Source of the DNA: Rozella allomycis CSF55 | Lineage: Eukaryota > Rozellomycota | Length of the DNA stretch: 64,000 nt | Assembly: GCA_000442015.1 (NCBI GenBank) | Contig: KE560907.1 | Location: 1-64,000 of the forward strand | Direction: 5' to 3' | Shown here: positions 1-64,000 of the stretch, in pieces | How the letters are laid out: each line of letters starts with the position of its first letter | Numbering within the stretch: the first letter of the stretch is position 1 | The notes under the pieces: generated by a model | The model's input: the letters and a program-made list of their open reading frames with translations, nothing else | The model's database searches: none | Told to the model about the DNA's origin: nothing | Program-made: the position numbers and the translations under genes

Positions 1-92
1 TTATCAACATTGTGGCTGAAGCACACGGTTTTGGAGTAGTCCCAGACTTGATAATTTTTAACAAAGGCACGTTGAGAAAAATCTATTTTTAA
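1..92 (+). CDS. C-terminal end of an unidentified protein (partial)
   Basis: An open frame enters from the left edge (codons start at base 3) and ends with TAA at 90-92. The visible tail is about 29 residues, including VPDLIIFNKG, and reads like ordinary folded protein rather than random sequence. No start, domain or family can be given because the rest lies outside the window. A TATA-like box for the next gene begins only a few bases after this stop, so the two genes are packed closely on the same strand. Confidence 0.45.
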   Translation, partial: INIVAEAHGFGVVPDLIIFNKGTLRKIYF

Positions 93-97
93 CTGGT

Positions 98-109
98 ACT
101 ATAAAAAGC
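98..109 (+). promoter_or_regulatory. TATA-like box of the Cys-rich secreted gene
   Basis: The sequence actataaaaagc lies about 31-42 nt before the ATG at 140. It has the right form and spacing for a TATA box followed by a very short 5' UTR. No transcript data support it. Confidence 0.4.
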
Positions 110-119
110 AAACGTTTCC

Positions 120-126
120 TACCCCT
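120..126 (+). promoter_or_regulatory. TACCCCT start-proximal motif
   Basis: TACCCCT sits 13 nt before the ATG at 140. The same CCCCT core occurs 6-21 nt before the start codons of RPL32 (23664-23670, minus), the secreted genes at 25217 and 59549, and the coiled-coil gene at 57198. In this AT-rich DNA such runs of C are uncommon. It may be a transcription-start signal like the CCC-like motifs described before microsporidian genes; that link is inference. Confidence 0.35.
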
Positions 127-139
127 CGTTTCAAAGAAG

Positions 140-1112
140 ATGAAATACGGATATTATCTTTTTGCCCTTTCACTTGCATCTTGTTTTCCTAGTCCTGAAA
201 GTGCTGTGCCTAATTGCGAAAACGGAAAATCTATTGTAACTTATCCTGACAAAACAACTGAATGTGTTCCGAACGATCAAAAAATTCCAAACTGTGCAGT
301 CCAGTTGAGATCCAAGCGTCAATGCGAGATATGCACTATTGATTCAAACCTTGTTAATGGAGAATGCATAAGCAAACTGAAAGGATGTTTGAAGATGAAA
401 AATCCAGGCATTAGTCGAATGTTTGGAGTGCGACGAAAAAGAAACGACAAAAGCTACCGATAATACTTGTGTTCCAAAAATTGAAGGCTGTCGTAAACAT
501 AAATCTGATGGTACTTGCGAAGATTGTGGTGATCGTTTTAGTTCAAAAGACAAAAGAAAGTGCTATGCAAAGCCTGAGAACTGCAAAGATAGTGATGTTG
601 AAGAACTTGAAAATAGCGTAATTTGCAAAAGCTGTGATAAAGACTATGTGCTTCAATATGATCGTAGCAAAGGATGTACAACGTATTGCGCATTGAATCA
701 CGCTGTTCTTCAAGGTACACACCAATGTATGCCAATCCCAGAAAATCTGAGACCCAAAATTGATGAATGCGCATCTTCAAATAGATATATTGCTTTTGAC
801 AAAAATGAAGGTAAATTGACTTGTTTGAATCGAGATAATCTTGGCCCCTACAATGTTTTGCTTATGAGAACACAAGACATTTCTGGACAGTTCATTATCG
901 AATGTGTGAGAGACGGAAAATCGGTGCGCTGTGAAGATCAGGTGCAATATAGTGACGGTAACGACTTTTTGAAAAAATACGAGATTTCGAAGAGTAAGGC
1001 TCTCCTGGCCAAGAGCATAGCAGAACAAAAGTATGTTGCGTGGGATGGTTCTTTGGTTGATAACGATAACAGAGCTGGTGCATTTATATTGTACATTTCT
1101 AAAAAGGCTTAA
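140..1112 (+). CDS. Cys-rich secreted protein with CxxC repeats, frame broken once
   Basis: The protein starts with a signal peptide (MKYGYYLFALSLASC) and continues with repeated Cys modules containing CxxC pairs (CEIC, CEDC, CKSC). The pattern recalls the CxxC/furin-like Cys-rich surface proteins of several protists, but no family is claimed. Two frames overlap: the first is open from 140 to 463, the second runs to the stop at 1110-1112. The Cys spacing is restored only if the frame changes between about 399 and 413, which also reveals another pair (CLEC). No GT-AG intron of the usual size explains the change, so an assembly indel or a genuine frameshift is likely. The C-terminal third lacks the Cys modules. 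A TATA-like box and the TACCCCT motif precede the ATG. Confidence 0.6.
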
Positions 1113-1225
1113 TCAAATAAACAATAATTTAAAATTGTAATATCAATGTACATTTAAAACTATTTAAACTCCATTATTTGTTATCTTGTTAATGTTTCAG
1201 CGATCAGCAATGTGGCTTGTTTACA

Positions 1226-4200
1226 ATGACCACCGACAAACCCGCATCGATGCATCTATGGCTGTCTTCCTCGCTAGACCAGCTTCTGCAGAGCAAAGAG
1301 TTGCGCAAGCAGCCATCTCTTAAAGAAAAATGCCAAAAGGCGTTTAACAGCCTGAAGCGTAAAAACCACTGTATCATTTAATAGAAATCCAGAAGAACCC
1401 TGACGAGTTATTTGGCGATAGTTTTCAGGTTATAATAGAGAGTCTAGTTGAGAGTTTGCGGCATGTGTTGCGGAATGCGAATGTGATGGGGTCAGTGATG
1501 GATTCGCTGCAAAAGATCATGTCGCATCCGCTGATGAGTGAGGAGTGGATGGTTGGGGAGGAGAAGGCGAGTGAGATGGTGTGTAGGGTTGTGTGTGAGA
1601 TTGCGGAGGAGGTTAGTGATGAGAAGTGTTTTGTGGATTTTATAAAGGTAGTGGAGTGATGATTTGAGTTGAGTAGGTAATGTTTTTGAAGGTGTTTGAA
1701 AGGTGTTGTTGGCGGTAGTGACTGCCAAGGAGGCGTTGATACACCAGGCGTCGTTGCTGATGGTTATGAAGACGATATATAATATGTATTTGGCGAGCAA
1801 GCAGAGTGGGCAGCAGACGATGTTGAAGGGAGCGTTGAATCAAATGATCAATGCGGTGTTTGAGAGGTTGGAGAAGAGTTTCCAGGTAGGATGGGTGAAT
1901 GGATGGCAATCAAGGAGAATAGAGAGTTGTATTTGGAGATATTGGAGATGAAGAGTAAAAGTGAGCAAGAAGAAGCAGTGGAGGGGCAACTAGAGAGTCC
2001 TAAAGTCGGCGAGCGAAAAATGAGTGAAGAAATTAAAAACGTTGATAGAAAGGATAGTGGGAATGAGAGTGAAAGGCGTGCTAATGAGAGAATTGAGAAT
2101 GACGCTACAAGGAAAGACAGTGGACATTCTCAGCATAAGAATCAAGTTGAAACAGAGAAGAAGGAAGTTGAGGAGGTTGAGGTGGTTGAACAAGTTAAAG
2201 ACGTTGAGGGTCACCAACCTACCGATAAAGGAGAAATCGACAATAATCAGACAGATGCTGATGTTAGTAAAGTGCTAGAGAGTGTGTTGGGGGTAAGAAA
2301 AGAAGAAGAGGAAGAAAAGAAGGATGATGTGGGCAAGTATGGAAAGTGTATAAGTAAATAGACTAAACTTTGTAAAAGAGTGTGTGGAAAAGCAGCGAAT
2401 TTCCATTGCAAAGACACGATGGTTCCTGTGTGTGGCAAAGAGTGTAAAATTGAGCATTTGAATAAACTTGAAGAAGAAAGACACAAGCAGGACAAGGTTG
2501 AGAATGAGAGTGAGAATAAGAAGAATAGGATAAAGTGTGAAATGTATTTAAGGGTAAAATAGATTGATGTTGTTTAAAGGATGGGGTTGCGGTGTTGAGA
2601 ACATTTTATAAACTAGCTTCGAAGCCAATAATAGATGCGCCAGCTCCGCCACCAATAGGGCAGGGGTGGGATTTTAGTAAATCGCCGAGTGTGAAGAGTA
2701 GAATACTTGGGTTGGAGTTGTTGTTGTTTGTGTTGAAGAAATATAGTGCTAGTAAGAGACAGAAGGATGATTGAAAGGTTTGATAGAGATTGAAGTGATC
2801 AAGAGGTTTATTGGCAAGGAGATGATGGAACTGATAATCAGCAGTTTGGTGAATTCAATACCGCTTGTTAATGAGATTGGGCTTGAGATGATAATAATGA
2901 TAATGCGGGAGTATAGGCGGGAGTATAAGAAGCAGATTGATGTAGTTGTGAATGAGGTGTTGTTGAATGTGATGCCAGTGAATTCGACAGTGCAGATGAA
3001 GTATTTGGAGGGGTTGATGGAGTTTGATTGTCGGATGATTGTGGAGTTGTATTTGAACTATGATTGTGATTCAGAGGCGATTGATAATCTGTTTGAGAAG
3101 ACGATTAATTGTATTTTGAAGTTGATACAGAATTCTGGGAGTGAGGAGATTAAGATTAGGGCTATTCAGGCGCAGGTTGAGATTATTAAAAAGTTGAGTG
3201 TTGAAATTGAAGATGTAGAAGGGGTGAAGATGGATGGGGTAAAGGTAGAAGGTGTGAAGATGGAGGGGGTGAAGGGTGGTGAGGTAGAGAAGAGAGTTGG
3301 AGAAGAGAAGAGAGTAGAGGGTGATAGTGACAAATCACTTGAATTGAAAGACTCACATACAGTTAGAGAATCCAATGATGACCAACCAACTCCACCATCT
3401 CAAACACTTCAAACTACTACTTCAACTACTAATTCACCAACTACTGCAGATCCATCAGTGGTGAAGATGAGAAAACAAATGATTCAAGAGGGAATAAGAT
3501 TGTTTAATTGGAAACTGAAAAAGGGGATGGAATATTTTTTTGAACACAAGATAATAGAAAGAAACAAGAAAGAGATTGCCAAATTTTTGTTGACAACCGA
3601 GGGATTATCTAAAGAGAACATTGGCGAGTATTTGGGACAGGGAGAAGCTGAGAATATAGAGATAATGCATTGTTTTGTAGAATTGATGAATTTCCATGGA
3701 CTAAAGTTTGTTGAAGCGTTGAGGAAATTTCTGCAGTCGTTTAGACTACCTGGGGAGGCACAAAAGATTGATAGATTCATGTTAAAGTTTGCGCAGCAGT
3801 ACACGTTGAATAATCCGAAAGAGTTTGCGAATGCAGATACCGCGTATGTGTTGGCGTATTCTGTGATAATGTTGAATACGGATTTGCATAATCCGCAGGT
3901 GAAGAATCGGATGAAGAGGGAGGATTTTATCAAGAACAATAGGGGGATTAATGATCATGCGAATTTGAAGGATGAGTATTTGATTGAAATATATAATGAT
4001 ATTTCTGTGAATGAAATTAAAATGAAGAGTGAAGAGTTGATTAATAAGAATGTGAAAGAGTTTGCGAGTGTGAAGAGGAGGAAAGATTCTGTTAGTAATT
4101 CTGAAGATGTAGCCAAGAAAGCCATTGAAGATTTATCAAAGGTAAGCATTGTAATAGGTGAGATGACACAGGTAAGTTGTAATAGTTGAAATGATTACAG

Positions 4201-7200
4201 GTAAATATTACTACTTTAAACTATTCAAAGGTAAATACTACTACTTCAACTCAATACAGGTAAACTCTACAACTTTAACTCAACAAGGTAAACTCTACAA
4301 ACTCTAATTCAAATTTTCTTGGTTATTCGTTTAATAATTATTCTAAAAATATATTCAATTCATGTTGGATGATTTTTTTGAGTTCTATTTCAGGACCAAT
4401 ACAAGAATATGATAAATTGATGATAATAGATTCATGTTTGGAGGGATTCTATTATTCAATAAAGATATGCAGTGTTTATGATTTAAAATATGAAAGAAAT
4501 GCATTTATTAATAGTTTATTAAAATTTACAACAATTCAAACTAAAAATCAAATAAATTTAAAGAATTTAAAAGCAATAAAAATTCTATTGGAAATTTCAG
4601 TAAAATTTGGTGATTATTTAGAATCAAATTGGATTGAAATTTTAAAATGTATTTCTTTGTTAGAAAAATTAGAGTAAATTTTAATTTTGTTTATTTCAAA
4701 GTGAAATTCAGCAATTTAGTTTGTTGATTGATAAAATATTTTCAAATTCACATAAATTGAATTCTAATGCTATTCTACAGTTTGTTAATGCTTTGTGTTC
4801 TGTTGCTATTGATGAGATTAATGTTAAGAGATTGTATTCTATTCAGAAATTAGTTGAAATCTCTTATTACAATATGAATAGAATTAGATTAGAGTGGTCA
4901 AACATTTGGAACATTATCAGCAACACTTTTACTCAAGTAATGAAAGGGTTGTTGAAATGATCATAGGTAGGAGATTGAAGTTGAAATGAGATTAGGTAAG
5001 ATATTTGGAGTTGTAATCATCATAGGTAATCTCGCTACTTGTCCCTTATTATAGGTCGCTTGTAATGTAAATTTGAATATCGCCAATTTCTCTATTGATT
5101 CTTTAAGACAATTAAGCTTTAAATTTCTTGAAAAAGAAGAAATGTCGCAATTCAAATTTCAAAAAGAATTTCTAAAACCATTTGAAGAAATATTCATTGA
5201 ATCTAATCTAGATATTAAAGATTTTGTCATTCGATGTTTACTTGTCATTATTCAAGGTATAATAGAATATAATATTTAATGAAAGGTATAATAGATTAAA
5301 TAAGTTAATGAAAGGTAAAATAGATTGTAGCATCTAATTCAAGGTAATCCACTTTAAAGTTTCTCAATGAAAGGTAAACTACTTTAAAGTTTCTCAATCA
5401 AAGGTAAACTACTTTAAACTACTTAATTAAAGGGAGGGGAAAAAATATAAAATCTGGTTGGAAAAGCATCTTTAACGTTCTATCGTTGGCTGCTCTAGAA
5501 ACAAATGAAAATATTTGTTTATTATCCTTTGATGCAGTCAAATACGTCTGCAAAGAAAGATTAAAAGATCTCGTCTTGAACAATTCATTCTCTGATCTCG
5601 TTCAATCTCTCGTTTCTTTTGCTAAAAACAAGAAATACCCAAAAATAAAGTATTCAATCTCTCTTCATCTTTTCTAGTTTACAAGCAGTTGAATTACTAA
5701 AGAGTGCCATCCCAAGAGTGGCAGAGTTGTGTAGATCAGAACACGAGAGAATAGAAAATGAAATTAATTCAAGCCAAAATGATCTCATCCTCAATTCTTA
5801 TCAAGATGAAGATCCTTCTGTCAGATTCTGGTTTCCAATCCATTTTGGTCTCTATGAAATTCTAATGGAAGGAGATCTGGAAGTTAGAACTCGAGCTTTA
5901 AACTATTTATTCGATTGTCTCAAAGATTACGGAAATTCTTATTCTCAAAGATTCTGGTCTGTCGTTTACAAAAAAGTATTCTCTCCATCCATCTAATTTA
6001 GGTTATTCTACTCATCTTTGTTGATTTAAACAAGAAATCGCCATTAACAACTGAATTCAAAACTGAATGGCAGAGCACAACTCTTGTCCAGGCTTTGCGC
6101 AATGTCATCAATCTATTCTCCTTCTTTTTCGACGATATCCACTTTCTCTTGTCTGATATTCTCTCTCTTCTCTCTCTATGCATCAACCAGGGTACATTAT
6201 CCGAAATTTCATAAATAGAAAATGAGACGTTGGCTAGGATTGGCACCAGTTGTTTGCAGCAGCTGGTCGAAAACAACTATAAGAAATTGGATGCGTCCAT
6301 GTGGCATTTGATTTGCGGGTGTATTGAAGAGCTGGTCGAGTCTACGATGCCTAGAGATTTGTTTCAGTTTGAAAGTAAACAAGGCGATCAAGTTGACGAA
6401 TCTGATATTGAAATAAAAGAACTAAAAGGTGTATTGTGTTTAAATAGTTTAGTTAGAAAGCTCTAGCGGAGAGTTGAATGCCATCGACCTGCCGATCGTT
6501 TCAACGGAAAAGAGGCAGCTGTTCCAATCAATTGTTATCAAGTGTATTCTGCAGCTGCTGATTCTAGAAACAATTAATGAAACGATTGTTGTCCACAAGA
6601 GTGTTTATTCGACAATGAACTGCGATCATATTGTGAGGGTTCTGGATTGCTTGAATAATTCGTATCAGACTGCTAAAGCGTTTAATATGAATATAAGGCT
6701 GAGGCTCAATTTGTTGTCTATTGGTATGGTTGCTGTGTGGGTGATAAAGGGTTTACGAAGCAGCTGCCGAATTTGTTGAAGCAGGAGACTACGAGCATTA
6801 CTGTTTATCTTTCTTTGATCAACAAGGTAACAAATAGTTTTTAGATTTGTTAATAGGTAACAAATAGTTTTTAAATTGATTATAGGTAATATTTAATTAT
6901 TTGGTCTATTTAAAAGGTAATATTTAATTCTTTAATCTATTTAAAAGGTAATATTTAATTCTTCTAAATAAAAGGTCTATTTCGATCAGTCAGGATACAA
7001 CAAGCCGCTCAAATCAGANGAATTAGTTTTTAGATTGATTATAGGTAATAAATAGTTTTAAAATTTGTTATAGGTAAAAATCATGTATTAAATTGATCAA
7101 AGGTAACATTTAACTATTTAGTCTATTTAAAAGGTAACACTTAATTATTTGGTCTATTTAAAAGGTCTATTTCGATCAGTCAGGATACAACAAGCCGCTC

Positions 7201-7494
7201 AAATCAGAAATAGAAAAACGATTCATTGATCTAACGCAAGACGTATTAACTCACTATTCAAAATTAGATCCTGAATACAAGCACAAAATTGCAGCAGCTT
7301 GGAAACCAGTCGTGTTAAAAGTCTTGTCAATCTTTAAAAATATCAACGACGACGCATTTGTGTTGTTTGTGCCGAGGTTATACGACTCGCTGGTCAGGCT
7401 GCTGGATCATGATCTGTCCATTGAAACTAGAGTAGAGCTAAAGTTTATCTTGCTGAGAATCGGCAATTTGTTTGGTATTGTCAATAAAAACTAA
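1226..7494 (+). CDS. SEC7: SEC7/BIG-type Arf guanine nucleotide exchange factor
   Basis: This is the large Arf-GEF that activates Arf1 at the trans-Golgi. About 17 exons give a protein of roughly 1,500 residues. The Sec7 domain (about 3470-4030) has the glutamic-finger stretch TTEGLSKENIGEYL and the motif AYSVIMLNTDLHNPQ. DCB, HUS and HDS regions are recognisable, for example LYLNYDCDSEA before Sec7, and SYYNMNRIRLEWSNIW and FSIDSLRQLSFKFLEK after it. Exon bounds fixed by frame and family fit: 1226-1358, 1385-1647, 1703-1885, 1915-about 2345, about 2379-2553, 2580-2751, 2778-4141, 4288-4673, 4702-4936, 5055-5256, 5433-5649, 5678-5975, 6002-6191, 6219-6428, 6457-6723, 6750-6826, then the last exon ending 7494. 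Ten introns are single (26-29 nt); five are tandem arrays. The intron near 2340 is not resolved; a Cys-rich stretch just after it (VCGKAANFHC...CGKEC) may be a zinc-binding insert. Confidence 0.93.
1648..1702 (+). repeat. Tandem intron array, 2 units (SEC7)
   Basis: Two GT...AG units lie back to back: 1648-1676 (29 nt) and 1677-1702 (26 nt). The preceding exon ends in phase 0 and the next begins at 1703 with a GTG codon leading into LLAVVTAKEALIHQ, a conserved BIG segment. Each unit alone has the size of a normal intron of this gene. Confidence 0.75.
4142..4287 (+). repeat. Tandem intron array, 5 units (SEC7)
   Basis: Five consecutive GT...AG units of 30, 29, 30, 29 and 28 nt run from 4142 to 4287 with no sequence between them; each junction reads AG|GT. 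The first unit has an internal AG|GT at 4157/4158. The array is in phase 0. The next exon opens with a stretch (4288 onward) that matches the start of the last unit, gtaaactctaca, but is read as protein. Confidence 0.82.
4937..5054 (+). repeat. Tandem intron array, 4 units (SEC7)
   Basis: Four GT...AG units of 30, 29, 30 and 29 nt (4937-4966, 4967-4995, 4996-5025, 5026-5054) separate the conserved BIG segments ending NTFTQ and starting VACNVNLNIANFSIDSLR. Family conservation on both sides fixes the outer splice sites. Phase 0; the next exon starts with GT (codon GTC). Confidence 0.85.
5257..5432 (+). repeat. Tandem intron array, 6 units (SEC7)
   Basis: Six GT...AG units of 29, 29, 29, 30, 30 and 29 nt (starts 5257, 5286, 5315, 5344, 5374, 5404) fill 176 nt exactly. 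Units 4-6 are near-copies of each other (gtaa...ctactttaaa); units 1-3 are related but more diverged. The flanking exons join in phase 1 to give CLLVIIQ-GRGKNIKSGWK, a conserved BIG segment, so the outer boundaries are secure. Confidence 0.88.
6827..6974 (+). repeat. Tandem intron array, 5 units (SEC7, first assembly copy)
   Basis: Five GT...AG units of 30, 29, 31, 31 and 27 nt lie between the exon ending SLINK and the exon starting VYFDQSG. Units 1-2 belong to one sequence type (gtaacaaatagttttt) and 3-5 to another (gtaatatttaatt). A second version of the same array, joined across the N at 7019, lies at 7020-7164. Confidence 0.82.
7020..7164 (+). repeat. Second version of the same intron array
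   Basis: After the N at 7019 comes part of a unit, then GT...AG units of 29, 29, 31 and 31 nt ending at 7164. The 44-nt exon start at 6975-7018 then recurs identically at 7165-7208. The units resemble those at 6827-6974 but differ in sequence and length. The simplest reading is a second haplotype or contig end of the same intron, not a real second exon copy. Confidence 0.7.
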
Positions 7495-7566
7495 ATCTAA
7501 TCCATTTATATATATTTGTTTGAATAATATTTTAGACTGACTTTATTCTATTTCTATATGAGTAAA

Positions 7567-8277
7567 CTATTCGCTTATAATCTCGGCATTGTCGTTCATA
7601 AATTGCTGCAAAAAATCAACAACCAGAGGCTCCTTTAAAGCACTCAGTTTATACTCTTGCAAAGTCTATCACATCAACAATTATCAATTACCAGCTGGTT
7701 GTCTCCATTCACATCGATATCCTCAAAAATTCTTTCCACAATTTCCTTGATCCTCTGGCTCTGATCCTCATTATAGAATGTAGAGTACTCTCAAAAAACC
7801 ATCAAAACATTACCATTGAATTCATAATCCTCTGCAGCTCCTTTTTCGTCAGAAACCCATCATGGTCAATATCATAAATCCTAAACGAAACTATCACCCA
7901 ACATCCATAAAAATTTACACTCGAGCTTCTCCTCTGGCGTCCCCTTGAGCAGAATATTCAGACCCTGCACAAACTCTTCCAGATCAATTGATTTATCATG
8001 ATTGACATCGAATGCATCAAACAGCCGCTCCAGGAACAGCGAGCCGGCGCTCCACTGCTGGAAGTATTTTTTGATCGTCTTTTTTGGGCGTTTAATCATG
8101 TTACATTCACAAACTGCTGTTTGGTGATCGTGTTGGATTCGCCCTGGCATGAACGCTCGAATTCGTTTCGCAGAGCAATGATCTCCGCTAGTGAGACTAT
8201 GCTGGTTGGGAGTGTGTCTTACAGTGTGTATGCGAGGCTAGCTCGCCCGCTTGGCGTTTGGAACTTGTGTTGCCCAT
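7567..8277 (-). CDS. Calcineurin-B-like EF-hand Ca2+ sensor, N-myristoylation signal
   Basis: The protein begins MGNTSSK, a strong N-myristoylation signal. After 26-29 nt introns are removed it reads HFSLAEIIALRNEF, then EF hands: FDAFDVNHDKSIDLEEF, YDIDHDGFLTKKEL and FEDIDVNGDNQLTLQEY. The spacing, including GTPEEKLEFSFRIYD between hands, fits calcineurin B and its relatives (NCS, CBL, calaxin). The N-terminal HF.x.EI segment favours calcineurin B, but a ciliary calaxin-like role is possible since two axonemal genes lie nearby. The first hand-like region is degenerate. Its start is 153 bp from the start of the dynein gene on the other strand, so the two may share a promoter. The stop is 72 bp from the SEC7 stop. 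Confidence 0.75.
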
Positions 8278-8430
8278 ACCACTTGACAACAGGCATGACA
8301 TGAATTGGTGTTCAAGTAGAATACTAGAATACATAATTAATATATAAATATCAAGTGTTAATTAGCGAAAAAGTTTATGTTTTTTGTGATTTGTTTTGCT
8401 CAATTTCCAAATTTCACTCAGACACAAGCA

Positions 8431-11416
8431 ATGACGCGTCTGGAATCGAAAAAGTAAATGCGATGATTCGGGAATATAGAACGGAGACTAATGCTTCAAA
8501 ATTAAGCTTTGATTTCAGAAGAGGGTCTAGACAGTCCATAACCGGATCAAAAATCTCACTTACCAAGACGGGCTCCATTGCTCGAATCAGGCAAAGCATT
8601 ATGCCTGATAATGTGCCGCAGGCTAATATTCAAGTGTTGGACGATCAGGGGAATGATGTCACACCGGTTTCACTGATACCAAAGAAGAAGACCCAGGGAA
8701 TGGCTAATTCTGGCTCCACTGATACTAAACGATCACACAGCAGTATTGTAAGGTTTATCATGAAAGATTAATAGTCGGAGCAGACGCAGGATTTCTTGCA
8801 CCAGTTTGAATTGAAGCAAATCTCAAATGTTTCGCAGGGNGAATTGAAGCAAATCTCTAATGTATCGCAGGGCGTTTCGAAGAAAGCTCCCACGTCGAAA
8901 TCTCAGTCTACAATGTCTGAAGATGTTGAAGATTCTTCTTCTTATACATCATACGACGATATTCAAGAGTCTCGTGAGCGTAACAGAATACTTTTCTTCG
9001 TGTCATAGAAATAATGGAAGACAAGAACCAACCAGCAATACAGGCAAAGGCATTGACAGAAAAAGACCTTAATATGAAAATCAATATCATTCTAAAAGAA
9101 ACTGAAGACATTTTATTGTATGACTTTCAAGGTAAATGTATTATTCAATGTTTGTAGGTTACTTTGTTCCACCAGATTCAATTGAAATGGATATGGCCAA
9201 AGCACAGAATATGAGATATCAGCAGGTTACATTCAGTTATAATCAATATTAGATTTTAGAGTCGAGAAGCAGAGCGGTTAATTTNTTAAATTTAGTTATA
9301 ATCAATAGTAGATTTTGGAGTCGAGAAGCAGAGCGGTCAATTTAGTTGAGCGAGGAATGCAAACATTACCAAGACTATATAAAAATAAAGACACTCAAGC
9401 TACCGCAAGAAAGCAAATAAATGTTGAATCACAAGTTAATGAGTGGAGCATTTTTGATATTTATGAAGAATTAGCAAGGGAAGAAAATCAAAAGTAAGAA
9501 AAGATAATTTTCATGTTACAGAAACGCGGATGCTCTGGAAGGAGATCCATTGGCTCTGAATAATGCCAAAAGTGATTCTCAGGGATTTAAAGAGAGTGGA
9601 AATATGACTGAAATATCTGAAGATCTATTTGCGTCAATGGATATAGATACAGTGTCAGAGTTTGCTTCATTAATGAGTACAGAAGCTACTGGCAATTCTG
9701 TGTCGGCAGCTCCAGGAGCACAAACTGCTCAGGGCAAACAACTTCAAATGCTTATGCAAGCTGAAATACCAAAACTTTCTCAATTTGATCAAGAATCTTT
9801 GATGGAATCTCTGCGAATAATGGAGAATGCTATTGTAGAAAACAATAATTTTGCAAAACTTTTTGCTTATAGAAATATTAAAGATCCAATGGAGAGAGAA
9901 ATTTCAAATGAATCCAATAATGATCTTGTTGACGACAATGAAGAACAAGCCGAGTCCAAAGTTGTTTCTGATGTTAATTCTTTAGCAACTCACCTTCCTT
10001 CTCTGCAGAATCTTTGGACATTTAGATGTGATCTTGTGAAAGGAAGACCAGTGTTGGGAATAGCATGGAATAAGAAAGACTCTGTACTTTAATTTGAACA
10101 TCTTAAGAATAGGATATTCTAGCTGTTTGCTATGGTGAAATGAATGCATTGATTCCAGGGTCTTCTGTCCATGCAAAGACTAAAGGGGTTGTTCTTTGTT
10201 GGTCTCTTTCAAACATTGAAGTAAATTGTTTTTGAAATGATAAAAGTATCCACAAAGAATTTACAAAAAAGATTCGGCAGCCATCTGTGTTGACTTTTCT
10301 AGTTGTAATCCATACCTTTTAGCTGCTGGTTTCGCCGATGGTAGCATTAGAATTTATGATGTCAGAGAAAGGCATGACGAAGCAGTTTTAGATTCATCGT
10401 AAGAAAATTAACTTTAATAAATATTTGTGAAACTGGTGGAAAGCACCATGAGGCCGTTTGGGATGTAAGATGGATAGAACGTGAAAAGCTCAACGGAGAA
10501 GAAAATTCACAAAAGGAAAGCCTAATTTCGGTTTCAAATGATAGCAGAATTTGCCAATGGATGTTGCGAAAGGGGTTAGAATATTCTGGTAACGTTTTGT
10601 CAGCATTTTTGTGAGATTTAATGGTTATGAGAAGAATATCAAAAGCTCAAACAAGTGAAAAGAATATGACATCATCTGTTATCTCTAGACATACTGGAGG
10701 TCTTTGCTTGGAATTCCACCCAGAAGATTCCGCCATGTAAATATACCATTGTAAAAATAAAAGATATCTAGTAGGAACAGAGGACGGGGATATTCATAGA
10801 TGTTCTTGTTCTTACAATGAGCAATATCTGGAAACATACATTGGGCATTCTGGGCCAGTCTATAAAGTTAAATCATCGCCATTCTTAAGTTCTGCTTTTC
10901 TTTCGTGCTCAGCCGATTGGTCTGTTTGTCTTTGGACTTTGGAAAACACCACGCCAACATTTAAATTTCAATCTGGAAGAGACGCAATCACAGATGTTGC
11001 TTGGTCACCCTTGAGTTCAACTGTTTTTGCCAACACGACAAAAGATGGAAGAATTGAAATTTGGGATCTTCGATCATCCACGTAAGTTTTATTTATATTT
11101 AGCATCAGACTCGATCCATGTGTGACTCATACAGTTCTTGACAGAGTTTTGACTTGCGTTTCATTTGCACCAGACGGGCCAATTGTTTTAACTGGTGATG
11201 ACAATGGGTCTATTTCAGTGTATAAACTAACTAGAGTGTNCAGTGTATAAACTAACCAGAGTGTATTCAGAGGCAGTGATGGAACGAATCACATCAAGAA
11301 TTTTAGGAAGTAACTCAAATTTGTACAATGCTGAAAACGATAGAAAATATCAAGCGCAAGAGTTGCAAGATATTTTGAAAAACAAAAATTTGCTTTTGGA
11401 AAATAAAAAGAAATAA
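8431..11416 (+). CDS. DNAI4: Axonemal dynein intermediate chain (DNAI4/WDR78 type)
   Basis: This WD-repeat protein fits the DNAI4/WDR78 (IC138-like) intermediate chain of the inner-arm I1/f dynein. Diagnostic segments in order: VLDDQGNDVTP, ERGMQTLPRLYKNKDTQ, NLWTFRCDLVKGRPVLGIAWN, YLVGTEDGDIHRCSCSYNEQ, GHSGPVYKV and SCSADWSVCLW. The start at 8431 follows from a 26-nt intron at 8454-8479 that joins MTRLESK to KTETNASKLSFD. About a dozen introns of 26-29 nt are visible; one at 10399-10427 seems to end in TG rather than AG. Single-N joins with duplicated flanks interrupt the gene at 8840, 9285 and 11240. Its presence implies a motile flagellated stage. Confidence 0.92.
8808..8872. repeat. Duplicate pair at assembly join (N at 8840)
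   Basis: A 32-nt stretch coding ELKQISNVSQG occurs on both sides of the N with two base differences. It is probably one locus represented twice by overlapping contig ends. Confidence 0.75.
9217..9345. repeat. Duplicate pair at assembly join (N at 9285)
   Basis: About 55 nt covering the end of an intron and the start of the exon ILESRSRAVN recur on both sides of the N with a few substitutions (for example attttaga versus attttgga). Probably two alleles of one locus. Confidence 0.72.
10399..10427 (+). other. Candidate 29-nt intron with GT...TG ends (DNAI4)
   Basis: The donor gtaag is normal. The family alignment needs the next exon to read ETGGKHHEAVWDV, which places the acceptor after ...atatttg, ending TG. 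Using the nearest AG (10442-10443) gives the wrong frame and a quick stop. The 29-nt length matches the other introns, so the acceptor is either non-canonical or the result of a base error. Confidence 0.55.
11218..11264. repeat. Duplicate pair at assembly join (N at 11240)
   Basis: About 22 nt (cagtgtataaactaac...agagtgt) recur on both sides of the N with one base change, inside the last exon of the dynein gene. Confidence 0.7.
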
Positions 11417-11458
11417 ATCTTGTTTCATTTTTAGTTAAATGCCTCGACACTGAATTTA

Positions 11459-12525
11459 TTAAAACGACTTGTAGCCCTGGGTTTGTTGTCTTTTGTAATA
11501 ATAGAATCCTCCAGCAGCGGCCAATACCAAAAACACATAAAACCAACTAAAGCCTCCCTCTGAAGAATTCTTTATATTTGAACTGGATGAATTAAAGGAT
11601 GAAAATTTTGAATCACTGTTTCCGTTTTCATTTTGAATTTCTTGTGTTGCAACATAAATTATATCGTGGTTGTCTATGTTAAAAATTAAAAGTGACTACC
11701 AGACACTTCTCCAGTAGCAGCAGTGAATCCAAGGTATCCTTTTGATGGAAGATTCACATTATCAATGGTAAAACAGCTACTCCATTTTCCATCCCCATTA
11801 ACGGATAATTTCACCTATTTAACGTTAGTCACTGAGATTTACCTCCACTTTTTTATCATTATAGGTGATTCTAGCTCTTGTGACATGGTTAACTGCTCTA
11901 AATAATGCCTATAATATCCATGGAAAATGGTTACTTCGCATCCTCCATTTATTGAACCTGATCCATCATTCGCATGATTGAAGACCCTATTCCCATCGTT
12001 GACCATTCCTGACACGTAAGGAAATGAATTCTATTGGTAATACACAAAATATCTTACAGATTGTTTCGAGTTTGCAAAAGTATCAAAGAAGACACCAAGA
12101 CCATTAAATTTGCCAGGTCCACCAAATGCGTCGCCTCTTTCATTTGCCTGTTTCTCCGTAAACCAGAACGCAAAACCGTCCCCATGAACTCTTCTAGATG
12201 GATTTCCATGCACTTTGAATTGGAATTCTACTTCCCAATTCTTCGCTTGTAGTGGCTATTACATGTATTGCATGAACATACTGTTTTGGAAACAATGTAT
12301 CCAGCCTTGGAAGGCACATCCGGTGTGAGTCTTGCATATGAGTATGTGCTAATAACAGTGTTTCCACCATAGTCCCAAAATTTGCTCTCCGAGTCAGAAT
12401 CTTTGTCAGATATGCGTATATTCGTTACCCACATAGGGAGCAAATAGAGAATGTGTTCTTATATGTGAATATTTGATACACGAAATAAGAGACAGTGCAC
12501 AAAGGATAAGAAATGTCGTTTTCAT
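11459..12525 (-). CDS. L-type (legume-like) lectin cargo receptor
   Basis: A type I membrane lectin of the ERGIC-53/VIP36/EMP47 family, which binds high-mannose glycoproteins in the early secretory pathway. It has a signal peptide (MKTTFLILCALSLISC), then FWDYGGNTVIST, RLTPDVPSKAGYIVSK, VHGDGFAFWFTEK and GKFNGLGVFFDTFANSK, which carry the lectin fold and the expected Ca2+ and sugar ligands. A Ser-rich linker leads to one TM helix (SWFYVFLVLAAAGGF) and a short tail YYYKRQQTQGYKSF, with basic residues but no clear KKXX. Several introns of 26-29 nt are removed. Glucosidase II beta, which acts on the same glycoprotein folding pathway, lies 600 bp away. Confidence 0.87.
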
Positions 12526-12560
12526 TGTAACGGAAATTTACGGAGAAATTTTATTTTGCA

Positions 12561-12878
12561 TCACACATGTTTCAGTTCTTTGCCTTTTATCATTCTGTAA
12601 TATCTTTGAATGTACACACCACAAACAGTGATTGCAACTGTTTAAGTAATGGATGTCATATTACGAATTGACGAGAATATGTCGTAGACTAATGGCCGGC
12701 GAGTAATTTTCAGTACATTAACCATTCTACTGTACCATCTGTCTTTTAACCTTAATGGTTTATTAAATGCGGCTAGGTATAAACCATTGGCTAAATTGTA
12801 GATTGAAAATATAGTGATGGCACCCATGGTTCCAACGATTGTATAATTAGTTATTCTCCTGCTGTTGGTGGCTTTCAT
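12561..12878 (-). CDS. Small two-TM membrane protein, unknown
   Basis: The ORF from the ATG at 12878 reads MKATNSRRITNYTIVGT, a hydrophobic segment, a basic loop (NKPLRLKDRWYSRM), then, after a 27-nt intron, a second hydrophobic segment (LAITVCGVYI) and the basic tail QRYYRMIKGKELKHV. About 100 residues; two TM helices with basic flanks recall small mitochondrial or ER inner-membrane proteins, but I recognise no family. A start further upstream is possible because the frame stays open into AGADQII. It ends 35 bp before the lectin start on the same strand. Confidence 0.5.
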
Positions 12879-12966
12879 TATTATTTGGTCTGCACCTGCA
12901 ACAATTTCACTTTTAAATAGGACAAGTATATTTTACTCTACCGTCTCCATTAGGAATTTCTGAATT

Positions 12967-13172
12967 GTGAAAATGCATTCAATTGACAGAAAAATATTAA
13001 TTAATGTCGATATAACCTCATTAACTTTCTTATGGAATATTAATAGAAATTTATTTATAATTCCAGATGGTAAAAACCATCTGAATCAAGTGATGAAGAT
13101 TCGGTTAGCAAAAGGCTATCATCGCATGCTGCTGGTGTTGAAAACCCTTTTAATTATGAAATAAACATTTGA
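12967..13172 (+). CDS. Possible small gene, exon structure unresolved
   Basis: An ORF of 65 codons starts at 12967. Its 3' part is more protein-like in another frame, which gives an acidic Ser-rich tail (DEDSVSKRLSSHAAGVENPF) ending near 13172. An intron near 13060-13100 might join the two, but I found no clean pair of sites. The 3' end would overlap the last codons of glucosidase II beta on the other strand. It could be spurious. Confidence 0.22.
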
Positions 13173-15183
13173 TTACTAATCAAATATTCACATTTATTTG
13201 GTTCTTCACAAGATTCAAAAGTTTCCTTGTCAGAACATTCCAATTGAACCTTTAGAAGAATAAATCAATTCATTTACTTTAACAGAACGATAAGGTCCAT
13301 TCCAACATTTATCCCCATTTTTATAATCCATAACTGAATAATTTTCGCTTTCATTCCATCCAGAAAATTTTCCTAACGAAATTGTTTCAGATCCAGTGTG
13401 TTGTGTTACTTTATCAAACAAGCACAATTCAAATTCATAACTATTCTTAAATTAATTTAAATTTACGATAAAGATTTTAATTTGAAACATTTATTCACCA
13501 ATGGCCAAAATTCATTACTCTTCCCAACATCCAATTGAAGCTTCTTGTTTAAATCTTTAATTTGTGAATCTATTTCTTCAATTTCAGAATTCATTTTATC
13601 AATTTCAATCTTTTTCTTTTCAATCTCACTTTTGGCATTCGCTTCTCCGCTTCTAAAGGAATCAATTGCTGTCTTGACAAACTTTAATGGAGAAAGCCAA
13701 CTTTTATCCTTCTTCTTCAAATCTTCGTTTTCTTCTTCTTTGCTGTCTTCATACGTTTCTTCATCATTTAAAAAGTCGCGATATTCATCCCTCGCTTCTA
13801 CAGCCAATTCTGATGAAATTTCACCATCAATGTTAATTTTATCCAAAATATTTTTCAATCTTTCTATTTTATCGTTTTCAGTTGGAGTGCCTATTTTTTC
13901 TTCTTCAACTTTTAAGACTTCATCTAATTCTTTCTTTTTATTTTCTGCTTCCTGTAATTGTAACTTTAGATACTCTAATTTCTTTTCAAGATCTTTCAAT
14001 TTATTCAATTCCTTCTCTCTTTCCTGTTTCCCAGTTTCAATATATCTTTTCTTTNTGGCATTCGCTTCTCCGCTTCTAAAGGAATCAATTGCTGTCTTGA
14101 CAAACTTTAATGGAGAAAGCCAACTTTTATCCTTCTTCTTCAAATCTTCGTTTTCTTCTTCTTTGCTGTCTTCATACATTTCTTCATCATTTAAAAAGTC
14201 GCGATATTCATCCCTCGCTTCTACAACCAATTCTGATGAAATTTCACCATCAATGTTAATTTTATCCAAAATATTTTTCAATCTTTTTATTTTATCGTTT
14301 TCAGTTGGAGTGCCTATTTTTTCTTCTTCAACTTTTAAGACTTCATCTAATTCTTTCTTTTTATTTTCTGCTTCCTGTAATTGTAACTTTAGATATTCTA
14401 ATTTCTTTTCAAGATCTTGCAGTTTAATCAATTCCTTCTCTCTTTCCTGTTTCCCAGTTTCAATATATCTTTTCTTCNTTGTAATTGTAACCTTAGATAT
14501 TCCAATTTCTTTTCAAGATCTTGCAATTTATTAAATTCCTTCTCTCTTTCCTGTTTCCTAGTTTCAATATATCTTTTCTTTACTTTCAAACCTTCCTCAA
14601 CAACTTTTAAAGTCTCCAATTTGCTTAGATTTTCCAACTTGTTTATCTCAGCACATTTTGAAGGACAATCAATTCTTCCGTCATATTCATCAGACCCATC
14701 ACAACAGTCTATTAAAAAAGTTATATATCATTTACCACACACTCCATCGTTTACTCTTGAAGACTTTATAAATCCAGGTACATGTCCCTTATTGATGCAA
14801 TAGAATTTGCCATTTTGACACGCAAACGTTCCTACCTCTATTTGACCCACATTGAATACCAGGCTCGTCAGTTCCATCCTCACAATCGCAAAATCCATCA
14901 TTAACTGAGGCTATCGGAATCGTTTTAGAATTAGAATCGCAATTGAATACCGGTCCTTTATACAATTCATGCTCTAATTATGATATCGTTATAATCTTAC
15001 TATTTGGAGGAACGCCTTTAATTACATCAGCATGAGTTTCGTAAAGTAGGAACAATATTGGATACAAACATGCTAAAAGCATCCTACTGCGCCACGGCTA
15101 CGACATCTGGNGACACCTTTAATTACATCAGTGTGTATTTGGCAGAATAGGAACAATATTGGGTACAAACATGCTAAAAGCAT
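13154..15183 (-). CDS. Glucosidase II beta subunit
   Basis: Regulatory subunit of ER glucosidase II, which trims glucose from N-glycans during folding. In order: signal peptide ([13 protein letters not shown]), LDL-receptor-like Cys modules ([22 protein letters not shown]), a long coiled coil rich in E/K (including [15 protein letters not shown]), and a C-terminal MRH domain ([35 protein letters not shown], then [10 protein letters not shown]). Introns of about 28 nt are present. Three single-N joins (14055, 14478, 15111) fall inside it, so the apparent tripling of the coiled coil and doubling of the signal peptide are probably assembly effects. The two signal-peptide copies differ by several residues. 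Confidence 0.88.
13633..14477. repeat. About 422-nt duplicate pair at assembly join (N at 14055)
   Basis: The coiled-coil segment of glucosidase II beta occurs twice, 13633-14054 and 14056-14477, about 98-99% identical. Differences are mostly substitutions (I/K, A/V and T/M changes in the protein). An allelic duplicate at a contig overlap is more likely than a real tandem repeat. Confidence 0.75.
14382..14581. repeat. Third copy of the coiled-coil start (N at 14478)
   Basis: About 100 nt before the N recur after it with several substitutions ([13 protein letters not shown] versus [13 protein letters not shown]). With the copy at 13940-14054 this makes three different versions of one short segment. 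More than two haplotypes, or real repeats, would explain that. Confidence 0.65.
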
Positions 15184-15211
15184 CCTACTGCGCCACGGCT
15201 ATGGCATCTGT
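15013..15211. repeat. Duplicate pair over the glucosidase II beta start (N at 15111)
   Basis: Two copies of about 98 nt carry the start codon and signal peptide. They differ enough to change the end of the signal peptide (LLYETHAD versus LFCQIHTD), more than the coding duplicates elsewhere. Confidence 0.68.
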
Positions 15212-15316
15212 ATCATCTAAACTATATATAAATCTTCATCCAAACCAATTATTGCTACTTTCTTGGTTTTCCAATCAACTTTGATAAATGCTGATTGACA
15301 ATCCTGCGCCACAAAC

Positions 15317-16396
15317 ATGGAATCATGTTGTTGTCCAAGAAATCCAAAGAATGTAACAGCAGATTACACATGCTCTGATTGTGGATTACCCATACCAGAA
15401 ATAATAGCCGCCACCAGAAATTTAGAATTAGAAATTGACGAGCTACGCCAAAAGTATGACGAAATAATAGAGCAATTGAATTTAAAAGAGGAAGAGCTGG
15501 ATAAAATATCATTAGAAAATATAAAGCTTCGAGAGACTGAAAAGTACTTGTCGTCTCAGGTGCAGCGCCTTTCGGAACATCTAAGTGATGAATCAGAGCT
15601 GCGCAAAAAGCATGAAAAGGAAAGAGACGAGCTTAATTGCGAAGTGGAAGAGTTGACAAAAAAGCTCTTTGAAGAAGCTAATAGCATGGTTCAAAAGGAA
15701 ACAAAGGCCAGACATTCCATTCAAACGAGTATGAAGCTGTTGGAAGAAAAGGTTAAATATTTAGAAAAAGAAAACGAAAGATTGTCGAAAAGCGGGGTGG
15801 ATGATAGAGACAGGAATCTTACAGAATCTGTAGTGTTTACAAACGAGGTGACGTCTCTCTTTGAATTTGGCGATCAATTTCCTGATGAAGTCTTTGATGC
15901 CATTTCAGATGTATCATTTTCAAAATTTGTTAATTATTTACTCTATTTAACCACTGGAAGCAAGCTAGACTTTTTCGACCACGAGTTTATTAAAGAAATC
16001 ATGGACACTACCATCTTTCCGTGCATTCTGTTTGATAAAGTTGATCCCAAAAAGCTGCTAGATGCTATAGTAGAATTAAAAGTAGAAATAGAGTCTGGGA
16101 ACGGAAATCCAAAAGGAGATTGCGAGCTTTGTGGAGAGCCTGTAGAAATCGCGGCATCGACCGTACGCTTGGATGGAAAGAATATGAATGCGGATATTTT
16201 CTGCACAGAGAAAATTAATTCGGTGGTTTATTTAGTAAAGATATTGAAACAATTAAAATCCATGGAACAGATGAAATCATTTGAAATGGAAACAAGTTAT
16301 CTTTTGTTCATTAATGCAATTAGACGAATATTTTATGCTAATCACAATATGACTAGAGTGATGCTGATGTTTGATAATTACATTGGCGTTGAATAA
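15317..16396 (+). CDS. Sec2/Rabin8-type Rab guanine nucleotide exchange factor
   Basis: A single-exon gene for a 359-residue protein. A short N-terminal Cys cluster (CSDCGLPIPE) is followed by a long coiled coil (about residues 30-160) holding the Sec2 core ELTKKLFEEANSMVQKE, which in Sec2p, Rabin8 and GRAB activates Sec4/Rab8 for exocytosis. The C-terminal half (about 185-359) is globular, with a CELCGEP pair, like the C-terminal part of Rabin8 relatives. Rab8 also serves cilium growth, which would fit a flagellated cell. The absence of introns is unusual for this window. The start is the first ATG of the frame. Confidence 0.82.
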   Translation: MESCCCPRNPKNVTADYTCSDCGLPIPEIIAATRNLELEIDELRQKYDEIIEQLNLKEEELDKISLENIKLRETEKYLSSQVQRLSEHLSDESELRKKHEKERDELNCEVEELTKKLFEEANSMVQKETKARHSIQTSMKLLEEKVKYLEKENERLSKSGVDDRDRNLTESVVFTNEVTSLFEFGDQFPDEVFDAISDVSFSKFVNYLLYLTTGSKLDFFDHEFIKEIMDTTIFPCILFDKVDPKKLLDAIVELKVEIESGNGNPKGDCELCGEPVEIAASTVRLDGKNMNADIFCTEKINSVVYLVKILKQLKSMEQMKSFEMETSYLLFINAIRRIFYANHNMTRVMLMFDNYIGVE

Positions 16397-16479
16397 AATA
16401 AAATCTATTACATAATTTATGAATTATATTGTTTTATGTTTTTCACATTAAGAATTTAAGATGTGGCAAAGCATTTTTG

Positions 16480-18583
16480 ATGCCAATTAATGTTCAAGAG
16501 TTTGCTTCGCAGCAAAGAAAATTGTTGGAAATCGAAAGAAACTATGATGTTGAAGAGAGGAGCCGTTTATTATCAACACTGACGAATAATCAACTAGCAC
16601 AGCGTGGTTTAGCAATTCTCAAACTAAAGGTAGAGTCAACAGCAACAGGACTTGGAGGAAAAATGTAGTATTTTATTTTAAGAATAGTTTTAGATTAGTA
16701 ACTCTTGAGAGCATAAATTCTGGGGAAGATTTAACAAATGTAGACAAAACTAAGAGTGGAGATATTGTTTCAGTAAAGTGGAACAAGGAAGATGAAAAAA
16801 ATAAAGATTTGACTATGAATCTCACTGGGATTGTCTACAAAGTTTTGCAAAATAAAATTACGATTGCATTTAAAGATGATGTTGAATTTCCTGATGGATT
16901 TGAAGAAAAGACATTAAAAATGTAAAAATAACGATGTGATGAACAAATAGAATACATTTAACAAATGAAGTTTCTTACAAACGGATGATTGAAGCGATAG
17001 ATCATTTAGAAAAGAATTATGATAAGATGATGAATTTTCAAACATTAATTGGAAGTTTTCAACCAACATTTTCACAATCTATAGAAAGCATTCCAAATGC
17101 ACAATATTTCATGGAAAATTCTCAAAGATTTTTGTACAATCAATTTTTAAATGAGTCTCAAATTGATGCAATTTTGCTTTCTCTTTTATCCGAACAAATT
17201 TCATTCATCCATGGACCCCCTGGTAATTAGTTGTTTGAAATGTTAAAGGCACTGGGAAAACTTGCACGTTGATTGAAATAATACAACAATTAAATAAACC
17301 GAAATTGAATTTTATTGAAAAGCCTTTGCGCATTCTAGTCACGGCGCCAAGCAACATTGCAGTTGATAACATTGTTGAAAGGTTGAGCAATGCGGGGGTT
17401 GATTGTTTGAGAATTGGACATCCAGCCAGAATTCTGGAATCTATTTTCAAAACTTCTTTGGATTACAAAATAAAATATTCAAATGAATCTTTGATTGTTA
17501 AAGACATTAGAAAGGAAATTGATGATTTGTTGGCGTCTGTTTCTAAAAAGAGGGGAAAAAGAAGAAAAGTTTGGAGTGAAATCAAATTGCTAAGAAAAGA
17601 ATACAAAGAAAGAGAAAGAAATATTTCTTCATTGTTTATTAAGAATTCAAATATAATTTGTTCAACTTTAAATGGAACTGCACAGAAATTGTTACGAGAC
17701 GAAGAATTCGATGTTCTTATAGTAGACGAATGCTCACAAGCTTTGTTAGCTGAATGTTTAATTCCTTTTCCAAAGTGCAAAAGAGTTATTTTCGCTGGCG
17801 ATCCATTTCAATTGCCTCCAACCGTTCAAAACCCAAACGCAAAAGATCTCGAAGAAACTGTTTTTGATTTATTTAAAAAATTCAATAAAAAGGAATATAA
17901 AAATCTTTCTCGTTTATTAAACATTCAATATCGAATGAACGATAGGATTAACAATTGGTCTTCAAATGAATTCTACAATGGCAAACTCATTTCTCATCAT
18001 TCAGTAAAAAATCATTTACTTTCGGATTTAAACAAAAATTTTAAAGATTCTTTGCTGTCAACACCGTTTCTACTGATAGACACTTTAGGATCAAATTGTT
18101 TTGAAACTGTTCAAGACGACAGCGACGATTCCAAATACAATCAAGGTGAAGCTGATTTGGCTGTCGAACATCTAGAAAAATTAATATCATTAAACATTTC
18201 TCAAGATTCAATTGCCATTATCTCTCCATACAATGCTCAAGTACAATAACCTCTTTTATTTCAAAGGTTTCTCTTCTACGTTCCTTAATTAAACACAAAT
18301 ATTTAAACGTAGAAATTGGTTCAGTTGATGGGTTTCAAGGCAGAGAAAAGGAAGCAGTCATAATATCTCTCGTAAGATCCAATGATCATAACGATATTGG
18401 ATTTCTCTCAGAAACAAGGAGAACTAATGTCGCTATAACTCGTGCTAAAAGGCATGTATGTATTATCGGCAACAGTGAAACCTTGACCAGCTTCCCCTTT
18501 TTTGAGCGCCTAGTACACTTTATTTTTTCATTTGATAGGTCGATTACATCATGGAAAACTGCGAAGTTGAATATCTGCAATAA
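16480..18583 (+). CDS. SMUBP2/IGHMBP2-like superfamily 1 helicase
   Basis: An SF1B (Upf1-like) helicase of the IGHMBP2/Hcs1 type, acting on RNA or DNA 5' to 3'. The N-terminal segment QEFASQQRKLLEIERNYDVE and LAILKLKVESTATGLGGK are typical. Walker A is GPPGTGKT, split by a 26-nt intron; other motifs are APSNIAVDNIVERL, VDECSQALLAE, AGDPFQLPPTV, LNIQYRMN, SVDGFQGREKEAVI and RRTNVAITRAKRH. The last intron (gtacac...gatag, 26 nt) gives the ending LVDYIMENCEVEYLQ. The C-terminal R3H and zinc finger of the animal protein are absent, as in yeast Hcs1. Five introns of 26-29 nt are seen. Confidence 0.9.
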
Positions 18584-18665
18584 ATTTCTTGCCATTAAAT
18601 TATTGATTGTAACATTACGAATTTGTTTCTTCCCTCCCAATGTTATTGTTTACACTACAGAGAAA

Positions 18666-19323
18666 ATGTCAGATTCTGAAAGTGTTGCATCTGAATCCAA
18701 GCAAAAAGAACCAACCATCGGAGTAATTAAAATAATTGCAATTTAAAAGACCTACGTCGGTGAAAGAAATGAGAAAGGTGAAAGACACGGTAAAGGGCGA
18801 AACACTTTTCCCAATGGCGACGTTTACGACGGTCAATATTTAAACGGCAAAAGAAATGGGTTTGGAGTCTATTTCTTTAAAAATGGAGCATTTTATAAAG
18901 GCGAATATCTTGATCACATGAGGCATGGAAAAGGATTGTTTCTTTATCCTGATGGAACAAGATATCAAGGTATATATTTCACTATGAATTCATAAAGGCG
19001 AATTTAAAAATAACAAGAGATCTGGAGAAGGAACTTACACATATCTTAATGGTGATGTATACCAAGGAAAATGGGAAAATGATCTAAAGAGCGGCGAGGG
19101 TATTTACACGTACGCTGAAACAGGAAGCAAGAAACAGGGAGTTTGGTTGAATGGGGTGCTTCAAGGCCCAGGTCAAATAATTCATGCTGATCATGTAATC
19201 GAAGGAAATTTCAAAGACGGGATAATGCAAGTACCCGCCACAGTTAAATTTAATGCGAACGGTGATGTCATCACGGTGTCTGAAGAGCGTTTCATCGGAA
19301 AGCCATTAACAGTTTCATCATAA
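18666..19323 (+). CDS. RSPH1: Radial spoke head protein 1 homolog (MORN repeats)
   Basis: Six or more MORN repeats, beginning [19 protein letters not shown] and continuing [27 protein letters not shown] and [14 protein letters not shown], then the signature [13 protein letters not shown]. The N-terminal layout and the AETGSK segment fit RSPH1, part of the radial spoke head in motile axonemes. Two introns (27 and 28 nt) are removed; the start follows the helicase by 82 bp. Together with the dynein chain at 8431-11416 it argues for 9+2 flagella. Confidence 0.88.
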
Positions 19324-19386
19324 TAAATGTGAAAAATCATTGTTATGTTAATTTGTTTGTATTTTAATTAATTGTTGGTTTACAAA

Positions 19387-20588
19387 ATGATCCGAGCTAC
19401 ACTATCTATCTTATTTCGCATAATTAACTTATTTATTTTATTCAATGCAATTAATTGTAAAGGAAAGTGAAGTTTTTAAGTTTAGGTGATGTGTTTATAC
19501 ATCGAAAGACTGGAAAATGCCTAGTAGCTGATGATAAATTTGAAAATGGGGTCAAAAGGTTATATATTAAAAATTGTGACGCGTCTTTCATTTGGAATAA
19601 GCGTGATGTGTCCGCGAAAAATTCTAATCAGAACGAGTGCCTAACAGCGGTCATTGACAGCGGAAACAAAATTTATCCAGTCTTTCAATTTCCCTGTCGT
19701 ACATCAATGAACTGGAAGTATTACAAAAGCAACTTGCAAACTTCCATAGGAAACAATGATATGTGCATTCATGTGTCAGGCACAGGTTCAAGTAAAACTC
19801 TCATATGTAGTTTACATGAAAGCATATTTAGACGAATGCTTTGAGAATGATGAGGATGATTTATTTGATTTGCCATTCCTGTCTGATTTTTCTGTAACGG
19901 GTGGCCGGAGCACACCTGAAGGTGATCTTAATGTTCTTGCATCATGGAATTACAATCTTTGCGGTATAAGACCAAATGACTATGGGATAATTGAGCTATC
20001 TTACAGAACGGAACTCAAGAGCTTTAATGAGAATTTCAATGTATCATTATGTGATCGCCAATTTACTCGAAACATTTCTTTCAACCCAGGTGATGCAATA
20101 AGTCTACAGATTAAAATTGCTAACAATATTTTAGACATTGAAAAAAACACATACATTCTTTTTGATTCTCTTGTCTCTCTACTGCCGACGTTAACGGTTG
20201 AACTTACTACAACTACTTCCGAAGTGTCGTACACTACTACATCTTCTAAACAGGAACTCTCTAGCATTCTCTCAAATAATGCAGTAAAATGTAGAATGAA
20301 ATATTCTAGGAATCAAATCTTGAAGAAACAATGAACACGGGCACGCTTTTAATTGTAGTTTCATCAGTTCTCGGGGTTGCTATAATATTCATTTCAGGCT
20401 CGTGTAAATTGATATCTAATTTTTATATAGTTATTTTTTTCTTGATAAGATCACGAAATAAAGCAAGAAAAAATGAAGATCAAGTCTTTGCCTCTTACAG
20501 TAGGATAATGCCAGGAATTGGAGAGATCGAGGAAAAAACTTCTACTTTACAATCATCTGGTAGCAATGAAGGATCTAATTCCCTATAA
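19387..20588 (+). CDS. Secreted/type I membrane protein with lectin-like N-terminal region
   Basis: The signal peptide (MIRATLSILFRIINLFILF) joins, after a 29-nt intron, to DVFIHRKTGKCLVADD, and the next 110 residues show the spacing of a beta-trefoil lectin-like repeat (CLV, NCDASFIW, CLTAV, CRTSMNWKYY). A separate globular region with paired Cys follows, then a Thr/Ser linker (ELTTTTSEVSYTTTSS), one TM helix (TLLIVVSSVLGVAIIF) and a short basic cytoplasmic tail. A 27-nt in-frame intron near 20400 is likely. No named family; the layout suggests a cell-surface receptor or adhesin. Confidence 0.6.
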
Positions 20589-20633
20589 TACATAATTAAA
20601 CGTATATATTTTTTTTAGGAATTTTCGTTTTCT

Positions 20634-21515
20634 ATGCTGGGGAGTGAGACAAGGAAAAGTATTCGTGAGTACACTTGCAAGTATGAAAATTGTATTATGC
20701 CTTTATCGCACCTTTGTATTCTTAACCTTGAATCCTCTGAAATTGATACCCTATTTCCAATAACTTGGCAGTAACAATTTGAATGTGAATTTAAAGAACA
20801 CAAATCCTGGTGACAACTTTAATTTGCCTGAAACGCGATCTTGTTCATGCTGAATCTTCAAGCGAATACTCTCATTGGTCTTTAACGAGCAAAAACGATC
20901 TACTAGTACTAAATGAATTTTCACACTACATAATAGCTTTCATGGCATATTTTTGAATATCTAAAGCAAAATTGGAACCTAAACATTTTAAAAAGGCTGA
21001 ACTCACAAATTGGCCTTAGATTCCAATCAAATTTAGTTAGGCGCCTTTTAACTAACCCTGAAACTCAGAAAAGACTAATTTGTGATTACAAATATTTTTC
21101 AAAATACTTTATGCTAGGATTGTTGTCAAACTTTAATTTGCTTGGTTCCTCAAAGCTAAGATGGATTAGTCTAAACACCGCCATTGCATGTGTCCTCGAC
21201 TTAGACTATTGCAACCAATGTTTTCATGAAAATGTGAAACTTTTAATGGGCGAGAATGGCATCATATTATGCAATTCTACTCTTAAAGAGATAAGGAATC
21301 TTTTAACTTTCTCCTTTTTGGAATGGATCATAAGCGATGGCCTGTCGGATTGTGTGAAGTGTGCTATCATTAAATCATTCATAGACCAGCCATCAGTGTG
21401 TGATTATCTATCATTGAATAGCTGTCATTTCAAATGTGGGAAGGCAACTGATGATTTTACTCAAGTGCTCCGATCCGCATTTCACGAAGAAATTTTTCCC
21501 GGTCTTTACATTTAA
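20634..21515 (+). CDS. Uncharacterised protein, about 270 residues
   Basis: Two introns (26 nt near 20775 and 31 nt near 20910) give a continuous protein from MLGSETRKSIREY to FHEEIFPGLYI. It holds the segment SWHIFEYLKQNWNLNILKRL and several Cys near the C-terminus (NQCFHEN, CVKCAI, CHFKCG). No TM segment or signal peptide is seen and I recognise no family. Its last 105 bp overlap the open frame of the Ies6-like gene on the other strand. Confidence 0.5.
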
Positions 21516-21856
21516 GTAATTAGGAAATGATTTTATTGACTGATAAGATGATATTTGTGAATCATTTAATTTTTGAATAAAGCTGTATACGTCCGCATTA
21601 AAATAGTTTAATTTCGTTCTAGGATCACTGTATGTTGTTGGTAATCCTGTAACATCGCATATTTTAATTCTTGGCTTTAAAGAGGGTGGTGCGTCAATAT
21701 TATAGTCTATCATAAACGTAATGCAGGGCACTTACACGTTGGAGTTCCATATGGAAGTTCTGACACCTTGTCGATAACTGCAAGTTGTTTTCTTGTTTTA
21801 TGTTTATATTTGTGTTTCGCTGGCCTCTCATTCTTCTGAATAAAGGTGGCGTTCAT
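21411..21856 (-). CDS. IES6: INO80 complex subunit Ies6/INO80C (YL1 C-terminal domain)
   Basis: The protein carries the YL1-C motif IDAPPSLKPRIKICDVTGLP, then TYSDPRTKLNYFNADVYSFI, diagnostic of Ies6/INO80C, an actin-related-protein-associated subunit of the INO80 nucleosome remodeller. A 29-nt intron joins SELPYGTPT to YYNIDAPP. The start is taken as MNATFIQKNERPAKH at 21856, 85 bp from the start of the divergent WD gene. Family members usually end soon after the SFI...Y segment; here the frame runs about 35 residues further and overlaps the gene on the other strand, so the true end may be earlier. Confidence 0.8.
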
Positions 21857-21941
21857 TGCCAAGGGTTGACAACTGTGCGATGCTGAGCTTGGAGACTGGG
21901 GAAACCAAAACAATTATATTTTGTTTGTTGTATAGAGAGAA

Positions 21942-23149
21942 ATGACAACGTCCTCCAAGTAATTTTAAGCTTAAAATATTTAATTAAAGATCTTATGACC
22001 AGGTTGAATTTCTAAGGCCGATTGCGAAAAAGCATGTATTGAGGACGTCGATCCAGCATTGGTAAAGGTATGTTTCGCATCTTACAAGGCAACTCCGAGA
22101 TTTAATAACCTGCCCAGGAAACAAGAAAGAAATATACTATGTAAACCAGAATAACGTCAATTGTTACAATACTGAAACGAAACAAGTAAATATGTGGTTT
22201 ATATTTAGACTATAGATTATTCCATTTTTGAAAGATTTGGCTTTTTCTCCGACATCTATAACCTCTAATCACGGATACTTGGCGGTTGGAGGTCAGAGAA
22301 GTCAATTGGTCGTTAAACAACTATCATCGTCTTGGCAAGCATCAACATCAGTTGGTGGATCAATTAACAATGCACTCTGTATCTCTCAACACCTGAATGA
22401 CACACGCGTACTTATATCCAACAACGACGAAACTATCAAAGTGTATTCTCTGCCTTCTCTTGCTAGAATTACAGATATAACTTTACCCACAGCCGTTAAT
22501 TATGGTAAAAAATATCATCTCGTAAAACAATATAGCGTCTGTTAGTCCCGATGGAAAGAAAATGATAGCCGTTGGTGACAGCAATCACGTATACATGTAT
22601 GATATTACGGAAACGTCAGGTTATAGAAGAGTTGGCACCTTCACGGGTACTGAATATTATTTTTAGCCAACAGGATCAACTGAAGCTGGCTTTAATTGTG
22701 CATGGAGTCAAAATTCTGATAAGTTTGCAGTTGCTTGCCAAGATGGATTTGTTTGTGTTTGGGATATTAGAAGCAGTGAAAAGTTGGCAAAAATTCAATC
22801 TCAGCAAGTAATTAATGAATCAAAAAGTATATAGTCGCCAGCTGTTAAAGGTGCATGTCGATCAGTAAAGTTTTCGCCAAGCGGTTCGGTCGATCTATTG
22901 GTATTTAGCGAGGTAAATTCATAAATTTGCGATTAGAAGCATGTATCATATATCAATGTAGTAGATGCAAGATCATTTAACCAACACCAAGTCTTAAGAG
23001 TGGCTCCCCCAAACACCGATTTACATATTACAGGTTTATCATTCTCTCCAGACAGCCAAGCGGTATTTGTTGGAACAGAAAGCGCTATTTTGGAATATGA
23101 AGTTGACACAATTCTTAGAAGGACATTTCCATACGGTGCAATTCTCTGA
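21942..23149 (+). CDS. WD-repeat protein of the fungal DUF2415 family
   Basis: After eight introns (26-31 nt) the protein reads QLRDLITCPGNKKEIYYVNQ at the N-terminus, then WD-like repeats (HGYLAVGGQRSQLVVKQL, DDFV-like CQDGFVCVWDIRSSEKL, LSFSPDSQAVFVGTESAI). The QLRDLI...YYV start and the C-terminal YEVDTILRRTFP match uncharacterised fungal DUF2415 proteins. Function unknown; the fold is a beta-propeller. This family supports a fungal source. It shares an 85-bp divergent promoter region with the Ies6 gene. Confidence 0.78.
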
Positions 23150-23226
23150 GCGCACGATATAATCTTTTAAAAGATGCATATATAAATAATCACTTCATCC
23201 CATTTTTAAGTGCTAAATCATAATAT

Positions 23227-23657
23227 TTATTTTGATTCTTCAGTGCGCAACTTGGCAAATGCGTTGGTCAACTTGATGCTCATTTCGTTAGCACGTTTGA
23301 CGATTTCGATTCTGTTCTTAGAGCTGACATTATGAGCGATTTCAGCGGAGTATTCTCTGTTGTGCATCATCAAAAGTTCAAGTTCTTTGACATTTCTAAT
23401 AACAAAGCGTTTAAATCCATTTGGCATTAAATCACGAGTTTTCTTGTTAGATCCATATCCAATCTTTGGCATTGGAATTTGTCCCTTGAAACGGCGACGA
23501 ACTCTGTTGTCAATACCTTTTGGCTTTCTCCAAGCTTCCTAAACTTATTTCGAAATGAAAAAAATACCTTGACAGATTTATAACGGTCAGATTGGTGACG
23601 AACGAATTTTTTGGTACGCTTTTTGACAATAGCGATACGGTTAAGTGGAGCAACCAT
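23227..23657 (-). CDS. RPL32: 60S ribosomal protein L32 (eL32)
   Basis: Starts [20 protein letters not shown], continues [20 protein letters not shown] after a 29-nt intron, then [20 protein letters not shown] and [19 protein letters not shown]. About 133 residues, the normal length. The CCCCT motif (plus-strand aggggtt, 23664-23670) lies 6 nt before the ATG, as at four other genes here. Confidence 0.97.
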
Positions 23658-23663
23658 TTGTAC

Positions 23664-23670
23664 AGGGGTT
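23664..23670 (-). promoter_or_regulatory. CCCCT start-proximal motif of RPL32
   Basis: On the gene's strand this reads aacccct, 6 nt upstream of the RPL32 ATG. As the most highly expressed gene in the window, its sharing the motif supports a role in transcription start. Confidence 0.4.
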
Positions 23671-23946
23671 TAGAAAAAAAGAATTTTCAACGTGTAATTT
23701 CCAAAATTTTTCCGCTCAAACATCGAAGAATATAGTATGATATTAAAGAATAAAACAATAAATTTAAAGAAATTTAACAAAATTTTGAGCAGTAAGGCGA
23801 AATATATTATTGGCTTGTTAATACGAATTTGTGTCTTATATTTCATTTTTACAGGTTATTGTAATATAGTTCCAAAGTCTTTTTATGATAATGCTAATGT
23901 ATGTCTTAACGTCTTTCACTTTCTGATTTTTATTGAAATTTCATAA

Positions 23947-25059
23947 ATGTCAGGAGAGGGTTGGTGTCTTATAGAATCTGATCCAGGTAGTCTCATAAGA
24001 AAACCTTCCTGTAGCTGTTTTTACCGAACTTTTAGAAAACATTGGAGTTAAAGGCTTACAGGTTGAGGAGGTCTATTCTTTTGACGTCGACACCTTGAAA
24101 GAATTAGAGTAAGGATTCTTTAGAATGTTTTTCAGACCTGTGTATGGTTTAATTTTCCTCTTCAAATGGGAAGGGAAGAATAAAACTACGGAACAAGAGC
24201 AGTTGTTTGATGATCCAAACTTATTTTTCGCAAATCAAGTAGAATCATTGCATTAATATAAAAAGATGATAAATAATGCATGTGCCACTCAAGCTATTTT
24301 AAATATTTGTTTAAACTTGGATGATAACGTTCTGAATGAGGAACTGTTAAACTTTAAGCAATTTACAAAAGAATTTGACTCTGAGGTAGAAATATTTACG
24401 CTTCTTAATTTAATAGACAAAAGGAATTGCTATAGGAAATAGTGATCACATTCGAGATGTTCATAATTCATTTGCTAGGGCGAATCCATTCTTTTCTGAT
24501 AATGTTAAAACAGCTACAGAAGACGACGATGTATTTCATTTCACCGCATTTATTCCTTTTAATGGAAATTTAATCGAACTAGATGGACTTAAGAAGGGTC
24601 CAGTCAATCTTGGAGAATGTACGGATCAAGACTGGTTACAAAAGGCTAGTGCCACGTTAATAGAAAGGATTTCCAAGTAAACTTTAAAATTTGATTTAAA
24701 AGATATCAAAACGAATTGCGTTTTAGTTTAATGGCAATAATTAGGAAGAGGGAAGATATTTACCAGCAAGAATTGAAATCAATTCAGGAAAGGCTGCAAT
24801 CTATCGATATTAAAACTTCAGTAACGGTAATATTTATTAAACACAGTCTTCTGAATCCACAGAGTCTCTTGCTGCTGTGAAGCGAGAACTTTTGGATAGA
24901 AAAACAAATATTCTTGAAAAACAATCGTTTGAAGTTCGAAAAAAAGAGAAAGGAAGAAAGGAAAATTTGCGCAGGAAACATAACTATATACCTCTTGCCG
25001 TTGAACTAATTAAATGTATGGCTGTCGAAGGTACCCTAAAGACATTGTTGGAGAATTAA
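23947..25059 (+). CDS. UCHL5: Ubiquitin C-terminal hydrolase UCHL5/UCH37
   Basis: Deubiquitinase of the C12 family that works on the proteasome (and INO80 in animals). The N-terminus MSGEGWCLIESDP, the catalytic Cys in NACATQ, His in VFHFTAF and Asp in LIELDGLKKGP are all present, with NSFAR and the crossover-loop region between. The C-terminal ULD-type tail (RRKHNYIPLAVELIKCM) is present, which separates UCHL5 from the shorter UCHL1/3. Six introns of 26-31 nt. An INO80 subunit lies 2 kb away. Confidence 0.93.
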
Positions 25060-25188
25060 TTACCACATATCATAGATATAAATGTATTAACCTATTTATT
25101 TATTTTATTCAATTTCTAAAAATAGTAGACCTGCTCTAATTGGTTCATTTCCTGCCATTCGCTGATATACAAATAGTATGAAACTCTT

Positions 25189-25195
25189 TACCCCT
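25189..25195 (+). promoter_or_regulatory. TACCCCT start-proximal motif
   Basis: TACCCCT lies 21 nt before the ATG at 25217 of the secreted orphan gene. Confidence 0.35.
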
Positions 25196-25216
25196 AACTG
25201 ATACCAAACATCACTG

Positions 25217-26155
25217 ATGAAATTTTCGATTATACTTGCAACTCTATCATCACTCTTATTAACGAAGGCAAATCCATTACCAGTCCCTGAACCGATGCCA
25301 CAAGTTAGCTGGGCCGGAAGTCTTGGAATGTTGGGCCTAAATGCAGTGATAGCCGGTGGAACCGCTTATCCTATGTCTTACTTTACTTCAATGAAATATG
25401 CCAGAGAAGGTCAAAAGCAAAGTTTATTTAGCTTTCAAAAGGAATTCGGCAATTCCAAAGATGCTCTCGAGTACAACAGTCAGGGAGTTGAGGATTGGCA
25501 AAATCTTGCAGCCTCATCTAGTGATTCCCCTCTTCTTAACTATCAAAAACAGCAATTGGTGAAAGACATGGAACAGTATGAAAACGATGCGCTCACAAGG
25601 TCAAAGGAAATGAAACGTGCGGAAATGAGAGCAGAAATGGCATCTAAGGTTCCATTCGGAACTATCACTTTATTTGCTGGAAACGAATGCGGAACTCATC
25701 AACTCGGTCCCGAATTAGTAGTTCAAAAAGTAACTCATGCCGTGGAACCTGAAGTTGGATCCAAAATCACCTCTTTAAGATTTGATAATCCCCCGGCTGG
25801 ACTTGTTGTGGAATTTTATCCTGACTCCCAACCATCAAGAAACAGGTTTGCAAAATTGATAATTAAAGAAAAGATCCCTTCACTTGAAATATGCAATTTT
25901 GAAAAGACCGTCAAAAATGATAAATTTGAATATATTACATCTGGAATGTCTGCAGGCGAATTAAGGAAACATTTCAAATATGTCCACATCGAAGTTCCTG
26001 CTACGTCTGCAAGCACAGAAAGCGCTGTTTCTCCATCAAAATTCAACTCTTCGCATGGTGAATCATCAATAACTCAAAGCATTGCAAACGAGGAAATGTT
26101 CAACCGCCAAGGTTCGGTTTCACCTTCTGCAGCTTTCGTTCAAAAGACCCAATAA
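25217..26155 (+). CDS. Secreted orphan protein, 312 residues
   Basis: A single-exon gene. A clear signal peptide (MKFSIILATLSSLLLTKANP) and a Pro-rich start are followed by a Gly/Ala hydrophobic patch (GMLGLNAVIAGGTAYPM), a long helical region rich in E/K/Q (residues about 65-145), a beta-rich C-terminal part with three Cys, and a Ser-rich tail. No family recognised. The layout, lack of introns and CCCCT motif resemble the other secreted orphans at 33045-33779 and 59094-59549. In a parasite it would be an effector candidate, which is inference. Confidence 0.72.
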   Translation: MKFSIILATLSSLLLTKANPLPVPEPMPQVSWAGSLGMLGLNAVIAGGTAYPMSYFTSMKYAREGQKQSLFSFQKEFGNSKDALEYNSQGVEDWQNLAASSSDSPLLNYQKQQLVKDMEQYENDALTRSKEMKRAEMRAEMASKVPFGTITLFAGNECGTHQLGPELVVQKVTHAVEPEVGSKITSLRFDNPPAGLVVEFYPDSQPSRNRFAKLIIKEKIPSLEICNFEKTVKNDKFEYITSGMSAGELRKHFKYVHIEVPATSASTESAVSPSKFNSSHGESSITQSIANEEMFNRQGSVSPSAAFVQKTQ

Positions 26156-26203
26156 AGAGCAAGGATAATAAAATAAGTTATTTTAATAGTTGCTTTTACA
26201 AAA

Positions 26204-27041
26204 TTATGATCTTAAAAGTTCCAATTGAGTATGAATGTCCTAGAAACATGGTAAGTCAGTTAAACCTTACATTAAATCTCCTTTCAGTTAACTCCTTCAT
26301 GTCTTCGGCCTTTTTAATTATAGCTTGTAACGTTTGCAAATACTCGGTCTGCTCTTCTAAGAGTCCAGATAGTCGCCCTTCAAGTTTAGACAGATATAAT
26401 AGCCTCTTTTCTTCACCTTGCATTACCATGGATGAAAGTAGGCTCTCTATTTCCTGATTTTGTTTTTCAATTGATTTTGAATGCTCAGAGATGTTTTCAG
26501 GCTATTCTTACTATATGATATGTGTATACCATATCATCCGTGTAAGGTATAACTGGATATTTTGGTGACTCTTTTTGAAATATCTCCACCGGCTTGGGTT
26601 TCATAGCAGAATACAAGGAATCCAAGAATTCGTCGTCGTAAATTTTTCTCTGCTTCCAAATGGCGAGAATTCTTTCGAATTGAGATTTTGTTTTATTATC
26701 TTGTATTCTGTGTTAACTTACAAAAATACTTACAGTCGAACTTTTTCAAAAACCAAAGGTAACACTTTGCGAAATGCATCGGGGTAAAGCGTCATTTTCT
26801 TTTTGCAAGAGTATTGAATAACATCATTTATTACAAACATGTGAAGAAGTCTTTGTGCATCATTGTCTGAAACGTCACTTTAAGGCATTTTACTGTTGAT
26901 GAAAGACTCCAACCAAATCTCAGTTATATCAGAAGCATGCCTTTTTTGAAATTGCATCCACTGCGAAAGAGTTTCAATGGACTCTTGCGTAGGGTTGAGT
27001 TTGGACAGCTTTTCGAGAAACGAATTCCGTGAAAAAGACAT
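26204..27041 (-). CDS. Rtt103/RPRD1-like CTD-interacting protein
   Basis: The N-terminal CID domain (SFSRNSFLEKLSKLNPTQES, IETLSQWMQFQKRHASDITE, VINDVIQYSCKKK) binds the phosphorylated C-terminal domain of RNA polymerase II. ERILAIWKQRKIYDDEFLDS closes the CID and a coiled coil follows (about residues 150-225), ending HTQLELLRS. This is the layout of Rtt103 in yeast and RPRD1 in animals, acting in termination. Four introns (26-31 nt) are removed. The start is the first Met of the CID. Confidence 0.83.
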
Positions 27042-28090
27042 TTATTTTGAAATTTCAGATTTTTCGTGTGACCAATTATTTCACCATATTTGATCGGAAA
27101 CTACTGAGTCAATAAAATTCTTCAATAATGTTACAATGTAATGAGAAAATATATGGGTATAACACTTCAAGCAATAAGTCGGCGACTAAATGGCAAATAT
27201 TTTTGAGACTTTTATTTGTAATGTTACAATACATGGCCAATTGGCAATTGTCGTTTTTTGCGTCAAATATGCGCTCATGAAATTGCGTGTTCCAAAGTCG
27301 TCAGCAATTCATTATTCATTCACAGTAGCAAGTGTCAAATACCAGATTTATGCATTTCAAAAAGTAACTCTTGCTGTCCTATTTTAATTTCATTGTTCTG
27401 CTCTGAACGCCACGGACCAAGGTTGATAGAATTTCAAATTTGTTACATGTGACCTAAGCCTTGTTTGGATTGGATATATGACCAATTGGGCCACATGCCA
27501 CGTTGAATACATTATGCAACTTGGTCATTGTAGCCTGCCTGTATCATCGCTCAAAGGTCTGCTAGTACTTAATTTTACTTGTTTTTCAACAATAGGCATA
27601 GGGGCTTGCGGTTNCAAGCAATAAGTTGGCGACTAAATGGCGAATATTTTTGAGACTTTTATTTGTAATGTTACAATCCATGGCCAATTGGCAATTGTCG
27701 TTTTTTGCGTCAAATATGTGCTTATCAAATTGCGTGTTCCAAAGTCGTCAGCAATTCATTATTCATTCACAGTACCAAGTGTCATATACCAGATTCATGT
27801 ATTTCAAAAATCACTCTTGCTGTCCTATTTTGATTTCATTGTTCTGCTCTGAACACCACACCAAGCTTTATAGAATTTCAAATTTGTAAAATATGACATA
27901 ATGATAAGCATTGATTGGATTGGATATATGCCACGTTGAATGCAACTTGGTCACTGTAGCCTGCCTGTATCATCGCTCAAAGGCCTGCTGGTTAATTTTA
28001 CTTGTTTTCCAACAATAGCCATAGGAGCTTGCGGTTACAACTAGCCCAAGTACCAGGGTCCATGGCAAAAGTCAATTTGAGAAATATCAA
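27042..28090. other. Intergenic stretch without a supported gene, largely a duplicate pair
   Basis: No convincing coding exon is seen in about 1,050 bp. Bases 27173-27613 and 27615-28040 are two versions of the same sequence around an N at 27614, about 85-90% alike with several indels. A short frame (MANIFETFICNV...) is common to both but breaks apart towards its end, arguing against coding. No tRNA or known snRNA was recognised. It may hold an untranslated RNA or simply fast-evolving spacer. Confidence 0.55.
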
Positions 28091-29035
28091 ATGCACGGAA
28101 TAAGGAAGCGATTTTATTCAACCATTAATAACGTCTTGGTCTGTGGCTCTGGATTAATGGGAAGAGGAATAGCGCAAGTAACTGCTTTTTCAGGTAAGTT
28201 GTATGTAAATTTCACATGAGGATACAATGTGACCCTTTACGATATCAAACAAGATGTTTTAAATAAAGCATTAGAATTAATCAAGGATAATTTAAATCAT
28301 TCATTTAATAAACAACTCAATGACAAAACCAAGGCTGTAGAGCAAACAAATAAAACTTTGGCAAGAATTAAAGCTAGTACCGACTTGAACTCCACTTTTG
28401 TGGCATCGTCTCCTGATCTTGTTATTGAAGCGATCATAGAGGATCTTGAAGCAAAAAAGACTCTATTTGCTCATTTGGATAAAATTGCCCCACCGGGGGT
28501 GATTTTTGCTTCGAATACAAGTTCTTTATCAATCACAGATATTGCCTCTGGAGTATCAAGAAAGGATAACTTTGTTGGATTGCACTTTTTTTCTCCCGTT
28601 CCTATAATGAAACTTGTTGAAATAGTGAAAACAGAACATTCATCTCCAGAGGTAATTGATTCTTTGCAAAAGTTTACACAAACTCTAAATAAGACAGCTA
28701 TTATTTGTAAAGACACTCCCGGATTTATTGTTAACAGGCTTTTGGTGCCTTACTTATTGGAGTCTGTTAAACTTTATGACCAAGGGATAGCGTCCATCAA
28801 AGATATAGATACGGCTATGAAGCTCGGTGCTGGTTATCCAATGGGTCCATTTGAATTATTGGACTATGTGGGGTTAGATGTTGTCAAGTTCATTAACGAT
28901 GCCTGGCATGCAAAGAATCCACAAGATCCCATGTTTCAACCAAGTCAATCGATTAACAAATTGGTCGCAGAAGGAAATTTAGGAAAGAAAACTGGCAAAG
29001 GATTTTATGATTACACCAAGAAAAATAAATTGTGA
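28091..29035 (+). CDS. 3-hydroxyacyl-CoA dehydrogenase, mitochondrial
   Basis: NAD-dependent dehydrogenase of short-chain fatty-acid oxidation. The N-terminus MHGIRKRFYSTINN is a likely mitochondrial presequence. The Rossmann motif is VCGSGLMGRGIAQ; after a 27-nt intron come VIEAIIEDLEAK, NTSSLSI, the catalytic HFFSPVPIMKLVEIV, PGFIVNRLL and the dimer region GYPMGPFELLDYVGLD. Length about 305 residues, typical for HADH/HBDH. The short ECH1-type hydratase at 55971-56933 belongs to the same general pathway. Confidence 0.93.
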
Positions 29036-29171
29036 CGTTTATGATATCGCTTTTAAACATTACATTCAAGACTTAATTAGTGATCATTGAGCATCTCATG
29101 ATTCTCATCTGTGTTTGAACTATGCCGAATTTTAAATAATTTGCGCCTCATGTAGACGCTAAATTCTTGAA

Positions 29172-29476
29172 TCAGCTTGATGATAGTATAGAAGCTTTTA
29201 CTGAGTGAACATCTAAAACTTTAGCGATTGTGGCCGCGGAAACTGCAGCTACCGACATGCATAAACAGGTACCAGCTGCCAATGAAGCAAAAGCTACTCT
29301 GTAAGCCCTTGAGCTAACAAACCTATCTTTCCGGGTATTGGACACTAAAATAAGTAGTATTGCATAAACTGACATCTTTGGCTATACATTGCCGATCCAA
29401 TGAGTGTAGAGAAGAAGAAAATTATAGAACCAGACAACCAGGTATTAATGGACACAAGGTGCTTCCTTTCATCCAT
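29172..29476 (-). CDS. Small two-TM membrane protein, unknown
   Basis: Removing a 29-nt intron near 29350 joins MDERKHLVSINTWLSGSIIF (first TM) to LSNTRKDRFVSSRAYRVAF and a second TM (AAGTCLCMSVAAVSAATIA), total about 91 residues. No family recognised. Its start codon is only 17 bp from the divergent start of the Ima1-like gene, so the two cannot have separate non-overlapping promoters and 5' UTRs. Confidence 0.55.
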
Positions 29477-29493
29477 TTGTCGAAATTTCGCAA

Positions 29494-31065
29494 ATGGAGA
29501 AGGAGTTGATCATTAGCATATCAATCCTACTCACAATCCTTTTTCTTTTTCTTTATGTGAAACACAGGCAAAATAATAATGTTAAATGTTTTTACTGCAA
29601 TGGAAAAGATTTGTATCAGACTTTTGTAGAGAATGAAGAGGAAAGGTATTACTGCAGGCACTGTGACAGTTACTTTTCGTTGATAAATGGTGACATAGAG
29701 ACTGTAGACGACGCTATGTTTGACGAAAATCTGAATAAGATTTCAGGCAGTTTGATTAACAGTAAACTAGTTTATTGATTTCAAATCGTAGGAAGAAATG
29801 CAAGCCATTGGCAGTCAATATTATGTAATAATTGTGAAAGCAACCAAGTAATTATAACCGGCTTGCTTGCTGATTTCGACCCACCAGTGAACAAGGTAAT
29901 AGTTTGTATTGATTGTAAAAGGATTTTGATGCGGCTGTCAAAGAATATAAACAATCTCTGGAGAGGCGTTATCCTTTATGCTCTATTTGCAGAAAATCTG
30001 TACAAAAAAGAATAGAAGAATCAGCGAAAATGTTACGCAGCGATGTAATGAATACAATGTTAAAAAAATCATCAAGTATGTCTCTGCCGGTATTAATTTG
30101 TCATAATTTGTTATAGAAAATACCTAAGCTATCTATAGGGCATATTTTTGTCATTATATTTAGAATTACTCAACAACTAATTTTGACTTTACTTTTGACT
30201 TCCATTTTATACAGAAATGACATTCTTTCGCTTGATTATAATTGTTATGAAAATAGAAACTATAATGAGAATATTCTTCTAACATTTCTGTTAGGCCCTG
30301 TGATTACTACGAGGTTTCTTATTAAAGTCCTCGGTGGTGAGATCGTTGATTGTTTCTTGTTAAAATCTTTAAATATTTTAATTTTATCGCCGATAATTTT
30401 ATCCATTATCGCCCCCTACGCTCCATTAACGAGACAAAGGAGAATTGAAAAGAACAACAGAAGGCAAAAAGTTCTAGCGATGGTAAGTTTCTGATTTTAT
30501 GTTTTTTATTAGACTAGCATTTCAATGCACGGATTTTTGTTTTATTTTATATTAGAAAAGATGAAGACGGCGTCATTTAATTACATTTATCTTTTGTGGG
30601 GCTTGTTTGTGACTTCTTTTGTCTTATCAATATTTTTCCAAATTGCAAGTCGTTCTTCTAGCAGAGATAAAATTGTTGACAAAATTTTCAATTCTAAAAC
30701 ATCTTTAGAGTATGAAGAATCATTTAATGATATTGACAACACTTTGGAAAACTTGGATAATTTATTGTCATTTTCAAACAATCCAAAGAATCGCTCATAT
30801 AATAACAATTCCCAAAAGTCAAAAAATATCTTCATTAATCAAGATAGTCCTACTTCAGTGACTTTTAAAGGGACAGTATTTGATCAAGTATCAATCCATA
30901 TCCAAAATTACGTAGGGCAGTAGTGGATTAGAAGACTTAATGGATAAATGGTCCATTAATGACAAAAGAACATTCAAACCTTACTCAGTCTCGTATCTCG
31001 ACAGACGCTTCATATCGCTACTGACCATTGTTTTATTTTTTCTTCAATTTTATCTGGTAAACTAA
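29494..31065 (+). CDS. Ima1/Samp1 (TMEM201) inner nuclear membrane protein
   Basis: An N-terminal TM helix is followed by the Ima1 N-terminal zinc domain: VKCFYCNGKDLY, YYCRHCDSYFSLINGD, then ILCNNCESNQ, LERRYPLCSICRKSV and MLRSDVMNTMLKKSS. Several further TM segments follow (for example ITQQLILTLLLTSILY, LLWGLFVTSFVLSIFF), with a C-terminal TM (ISLLTIVLFFLQFYL). Ima1/Samp1 proteins link the nuclear envelope to centromeres or microtubules. About five introns were placed; one of 28 nt gives FDQGSSGLEDLMDKW. The exact splice before NASHWQSILC is less certain. Confidence 0.75.
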
Positions 31066-31161
31066 TTTAATTTAAAGTAACCCTTAGCATAATTTAAAAA
31101 TTATCCACAATATACTTGGTGTATTTCTTGGGACATATTTGTGTAGGAACATATCAAACTT

Positions 31162-31450
31162 TTATCTTTCCATCTTTTTGAACACTTTATTCTTTACATA
31201 TGTATTAGACTCTGTAACATTTTTGTATCCACTTTTGTATTCAACATCATCCAATTTTTCAGTTCCAATCACCATTCTAACATTTCTACCCGATTTAAGC
31301 ATTATCATATCATCAATAAAAAATAAATTAACATGAATAATGCCTATTTCTTGTATAACTGGTTTTGCTTCTCGAAAGCAATTTTCAATCAATACATTTA
31401 CTACTTACTAGTTATATAACCCCAATGAAGTGATTTTTTTTCTAGTTTTT
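31162..31450 (-). CDS. Possible small protein, N-terminus unresolved
   Basis: A minus-strand frame reads KPVIQEIGIIHVNLFFIDDM, then MLKSGRNVRMVIGTEKLDD, ending KNKVFKKMER. A 38-nt intron could join an upstream exon ending KKSLHWGYIT. I found no start codon and recognise no family. The upstream part would run into the 5' region of the gene at 31504 on the other strand. Confidence 0.3.
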
Positions 31451-31503
31451 CATTGCTTTCTTATTGTCAATGGTTGTCAAGACACATTTGTGAGCCGCTG
31501 TAC

Positions 31504-32378
31504 ATGTCAAGACCTTCCTTTTCACAGCAGCCTTCATCAAATAAACTTTTGGAAGTTAAAAACAAAATAGCTGCACGGAAAACAGCAGTCGCCCATGATT
31601 TTACGTCGTATTGTGGAGATTTCAACAATGTTCAATGGAATTCGGTTTGGTAATCATTTATTTTATTTGTTTTAGGGCTGAATCAATAAACAAGGAAGAT
31701 AATTACAGACTCTACTATAAAGATAAATGGGGATTTATGCTGGAACAAGAAAAGCAATGGGAAATGACAAATCAAGGGAAACCTATGTCTAGACCTCCAT
31801 CGTCTAGCACTAAAAAGGAAGCATCTCAAAGACCAAGGACGTCTGGTTTTGTGGGTCATAGACCAATGTCTTCGAAAAGAAATACTAAAGACAAAAATAC
31901 ATCTCTCAAAGATAAAGTCAGTGCCAATACAAACTATGAAGAATACAAAGAATATTTAGAGAGCATTTTGGAAGAAGCAAATGAAAATACTTTGAAAAGA
32001 CTCTTTCCTGATAGGCCAACTTCGTCTTTTTCTAGAGTCATGCACAATCCTTCACAGGAATATTTTACGCACAGAAAAGAATCACTCCGAAAATGGAATG
32101 TTAAGACGCCAGCGTCGCAAGACATTGACTCAATAGAGAAATATAGCAATGAAGCGAAATTAGTTGAGACGACATGGACAACTGAGAGCAGGCAAAACTA
32201 TCAAAATCCTTTCCAAACTGGCATCCTCCATAACGAATCTACTTTTGATTCATATAATTTACAAAATGAAAAAGTAGATAGTCGACCAAAACAACGTAAT
32301 ACTTGCAATTCTACATACGGAAAGTTTCATTTTCAATACAGCAGAGTCGCTGAACTGCAACAAAAACTTAAATATTAA
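31504..32378 (+). CDS. Uncharacterised basic protein, possibly ciliary
   Basis: Starts MSRPSFSQQPSSNKLLEVKN; a 26-nt intron joins NNVQWNSVW to AESINKEDNYRLYYKDKWGF. The rest is polar, rich in S/R/K, with low-complexity stretches (MSRPPSSSTKKEASQRPRTS) and a C-terminal STYGKFHFQYSRVAELQQKL. About 282 residues, no TM. The central xLYYKDKWGF and the closing motif recall microtubule-inner or other axonemal proteins, but I cannot name a family. Confidence 0.55.
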
Positions 32379-32443
32379 ATATAAACATTTTTCTTTTGCT
32401 TCAAAATTTTATCTCCTGTTTTGATATTTCGAAATTTCATACC

Positions 32444-33035
32444 ATGAAGACGAGTTCCTACAGAGAAAGAGATAATGAAAGGCACGAAATGCACGAAGAA
32501 AATTCACACGATGGTAAAGCGTTTTTGCATTTAATTATTTAGATGCGACTGCAAAGCTGAGGTCAGCTGCTACCAAACGCAAGGGCAGAGGATTTAGCTC
32601 GGGTAATATTTATGCAATGAAATTATTATTCTAGTTGATGATAAAGGAACAGCTATGGATGTAGACCACGAGTTTGACCAGCTAGACCCCGAAAATGCTG
32701 TAGAACATGCACAAAAATGTATATTGATTTAGTACTTTAAAATAGCGGTTGAAGGCTGGATTATTTTTGTTACTGGTCTCCATGAAGAAATAACAGAAGA
32801 AGACATTCAAGACAAATTTGCAGACTTTGGGGAAATTATGAACTTGCATTTGAATTTGGATAGAAGAACTGGTTTTGTGAAAGGATATGCATTAATTGAG
32901 TATCGTGACTTTAAAGAAGCTGAAGCCGCTGTATCAAATATGAATGGGGCATTAATATTCGACAGGCCAGTTAAATGCGATTTTGCATTTGTGCATGAAA
33001 GAAGAGACAGGAGAAGTGATAATCGTAGGAAATAA
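32444..33035 (+). CDS. RBM8A: RNA-binding protein Y14/RBM8A (exon junction complex)
   Basis: Core subunit of the exon junction complex, marking spliced mRNAs with Magoh and eIF4A3. After introns of 29, 32 and 27 nt the protein reads [40 protein letters not shown] and the RRM ([20 protein letters not shown]). The short basic C-terminus [13 protein letters not shown] replaces the usual RS tail. About 168 residues, normal for Y14. The stop is 9 bp from the stop of the next gene on the other strand. Confidence 0.95.
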
Positions 33036-33044
33036 ATCTTTTAT

Positions 33045-33779
33045 TTAAAAATATTCAAATGAATCTGATTCTGTAGTTATTCCTTCTGGAATGGTGGGTT
33101 TGCCAGTATTTGATCCCGAGGGTATAGAGTTACTTTCTTCGGGTTTTTCCCATTCAGGCGCATACTTTTTCAATTTATCTTCAGAGTCCGATAATTCAAC
33201 GGGTTTGTGATCATCAGGAATACTTTTGTCGACCAATACAGCACCACCCACTAAAGCACCACCTCCCAAGGCTCCGACTAACGCAGGATGCCTGGATATA
33301 AAGCCTTTCTTTTGTAAATCATCAGTTTTTTCATTTTTAGACTTGTCAGTCTTTGATTTAATTCTCTCTGAGACTCGCTGGAACAAACCTTGCCCCTTAA
33401 TTACGAGTTGGTCATATTTGCCCTTGAGAGCGTCAAATCTATCATTCCATTTGCCTCCTTTTCGGTCTGTTTGTGTAGCAATATTATTTTGATCATTTAA
33501 ATTTGTATTTGTATTCTCTACTATTCTATCAGGGACATGACTTGCCGTATTTTGTTGTCTAACTGAAGATGCAGCACCATGGGTAGAGTAATTTATCGGT
33601 TCCCATGAACCATCATGATAAACAGGTTTGTTAATCAATGTTGTACTTCCAGGAGGAGTCGTGAAAGCTGTGTGAGGTACTATTGTTGCTTTTGAAGAAG
33701 TAGAAGATACTACTGTACCGGCTGGCGCGGCTAAAGCTGAAGCACTTAGCATAGCAAATAAAGTAATTGATAATTTCAT
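33045..33779 (-). CDS. Secreted orphan protein, 244 residues
   Basis: Single exon. Signal peptide MKLSITLFAMLSASALAAPA, a Ser/Thr-rich stretch, a basic middle with the coiled region KGKYDQLVIKGQGLFQRVSE, then a Gly/Ala-rich hydrophobic segment (HPALVGALGGGALVGGAVLV) flanked by charges, and an acidic Pro-rich tail. The hydrophobic segment may be a TM helix or membrane-inserting stretch. No family recognised. A TATA-like box (atatataaag on its strand, near 33810-33819) lies about 35 nt before the ATG. Confidence 0.7.
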   Translation of the reverse strand: MKLSITLFAMLSASALAAPAGTVVSSTSSKATIVPHTAFTTPPGSTTLINKPVYHDGSWEPINYSTHGAASSVRQQNTASHVPDRIVENTNTNLNDQNNIATQTDRKGGKWNDRFDALKGKYDQLVIKGQGLFQRVSERIKSKTDKSKNEKTDDLQKKGFISRHPALVGALGGGALVGGAVLVDKSIPDDHKPVELSDSEDKLKKYAPEWEKPEESNSIPSGSNTGKPTIPEGITTESDSFEYF

Positions 33780-33871
33780 GGCGTTTTATTGACAGTGTGA
33801 TTTCATCGCTTTATATATGTGCATTATTTGTTCATGCGCGTGAACTACATAACTGTGATTGGTCCAAAATT

Positions 33872-34384
33872 TCAAAATCTATTTTTACACCTTTTGTTTT
33901 CTATTCTATTTTCAATTAATGATCTTGAATCATGGCAATATGAATTGATGTTTTCCCTTTCGGCAATTTTATGCAAGTTCATATTTGAAGTTAAAGTGAT
34001 GTCTGCATTAGTTTTTACTGCCGCTTTTAACACAGAAGCGCATAGTGTGTTTATATGCCTATTGAGAGGAAATGATAAATCAACATCCTCTGTATTCACT
34101 GGAATTATTTTCGAAACAAGAATATCTGCACGTTTCTTTTCTGATGCACCACCTAGAGTTTGCACGATGTGCTTGAATTTTTCGATGCATATGGTGCTTG
34201 CGTAAAGGTACGATGACTTTACAAAAATATCATGTACGCTCAATAGAAAAGGTTCAACCATTTCAACCTTGGTCTGTCTATTTAGTTCGTTATTATCAAA
34301 TAGAATATTTTCACAAGATTGAATGTTGTTTGATATCTCAGATACATATGCGATCATAGTGGTTACATCCAAGTTTACGAGCAT
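33872..34384 (-). CDS. DUF1308/C7orf25-like protein, short form
   Basis: 170 residues matching the C-terminal half of the DUF1308 (UPF0415, C7orf25) family: LDVTTMIAYVSEISN, HIVQTLGGASEKKRADILV, and LKAAVKTNADITLTSNMN. Family members are usually around 400 residues, so this is either a natural short form or lacks upstream exons; the 85 bp before the ATG show no obvious one. Function of the family is unknown; a PIN-like nuclease fold has been suggested for the C-terminal region. Confidence 0.62.
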   Translation of the reverse strand: MLVNLDVTTMIAYVSEISNNIQSCENILFDNNELNRQTKVEMVEPFLLSVHDIFVKSSYLYASTICIEKFKHIVQTLGGASEKKRADILVSKIIPVNTEDVDLSFPLNRHINTLCASVLKAAVKTNADITLTSNMNLHKIAERENINSYCHDSRSLIENRIENKRCKNRF

Positions 34385-34469
34385 TAAAAATTCCGGAAAA
34401 AGCTTACGACTTTTTGAAAAGATGAATGGCGTGTGTTATAGCGTTAATTCGATATTTTAAAAAAGCATA

Positions 34470-37015
34470 TTATTTATTAAAATTTTGCAGAGACTTATAT
34501 CTACTATATTCATTTTGAGAAAGTGAAGGGACAAGATTTTTGGCGGATTGGATCAAATCTTCTTGGTTTACGATAGCTTGAACTTTATCCAAAGGTAAAG
34601 AAACAATAAATTCGTCCAATGAAGCTTCGGGGTGATAAATTTTGTGTTCATGAAAAGATTTGTCGATTTCTTTTATTAGTCTTTCAATTGATAGCAAACT
34701 AGCTTGTTTGCAAATTGAGGATAGATCAGCACTGGAAGCCAAAGGAGGACAACAGTCAGCCAAATATTCAAAATCTATTTTGTCAACTTTCAATCTTAAT
34801 TTAATTTTCAAAAGGATTATTTACTTTGATAGAGACGATTTTAACACGTGGATTTTATCAGCATTTGATTCAGGTAGCCCCACATATACGGATTTATCAA
34901 ATCTACCAGGCCTCATTAAAGAAGAATCTAAAAGATCTTTTTAAAGAAGTAAAGTAAACTTACCAGGTCTATTTGTTGCTGCCATGACAAATAAATCATC
35001 TTGACTTAGAGAATCCAGTTCGGACAGTAATTGAGAGACAACTCTGTCCATAACACCGCCAGCATCATTGGAGTATCCTCTAGAAGGAGCAATGGCATCA
35101 ATTTCATCAAAGAAAATAATGCAAGGTCTATTTTGTCGTGCTTTCTGAAATATTGAACGAACATTCGCTTCACTTTCGCCAACGTACATGTTTAATAGTT
35201 CAGGTCCCTTAACTGGAATAAAATTTAACGAGCATTCATTTGCGACTGCTTTGGCTAATAATGTTTTTCCATTCCCTGGAGGTCCAAAAAGTAAAATTCC
35301 AGACCTCTTTTTTATTTGACTGTTAAATAGTTCAGGATGATGAAGCGGCAACAAAAATGTATCCATAACGTTCCGTTTAATTGATTCAAGCCCTCCTATG
35401 TCTGCCCACTTTGTGTCCGGAATACAAATCGAATCTTGCATGCACTTTCTGAACTCCTTTACATTTATTTTCTTGTCTAACGAAAGATTTCTTAAATCCA
35501 TCGCTGTGAATCCTGATGTTTCTTTAGCTAGCTCTTCACTTTGGTCTTTGGGTATTTCGTAAAATTCCAAAATTTCCTTCCTTTCCATTTGATTTGGAAT
35601 CGGTAATTCTACAACCTCGCAACAAAGAGAAAGAAAATCTTCAATCTTGTCTTTCTCTTCTTCAACTATAAATATTACAACATCCTTTGATTCAATTAGC
35701 AATAGTTCTAGCTCTTCATAAATTATGGAAACTATTAAACAGAATACATTAATTTACTCAACTCTTCAGCATCAATTGATTTCTCTTCTTTAAGAGCAAT
35801 TTTACTCAAATTGGTTACGTTAATAATGCATGGCCCTCTATTTGACAATTCACTCAACTTTTCACTTATTTTATTTATTGTTTGATTATTTATTGCCCCG
35901 TCTTTAAAAATTATACAATCCAATTCAAATAGTGGGACGAATAGTCTGCGCGCCAAGTTCTCAACAAAAGTCTTCTTCCCAATTCCCTTTTTACCATTCA
36001 AAGAAATTAAACAAGGTTTCTTCATATCAAGATACTTATTTAAATCATCAAGTACTTTGAAGAAGATTTCAGGCATTGGTTTCACATCTGCAACATCGTA
36101 TGGTAATTTAGAGCCTAAGATTCCTTTTTGATATATTTTAGTCTTTGAATTCATTTTATGAAAGCCAGTCGAAGAATAATTTGGCTCTATTTGAGTGACC
36201 TTGAAGTAGATCTGATATTCGCAACTTTCAACATTCGCAAATTTTTCAAAAGACCAATCAGAAGCACATTTCTTTATTGTTTCTTTCAATTCATCAATTT
36301 TTACGCTAATAATCATTCCATTGAATATCGTTTCCGTTTGCATCAATTGTTTTTGAATGTACTCTGAGTAATCCACATTTCCCCGTTTTATGAATTCAGG
36401 GCATACAACGCGTGTTAAAATGATACTTTCAGCTGATGGATGATGAACGTGAGATTTATTTCTAGTCAGACCATTTCTTGGCGTCAATTTCATCATATGA
36501 ATTCCTCTCAACGATAAATTGGAATACAAAAGCGAGTTTATGTAAGCTTTCGATTCATTTGACTCTCCTTCGCTTTGTATTTGACATTTAAGTTGCAAAG
36601 TTTGACTCAAGAATTCAAGTTCAACCTATAATTATGGTATTTGGCAAATTTTACTATATCCCCTTTATATACACCAAGATTATAGCAAAGTTGATCATTC
36701 AACAAAATTGAATCCATTGGTACCTGTCTTTGGCAAGCCTCTAATGTGACCCAGAGCGAATCAATTGGAAACTTGCATTTTGAATTAGTTAATTTAACTT
36801 CAACTATTGTGTTTTCGTTGCCTATATAATGAGTAAAGCTGCAGTTTACATTTTCCCGAAGCATGGGGATATGCCATGGCTACTTTATAGTTATTTCCCA
36901 CAACGTCCCCTTCTTTGACAACCAATTTATCTGAAATAGCTCTGTGGATTAAAGTTTTACCTACATTAGGAATATCATCACATGTTTCTGCTTCCAACAA
37001 CACAAACTCCACCAT
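34470..37015 (-). CDS. PEX6: Peroxisomal AAA-ATPase PEX6
   Basis: Peroxin that, with PEX1, extracts ubiquitinated PEX5. The D2 ATPase is clear: [20 protein letters not shown], Walker A GPPGNGKT (Asn in place of the usual Thr), [20 protein letters not shown], Walker [25 protein letters not shown] and [14 protein letters not shown]1 is degenerate, with [10 protein letters not shown] but no acidic Walker B, as in other PEX6. The C-terminal helical lid follows. Introns of 26-30 nt include one (29 nt) giving [12 protein letters not shown]. The first exon used begins [14 protein letters not shown]; an open stretch at 37045-37139 (GIPFQFGKICNYNVF) could be an extra upstream exon. Confidence 0.88.
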
Positions 37016-37166
37016 TTCCCTTTTAAGAAAAATTGAAAACTGAAAATGAATTATTAATTATTGCATTCTTCATTCCTTCTGCATTAATGAAAACATTATA
37101 ATTGCAAATCTTTCCGAACTGGAACGGAATACCCTGAAAAATCTAAAGTTTTAAAATTCTTAGATC

Positions 37167-38195
37167 ATGTACGACATAACACCTGTGTACAAAATATCAA
37201 ATGGTAATACATGATACTAAAATTTAAAAGGAAAAAGAGCAGTGGAGCCATATGACTTTGTGTACAAGACGTTTGCCAAACGAAGATGGGTTGGTCGCAC
37301 AAATTATATGATGTATTTTCCAAAGAATTTAGAGATAAAGCAAATGACTACTACGTAAATATTGAATTATACATAGAAATTTTAGTTGAAGGCTATTAAA
37401 GATGGCAGAATAAAAGTAAATGGAAAATTTGTCAGTCCAGACACTATTTTGAGAGATAATGATAAGATTACACATGCACTACGGCGAGAGGAACCAGATG
37501 TGTCTAATGATGAAATTGAAATAATTTCTCAGTCCGAAGATCTGCTGGTTGTTAATAAACCCGCCTCAATACCCGTTCACCCAACAGGCCGATACAGTTT
37601 TAACACGTTAACTATGATCTTGCGCTATGTCCACGGATTTACACAAACATTATACTGTAATAATTATTTCGGTTATTTGAAAGTGATTAATAGAATTGAT
37701 AGATTAGTTTCTGGAATAGTTTTAATAGCCCTGAATAAGCAAAAGGCATCTGAAATGCACGAATTAATGGCTTCAAGACTTTTGAAAAAGACATATATTG
37801 CTAAAGTTCATGGAAGAGTCGAATGGTAATGAAATTATTTTGAACGAACCTGAAGGGATGAACACAAGTGCGAACTGCCGCTTAAAATTGTTGACCACAA
37901 AGCAGGAATTACAAAAGTGGATTTAAAAGATGGAAAAGAATGTGTGACATTGTTTAAAAAAGTGCATTTAGGTGATGATTACTCTATAGTTGAATGTCAA
38001 CCACTCACTGGTAGATCTCACCAAATTAGAGTACATTTACAATCTATTGGGCATTCAATATTTCATGATGTGCACTATGGTTCTCCTGCTGTCTCAGAAG
38101 ATGCGTCAATCTGCCTTCATTCCTTGCGATATTCGTATGAAAATGTATGGTCATATGAAACAGCCAAACCCAAATGGGCATTGCATCATGAATAA
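37167..38195 (+). CDS. RluA-family pseudouridine synthase (RPUSD/RIB2-PUS type), frame break
   Basis: Pseudouridine synthase for tRNA or rRNA. The family N-terminus PYDFVYKTFAKRRWVG is followed by an S4-like region (AIKDGRIKVNGKFVSPD), then DLLVVNKPASIPVHPTGRY, the catalytic segment NRIDRLVSGIVLIAL (Arg-Ile-Asp, catalytic Asp), ECQPLTGRSHQIRVHL and the closing LHSLRYSY. Introns of 26, about 30 and 30 nt are placed. Between RRWVG and the next conserved block, KLYDVFSKEFRDKANDYY, the frame shifts by one within about 37285-37300 with no intron to explain it. Either an indel error or a real lesion. Confidence 0.82.
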
Positions 38196-38285
38196 TAAAG
38201 CTTTTTATCTTTAAAAAAATCAATGAAATGTTTATTAAAATAGTTCTCTTTTGGTCTCAAATCTTTACCCAGCCACACAAATAAA

Positions 38286-39055
38286 ATGAAGAACGATGGA
38301 GCCCCCAAGCTACCGAGAACATTCGAAGAAAAAGAGACTATGAAGCGCTTAATAGTGGTTATCGAAGGAGCGACACTCGAAACAGTTCGTGTTGGCAAGA
38401 GCAAAGACGCTCCATACCAGCTTTTGAACTGTGATGACCACCAGGGCATTATTAAGCGCCACGGGAAGGAGATAGCCGACTATAGACCGGATATAACGCA
38501 TCAGGTACGATTATCACGAAATTTGTAAAAGTGTTTGTTGGCGCTTCTAGATTCGCCATTGAACAAAGCCGGACTTTTGCAAGTCTATATCCATACACAG
38601 AAGAATGTTTTGATTGAAATCAACCCGCATACACGTATTCCGCGTACTTTTAAACGATTTTGCGGGCTGTTTGGTAATATACTGTTTGTTGGGTTACTAG
38701 TTCAACTGTTGCATAAATTATCGATTAGATCTGTGAATGGCAGTGAAAAGCTTTTGAAGATTATCGAGAATCCTATTACGAATCATTTGCCTACAAAGTG
38801 TCGCAAGATTGGTAAGAATGATGTGTGAAGTTTATAGGTTTATCGTATGATGCTCCGGTTGTAGATATCAATGAGTATGTGAAGGAGATTCCGGGCGACG
38901 AGCCTGTTGTATTTTTCTTGGGAGGAATGGCCCACGGTGTAGATAATTTCCCGGATGCAGAAGAAAGTGTATCTATAAGCAATTATTCCTTATCTGCAGC
39001 AGCTGCCTGTTCTAGATTGTGTCATGCATATGAGAGTTTGTGGAACGTTGTTTGA
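38286..39055 (+). CDS. EMG1: rRNA pseudouridine N1-methyltransferase EMG1/NEP1
   Basis: SPOUT methyltransferase that modifies a hypermodified uridine of 18S rRNA and is needed for 40S assembly. Conserved blocks: [73 protein letters not shown], and the SAM-binding end [24 protein letters not shown]. Introns of 27 and 26 nt are clear. A third 27-nt intron at 38674-38700 is in frame and stop-free: removing it restores [16 protein letters not shown], so translation of the raw sequence gives a false 9-residue insert. Confidence 0.93.
38674..38700 (+). other. In-frame stop-free 27-nt intron (EMG1)
   Basis: GTAATAT...CTAG, 27 nt, hence invisible to a frame check. Without it the conserved EMG1 segment [11 protein letters not shown] is continuous; with it nine foreign hydrophobic residues interrupt the motif. 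Confidence 0.75.
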
Positions 39056-39199
39056 AAGCACAATAAATTTAAATGCATTTCATTATCGCCGGTTATATTT
39101 TCTACTAAATAGTTAGTTTTATGTGTGACTGTGTCTATAATTAATTCCCCATTCTTTGCCTTTGAATTCACTAGAGCCACACCCTTGTAAATTAACAGA

Positions 39200-41798
<2,599 letters not shown>

Positions 41799-41900
41799 AC
41801 CAATTTAATTATTTTTTAAATATATTCAGCAAGTATTGAGGATGTAGATATTGAAGATTTTGAAAAGATGAGATAAATGAAATATTTGACAATGTCTTTA

Positions 41901-43542
41901 TTACATTTTCTGACAAAATTCAATTGCTTTCATAGGATCAACCATTCCATGACCAAATACATTATTCGGTACAGATTTAATAGTATCAGAGCCACAATTT
42001 TCTGTGGTAAACAAGGGCTTGGCGGTGCGTTTTATGATTTCACTTAATGCATCAACATTCCAAACAATAAAAGGGCATGCTTCGACCAACAGTAGGATAA
42101 TTCCAGATATATGTGGAGATGCCATCGACGTACCACTCAAAGACGCAAACCGGTCTGGTGGATATGCAGCTCTTTTAACACAAAACACGATCAACTTACA
42201 GAATGTTCACACCCGGCGCGGAAATGTCAGGTTTGGTGTAATTATGGAGACCCAGAAGATTAACAGGCCCCCTTGAACTGAACCACGCAATAAGATCACT
42301 TTTGAAAGACGTCGCACCTACAGACATAACTGACGGCTAGATAAAAATGATCCAATGTCAATACCTCGAAACCGGGTGGCGCTTGTATCGTTTCACATTT
42401 CGGTCCTTCATTTCCAGCACTAACCGACATGAAAATTCCAGCCATTTTCAGTGCCTTCACAGCCCGGCTAAATGCATTCGGCGCGCATCCTTCGCTTTTG
42501 GGGCAGCCGTATGAATTTCCTATCACGGTGGGTCGCTTTGCTGGATTAGGATTGTCGCCATTTAAATTGGTTGGCGCCAGGAAGAAATTCAAGCAGGACA
42601 AATAAAAGCTTGTTTTTCCCAACCCGCGGTCCATATTCCTGCATGCAATGAATTTGGACTTTGGAGCGACCCCTATTCCATTTATTCCGACAACTGTGCT
42701 TGTAGTGTGAGTGCCGTGGCCATTGTCGTCGCATGGTTCGGATGACTTGATGGAGCATTTTGCTGGACCCTTGCCGATCTCCTCGGTCACTGCGTCCCAC
42801 CAATCTATACAGAAGAGATAATTTAAAGTACTGTAGTTGTGGTTGATCACGCCGTTGTCTTCGACACCCCTGTAATTTCGAAACAAAAATGGGTGTCTCC
42901 ATTCAACGCCAGTGTCTGCTGAAGCAAATACATGGCCTTTTCCTTCAATTCCTTTTTTCCAGACTTTATCAATACCAATATATTTAATATTCCACTGGGT
43001 ATCGGCTTTAGAGAAGTTTTTGAGAATCTTTTGTTCGGACTTTGTGGCACGTGGAAGATTCACGTGAAATGATTTGTCAGGAACAATTTCTAATACTTGT
43101 TCGTGCTAAATATGAAAACTTAACTACGTATTTACTTGTGATAAAGATAGAATTCGGTGGATCGGAACTGATGCAAGAACCGAATTCGAAATTGGAAACC
43201 TTTTCACTATTTGGACATCGTCAAAGGACTGCAGAAATTTTGCCTTTCATTAGAATAATAATTAGTTACCAAGCTATTTTTGAAGTTATAATTAAGTGTG
43301 TCGTATACATATTGCCCTTGATGACTATGAAACAAGCCAGATTGCACATAATATTCTCTATTAACATCAATATCATTTAATTTCATTAAAAAATTAACGT
43401 TATTCGCCATCGTCAAATCGGCTTCCTCTTTGAATGTTATAATATATTTGAAATGGTGGATTCTATTCAAATTGAAGAGATTGATTTGAGTTGTGAAAAC
43501 AAGGTTCAGAAGCAATGAGAAAAGAAAAACTTTTAGCTGCAT
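41901..43542 (-). CDS. Secreted subtilisin-like serine protease (S8) with I9 propeptide
   Basis: Signal peptide [16 protein letters not shown], an I9-type propeptide ([12 protein letters not shown]...[20 protein letters not shown]) and a subtilisin domain. Catalytic residues are Asp in [12 protein letters not shown], His in [15 protein letters not shown], and Ser in [14 protein letters not shown]; the oxyanion-hole Asn is likely in GNEGP or IGNSYGC. Five introns of 26-30 nt are removed. Extra Cys residues ([15 protein letters not shown]) suggest a disulphide-stabilised variant. Secreted subtilases are often expanded in fungi that feed on animals or other fungi. Confidence 0.87.
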
Positions 43543-43683
43543 ATTTACGTTTTTCTATTGTATGGATTTTGCTCCTATGACAACAATTAAAACAGATATA
43601 TCCCAAAGACGTCATTTATTTAACTTTCCGGTGCAAAACAAAAATATGACTAAAATGTTAATAAAGTTTCAATTTAAATACAT

Positions 43684-44614
43684 TTATTCCAAATCATCAA
43701 GAGTAGACTCTACAATTCCTTCTTCCTGAGCCGTGTTCCTCGAGGCTTCATCCTTTTCCTTTTGTGTGACATTTAATTTTCGTCTATAACAAAATATAGA
43801 TTAATTTTACTTTTTTATTATAACAGGCTGGAAAATTGGCTCTTCCAACGAAAAGGGAGGAGTATTTTGGAGAGCAACATTTGAGGGCACTAAATCTTCA
43901 ACAGCTGCATTTACAGATGTTCCATCTGCATTATCATTAGATTCATCTGTTTCGTTTTTGTTGATTGGTTCTGTTCTTTCTTTAAGCAATTTACGTATTT
44001 TTGCCTTCTTTTTATTCAATAATTCGACAGATTTTATAACCAATTCTTCAGTATTTTTGTTAAAATTGTCTTCTTTTTCAACTAGAGATTCTTCCAGAAG
44101 AATTATTCTATCTTTGAGGATATCGATTTCATTTCTATATTGAAGGGTCTTTTGCTATGATCAACATCTTTGAATGCTATTACCTCCAAATCGATACTAT
44201 GAGCTATCAAGTCCCACCAGCAATCATAAGAACTTTGATGAAAACTTTTAAAGCAAATAATTTTGAAAAGAACAAGATGGACTCCTGGTGTAGCTTCAAA
44301 AACTATTTCGATTTCCGCTTCCTTATCATCCATACTTCTAATTTCAAAAGATATTTTAGGCAGCTCAACATCATCCGAGAGGAAAATAGCCTCTTCAATT
44401 ATCTTTGTATCTTTTAGTTGAGTATTTTTGTCAATCAAGTTTTGAAACAATACTATTACTATAAATCTATTAGTTTACTTTTATCAGACGTATAAACCTT
44501 ATCGTCATTCAATAATTTCGCTGTAAAATCAGTTTTGTTTTCATACTCTAGGCACAGGATACAACGGGTCAAGTTGTCTGAATTTTTTTCTTTCACTTTT
44601 CTCCACGATTTCAT
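43684..44614 (-). CDS. XRCC4/Lif1-like NHEJ factor
   Basis: The protein (about 270 residues) has a beta-rich head (LTRCILCLEYENKTDFTAKL; ELPKISFEIRSMDDKEAEIE) and then a long coiled coil QYRNEIDILKDRIILLEESL leading to VELLNKKKAKIRKLLKE. That closing segment closely fits the NEKKAKIR...L motif of XRCC4, which holds DNA ligase IV in end joining. The tail is acidic with ESTLDDLE at the end. Three introns (26-29 nt) removed. The head is divergent, so XLF or PAXX relatives are not excluded, but the coiled-coil motif favours XRCC4. Confidence 0.65.
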
Positions 44615-44730
44615 TTTGCTTTTTGGGACTTGGCGGGAAACAAAAGTCTAAATATATGCTTGTACTGGTTCGTTTTAATGAACCACAAACTATTGTGGCT
44701 AGGTTTCCGACGTTTTACGTTTCTACAAAA

Positions 44731-45251
44731 ATGCAGCGATTACCATGTATTCGAACTCTCCTTAAATTAAACTTTCAGAATATCAGATTTTATCACGAAA
44801 AAGTACATTTATTGAGTTAAATACATTCAAGGTCATCGATCATTATGAAAGGCCCAGAAATGTTGGCTCTCTTTCAAAGTCGGATAAGAATGTTGGAACA
44901 GGTTTAGTTGGCGCACCAGCTTGTGGTGGTAAAATTTATTTTTGCGTATTAATAGATGTGATGAAACTTCAAATTAAGGTAGATGCCAAAGGCGTCATTG
45001 AAGATGTAAAGTTCAAAACATTTGGATGTGGATCAGCAATAGCATCGTCTTCCTTGGCAACAGAATGGATCAAAGGCAAATCCTTGGATGAAGCCATGTC
45101 AATCAAAAACACCGACATAGCCAGAGAGCTATCTTTACCTCCAGTCAAACTACATTGCTCAATGCTGGCAGAAGACGCCATAAAGTCTGCAATAAAAGAT
45201 TACAAAGCCAAGCAAAACTCAGGAGACGTTAATCCTCAAGAAGATAAATAA
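44731..45251 (+). CDS. ISU1: Mitochondrial iron-sulfur scaffold ISU1/ISCU
   Basis: Scaffold for Fe-S cluster assembly. The presequence MQRLPCIRTLLKLNFQNIRF leads, after a 29-nt intron, to VIDHYERPRNVGSLSKSDKN. The three cluster Cys are in GAPACGD, FKTFGCGSAIASSS and LPPVKLHCSMLAEDAI. A 27-nt intron splits GAPACG|D. Length about 155 residues, normal. It starts 116 bp from the XRCC4-like start on the other strand. Indicates mitochondria that at least make Fe-S clusters. Confidence 0.96.
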
Positions 45252-45348
45252 TCACAATAAACTTTTGGAATAATTAGTTGCGATTTGCTTTTTCCTTTAA
45301 TGGCTATATTTACAGGTTCAATTTCAGTAGCGTAGCAACAATTCAGGA

Positions 45349-46236
45349 ATGAAAGACGTCGAGAGGGACCTTATAATTGTTTGTTTGTGCAATTTACTTA
45401 GTCTAGTCACATCATTCATTGTTGCTAGAAGATTTTATGTGAATTGTCGTACGGATGTTGGTAGACTGGCTGGTTTCCTCTGCTTTGCATTACTTTGTGT
45501 TATGCATATTTATGGACCTGCCAGATTTATTGCCGAGACGCTGATAATGAACCAAACTTGGACAATGTATGATCATGAAACGTTTTTCGCCTATTACGGT
45601 CTAGTGGAAGCATGCATGATACATTTTTACATGATATCATTGCTTTTTCTATTCGTCTCACTTTGGGCAAAAATATCCCAAGCGATTGAATCCATGGCAT
45701 ATTTAAGGGCATTAATTTCAATGATTCTAAGTAGAAAGTCATTTCAATATTTCTTTCAAATTCAAGCTTGCCAATTGATTTTAACAATTGTCACTCAGAT
45801 TGCATTCATTAATTATAATTTTTTTATGGGCTATTCTATTCGTGTCTTTTTGGATTGTTTTATGATGTTCGCTCAATTCGTGATAATGGTGCCTTTTATG
45901 ATGAGAATAGTTTTCACCATCATGCTCACTTATAGAAAAATGAAGTATCTCAATATGAAAAGTCAGTTAAATCTAACTCAAATGTTCATTCTGGCGGGTT
46001 CACTGGGATATGCATCCTTAATCATAATTGCGTATATCGTGAAAGCTATAGAGGGTCCAGTACAAATTTTGACAACTGAGGCCTACAGCACTGCCAATTT
46101 GAAAAACAGGATCTTTGTTCGCAGCTTCTCACCAATAATCGGGTACATTCTCTCGGGGTCATTAGGAGCGGGGTTTGCATTTCCATTTTTGTCGAAAAAT
46201 TCAGGCTCAAAAGCAACGGAAAAAGTAACGGATTGA
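45349..46236 (+). CDS. Multi-TM orphan, paralog A
   Basis: 295 residues, single exon, about seven TM helices: IIVCLCNLLSLVTSFIV, LAGFLCFALLCVMHIYGPAR, the loop SLLFLFVSLWAKISQA, and TMFILAGSLGYASLIIIAYI-like helices, with a Gly-rich last helix IGYILSGSLGAGFAFPF. The gene at 54284-55337 encodes a paralog with the same blocks (MHIYGP.RF.ET, FVSLWAKISQA, LGYASLVII, IGYI.AGTLG.GFA.PFL). No family recognised; topology is GPCR-like but no GPCR motif (DRY, NPxxY) is seen. Confidence 0.7.
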   Translation: MKDVERDLIIVCLCNLLSLVTSFIVARRFYVNCRTDVGRLAGFLCFALLCVMHIYGPARFIAETLIMNQTWTMYDHETFFAYYGLVEACMIHFYMISLLFLFVSLWAKISQAIESMAYLRALISMILSRKSFQYFFQIQACQLILTIVTQIAFINYNFFMGYSIRVFLDCFMMFAQFVIMVPFMMRIVFTIMLTYRKMKYLNMKSQLNLTQMFILAGSLGYASLIIIAYIVKAIEGPVQILTTEAYSTANLKNRIFVRSFSPIIGYILSGSLGAGFAFPFLSKNSGSKATEKVTD

Positions 46237-46415
46237 AATTTCTGTAAGTATAGGGCATAGCTAGCATTGATTCTGCGAGGAGTCAATCGAGGTTTAAATG
46301 GCAAAGAACATCTAGAGCCGAATCAATTAACAAAAAGCAAAATCAATCCCATTCTGAAAGCATCCATAAGAAATAAATATTTTAATAGCATCATAATAAT
46401 ATTTAGCGTAAACAA

Positions 46416-49400
46416 ATGATTGGCCTCTCTCTATTTTTCATTCTGTCGGTGCACATTCTGTGCCTAAATTCATACTTATTTAATTCATGTTCGGGCGGTA
46501 CTCTTGATTGTGCGAAGCAAAATATTAATAACCCGCTGTCAACGACTGTTCAAAATAATTCAATTCCGTGCACCTATATTGGGTGCCCATCAATACAGTT
46601 GAATATACCATCGGGAACATATGCAATCTCAAATAAGGTTTTCGACGGATGCGTTACGTTTGGTCAATCAGCGCCATTCTTTTACGCTAGCTCATCAGCA
46701 TTTTACAATACTCTAGTCTTACAAAATGTGACATTCAGAAACTGCAAGACTCCATCTGGATTAATTATAACAATGTCTGTAAATTTGGTTTTACGAAATT
46801 TGACTGTTCAAAACAATACCTCTACCGGATCGATTTTAAGTTTAGAGAAATTTTGGACTACAAAAATACATGATAGTGTTTTTGAAAATAATTACAATGA
46901 GGAAAACGGAGGGGCCCTAGAGTTGTTGGGAATGATAACCAGTACAACAGCATACGATGTGTCTGTACTGGAGATTGGTGGTAAATTTCTATGTCGGAAC
47001 AATACATCCAAAGGATTAGGAGGTTGTTTATTCATGAGCAATATCCAGCTTAACTTTTTACAAGATAACGTGAATATCGAAATGTCGAAAAACAATGCAA
47101 CTAGAGGTGGTGCTATCTATTGGGAACAGATGTATCCAAAAGTTGATTCAATCTCATCTTTATCGAGGAATGTTTTAATGAACTTTACATCCAATGTGGC
47201 AACGTATTCTGGAGGTGCATTGTATTTGGATGGTGTCAATTTCTATGGTTTTCTTTCAAATTTAGTTATGGATGGAAACCAAGCATATTACGGCGGTGCA
47301 TTTACTATAGATAATTCATTTATTACAATGATTGGAATATTTACCAACAACTTTGCATCGTATGGTGCTGTATTTTGTATAAACAGAACTTCTGATGCAT
47401 CATCTTTAACAATTGGGGGAAATGTTAGAGGAAATTATGCGAAATATAGTGGAAGTTTTGGGCATCTTGTTGTTTTTAATTCGTCATATTTGATTCTGGA
47501 TAGCGTTTATGTTGGAACAGATATAAACTTTAGTTCAAACGATTTGACTCCAGTATCATCATGTGTGTTTTTGATAAATTCGTCACAATATTATTGCCAG
47601 ATGTCGATAGATAGATCAATTATTTATGGATCCACTAGAGCTGTTACAAGCACCTCAAGTATGATAAGTTCCACGAAGGCAAGGTTAAGCAGCAGTATGT
47701 CATCGACAGTAGCATCATCAACAGTTTCTAGTTCAAAATCGCAAACTTCATCAACATTACAAACCGCCTCAATCTTGACTACATCTTCATCAAAGCAAAC
47801 TGTAGAATTTACTATTTCTTCTTTTTCATCTTCGTCATACTTAGGCCGCGTTTCGATAACGTCAAGCACTTCTTTTCAAACGTTTTCCCCGAGTTATGAA
47901 TCAAAAATAAGCAATAGTTTTATAACGGAAGCATTTACTGATTTTCAAACAAGTAGAACAACATCTTTAACTGCGTCTTCTATTCAATCAATATCAACAC
48001 CCTTATTTATAGGATCGACTTTGTCATCTACAGTGACGACGCCTATCCAATCATCATCTACATCATCAACTGTAAAATCAACATCTACAGCATCTTCAGC
48101 CTCTTCATCANTCGAGTTATGAATCAAAAACAAGCAATAGTTTTACAACGGAAGCATTTACTGATTTTTCAACAAGTAGAACAACATTTTCAAGTGCGTC
48201 TTCTATTCAATTAATATCATCATCAATATCAACACCCTTATTTATAGGATCGACTGTGTCATCTACAGTGACGACGCCTATCCAATCTTCATCTACATTA
48301 TCAACTGCAAAATCCACATCTACAACATCTTCAACGTCTTCATCAACCGTATCATCCTCAGCATTCTCAACTACAGTATCAACAACGCTATCATCATCTA
48401 CATCACCATCTACAATAATGGAATCCAAGCAATCAAAATCTACATTAATATTTACATTAACATCTTCTACAATGTCATCTTATATGACCATACAGTCAAC
48501 ATCTGCAATATCAAAATCTACAGTATCAACGTATACACTTTATGCNTATGCAATCAACATCTATATTAACATCTTCTACAATGTCATCTTATATGGTCAT
48601 ACAATCAACATCTGCAATATCAAAATCTACAGTATCAACGTATACACTTTATGCTTCTACATTTACTTCTTTAATGCCTTCAATATCTTCTACGCTCTTA
48701 TCTTCTACAGTCNNNNNNNNNNNNNNNNNNNNNNNNNNNNNNNNNNNNNNNNNNNNNNNNNNNNNNNNNNNNNNNNNNNNNNNNNNNNNNNNNNNNNNNN
48801 NNNNNNNNNNNNNNNNNNNNNNNNNNNNNNNNNNNNNNNNNNNNNNNNNNNNNNNNNNNNNNNNNNNNNNNNNNNNNNNNNNNNNNNNNNNNNNNNNNNN
48901 NNNNNNNNNNNNNNNNNNNNNNNNNNNNNNNNNNNNNNNNNNNNNNATTATATTATTTCTAGTTCTACAGAATCAAGTAGTTCTTTAACAACTTCATCTA
49001 TAACTGGAATGACTGCAGCTTCATCAGTTGCATTTCCAATAACAACTGTACTAGTTGGATCTGCAACAGGAGCGACTGTTTTAGCGGCCATGTTAGGAAT
49101 TTTAGTTTATTTTAGAAGAAGAAAACAAGGATTGAAAAGAAATAATAAAACTAAAAAGCAATTAGCTTTAAGTGGAGTCAACCTTTTACAAAATAAATCA
49201 AGAGAAAATATTTCACAGAAACTAAAAATAGATCCAATTATTGTTAAAGATTCAATTAAATTTAAGAATGAAAATAAATTGTATTTTGATCCTGATAAAA
49301 CTTACAATGTAAATTTAAATCATTCAAAGATTGTAAACATGAATGATGTCTCTCAATTCATTGCAAAAGTCATAAGAAAAGATTCAGACGCTACAATGTC

Positions 49401-50511
49401 TAAAACAATTGACGTTTCTAACACTACAATTTTAGGTAAAAATATTCATGGAATATAAAAGATAATATTAGCGTTCCTGGCTACATGATTCTTGACTTTA
49501 AGAATGATTTAATTTTAGACTTGAAATCAAATCTTGGCAGTGGGGCAACCGCTCAAGCTGTAGTGAGTGGAAAATTATTAAACGATCTTTTCATCTTTAG
49601 AAGCGAAACAAGAGACGTCGCAATAAAATACTACAATGGTATATTAACTTTCATAAACTCTAGTAGATTCTGAAGATTTAGCTGATCTATATTTTGAAAT
49701 TGCAATTATGAAGTACTGAACATCTCCAAAATAAATTTAGCTCCCTTTTAGAAAAAAGAAACATCGCAAAGTTTGTTGGCTACTCCATAGAGCCAAGAGC
49801 CGTTGTCATGAAAAAGTATGAAGCTTCTTTACACGACGTTATCCACAATTGGAAAAGTCCCATTTCTATTGAGCAATTAATGCTTTCTGCTAAAGATATC
49901 ATCTTTGGCTTAAATGGTAGTTTGTTGCTTTAATCAAAATAGAAATGCATTCAACTGGCCTTGTTCATTTTGACGTCAAACCAAGTATTTTCTAAATATT
50001 TAATAAATCAGAAAATGTTCTAATTCAGTTTGACAAGAAACCATTTTTCACTTGTTATCTTTGTGATTTTGGGTTTTCAAATGTGCTTGGTTCAAAATCT
50101 TCAAGAAAGAAATTGGTGGCGGGGTTGAAAGGTCAAGTGAAAATTGGCATGACAAGCGCTTATGCAGCTCCAGAAGTAATCATGCTTATCAAAAACAAAT
50201 AGATGATTCACAGAATGTATTCAGATGATCCGATTCCTGAAGTCAGTGATAAAGATTTCGCTATTGATATTTACGCATACTGCATTTCAGTCTATGAATT
50301 GCTGACGAGAAAAGATCCTTGGCCTAACAAGACTGAAAAACAAATCATAGAAGACGTTTACATTAAAAAATTAACTCCACAGTTTCTAAATATTTCAAAG
50401 TTTGATGGAAATTTTGTTAATTTAATAAAGAGGGGCTGGAATTTTAATCCAAACTTTAGGCCTTCTACGAGTGACTTTATTAGATATTTCGAGTCGAATG
50501 AAAATAAATAA
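46416..50511 (+). CDS. Receptor-like protein kinase: beta-helix ectodomain, mucin stalk, TM, kinase
   Basis: Signal peptide MIGLSLFFILSVHILC; residues about 60-405 form a right-handed beta-helix with repeated GGA-type motifs (NGGALELLG, RGGAIYWEQ, SGGALYLDG, YGGAFTIDN). A Ser/Thr-rich stalk of at least 450 residues follows, broken by N joins at 48111 and 48546 and a 234-N gap. Then a TM helix (VLVGSATGATVLAAMLGILV) with a basic stop (YFRRRK), a juxtamembrane linker, and a kinase (49486-50511) assembled over six introns of 26-28 nt: G-loop LGSGATAQAVVSG, Lys in DVAIKYY, HFDVKPKNVLI, CDFGFS, AAPE, DIYAYCISVYELLTRKDPW. Key catalytic residues are present, so it should be active; HFD instead of HRD makes it non-RD. 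TKL-type Ser/Thr kinase most likely. Confidence 0.82.
47891..48330. repeat. Duplicate pair in the mucin stalk (N at 48111)
   Basis: About 215 nt of Ser/Thr-rich coding DNA appear on both sides of the N with several substitutions and small indels. Either allelic contig ends or true repeats of the stalk; the low complexity makes the choice hard. Confidence 0.6.
48430..48655. repeat. Duplicate pair in the mucin stalk (N at 48546)
   Basis: About 105 nt (caatcaacatctgc...tatacactttatgc) recur on both sides of the N, with only a few differences. The frame is not kept across the N as written, which fits an artificial join. Confidence 0.62.
48713..48946. other. Assembly gap of 234 N
   Basis: Unsequenced stretch inside the Ser/Thr-rich stalk. 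The stalk's true length and any further repeats in it are unknown. Confidence 0.99.
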
Positions 50512-50585
50512 ACTTATTTCACATCATACCACATTGTATATTTTAAGTCATTCTGAATCTTGTTAATTTGTGAAATTTCCTTTTA

Positions 50586-52508
50586 ATGCAAAACAAAAAA
50601 TATTCACATTTAGACATTCTGTTCACTGAAACGGACAAGAAAAAGTTATCTGAATTAAAAGTTCTTCTAGTTGGAGCAGGTGGCATTGGCTGCGAAGTGT
50701 TGAAAAATCTCGTACTGTTAGGAATCCCATTCATCGACGTTATTGATTTGGACACTATTGATATTTCAAATTTGAACAGGCAATTTTTGTTTCAGAAACC
50801 ACATGTTGGGAAACCAAAATCTATCGTAATTCATTTCAATTGTCATAATAGGTTGCAAGGGAATCTGTTAGAAGATTTAATGATGATGAAAATATCGTGA
50901 TAACTTCATATATGCAAAAGATACAAGAGTTTAATGCAGAGTTTTTTGAGAGATTTGATATCGTGATAAATGCGTTAGATAATGCAGGTAATTTTTTCGA
51001 ATAGATTTGTTGCTAGATGCTCGTTCGTATGTGAACAAGATGTGTAAATATAATGTTTTATGGTAATAATAGGCCTTTTTACAGGAAAACCTTTAATAGA
51101 AACAGGTACTGCTGGGCATTTAGGACAAACTACTTGCCATTTTGTAAGATAACTACATCTCATTCATCCAGAGTGGTGTTCAATGCTTTGATTGCGAACC
51201 CAGAGAAGCACAAAAAACTTTTCCAGTATGTACCATAAGATCTACACCATCTGCTCCTATTCATTGCATAGTTTGGGCCAAGAACTTTCTTTTTCCGTAA
51301 AAATATTAAATTTATTGTAATAAAGAAAATTGTTTCAGAAATTGGAAGAGGAAAATGATAATGATGAGAATTCAGAGGATAAAGAAAGTCGAAAAAATGA
51401 AGAGGATGGATATAAAAAACTTTTAAATGAAAGAAATAATAAAGAATTTGAAAAAATGATTTTAAAGAAAGTTTACAAGGACGACATTATAAAACTTGCT
51501 TCTTTGGAAAAATTGTGGAAGGGAAAGAAGAAGCCTCAACCAATTTCTTCATTTGATGCAAAACAACCAAGCAATGATTCACAAAAGGTTTGGAGTTTGG
51601 AAGAAAATGTTTTTGTGTTTCTTAAAAGGTAATTTAGATCTAAAGTTCAAACAAAGTGTTAAAAACTTAAATGAAAGATTTTTGGATGGTCAAGAACTCT
51701 TCTTTGACAAGGATGATGAAGATGCAATGGAATTTGTCACAAGTGCATCAAACCTACGTTCAATAGTCTTTGAAATTCAAACAAAATCTTTATTTCAGGC
51801 TAAATCAATGGCTGGTACAAAGATTCATTTTTTTGTTATAGGAAATATAATCCCAGCAATCGCTACATCAAACGCAATGGTTTCCAGTTTAGCGATTATT
51901 TCTCTCATAAAATTATTAAAGAACGAAAAATCAAAACTTGGAACAGTAATTTTTGCTTTTGACCTTAAAAGACATTCTTATCTCCACATCCTTTGCCTAA
52001 AGTGCCACGCCTGTTAACACATTGTAAAACTCTTTCAAGGCCAGATCAAAATTGTTCCTTCTGTTCTGCTAACCGCGCAATAACAAAGGTTGACACAAAT
52101 GAAACAAACTTGAATTCTTTTATTAATTTAATTGCTTCTTCATTTGAATTTGAAGCAGAGGAAGCCACAGTAATGATTGATGGTCGACTTTTATTTGATC
52201 CTGATTTTGATGACAATCTAGAGAAATCATTAAATTCTTTGGGAATTAAAGATGCCTCGATTGTGGTTGTGAGCACTGAAAATGAAGAACAACATCCAAT
52301 TTACATTAGTATTGTACACTCACAAGCGTATATATTTGTTTCAATGTAATATAGTGATCAACCAATGATATATAACATTGTCAAGGCTGCCAATTTGAAG
52401 AAACGCAAAGCAGAGTCAGAATCCGATGATTCCGACCGAGAAATCGATGCTAAGAAAATAAAGTCAGTAGAAGTCATCGCTGACCAAGATTTCGTATTAA
52501 TAGAATAA
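50586..52508 (+). CDS. UBA2: SUMO-activating enzyme subunit UBA2
   Basis: Catalytic half of the SUMO E1. The adenylation domain has [20 protein letters not shown] and [17 protein letters not shown]; then [15 protein letters not shown], zinc Cys in CFDCEP and CSFC, and the active-site Cys in [19 protein letters not shown]. The SCCH region ends [20 protein letters not shown], followed by a ubiquitin-fold domain and an acidic tail with the SUMO-interaction-like DFVLIE. About nine introns of 26-29 nt; one of 29 nt gives [14 protein letters not shown]. An acidic insertion ([15 protein letters not shown]) lies in the middle. Confidence 0.95.
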
Positions 52509-52574
52509 ATAGTCATTAATTTATTAAATTTTCTTTATATCTACATATGAGTCACTGTATTTTGTTCATTTGAC

Positions 52575-52927
52575 TTAAACAGATGATTGTTGATATAATG
52601 AAGTGTCCAAAACCTTTCTGCCGCAAATAGCACATATACCATTCTTATATGCACATGAATGGCAGTAATTAGCCTTTTCCAAATTGACTCTCTGCTTACA
52701 TATTTTACACTTATTTTGATAAGGCATAAAACTAAAAAACTTCTCGAAATCGTTTTTACGTATTTCTAGATGTTGGTCTCAAAAGTTTGTTTTCTGAGAG
52801 CTTTCGGCCACCACCTTCTATTGTGTTTCTAGAACCTTGTTTCCATGTATCCACTGTCGCAAGCTTTGGTAACTTTTTCTCACCTATTATCAACTCTATG
52901 AGCAAGTTTACATTTTGAACAAACCAT
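52575..52927 (-). CDS. CRIPT: CRIPT-like zinc-binding protein
   Basis: Starts MVCSKCEKKLPKLATVDTWK (a 26-nt intron splits the second Cys), then GSRNTIEGGGRKLSENKLL, and after another intron the C-terminal CKICKQRVNLEKANYCHSC, NGICAICGRKVLDTSLYQ, QSSV. All the CxxC pairs of CRIPT are kept. CRIPT was named as a PSD-95 ligand but is widespread in eukaryotes and has been found in the minor spliceosome. About 100 residues, the normal size. Confidence 0.93.
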
Positions 52928-53049
52928 TCCAGAAATTTCGCAATCAAATTTTGCTGCTCCAATTATTACTCTAAGAAAGTCTACATTAGAGCTTTATCTT
53001 AATAGTTAATCATGACAAAATGAATTTATTTATTTTTTTCAACCTTCTA

Positions 53050-54155
53050 TTATAAATTATCTAAGCCAACCAAAACTCTCACTTTTTCATAAAGCGGCAT
53101 ACTAAGAATAAAATGTGGAGCTAATCGAAGAAAACTAGCGCTCCATCCCCTGTACAAACCCCTGATGCCTTCGCTCGTATAAATCTACATCGTTACAAAC
53201 GTCATTAACTACCATGCGGAAGCAAGACCAAAAACTTTTAGTCTCTTGGTGATATGTGGAATCATAGCCGTAAGATCCCATCATTTTGGTCTTCATGATG
53301 TCTGCTGGGGCACAAAATGTGGCAGCCGAAAAACTTGAAACTATACTGCATCTTTCGATTATTTAGATTAAAAAATTTTACAAAACATGAAGACCGAATC
53401 CTTCCTGAAATCCATATTTTTGCTTTAATATTGTCTTTGATTGATCATAAGCAGCTAATTGACCGCCAGTCAATAAAGATGCTCTCGCTATAGTGGCTGT
53501 CGCTCCTATATATAGCCCTTTAACTAGAAAAAGTCAAAAAGTCATCATACCTCCTTCTTCTTTCACAATGACATAAAATGCATGAAATGTGTTTTTGTAT
53601 GATGGAAAATGGGATGTTCGCATTCCATTCACATATCTACCTGTCAATTGATCTATTGTTCCACTTTCAATTTGCATTCTTATTTTAACAAGATCTGTAG
53701 GGCTAGCAATAGCAGAACCTATCGCGCCTGTCGTCATCCCACTGATCATTTTGGAAAAGAGTGGCGGTAGATGACTTTTTTCAATAGCTTTTTTAACTTT
53801 TGTGTATAGCCCAAATCTTAAGGACGAATACATAGTTTCTCTAAGTAATGCCGCTGTCATGCCAGGTACAACTAAACCCCTCCACATACCTTGCTCAGAA
53901 TATATTAGTTTAGATGTAGAAAAAAAGCTCGTTGATGATGCATGTTGTAAACTATGCTTCATGGATTGCATTCTTGTCTTTATGACATCTAAAGGGTTCG
54001 TAACTATGTAAAATATAACATACCGAGGTACCGGCAGAAGCTATTCCACATGATATGCATCCAGCTGATAGCTCTTTAAGGAGGATTAATTTAGAAGTAG
54101 AGTCGTTATTATCAATTGATACATGCATGGACAAAAATGTCGGCAAATAAGCCAC
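53050..54155 (-). CDS. Mitochondrial carrier (SLC25), UCP-like
   Basis: Three tandem carrier repeats, each with a Px[D/E]xx[K/R] signature: TNPLDVIKTRMQ, SPTDLVKIRMQ and APADIMKTKMM. Other carrier features are IFRG-like GMWRGLVVPGMTAALLRETM, SLRFGLYTKVKK, ITGG-like TGGQLAAYDQSK and the closing LRLAPHFILSMPLYEKVRVL. The second and third repeats resemble the uncoupling-protein/dicarboxylate group (SLC25A14/30). Introns of about 26-28 nt lie between repeats, including one that restores GIASAVTNPLDVIK. Substrate not assigned. Confidence 0.85.
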
Positions 54156-54283
54156 ACAAGGCCCAAAGGCAACATACGAAGAAAAAGTATGGTACCAAAA
54201 AAATTAATAATTCATTATAGTAACATTAATAGTTTTTTATATTACTAGCATTTGATAAAGCAGTATTACTATGATAATTGTAA

Positions 54284-55337
54284 TTATGTCGATAAGAGGT
54301 TCTTTTTCGACCTAATTTTTAAGCCAACACCACTGCCTGTCGAATTATTATTGTTGCTCTAAGATATTAAATCATTTAATATACCTTTGGAGTTTTTGAT
54401 CCAGATTCTTTAGCCAAAAAGGGTACCGCAAATCCTGTGCCTAATGTTCCTGCAATAATATAGCCTATAACAGGATCCAAAACTCTTTCATACAATATCG
54501 ATGAAAGATATTGCTTGTTGAAAGTGTTGGTAGAAAAAAACCTTATAGGTTCTTCAGATGCTTTGTAGATATATACAATGATGACCAGAGATGCATAGCC
54601 AAGAGCAAACGTAAGAATGTACATTTGCTTAAGGTTCATTTGACTCTGTACGTTCATGCCACTCAGTCTTTGCTTAGTTGAAACAATGGTTAAGACAATA
54701 CTCCCTGTATTTAAATATCAATTACCTCATTACACATAAATGGAACCATAACTCCAAATTCAATTAACATCACAATACAATTGAAGCAAACCCGTATGAT
54801 GTAACCAACTAACAAATCACTTCCAGCAAATGAAACTTGTAGCAGAATTATTACAATGGTCTGAATAATTTCAATTTTGATGAATATTTCAAAAGCTCTC
54901 CTGGATAGGATAATTTTCATTAAATATTCCAAATAGGCTACATTGTCTGAAGCTTGTGATATTTTTGCCCAAAGAGAAATAAATAGCCACAATAGTGACA
55001 TCATGTAAAAATTGATCATTATCGATTCTCCAAGATCCCAACTTGAGAAAAAAACATAATATTCATAAAAATTAATCTTTTCACTCAAAAGAAAAGTCTC
55101 AATTGTAAATCTTGTCGGGCCATAAATGTGCATGATTGAAACAACCGCAAACGACAAGAAACCGGTGAAACGTCCAATATCATTTCTGCACTTTTTAAAA
55201 AACAATTTAGCGACTCTTAGTGACAAAACACAGCTAACTAAATTGAAGGCCCAGATAATTAACAAATTAACATGAAGATGTTCCATCGGAGAATATTTTT
55301 TAAAGACAATAAAAATGCAATGATCCCTAAAATTCAT
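54284..55337 (-). CDS. Multi-TM orphan, paralog B
   Basis: Paralog of the protein at 45349-46236 with the same blocks: MHIYGPTRFTIETFLL, SLLWLFISLWAKISQA, NLKQMYILTFALGYASLVII, PVIGYIIAGTLGTGFAVPFL. It has two introns (29 nt near 54715; 26 nt near 54365) where paralog A has none, and a longer tail ending SNNNNSTGSGVGLKIRSKKN. Its start could be the ATG at 55337 or the one at 55286 (MEHLHVN), which aligns with paralog A. The two genes point toward each other across four or five unrelated genes. Confidence 0.7.
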
Positions 55338-55474
55338 TGACTATTAGAAAAAGATTAAGAATATTTCATGCGCAAAATCGTAAAGGTTAATGAATTTAGC
55401 AATGAATCTCACTATGAAAAATTTTATTGTAGTTAAATTATTGACCGTATCTATTTTATTCAAATACAACAGAC

Positions 55475-55929
55475 TTACTTTTGAAAATCCCAGGCTTTGT
55501 TATCAAGTGGACACACTTGTCTAGTTTTCAACCAACGAGAGATACAATGAAAGTGAAATGCATGCTACATGAAACAAATAAATTTAAATTACGTTGCAAA
55601 CTCCCCATGCGACTGTACATTCTTCTGAGCTTATACTTGCTTGATTCGCCTGGCATTCAATACCTTATTTTACTTTAGGAAAAAATGCTTACAAAGATCC
55701 ATAATGTGATTTCTACATATAGCGCAATTTTCTACAGCAATATCTACATAAAATTTAACCTAAAGCAATACCCCAGGCCCACAGGGCGATAGCGTTCCAC
55801 TAAATTCTCATCATACAAATATTATACCTTTTTAATCTCAAATCTCTTTTTTGTTGGTTTTGAATTTGTATCTTCCAACATTTCTTCGTTCATGGGCGTA
55901 GAGACTTGGTCGATATCCATTTCACTCAT
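55475..55929 (-). CDS. RBX1: RING-H2 protein RBX1/ROC1 of cullin-RING ligases
   Basis: N-terminus MSEMDIDQVSTPMNEEMLED, then KKRFEIKKWNAIALWAW, and the RING-H2 domain: NCAICRNHIMDLC, IECQANQASISSEECTVAWG, VCNHAFHFHCISRWLKTRQ, VCPLDNKAWDFQK. All zinc ligands are present. Four introns of 27-29 nt. RBX1 recruits the E2 to cullins; the SUMO E1 and a UCH are also in this window. Confidence 0.96.
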
Positions 55930-55970
55930 TTCGAAAATTTCCAAATGAAAACTAGCCACTTTATTTAAAA

Positions 55971-56933
55971 TTAAAGGTTTGCAAAGGTATGTTCACCTTT
56001 GATTATCGACATGATATCCTTTATGTAAATATTTCTAAACTAGTACTTTTGTTTGAAGCATTCCGTGGTTCCAGGTTTTAACATATTCCAAACCTTCCTC
56101 AACAGAATGATCTCTCGAATAAACTAGATTTCTCTTTGTTCCCATTACAGCAATTGGAGATTTGCTGGCAATCACATTTGCCAGTTCAAGACTTTTCACT
56201 CGTCAAAAGTACATACATCAATTACCTTCCAATTCTTGTTGATTTCCATAAATTTGGCTAATAAATCCATGTTTCAATGCTTCATCTGCATGAAATGTTC
56301 TTCCTGTAAGGCATACTTCTCTAACCCAGCTCTATAATACATAGCCATGTATTATACCTGATTCCCGACTACTTTTGGAAACCTTTGAAGAGATCCAACA
56401 TCGGCACAAAGCCCAATATCAACTTCCTTTAATCAAAGCATAACTATGAAATCACCTTTACGGAAAACTTGGCATCCGCACTCGCCAATCTTATGTCACA
56501 GGCGCTAATAATGTCCACTCCAGCACCAATACATGCATTGTGTACAGCAGCTATTACTGGTTTATTGCACTTTTCCACTGCTGAAACACCGTCCTGCATT
56601 GGTCCTAGGATTTGCCTAATTAACAAGGCAGATCGCGAAGGGTCGCTTTTCTTTTGGTTTGCAAGTGCAGCAAAGTCCATTACTATAACCATTCATATTA
56701 AATATTACAATCAATTCCGGAACAGAAATGTTTTCCTTGGCCACTAAGAATAATGCAGCGAACGACTGGGTCCTTGTCCAAATCTTCAAACGCTTGCTTG
56801 AATTCTCCCCAGAATCTTTAAAGTGAATTGCATTTTTCTACTTGTAAATTAAAGAGTTGTGTTTTGATGGGTTGTTTAATTCAACAAAAGCAATGTGGCC
56901 TTTTTTGCTAACGATGATGGTTTCAAATTGCAT
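55971..56933 (-). CDS. ECH1-like dienoyl-CoA isomerase
   Basis: Delta3,5-delta2,4-dienoyl-CoA isomerase of the crotonase family (fatty-acid oxidation in mitochondria or peroxisomes). Blocks: KKGHIAFVELNNPSKHNSL, FWGEFKQAFEDLDKDPVVR, GQGKHFCSGIDLMDFAAL, KPVIAAVHNACIGAGVDIIS, ACDIRLASADAKFSVKEVD, IGLCADVGSLQRFPKVVGNQ, MGTKRNLVYSRDHSVEEGLE. Catalytic acids Asp and Glu of the crotonase pocket are kept. Several introns of 26-28 nt. The C-terminus ends ANL where animal ECH1 ends SKL, so a peroxisomal signal is at best weak. Its stop is 41 bp before the RBX1 start on the same strand. Confidence 0.9.
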
Positions 56934-57184
56934 TTTTCGAATTTGTCAAATGCACTAGAATTTTTTGATGAGTATCAGAATTCACGGTTCGTTAGAATTA
57001 CAGTCAAAATTTATAATACCGAGCTAGTTATGAAAAATACATTTATTCAAGTTTGCCACAAAGAGTGTTTTAAATTTCGTTTGCATCAGTTTCGCTAATG
57101 AAGATGTTGCGTAGAACTGTAGTCGTCTAAGAAATATTCATTAAATGATTTCTGATAAGTGGCTTTTCTAAATTTTGGATAACT

Positions 57185-57191
57185 TACCCCT
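57185..57191 (+). promoter_or_regulatory. TACCCCT start-proximal motif
   Basis: TACCCCT ends 6 nt before the ATG at 57198 of the coiled-coil gene, one of five such occurrences in the window. Confidence 0.33.
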
Positions 57192-57197
57192 GCAAAA

Positions 57198-59051
57198 ATG
57201 CCAAACGAGGGAGACACACCAATCAAGGCATGGGAACAAAGAAGAGCTGTAAAGTAAAAATTTACAATTTATACTATAGAATCGGAGGAAATGGGATGGA
57301 AAACCCATTTAAAGTGTCTATGAAGATGCCGTGTTGGATGAAACCAGGTAATAAGAAAGTTCATGAAGATTCACCTCATCCAAAGGTAAGAGGTCATAAT
57401 GGGTGGTATAATAGATGATGAGGCGAGAGTTTAAAATAGATAGCAATACCGTGGTAGAGGATGACATTGAAAAGGACGATAACTTTAATCCGGGGACAGA
57501 GGGAAATCAAGGATTTGTAGTGGAAGAAAATCAAGGTGGGTGGATGAATGAAGATATGAACAGCAACAGTATGAATAGCAAAATGGTGGAACCAATTGAG
57601 AATAAGACAATAATGAATGAATTTCATGCTATAGGCAACGAACGCAATCAAGACAAAAAGGGAGATATATTAGACAGCATTATGAATTTGATTTCAGCAC
57701 AGAGGAATGAATGTGAAAATGATAGAAATGAGATTGAAAAGCAAGTAAGAATATTTTCAACGAGAGAAATAGAAAATGATGATTTCCAACTACAAGGGTA
57801 TAATACTAAGACAAGCGAATCAATTAAAGAATTTAAAGAAATCGATAAAAGAAAATAGAATTGACAAAGTTGATGCAACTGTAATTTTCCATGACAGGAT
57901 TGAAGAAATGAAAAATCAAATAAAACATATTTTGGATTTGTCAAAAGATTATGAAAATGTTAAACAAAAATTAATAAATTTCAAAAATAAATTTGATGAA
58001 AAAATTGAAGAAAAAAATCGAGATTTGAAAGAAAAGGAAAAAGATCTTGAAATTAAGAAATCTTGTTTGGAAAATTCTTTAAATGAAATAGAGATCTTAA
58101 AAAAAGAAATTCAAAAGAAAAGTGAGAATGAAAGTGAATTGAAAAGTAAAGTATTTGATCTAGAAAAAGAAATTCTAAAAATCATTCAAGAAAATGACGA
58201 AACTTTGAAATCAATTAATGAAAATCATGAAAAAGATTTCATTGAATTAAAAAAGATTCATCTAGATCAAATTTCTAGCTTGGAAATTTCACATTCTGAA
58301 TCTGTTAAAAGTAAAACCCTTAAACCTTAAATCTAAAAATAGAACTGATCAATACCCATGAAATAACAATTTCTGAATTAAAGCAATCCTTTGAATCCCA
58401 AAAACAAAATTTATTAAAAGATAAAGAAATTGAAATTGAAGAATTAAAATCAAAAAGTGAATCTGAGATTAAAGATTTAAATGTAAAAATTCAAGAAGAA
58501 AAAGAGAAAATTCAGGAGCCCAAAATAGATCTAAATCTTTTATTGGAAGAAAAAGAAGAAAAGTTTGAAAAAGAAAAAAAGGAACTTTATTCAGCCTTGC
58601 AGACAGAAATAACAAAATTAACAAATGAAAAGAATCAATTAAATCTTTCCATTAAAACACTTCAAGATCAAATTCATTTACTGTCTCAAAAGAAAGACAC
58701 ATCTGATAGCATAACTCAAACTGATCAAATTCAAACACCTTCTGTATTCTATTCATTCTTCTTAGATTAGACTGACATTGACTCTCACGTTAAATCTATT
58801 CTTCAAGAATTAGGAAATGAAATTAAAGAGTCTGACTCTAAAAATAAATCAAAGAGATTACCTTTAAACAACATTGATAGCAACACTCGTCAACGTTCTC
58901 CTCTTGCTAGAAAATCTTCAAGAAAATACACTTCTTCTCAAACAAACAGAAAGAAACTCAAAGTGGTATTTTTATTTCTTTCACTAAATAGGTTTATGAT
59001 CATGATGTCACACCTGACACGCCATCATATTGGCCATCAAGTAATGCATAA
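57198..59051 (+). CDS. Coiled-coil protein, unknown
   Basis: Begins MPNEGDTPIKAWEQRR; after the first intron the frame IGGNGMENPFKVSMKMPCWM continues, but phases do not match cleanly at this first junction. Downstream introns of about 27-32 nt are consistent. The middle is a long coiled coil (about 57870-58720) with heptads such as KLINFKNKFDEKIEEKNRDL and LEIKKSCLENSLNEIEILKK. The C-terminus is basic and Ser-rich (RQRSPLARKSSRKYTSSQT) and ends YDHDVTPDTPSYWPSSNA. About 550-600 residues. No family recognised; centrosomal, flagellar or tethering proteins can look like this. Confidence 0.6.
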
Positions 59052-59093
59052 ACAACTAAATAATGTCAATAAAAGAATTCGCTATTTATTTAA

Positions 59094-59549
59094 TCATTCA
59101 ATTTTTATAACTAGTGGTTTTACAATCTGCCATTTAGTGAATGTATCAACCGCAAGGACGTTTATAGTAGCCACTCCTCTCTGTCTAGGCACCGTCCAAT
59201 AAAACTTAAATGGTCCTTTCAATTTAAGATAGTCTTTCTGAGTAAATGATTGGCGCTTTCCTGCATCACATGCCGGATATTTGACTTTATTGTTGGGTAA
59301 TGGTAATTGTCCTGCATTAGTCCATGCTAGTATACCCTGTAACTTTGATTTTCCTTCTAATTCCAACACTATTGTTTCTCCTCGTTTAACCTTCGATGGG
59401 CCTTTGAGTTTATATCCAAGCTCAGAATTCTTGCCTCCCATTTTGGCTTTCATTTCTTTCTCAGTTATGGAGCACACTGGAGATCCATTAGGATACGCGC
59501 TCACATAAAATATTACCAGTGATATCAGAAATATTGCTATGGATTTCAT
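59094..59549 (-). CDS. Small secreted Reeler-like protein
   Basis: Single exon, 151 residues. Signal peptide MKSIAIFLISLVIFYVSAYP, then a beta-rich domain: NGSPVCSITEKEMKAKMGGK, VKRGETIVLELEGKSKLQGI, PFKFYWTVPRQRGVATINVL and VDTFTKWQIVKPLVIKI. The order G.PV.C - G..v.v.l.G - f.W..P...G.v.f...vv..f..yW fits the Reeler fold found in reelin and small secreted defence proteins, though identity is low. The CCCCT motif (plus-strand aggggta, 59561-59567) is 11 nt before the ATG. It stands alone here without other domains. Confidence 0.6.
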   Translation of the reverse strand: MKSIAIFLISLVIFYVSAYPNGSPVCSITEKEMKAKMGGKNSELGYKLKGPSKVKRGETIVLELEGKSKLQGILAWTNAGQLPLPNNKVKYPACDAGKRQSFTQKDYLKLKGPFKFYWTVPRQRGVATINVLAVDTFTKWQIVKPLVIKIE

Positions 59550-59720
59550 CCTGAAGAAATAGGGGTAAATTTGAAACACTATATGTCATGCATTTTTTCT
59601 CTGATTGGTCCATTAATGGATACGAAGAACCAATGAAATATTGATCAGCTATTTAATTTTCTGCTGTAATTGAAAAACTATAGCACATTATTAATTTCAG
59701 AAAAATCATAAATATTTTTG

Positions 59721-60430
59721 ATGGTCCTATTTTTTAAGAGCACTGGTACGTTAATTTACCTAAAATTTAAAAGTCATTGATCCACCTGCCGAAATATATA
59801 TGGGAAAAGATAAATTTGAAAGTAAGCCATAAATTTTCAAAAAATAGACGAGGATTTGATAAAACATGGTTTTGAAGAAGACATCTGGTATTTATCAAGA
59901 AATTAAGTTAAGAAAGGTTTCACGTAGATAATCTGTCTTCTGCTCACGTTTACCTGAGAATGCCGGATGGGATGAAGTGGGATTCTATTCCAGATGCACT
60001 TTTGACCGATTGCGCTCAGCTAGTTAAAGCAAATAGCATTGAAGGAAACAAAAAGGATAATATCAACGTGGTTTATACACCTTGGTCGAATCTAAAAAAG
60101 ACAAAGGGAATGGAAGTTGGTCAAGTTGGATTCCACAAAGAAGGCTTGAGAAAAAAGATATTTGTGGAAAAAAGAAGTAACGAAATTGTAAATCGACTGA
60201 ATAAAACGAAGATTGAAAGAGAAGTTGATTTTTCTCAAGAAAAGATTAATCGAGATAGAACGAAACGTAAAGAAAGGCAAGAAAGGGAAAGAAAGCAGAG
60301 ACAAGAGGCCGTGCAAAAACAGAGAGAAAAAGAAGAACGAGAAAGGCAGTTGCATTATGAAGATGTTTTTGAAAACGCTGTAATGAAATCAAACTATGAC
60401 AATCAAAATTTGGAAGATGATTTTATGTAA
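59721..60430 (+). CDS. CCDC25/Jlp2 (NFACT-R domain) protein
   Basis: Very close to CCDC25: [90 protein letters not shown], then a long charged coiled coil ([20 protein letters not shown]). Three introns (28, 26, 29 nt) split the N-terminal domain. The NFACT-R domain binds nucleic acid; the exact cellular role is unclear. It ends 15 bp from the stop of the convergent stomatin gene. Confidence 0.93.
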
Positions 60431-60445
60431 AAAGGTAATAAATTC

Positions 60446-61439
60446 TCATATATTTCCAATGACTGTTTTTGAGACTAAATCAGATTCATTTTCTCCATTC
60501 GTGAATATCACCTTGGTGTTTGGCGCCTTCGACATATTCGCCAGAGTTTCTAAATATCTGATTTGCATCGCCGCGGGTGTGTTCAAAATATCTGATGCTT
60601 CCCTCATTAATTTAGCTGCTGTGACTTCGGCACGTGCTGCAATCACTTTGCTTTCCCCGACTCTCTTTGCTGCGGCCACCGCGGAAAGATCTTTCAAAGT
60701 ATAAAGCATTGAAATTTACCATCCATCAAGTCTTTCGAGAACTGTAAATCTTTTATAAGAATGCTTTCAATCCCAACGCCCCATGATTTTGCTGTGTCTT
60801 CAATTATTCTTTTAATGTCAAGTGCGATATCGTCTCTGTTAGATACAAGACTATGCAAGTCACGACTACCAATCGAGTCTCTCAATGTGGTTTGTGCTCT
60901 TTCACGTAATGCCAAACTAATATCTGCCACCTGGCACCGGGCCACAAAGGGATCAACAATATGCCAATACAACACCGAATCAATGCTTACATTAACATTA
61001 TCCTTGGTCATAACCTTTGTAAGTAAGAATATTATGTTACCTCTTGCCGTGGTATGTCCATGACTTGAATCGATACCGAAACAACTTCTAGGAATTCTGT
61101 TTCAGTGTTAATGGAATGAAGACCGGGATCCAATATTTTGTACACAACGCCAAATTTACTGACAAGGCCTACATTTCCTTGTGTGACTAGTAATTATGAG
61201 AGTTAGCTGATACTTGTTTTCATAGGGTTAGAGCAACAACAACATGGAATATAGGCACCAAAAAAACCCTTTAAATTGCCATACCAAGTCTTCACATTTT
61301 CATAGAGTGCATGGCTGCTTGGTGGAGTATCACTGATGTCGCGGGCGAAGGTAACAGGTATAGAATACCCGTTTGGGGGTTCTGTTACAAATGCTTGCTT
61401 CTGAATTTGTGGAGCAACTGACGGCATTACTGATTCCAT
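60446..61439 (-). CDS. Stomatin/SPFH-domain protein, paralog A
   Basis: N-terminus MESVMPSVAPQIQKQAF, then YIPCCCCSNP (probable palmitoylation and membrane hairpin), and the SPFH domain: VTQGNVGLVSKFGVVYKILD, VMTKDNVNVSIDSVLYWHIV, ALRERAQTTLRDSIGSRDLH, KSWGVGIESILIKDLQF. The C-terminal helix holds ARAEVTAAKLMREASDILN. This is the stomatin subgroup (DPGLH, RAQTTLR). Introns of 26-27 nt. It is head-to-head with a paralog; the start codons are 40 bp apart. Confidence 0.9.
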
Positions 61440-61479
61440 AATAGATTGGGACTACCCTGGCAAAACTATATTGACAACA

Positions 61480-62427
61480 ATGGACGAAAAATCAAGTATG
61501 GATTCTCTTCTGGCCCAAAACAAAGTTAATGAGTACATAAATACGCCTCCAGTAGATAATATACCGCCGGCTTACAGCATTCCAAATTCATTTGCAAAGA
61601 CATTGGATGTGCAGCCCCCTTCACATGGCTCTTATGAGAAACTATTAAATGCATGGGGTAATTGTATGGGGTTTTTAGGTGCCTACATTCCCTGTTGCTT
61701 TTGTTGTCCTTCTCCATTTAAAATAGGTAAAATTATGATATAGGAAAAAACAGTACCACAGGGATATGCAGGGCTTGTCAGTAGATTTGGGAAAGTATAC
61801 AAAATAGTTGATCCTGGTCTTCATTTTGTGAATTTAATGACCGAAAACCTAGAAATGATGGGGATTAAGGTTAATGTTTCTGGAGTTCCAAGACAGCAAG
61901 TTATGACTAAAGATAACGTTTCTATTTCCGTTGATTCGGTTCTTTATTGGCATGTAATTGATCCCTTTGCAGCCAGATATCAAGTTTCTAACGTTGAAAA
62001 AGCTTTGTCTGAAAGAGCCCAAACCACTCTAAAAGACGTTATTGGGGCTCATGATTTACAGACTATTGTGTCAAACAGAGAAAAGGTTGCAGCGGAAATA
62101 AGAAACATTATCGACAAACCATCAAGATCCTGGGGCGTTGTAATCGAGTCAGTTTTAATAATGGATATAAGATTTTCTCAAGAAATGTTATTAGATCTAA
62201 GTGCTGCCGCGAAACAGAAACGATTGGGAGAGAGTAAGGTAATAACAGCTCAGGCTGAAGTTGAAAGCGCTAAGCTAATGAGAGAAGCCTCAGACATTTT
62301 AGCTTCAAGTGCTGCTATGCAAATTCGATACTTAGATACGCTAACAACAATGGCAAAACACGGTGATCAAAAAGTCATCTTCATGCCAACTGTTCATTCT
62401 ACTAGTACTGACAATAAGAAAAAATAA
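61480..62427 (+). CDS. Stomatin/SPFH-domain protein, paralog B
   Basis: Starts MDEKSSMDSLLAQNKVNEYI; hairpin region LGAYIPCCFCCPSPF; a 27-nt intron joins K to VPQGYAGLVSRFGKVYKIVD. The SPFH domain reads VMTKDNVSISVDSVLYWHVI, ALSERAQTTLKDVIGAHDLQ and SRSWGVVIESVLIMDI, then TAQAEVESAKLMREASDILA. The layout, the Cys-rich hairpin and the N-terminal PP...SIP(V/N)..FA.....PPSH motif match paralog A, so the pair arose by duplication. Stomatins scaffold membrane domains and regulate channels. Confidence 0.9.
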
Positions 62428-62453
62428 ATAAATTTTGGTCACTTAACTCATAT

Positions 62454-62930
62454 TTATTTGATATGAGCATAGACCACTCGGCCAACATTCGGGTATGATC
62501 TGTTGTAATAAGTTTCCCAATCTTTTAATGTATCGAACTTTTAAATGACAAAATATAACCTTACTTCTTCGTCATTTAAATCATTAAGTTCATTAGAGCA
62601 CATATCTTCAGTCAAGCATCCTTTAGCTAATGCCTAAACCAAAAATGCAGATCTATCAATTTACCCTGGCACATTCCCTCCCGGCCAAAATATGATACCC
62701 TTTTCCCAGAGCATAAAGATGTCTTTTGCATGTAACATCATAGATAACTCCGTTAATAGCTACATAGACTGGTTTATGAGAATCTGTCCCATCAAATTCC
62801 CGTAGCTCGTCTAGGGTCAACTCAACATTAATGGGGTTTTCTTTTTGTAGTTCTTTATTTGTAGAAGCTTCATACTCAGGGATTGCATCTCTTTAACTAT
62901 AATATTTGCGTTTTACAGATTGGAAAGCAT
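62454..62930 (-). CDS. Dap1/PGRMC-like cytochrome b5-fold protein
   Basis: Membrane-associated progesterone receptor (MAPR) family, heme-binding and linked to cytochrome P450 and sterol synthesis. Core: VELTLDELREFDGTDSHKPV, YVAINGVIYDVTCKRHLY, KGYHILAGRECARALAKGCL, DWETYYNRSYPNVGRVV. The Tyr residues that bind heme are present. Introns of 26, 31 and 27 nt. With the start used (MLSNLLDAIPEYEAST) there is no N-terminal TM helix, unlike typical PGRMC or Dap1; a start further upstream does not add one. Confidence 0.82.
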
Positions 62931-63147
62931 TTATATGTCGTGGCTTAGATAGAATCAAAAGATCAGATTCAACTTTATCACCCATTGCCTACTAATAGTA
63001 ATTATAGGAGCTTATAATTCTTCTTTTGAATTTTTTCGATATTTTGAATAGCTCAATATAATTATACAAAGAGACATTCCCGATTTCTCGAGAGTTTGAG
63101 TGATGTTACGTAGATGATTGTCTTTTCGCTATATTAAATATTACTAT

Positions 63148-63742
63148 ATGTGTAGGGACGTAAAGTGACACGGTCCGATAAATTCTATATTTAGTGTGGC
63201 TTGGATTTGCTGCGACTTTTTATGCCATACCAGGATCTGTATAGTGAAGCTCAAAATACCTTGAAGACATCCAAGTGCCGAATTGGAATTTTGATCTGCT
63301 TTACTATTCTAAGTGTAACAAATAAGCCATGTTAGATAGGAAGATTCAAGTGGTGTACCATTTATATCAAAAGAATCGTTATGACTACGACCTAGACAAT
63401 TTACTTTCTGTCTATTTGCTTTTTCTATATTTAACAGGCTTCAAAATCTTTTACCAAAAGCAAATCAACTCTTTACAGTTCTTCAACAAACTTTTCGTTA
63501 TTAGTGGTTTAGTGGAGACTTTTTTTGATGCTTTTAAGATTATACCCAGTAAAGCTCTCCTCCTATACGCATACAAACTTGCTGTGTTCTTTTTGTTGCA
63601 GTCATATTTTTACGAGCTAGGCAGAGAACGTCAATACATTATAAATAGGACTGTAAATCAAGATATTCTATCAATGTATTATTATGTTGATTCGGATTCA
63701 GAACGATTACCACCATATCAAGCTATCGGAAGTCCAGTCTAG
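63148..63742 (+). CDS. Multi-TM membrane protein, unknown
   Basis: Using a 35-nt first intron and a 29-nt second one, the frame runs MCRDCGLDLLRLFMPYQDLY, SKCRIGILICFTILSIQVVY, LLSVYLLFLYLTGFKIFYQK, LFVISGLVETFFDAFKI, LYAYKLAVFFLLQSYFYELG and a soluble tail ending ERLPPYQAIGSPV. Three to four TM helices, about 175 residues. I recognise no family. The first intron is longer than usual here, so the N-terminus is the least certain part; the alternative is a start at 63329. Confidence 0.45.
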
Positions 63743-63774
63743 TTTTTACACGCACTATATGACATTTTGACCAA

Positions 63775-64000
63775 TTAAGATTGAACATATAAACTGTAAT
63801 TAATATCCAATAATAAACCGTTAACAATATCGCAGAAAATTTTGTTTCTAAATCCTATTGTGTGGCTAAGCCCAAAAATTAGGGTGATGTCGTTAATGTA
63901 CATATTTAATCGTGACAAGAGATCCGAACCCTGCCAAGCGATCGAACTTATTGATTTGAAATCTTCTTTGGGCACCTCATTGCTATTTGCTGGGTACATA
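63775..64000 (-). CDS. Partial ORF running off the right edge
   Basis: A minus-strand frame open from the window edge to a stop at 63775, ending GFRNKIFCDIVNGLLLDINY-SLYVQS. It includes DLLSRLNMYINDITLIFG. Too short and incomplete to classify; it may be the last exon of a gene to the right. Confidence 0.35.
   Translation of the reverse strand, partial: MYPANSNEVPKEDFKSISSIAWQGSDLLSRLNMYINDITLIFGLSHTIGFRNKIFCDIVNGLLLDINYSLYVQS

Follow-up and report, generated by a model that had tools for sequence, protein, structure and literature searches.

Introns built from 2 to 11 abutting complete introns of 25 to 33 nt each were found across dozens of genes of Rozella allomycis, a fungal parasite. Such an array is probably a minisatellite in which a complete spliceosomal intron serves as the repeat unit and from which the units are spliced out stepwise. 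The anatomy of the arrays, their genome-wide spread, the clean joins left by their excision at 11 of 14 sites, their AG|G exon context, the relatedness of neighboring units, and variation between haplotypes were all observed; from these we infer a mechanism at the DNA level, stepwise splicing, and a size limit of the spliceosome.

The analyzed window (64,000 nt; contig KE560907.1, positions 1 to 64,000, forward strand) contained a gene for a SEC7/BIG-type ARF guanine-nucleotide exchange factor, identified by the Pfam domains Sec7 and Sec7-like_HDS and by a match to the solved Sec7 8ucq. No second public Rozella SEC7 model was present among the 120 matches listed of 946, and a scan of the window for tRNA genes and Rfam families gave no matches. 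Arrays were placed with a gene finder for which the Rozella genome alone served as training data. Its coordinates were identical to those of the initial annotation, which had described five SEC7 arrays of 2, 5, 4, 6, and 5 units, and all 22 of 22 units were 26 to 31 nt in length, started with GTA, and ended with AG, in agreement with the unit form described there; the ten single introns reported for the gene were corrected to 11, each of 26 to 29 nt. The features, all on the plus strand except the strandless N, were as follows:

1250..7494, + strand, SEC7/BIG-type ARF guanine-nucleotide exchange factor gene (gene model; start codon uncertain; stop at 7492-7494 placed by eye)
1359..1384, + strand, SEC7 single intron, 26 nt (gene model)
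1648..1702, + strand, SEC7 intron array 1, 2 units (29, 26 nt), context AAAG|GTGT
1886..1914, + strand, SEC7 single intron, 29 nt (gene model)
2354..2380, + strand, SEC7 single intron, 27 nt (gene model)
2554..2579, + strand, SEC7 single intron, 26 nt (gene model)
2752..2777, + strand, SEC7 single intron, 26 nt (gene model)
4142..4287, + strand, SEC7 intron array 2, 5 units (30, 29, 30, 29, 28 nt), context AAAG|GTAA, in a non-conserved linker
4288..4318, + strand, first part of the exon following array 2, 0.77 identity to the last array unit, without the 3' AG
4674..4701, + strand, SEC7 single intron, 28 nt (gene model)
4937..5054, + strand, SEC7 intron array 3, 4 units (30, 29, 30, 29 nt), context TCAA|GTCG
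5257..5432, + strand, SEC7 intron array 4, 6 units (29, 29, 29, 30, 30, 29 nt), context CAAG|GGAG
5650..5677, + strand, SEC7 single intron, 28 nt (gene model)
5976..6001, + strand, SEC7 single intron, 26 nt (gene model)
6192..6218, + strand, SEC7 single intron, 27 nt (gene model)
6429..6456, + strand, SEC7 single intron, 28 nt (gene model)
6724..6749, + strand, SEC7 single intron, 26 nt (gene model)
6827..6974, + strand, SEC7 intron array 5, haplotype A, 5 units (30, 29, 31, 31, 27 nt), context CAAG|GTCT
7019..7019, no strand, lone N at the junction of two haplotype copies left unmerged
7021..7164, + strand, haplotype B copy of array 5, a truncated first unit followed by units of 29, 29, 31, 31 nt

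Chains of at least three AGGT at a spacing of 24 to 33 nt numbered six on the plus strand of the window, all between 1648 and 7165, and zero on the minus strand. The statement that the arrays occur nowhere else in the window was thus upheld, while the feature itself is genome-wide: a whole-genome search for AG|GT tandem units, proposed earlier as a check, recovered arrays throughout the genome, and the limit to one gene was that of the window. AGGTA triplets numbered 179 at spacings of 26 to 32 nt, compared to 0 at 34 to 40 nt and 2 at 17 to 23 nt, which excludes chance genome-wide; a reversed-letter control gave 44. The matches (171 of 179 listed) represented at least 85 arrays in at least 46 gene-sized clusters, a count of arrays that still includes haplotype copies, such as C87 7042-7136, and for which genic position was checked in a minority. 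The longest array had 11 units and spanned ~320 nt.

A curated set of 29 arrays (54 to 231 nt) was obtained from 34 predicted arrays, six of which were dropped and one re-entered. Those dropped were haplotype copies (C87 7045, a second copy; L031 4754 and L035 7579, taken for copies at lone Ns), an array across a lone N (L031 3690), an array from a wrong-frame gene model (L034 3160), and an array with a false 20-nt first unit (L042 3649), the last being re-entered with its start corrected by hand. The 3' end of the array at L031 4858 was moved 4 nt by hand, so that the downstream exon start T became GT. One array kept among the 29 (L034 4140) and 9 of the 288 single introns used for comparison come from the wrong-frame model of L034, a gene that an earlier gene model reads as PRP8. 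The single introns are predictions, and false ones are expected among them.

GTA donors were present in 112 of the 113 curated units and in 83 of the 84 internal positions. The GT...AG ends expected of U2-type spliceosomal introns follow from the construction of the gene finder: it recognizes a unit by its GT and AG, and the intactness of junctions is in part a consequence of this. Only two checks on intactness are available, the repeats detected without a motif and the near absence of introns of double length. Motif-free detection of tandem repeats (TRF) returned 44 regions with a period of 23 to 35, of which 26 were intronic and held 107 AGGT; the single AGGT-less stretch of >40 nt in these spanned a lone N. 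Eight of the other 18 regions spanned a lone N, and 10 were exon repeats (periods 24, 27, and 30), 9 of which lacked AGGT on the gene strand (C87:3215-3275 has 2; L035:9534-9670 has 3, on the opposite strand). At an identity of 0.687, ~17 of 75 four-letter junctions would be expected to be intact by chance.

Only 2 of 287 N-free single introns exceeded 33 nt (35 and 38 nt). Pieces of >40 nt occurred at 8 of 330 intron sites, 3 of which spanned a lone N. The other five (73, 96, 183, 210, and 218 nt) are unproved predictions, and the 218-nt piece, which skips a stop codon, is likely a model error; because of these five among 330 sites, a size ceiling of the spliceosome is suggested rather than established. 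Array units were longer on average than single introns (28.9 versus 27.5 nt, P = 2e-18), a difference that is not predicted by a pure model in which each unit is an ordinary intron. TRAY was found in 54 of 112 units (shuffled, 40.9; SD, 4.7) and YTRAY in 27 of 112 units (shuffled, 20.3; SD, 4.1) and 66 of 287 single introns (shuffled, 55.2; SD, 6.3), and no clear branch-point motif was found in the array units or single introns searched.

Introns of ~54 to 320 nt are normal in many fungi. Arrays could be ordinary introns of this size, cut out whole in one step by use of the first donor and the last acceptor, with the units as an intronic tandem repeat that starts at splice sites by coincidence. 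The outermost sites alone yield the same mRNA, so protein alignments are blind to the difference between one-step and stepwise removal, and the greater length of array units and the five unproved longer introns are consistent with one-step removal. It is nevertheless unlikely, given the rarity of single introns of >33 nt, the retention of GTA in nearly all internal donors, and the junction decay that such a repeat should have undergone, whereas the intronic motif-free repeats have lost no junction outside an assembly gap.

Removal of units from the pre-mRNA singly or in small groups, via zero-length exons, is most likely. Each AG|GT junction would act as the acceptor of one unit and the donor of the next, with a zero-length exon between them; what remains after partial splicing would again be such an array with fewer units, so the order of splicing would be irrelevant, and the reading frame would be restored after removal of all units. 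A spliceosome tuned to introns of ~25 to 33 nt would keep the internal junctions under selection. The stronger proposition, that the Rozella spliceosome has a hard size window near 25 to 33 nt, with obligate multi-step introns of up to 11 or more successive zero-exon reactions and a fast AG|G minisatellite process, stands in our judgment evenly balanced between right and wrong; under such a hard window, longer introns could exist only as chains of complete mini-introns.

The exon context AG|G was found at 22 of 29 arrays and 25 of 288 single introns (Fisher's test, P = 3e-15), and an uncurated count over 29 array sites showed the same trend (upstream AG, 24/29; downstream G, 26/29). Identity of unit cores was 0.683 for adjacent units, 0.580 for non-adjacent units, 0.531 for units from other arrays of the same gene, and 0.526 for units from other genes, with a shuffled baseline of 0.525 for adjacent units in a first catalogue. 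Among 80 adjacent pairs, 37 were above the 99th percentile of unrelated pairs, and 13 were no closer than the median of unrelated pairs; clearly related neighbors were present in 19 of 28 arrays, and one array (L032) contained a clear two-unit block duplication (ABAB). Units resembled the flanking exon beyond the 99th percentile on the downstream side in 1 of 26 arrays and on the upstream side likewise in 1 of 26 (single introns, 5 and 4 of 283), and birth of the arrays from a duplicated exon by tandem genomic duplication was rejected on these counts.

Arrays might also have arisen by repeated intron insertion at AG|G, through reverse splicing or an introner-like element, with each insertion recreating the site and no tandem duplication of DNA. 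AGGT is a proto-splice site preferred in intron gain and would be regenerated by such insertion (PMC3443670), and the 13 adjacent pairs at or below the unrelated median, together with clear neighbors in only 19 of 28 arrays, are compatible with this origin. It is quite unlikely, as adjacent units resemble each other far more than they resemble units in other arrays of the same gene, the ABAB duplication copies a block, and no sequence family is common to units of different genes; introner-like similarity among genes was absent, identity between genes (0.526) being close to that between arrays of one gene (0.531).

The claim of the initial annotation that introns were duplicated in tandem at AG|GT was supported by the related neighbors, the block duplication, the AG|G flanks, and the differing units of haplotypes. 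Where the exon junction of an intron reads AG|G(T), the intron carries the same 3 to 4 letters on both sides (AG|GT...AG|G), so slippage or unequal crossing-over by exactly one intron length could add or remove whole units and leave the mRNA unchanged. Units would be copied through this AG|G(T) microhomology and would change fast, differing between haplotypes.

Excision of whole arrays gave clean joins with conserved proteins at 11 of 14 array sites in six proteins. Gap-free joins were found in TOP2 (TDQ|DHDGS and KYYK|GLGTS), PRP8 (IIIK|GSELQL), a P-ATPase (EIKANK|ALEAL and AMT|GDGVND), SEC7 (arrays 3 and 4, matching Sec7), RPC1 (arrays 2, 3, and 4), and the mitochondrial RNA polymerase RPO41 (GRDYK|GAKS; its first array falls outside the aligned part). 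Three sites were not clean. A 3-residue gap lay two residues off the join of SEC7 array 2, where homology is uninformative on excision because the linker is not conserved; the Hsp90 join had one residue too many, the gene model being off by one there; and at RPC1 array 1, yeast has 6 residues more than the full-excision product, as does the public model, in which the residues IERRLK are the translation of the 18 nt that end unit 2. From the sequences, we infer that full excision of RPC1 array 1 would be gap-free relative to human. An assessment of this array as settled against the public model was withdrawn, as human lacks the 6 extra residues and yeast has them. Yeast and human RPC1 both contradict the public model at array 4, where it has a single residue in place of 16.

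Use of array parts as exons, which the initial annotation had named as the result that would overturn it, was therefore contradicted at 11 of 14 sites and left unclear at 3. Retention of a unit or a piece of one in the mRNA of some arrays would account for the 18 nt used as an exon in the public RPC1 model, the extra yeast residues at that very place, the surplus Hsp90 residue, and the beginning of the exon that follows SEC7 array 2, which is probably an exonised array unit, judging by its identity to the last unit. Such retention is very improbable, considering the absence of the 6 residues from human RPC1, the clean joins elsewhere, the 3 of 102 units in which keeping one unit would be silent, and the lack of AGGT on the gene strand in 9 of 10 exon repeat regions.

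The sequences flanking the lone N at 7019 were 87% identical to each other, and the exon after array 5 was identical over 44 nt between haplotypes A and B; by this identity, the repeat stretch at 7024-7164 is array 5 over again, from the second haplotype, and no separate sixth array. In L031, the haplotypes had 2 differences over 248 nt of exon with one single intron, and both flanking arrays differed in units. A triploid pattern is reported for R. allomycis (PMC6784888). Unit sets differed between haplotype copies at N 6219 of L031 and N 7019 of C87, the N cutting the array ends. False tandem copies from piled-up short reads, an assembly artefact of the kind that the initial annotation had named as refuting, are extremely unlikely to explain the arrays: unmerged overlaps are marked by lone Ns, some within or next to arrays, and the organism is non-haploid (PMC6784888), but array units are mostly diverged rather than identical, intronic arrays follow gene sense in the stretches examined, and the public RPC1 protein, encoded on a different contig (6,811 bp, compared to 68,741 bp for the one analyzed) that is taken to come from another assembly, carries the 18 translated nt of an array unit.

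The arrays suggest splicing in small bites together with DNA repeats that have a whole intron as the unit. If the proposition of a hard size window is correct, they would be a living case of intron multiplication, with AG|GT as donor, acceptor, and recombination site at once. Since haplotypes within one assembly differ in units, intron turnover may be observed in progress. The arrays would offer direct material on three questions: the lower size limit and the strictness of intron definition by a spliceosome, whether zero-length exons permit multi-step removal that is both obligate and independent of order, and the way in which introns are multiplied at the DNA level. Gene models can err at array sites, as the public model does at RPC1 array 4.

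Minisatellites consist of head-to-tail related units of tens of nucleotides, with a copy number that differs between alleles. The Rozella arrays consist of head-to-tail related units of this size, according to TRF and unit identities (clear in 19 of 28 arrays). A limited literature search returned no description of such intron arrays, in line with the earlier statement that none was known, and no mention of tandem arrays was found in the available text on the ultra-short introns of ciliates such as Paramecium (including PMC12862383). Recursive splicing in Drosophila and mammals, as described, likewise involves abutting AG|GT within an intron and stepwise exon-free removal (PMC6110457, PMC2773006). 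Abutting AG|GT inside introns was found in the arrays; a subdivided kilobase intron was not, as even the longest array is far shorter, and whereas the recursive segments in the fly study were almost all >1 kb, Rozella has 2 to 11 consecutive units of ~29 nt, each normal-intron-sized and apparently duplicated. Stwintrons of Hypoxylaceae are likewise complex intervening sequences, whose removal takes several splicing reactions in succession (PMC8469720, PMC9024468). They are described as nested, with one intron splitting a splice element of the other and a fixed order, whereas Rozella units are complete and side by side, head to tail, with no internal intron interrupting a splice element and with an order of splicing that would be free. 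Polyubiquitin UBC shares tandem AGGT sites usable as donor or acceptor (PMC10809524), but its units are coding ubiquitin monomers whose choice changes the protein, whereas those of Rozella are introns and would leave the mRNA as it was. In Cryptococcus CNN00420, repeat expansion alters intron number within a population, and introns 3, 4, and 5 of six are identical and were gained in a repetitive DNA region (PMC2395259); these copies are read as separated by exon sequence, whereas no exon lies between the Rozella copies. Tandem genomic duplication of AGGT similarly yields a spliceable segment with AGGT at both ends (PMC3443670, PMC4974935), but it turns an exon into an intron, whereas in Rozella an existing intron appears to have been multiplied.

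Introns composed of abutting, complete GT...AG units with no exon between them (arrays) were sought across the genome (9,970,177 bp, 213 contigs) as AGGTA, 21 to 27 letters, AGGTA, 21 to 27 letters, and AGGTA. This pattern produced 179 matches (84 and 95 on the two strands), compared to 44 for the reversed pattern as a control, 2 with the spacing shifted to 17 to 23 nt, and 0 genome-wide with the spacing shifted to 34 to 40 nt. Three sub-searches covered 177 of the 179 matches, and the 171 matches listed merged into 85 arrays in 46 clusters (neighbors <3.5 kb apart), a working figure that requires exact GTA and spacing and includes haplotype copies. Arrays contained 2 (40 arrays), 3 (23), 4 (13), 5 (5), 6 (2), 7 (1), or 11 (1) units, and neighbor pairs <3.5 kb apart numbered 39 against a random expectation of 1.2. 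The arrays are real and occur genome-wide, and they are very unlikely to be an assembly artifact. The initial annotation had found them nowhere else in the window, which held for contig 87, where all fell within one of 34 predicted genes, but not for the genome.

In the analyzed stretches, 12 of 63 genes scoring ≥25 contained arrays; 15 of the 20 stretches were picked around genome-search matches, so array density there is not representative. Array genes included those for SEC7, TOP2, RPC1, mitochondrial RNA polymerase, PRP8, a TRAP1-type Hsp90, two P-type ATPases, and what we take to be a HYDIN-like protein. PRP8, whose gene (L034, a stretch of contig 134) itself has intron arrays, is the core spliceosome protein. 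The longest array seen (contig 139, 35201 to 35519) had at least 11 units, apparently in two successive unit families. Several arrays lay no more than a few kilobases from a contig end (contigs 60, 87, 118, 152, 160, and others), as would result from contig breakage at polymorphic arrays or from a position of these genes near chromosome ends.

A gene finder trained on 251,039 bp of the R. allomycis genome (10,000 bp of it N), in which back-to-back introns without an exon were permitted but not enforced and long introns were permitted with a penalty, resolved the SEC7 gene of the window as follows.

1250..7494, plus strand: SEC7 gene, start codon uncertain and stop assigned by eye
1648..1702, plus strand: array 1, 2 units
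4142..4287, plus strand: array 2, 5 units
4937..5054, plus strand: array 3, 4 units
5257..5432, plus strand: array 4, 6 units
6827..6974, plus strand: array 5, 5 units
7045..7164, plus strand: four further whole units

Coordinates of the five arrays were identical to those of the initial annotation, and all 22 of their units started with GTA and ended with AG; the single introns (26 to 29 nt each) numbered 11 rather than the 10 originally counted. The start of the exon after array 2 (4288 to 4318) resembled the final unit of that array (identity 0.77) and lacked AG; it probably represents a former unit that turned coding, in a nonconserved linker, after loss of its acceptor. A 30-nt coding tandem repeat in a SEC7 exon (3215 to 3275), with two AGGT within it and nearby, has the appearance of a common low-complexity repeat of coding sequence.

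Joins left by whole-array excision were compared to solved homologues at 14 array sites, all in aligned parts, and 11 were gap-free. These were in TOP2 (TDQ|DHDGSHIKG and KYYK|GLGTST), PRP8 (IIIK|GSELQLPF), a P-type ATPase (EIKANK|ALEALTSL and AMT|GDGVNDAP), SEC7 arrays 3 and 4 of the window (and again against a homologue), RPC1 arrays 2, 3, and 4 (against yeast), and mitochondrial RNA polymerase (GRDYK|GAKSVN). The arrays are intronic at most sites tested. That parts of arrays might be exons, a possibility raised with the initial annotation, is opposed by the joins at these 11 sites; the other three were not clean. At SEC7 array 2, in a nonconserved linker, a three-residue gap lay two residues away. 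Excision of the 4-unit array of the Hsp90/TRAP1-like gene (L030, contig 60) left one surplus residue, and here the array end or splice choice in the gene model is wrong. The third site was RPC1 array 1. The predicted RPC1 (contig 160) was 98% identical to a public R. allomycis CSF55 protein (P0122), which has six residues beyond our model at array 1; these are absent in human, and yeast is also six residues longer there. The six residues, IERRLK, are the translated last 18 nt of unit 2, so a second contig also contains that unit. At array 4, the public model has one residue where yeast and human support 16.

Unit sequences were compared in a curated set of 29 distinct arrays with 113 units, of which 112 started with GTA (83 of 84 internal donors). 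Mean lengths were 28.9 nt for array units (28 arrays without N) and 27.5 nt for single introns (n = 287), and no prominent branch-point motif was found in either. Core identity (units trimmed by three letters at the 5′ end and two at the 3′ end) was 0.683 for adjacent pairs (n = 80), 0.580 for nonadjacent pairs within one array (n = 109), 0.531 for units from different arrays of one gene, and 0.526 for between-gene pairs. Among adjacent pairs, 37 of 80 exceeded the 99th percentile of between-gene pairs, and 13 of 80 were at or below the between-gene median. The array in L032, another of the analyzed stretches, reads as ABAB plus one, a pattern indicating duplication of a two-unit block.

Haplotype copies also differed in units. 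A lone N at 7019 splits two stretches 87% identical, in which the 44 nt of exon 3′ of the array matched (44/44) and the array was different; the units at 7045 to 7164 are part of a second copy of SEC7 array 5. At N 6219 of L031, a 248-nt stretch (exon plus one single intron) had two differences between haplotypes, one inside the single intron, and the flanking arrays on both sides differed in units; unit counts of such copies are only partly comparable, since the N cuts one end of each. On contig 87, 12 of 17 lone Ns marked duplicated-flank overlaps (87 to 98% identical) and 5 showed none. Those at 8840, 9285, 11240, 14055, 14478, 15111, 27614, 48111, and 48546 (flanks 88 to 98% identical) mark haplotype copies left unmerged, by which genes of this assembly are broken or duplicated. 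This reading agrees with the triploid pattern reported for R. allomycis, which parasitizes the fungus Allomyces (PMC6784888). A predicted Ser/Thr-rich surface-like protein (46416 to 50511) contained a run of 234 Ns as well as repeat copies flanking Ns, and L047 (contig 158, 1 to 10000) was N throughout, being either withheld or unsequenced. With adjacent-unit identity, the ABAB array, and the haplotype differences all in agreement, there is good support for the DNA origin first proposed, in which whole introns were duplicated in tandem.

Exon context differed between arrays and single introns. The upstream exon ended in AG at 25 of 29 arrays versus 64 of 288 single introns, the downstream exon started with G at 26 of 29 versus 111 of 288, and both held at 22 of 29 versus 25 of 288 (P = 3e-15). 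An intron in this AG|G context would have AG|G at both ends, allowing misalignment by one intron length with three or four letters of homology, the simplest reason for arrays to arise there. With L034 left out, AG|G was more frequent at single introns of array genes (10/61) than elsewhere (13/218; P = 0.016), which is what one-unit arrays among these introns would produce. No such difference appeared for the stricter AG|GT (2/61 versus 7/218).

Whole-array and unit-by-unit removal would yield identical mRNA. The 330 predicted intron sites comprised 288 single introns, 34 arrays, and 8 with a piece >40 nt, of which three span a lone N and five were predicted at 73, 96, 183, 210, and 218 nt, the last skipping a stop codon. 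Motif-free detection of tandem repeats of period 23 to 35 gave 44 (26 in introns, 8 spanning a lone N, and 10 in exons), and in the intronic repeats the only unit-sized stretch lacking AGGT was one spanning a lone N. If junctions were free to change, the divergence observed predicts that about 17 of 75 would be intact. Internal donors equaled outer donors in strength. The rarity of long introns, the retained AGGT, and the strong internal donors favor unit-by-unit removal, and stepwise splicing is likely on sequence grounds. Whichever units were removed first, the remainder would be a smaller array whose ends still work; judging from this anatomy, no order would be needed.

No description of such arrays was found among the literature matches listed, in a collection with few subscription papers and without the 2013 Rozella genome paper. 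The accessible part of a fungal intron survey (PMC8476143) gives 2.53 introns per kb for Rozella and does not mention arrays. The Rozella arrays have one trait in common with each of several known systems: recursive splicing at AG|GT, stwintrons, intron gain by AGGT duplication, the Cryptococcus introns from repeat expansion, and the UBC array. In their accessible descriptions, none of these systems has complete introns following one another with no exon between them.
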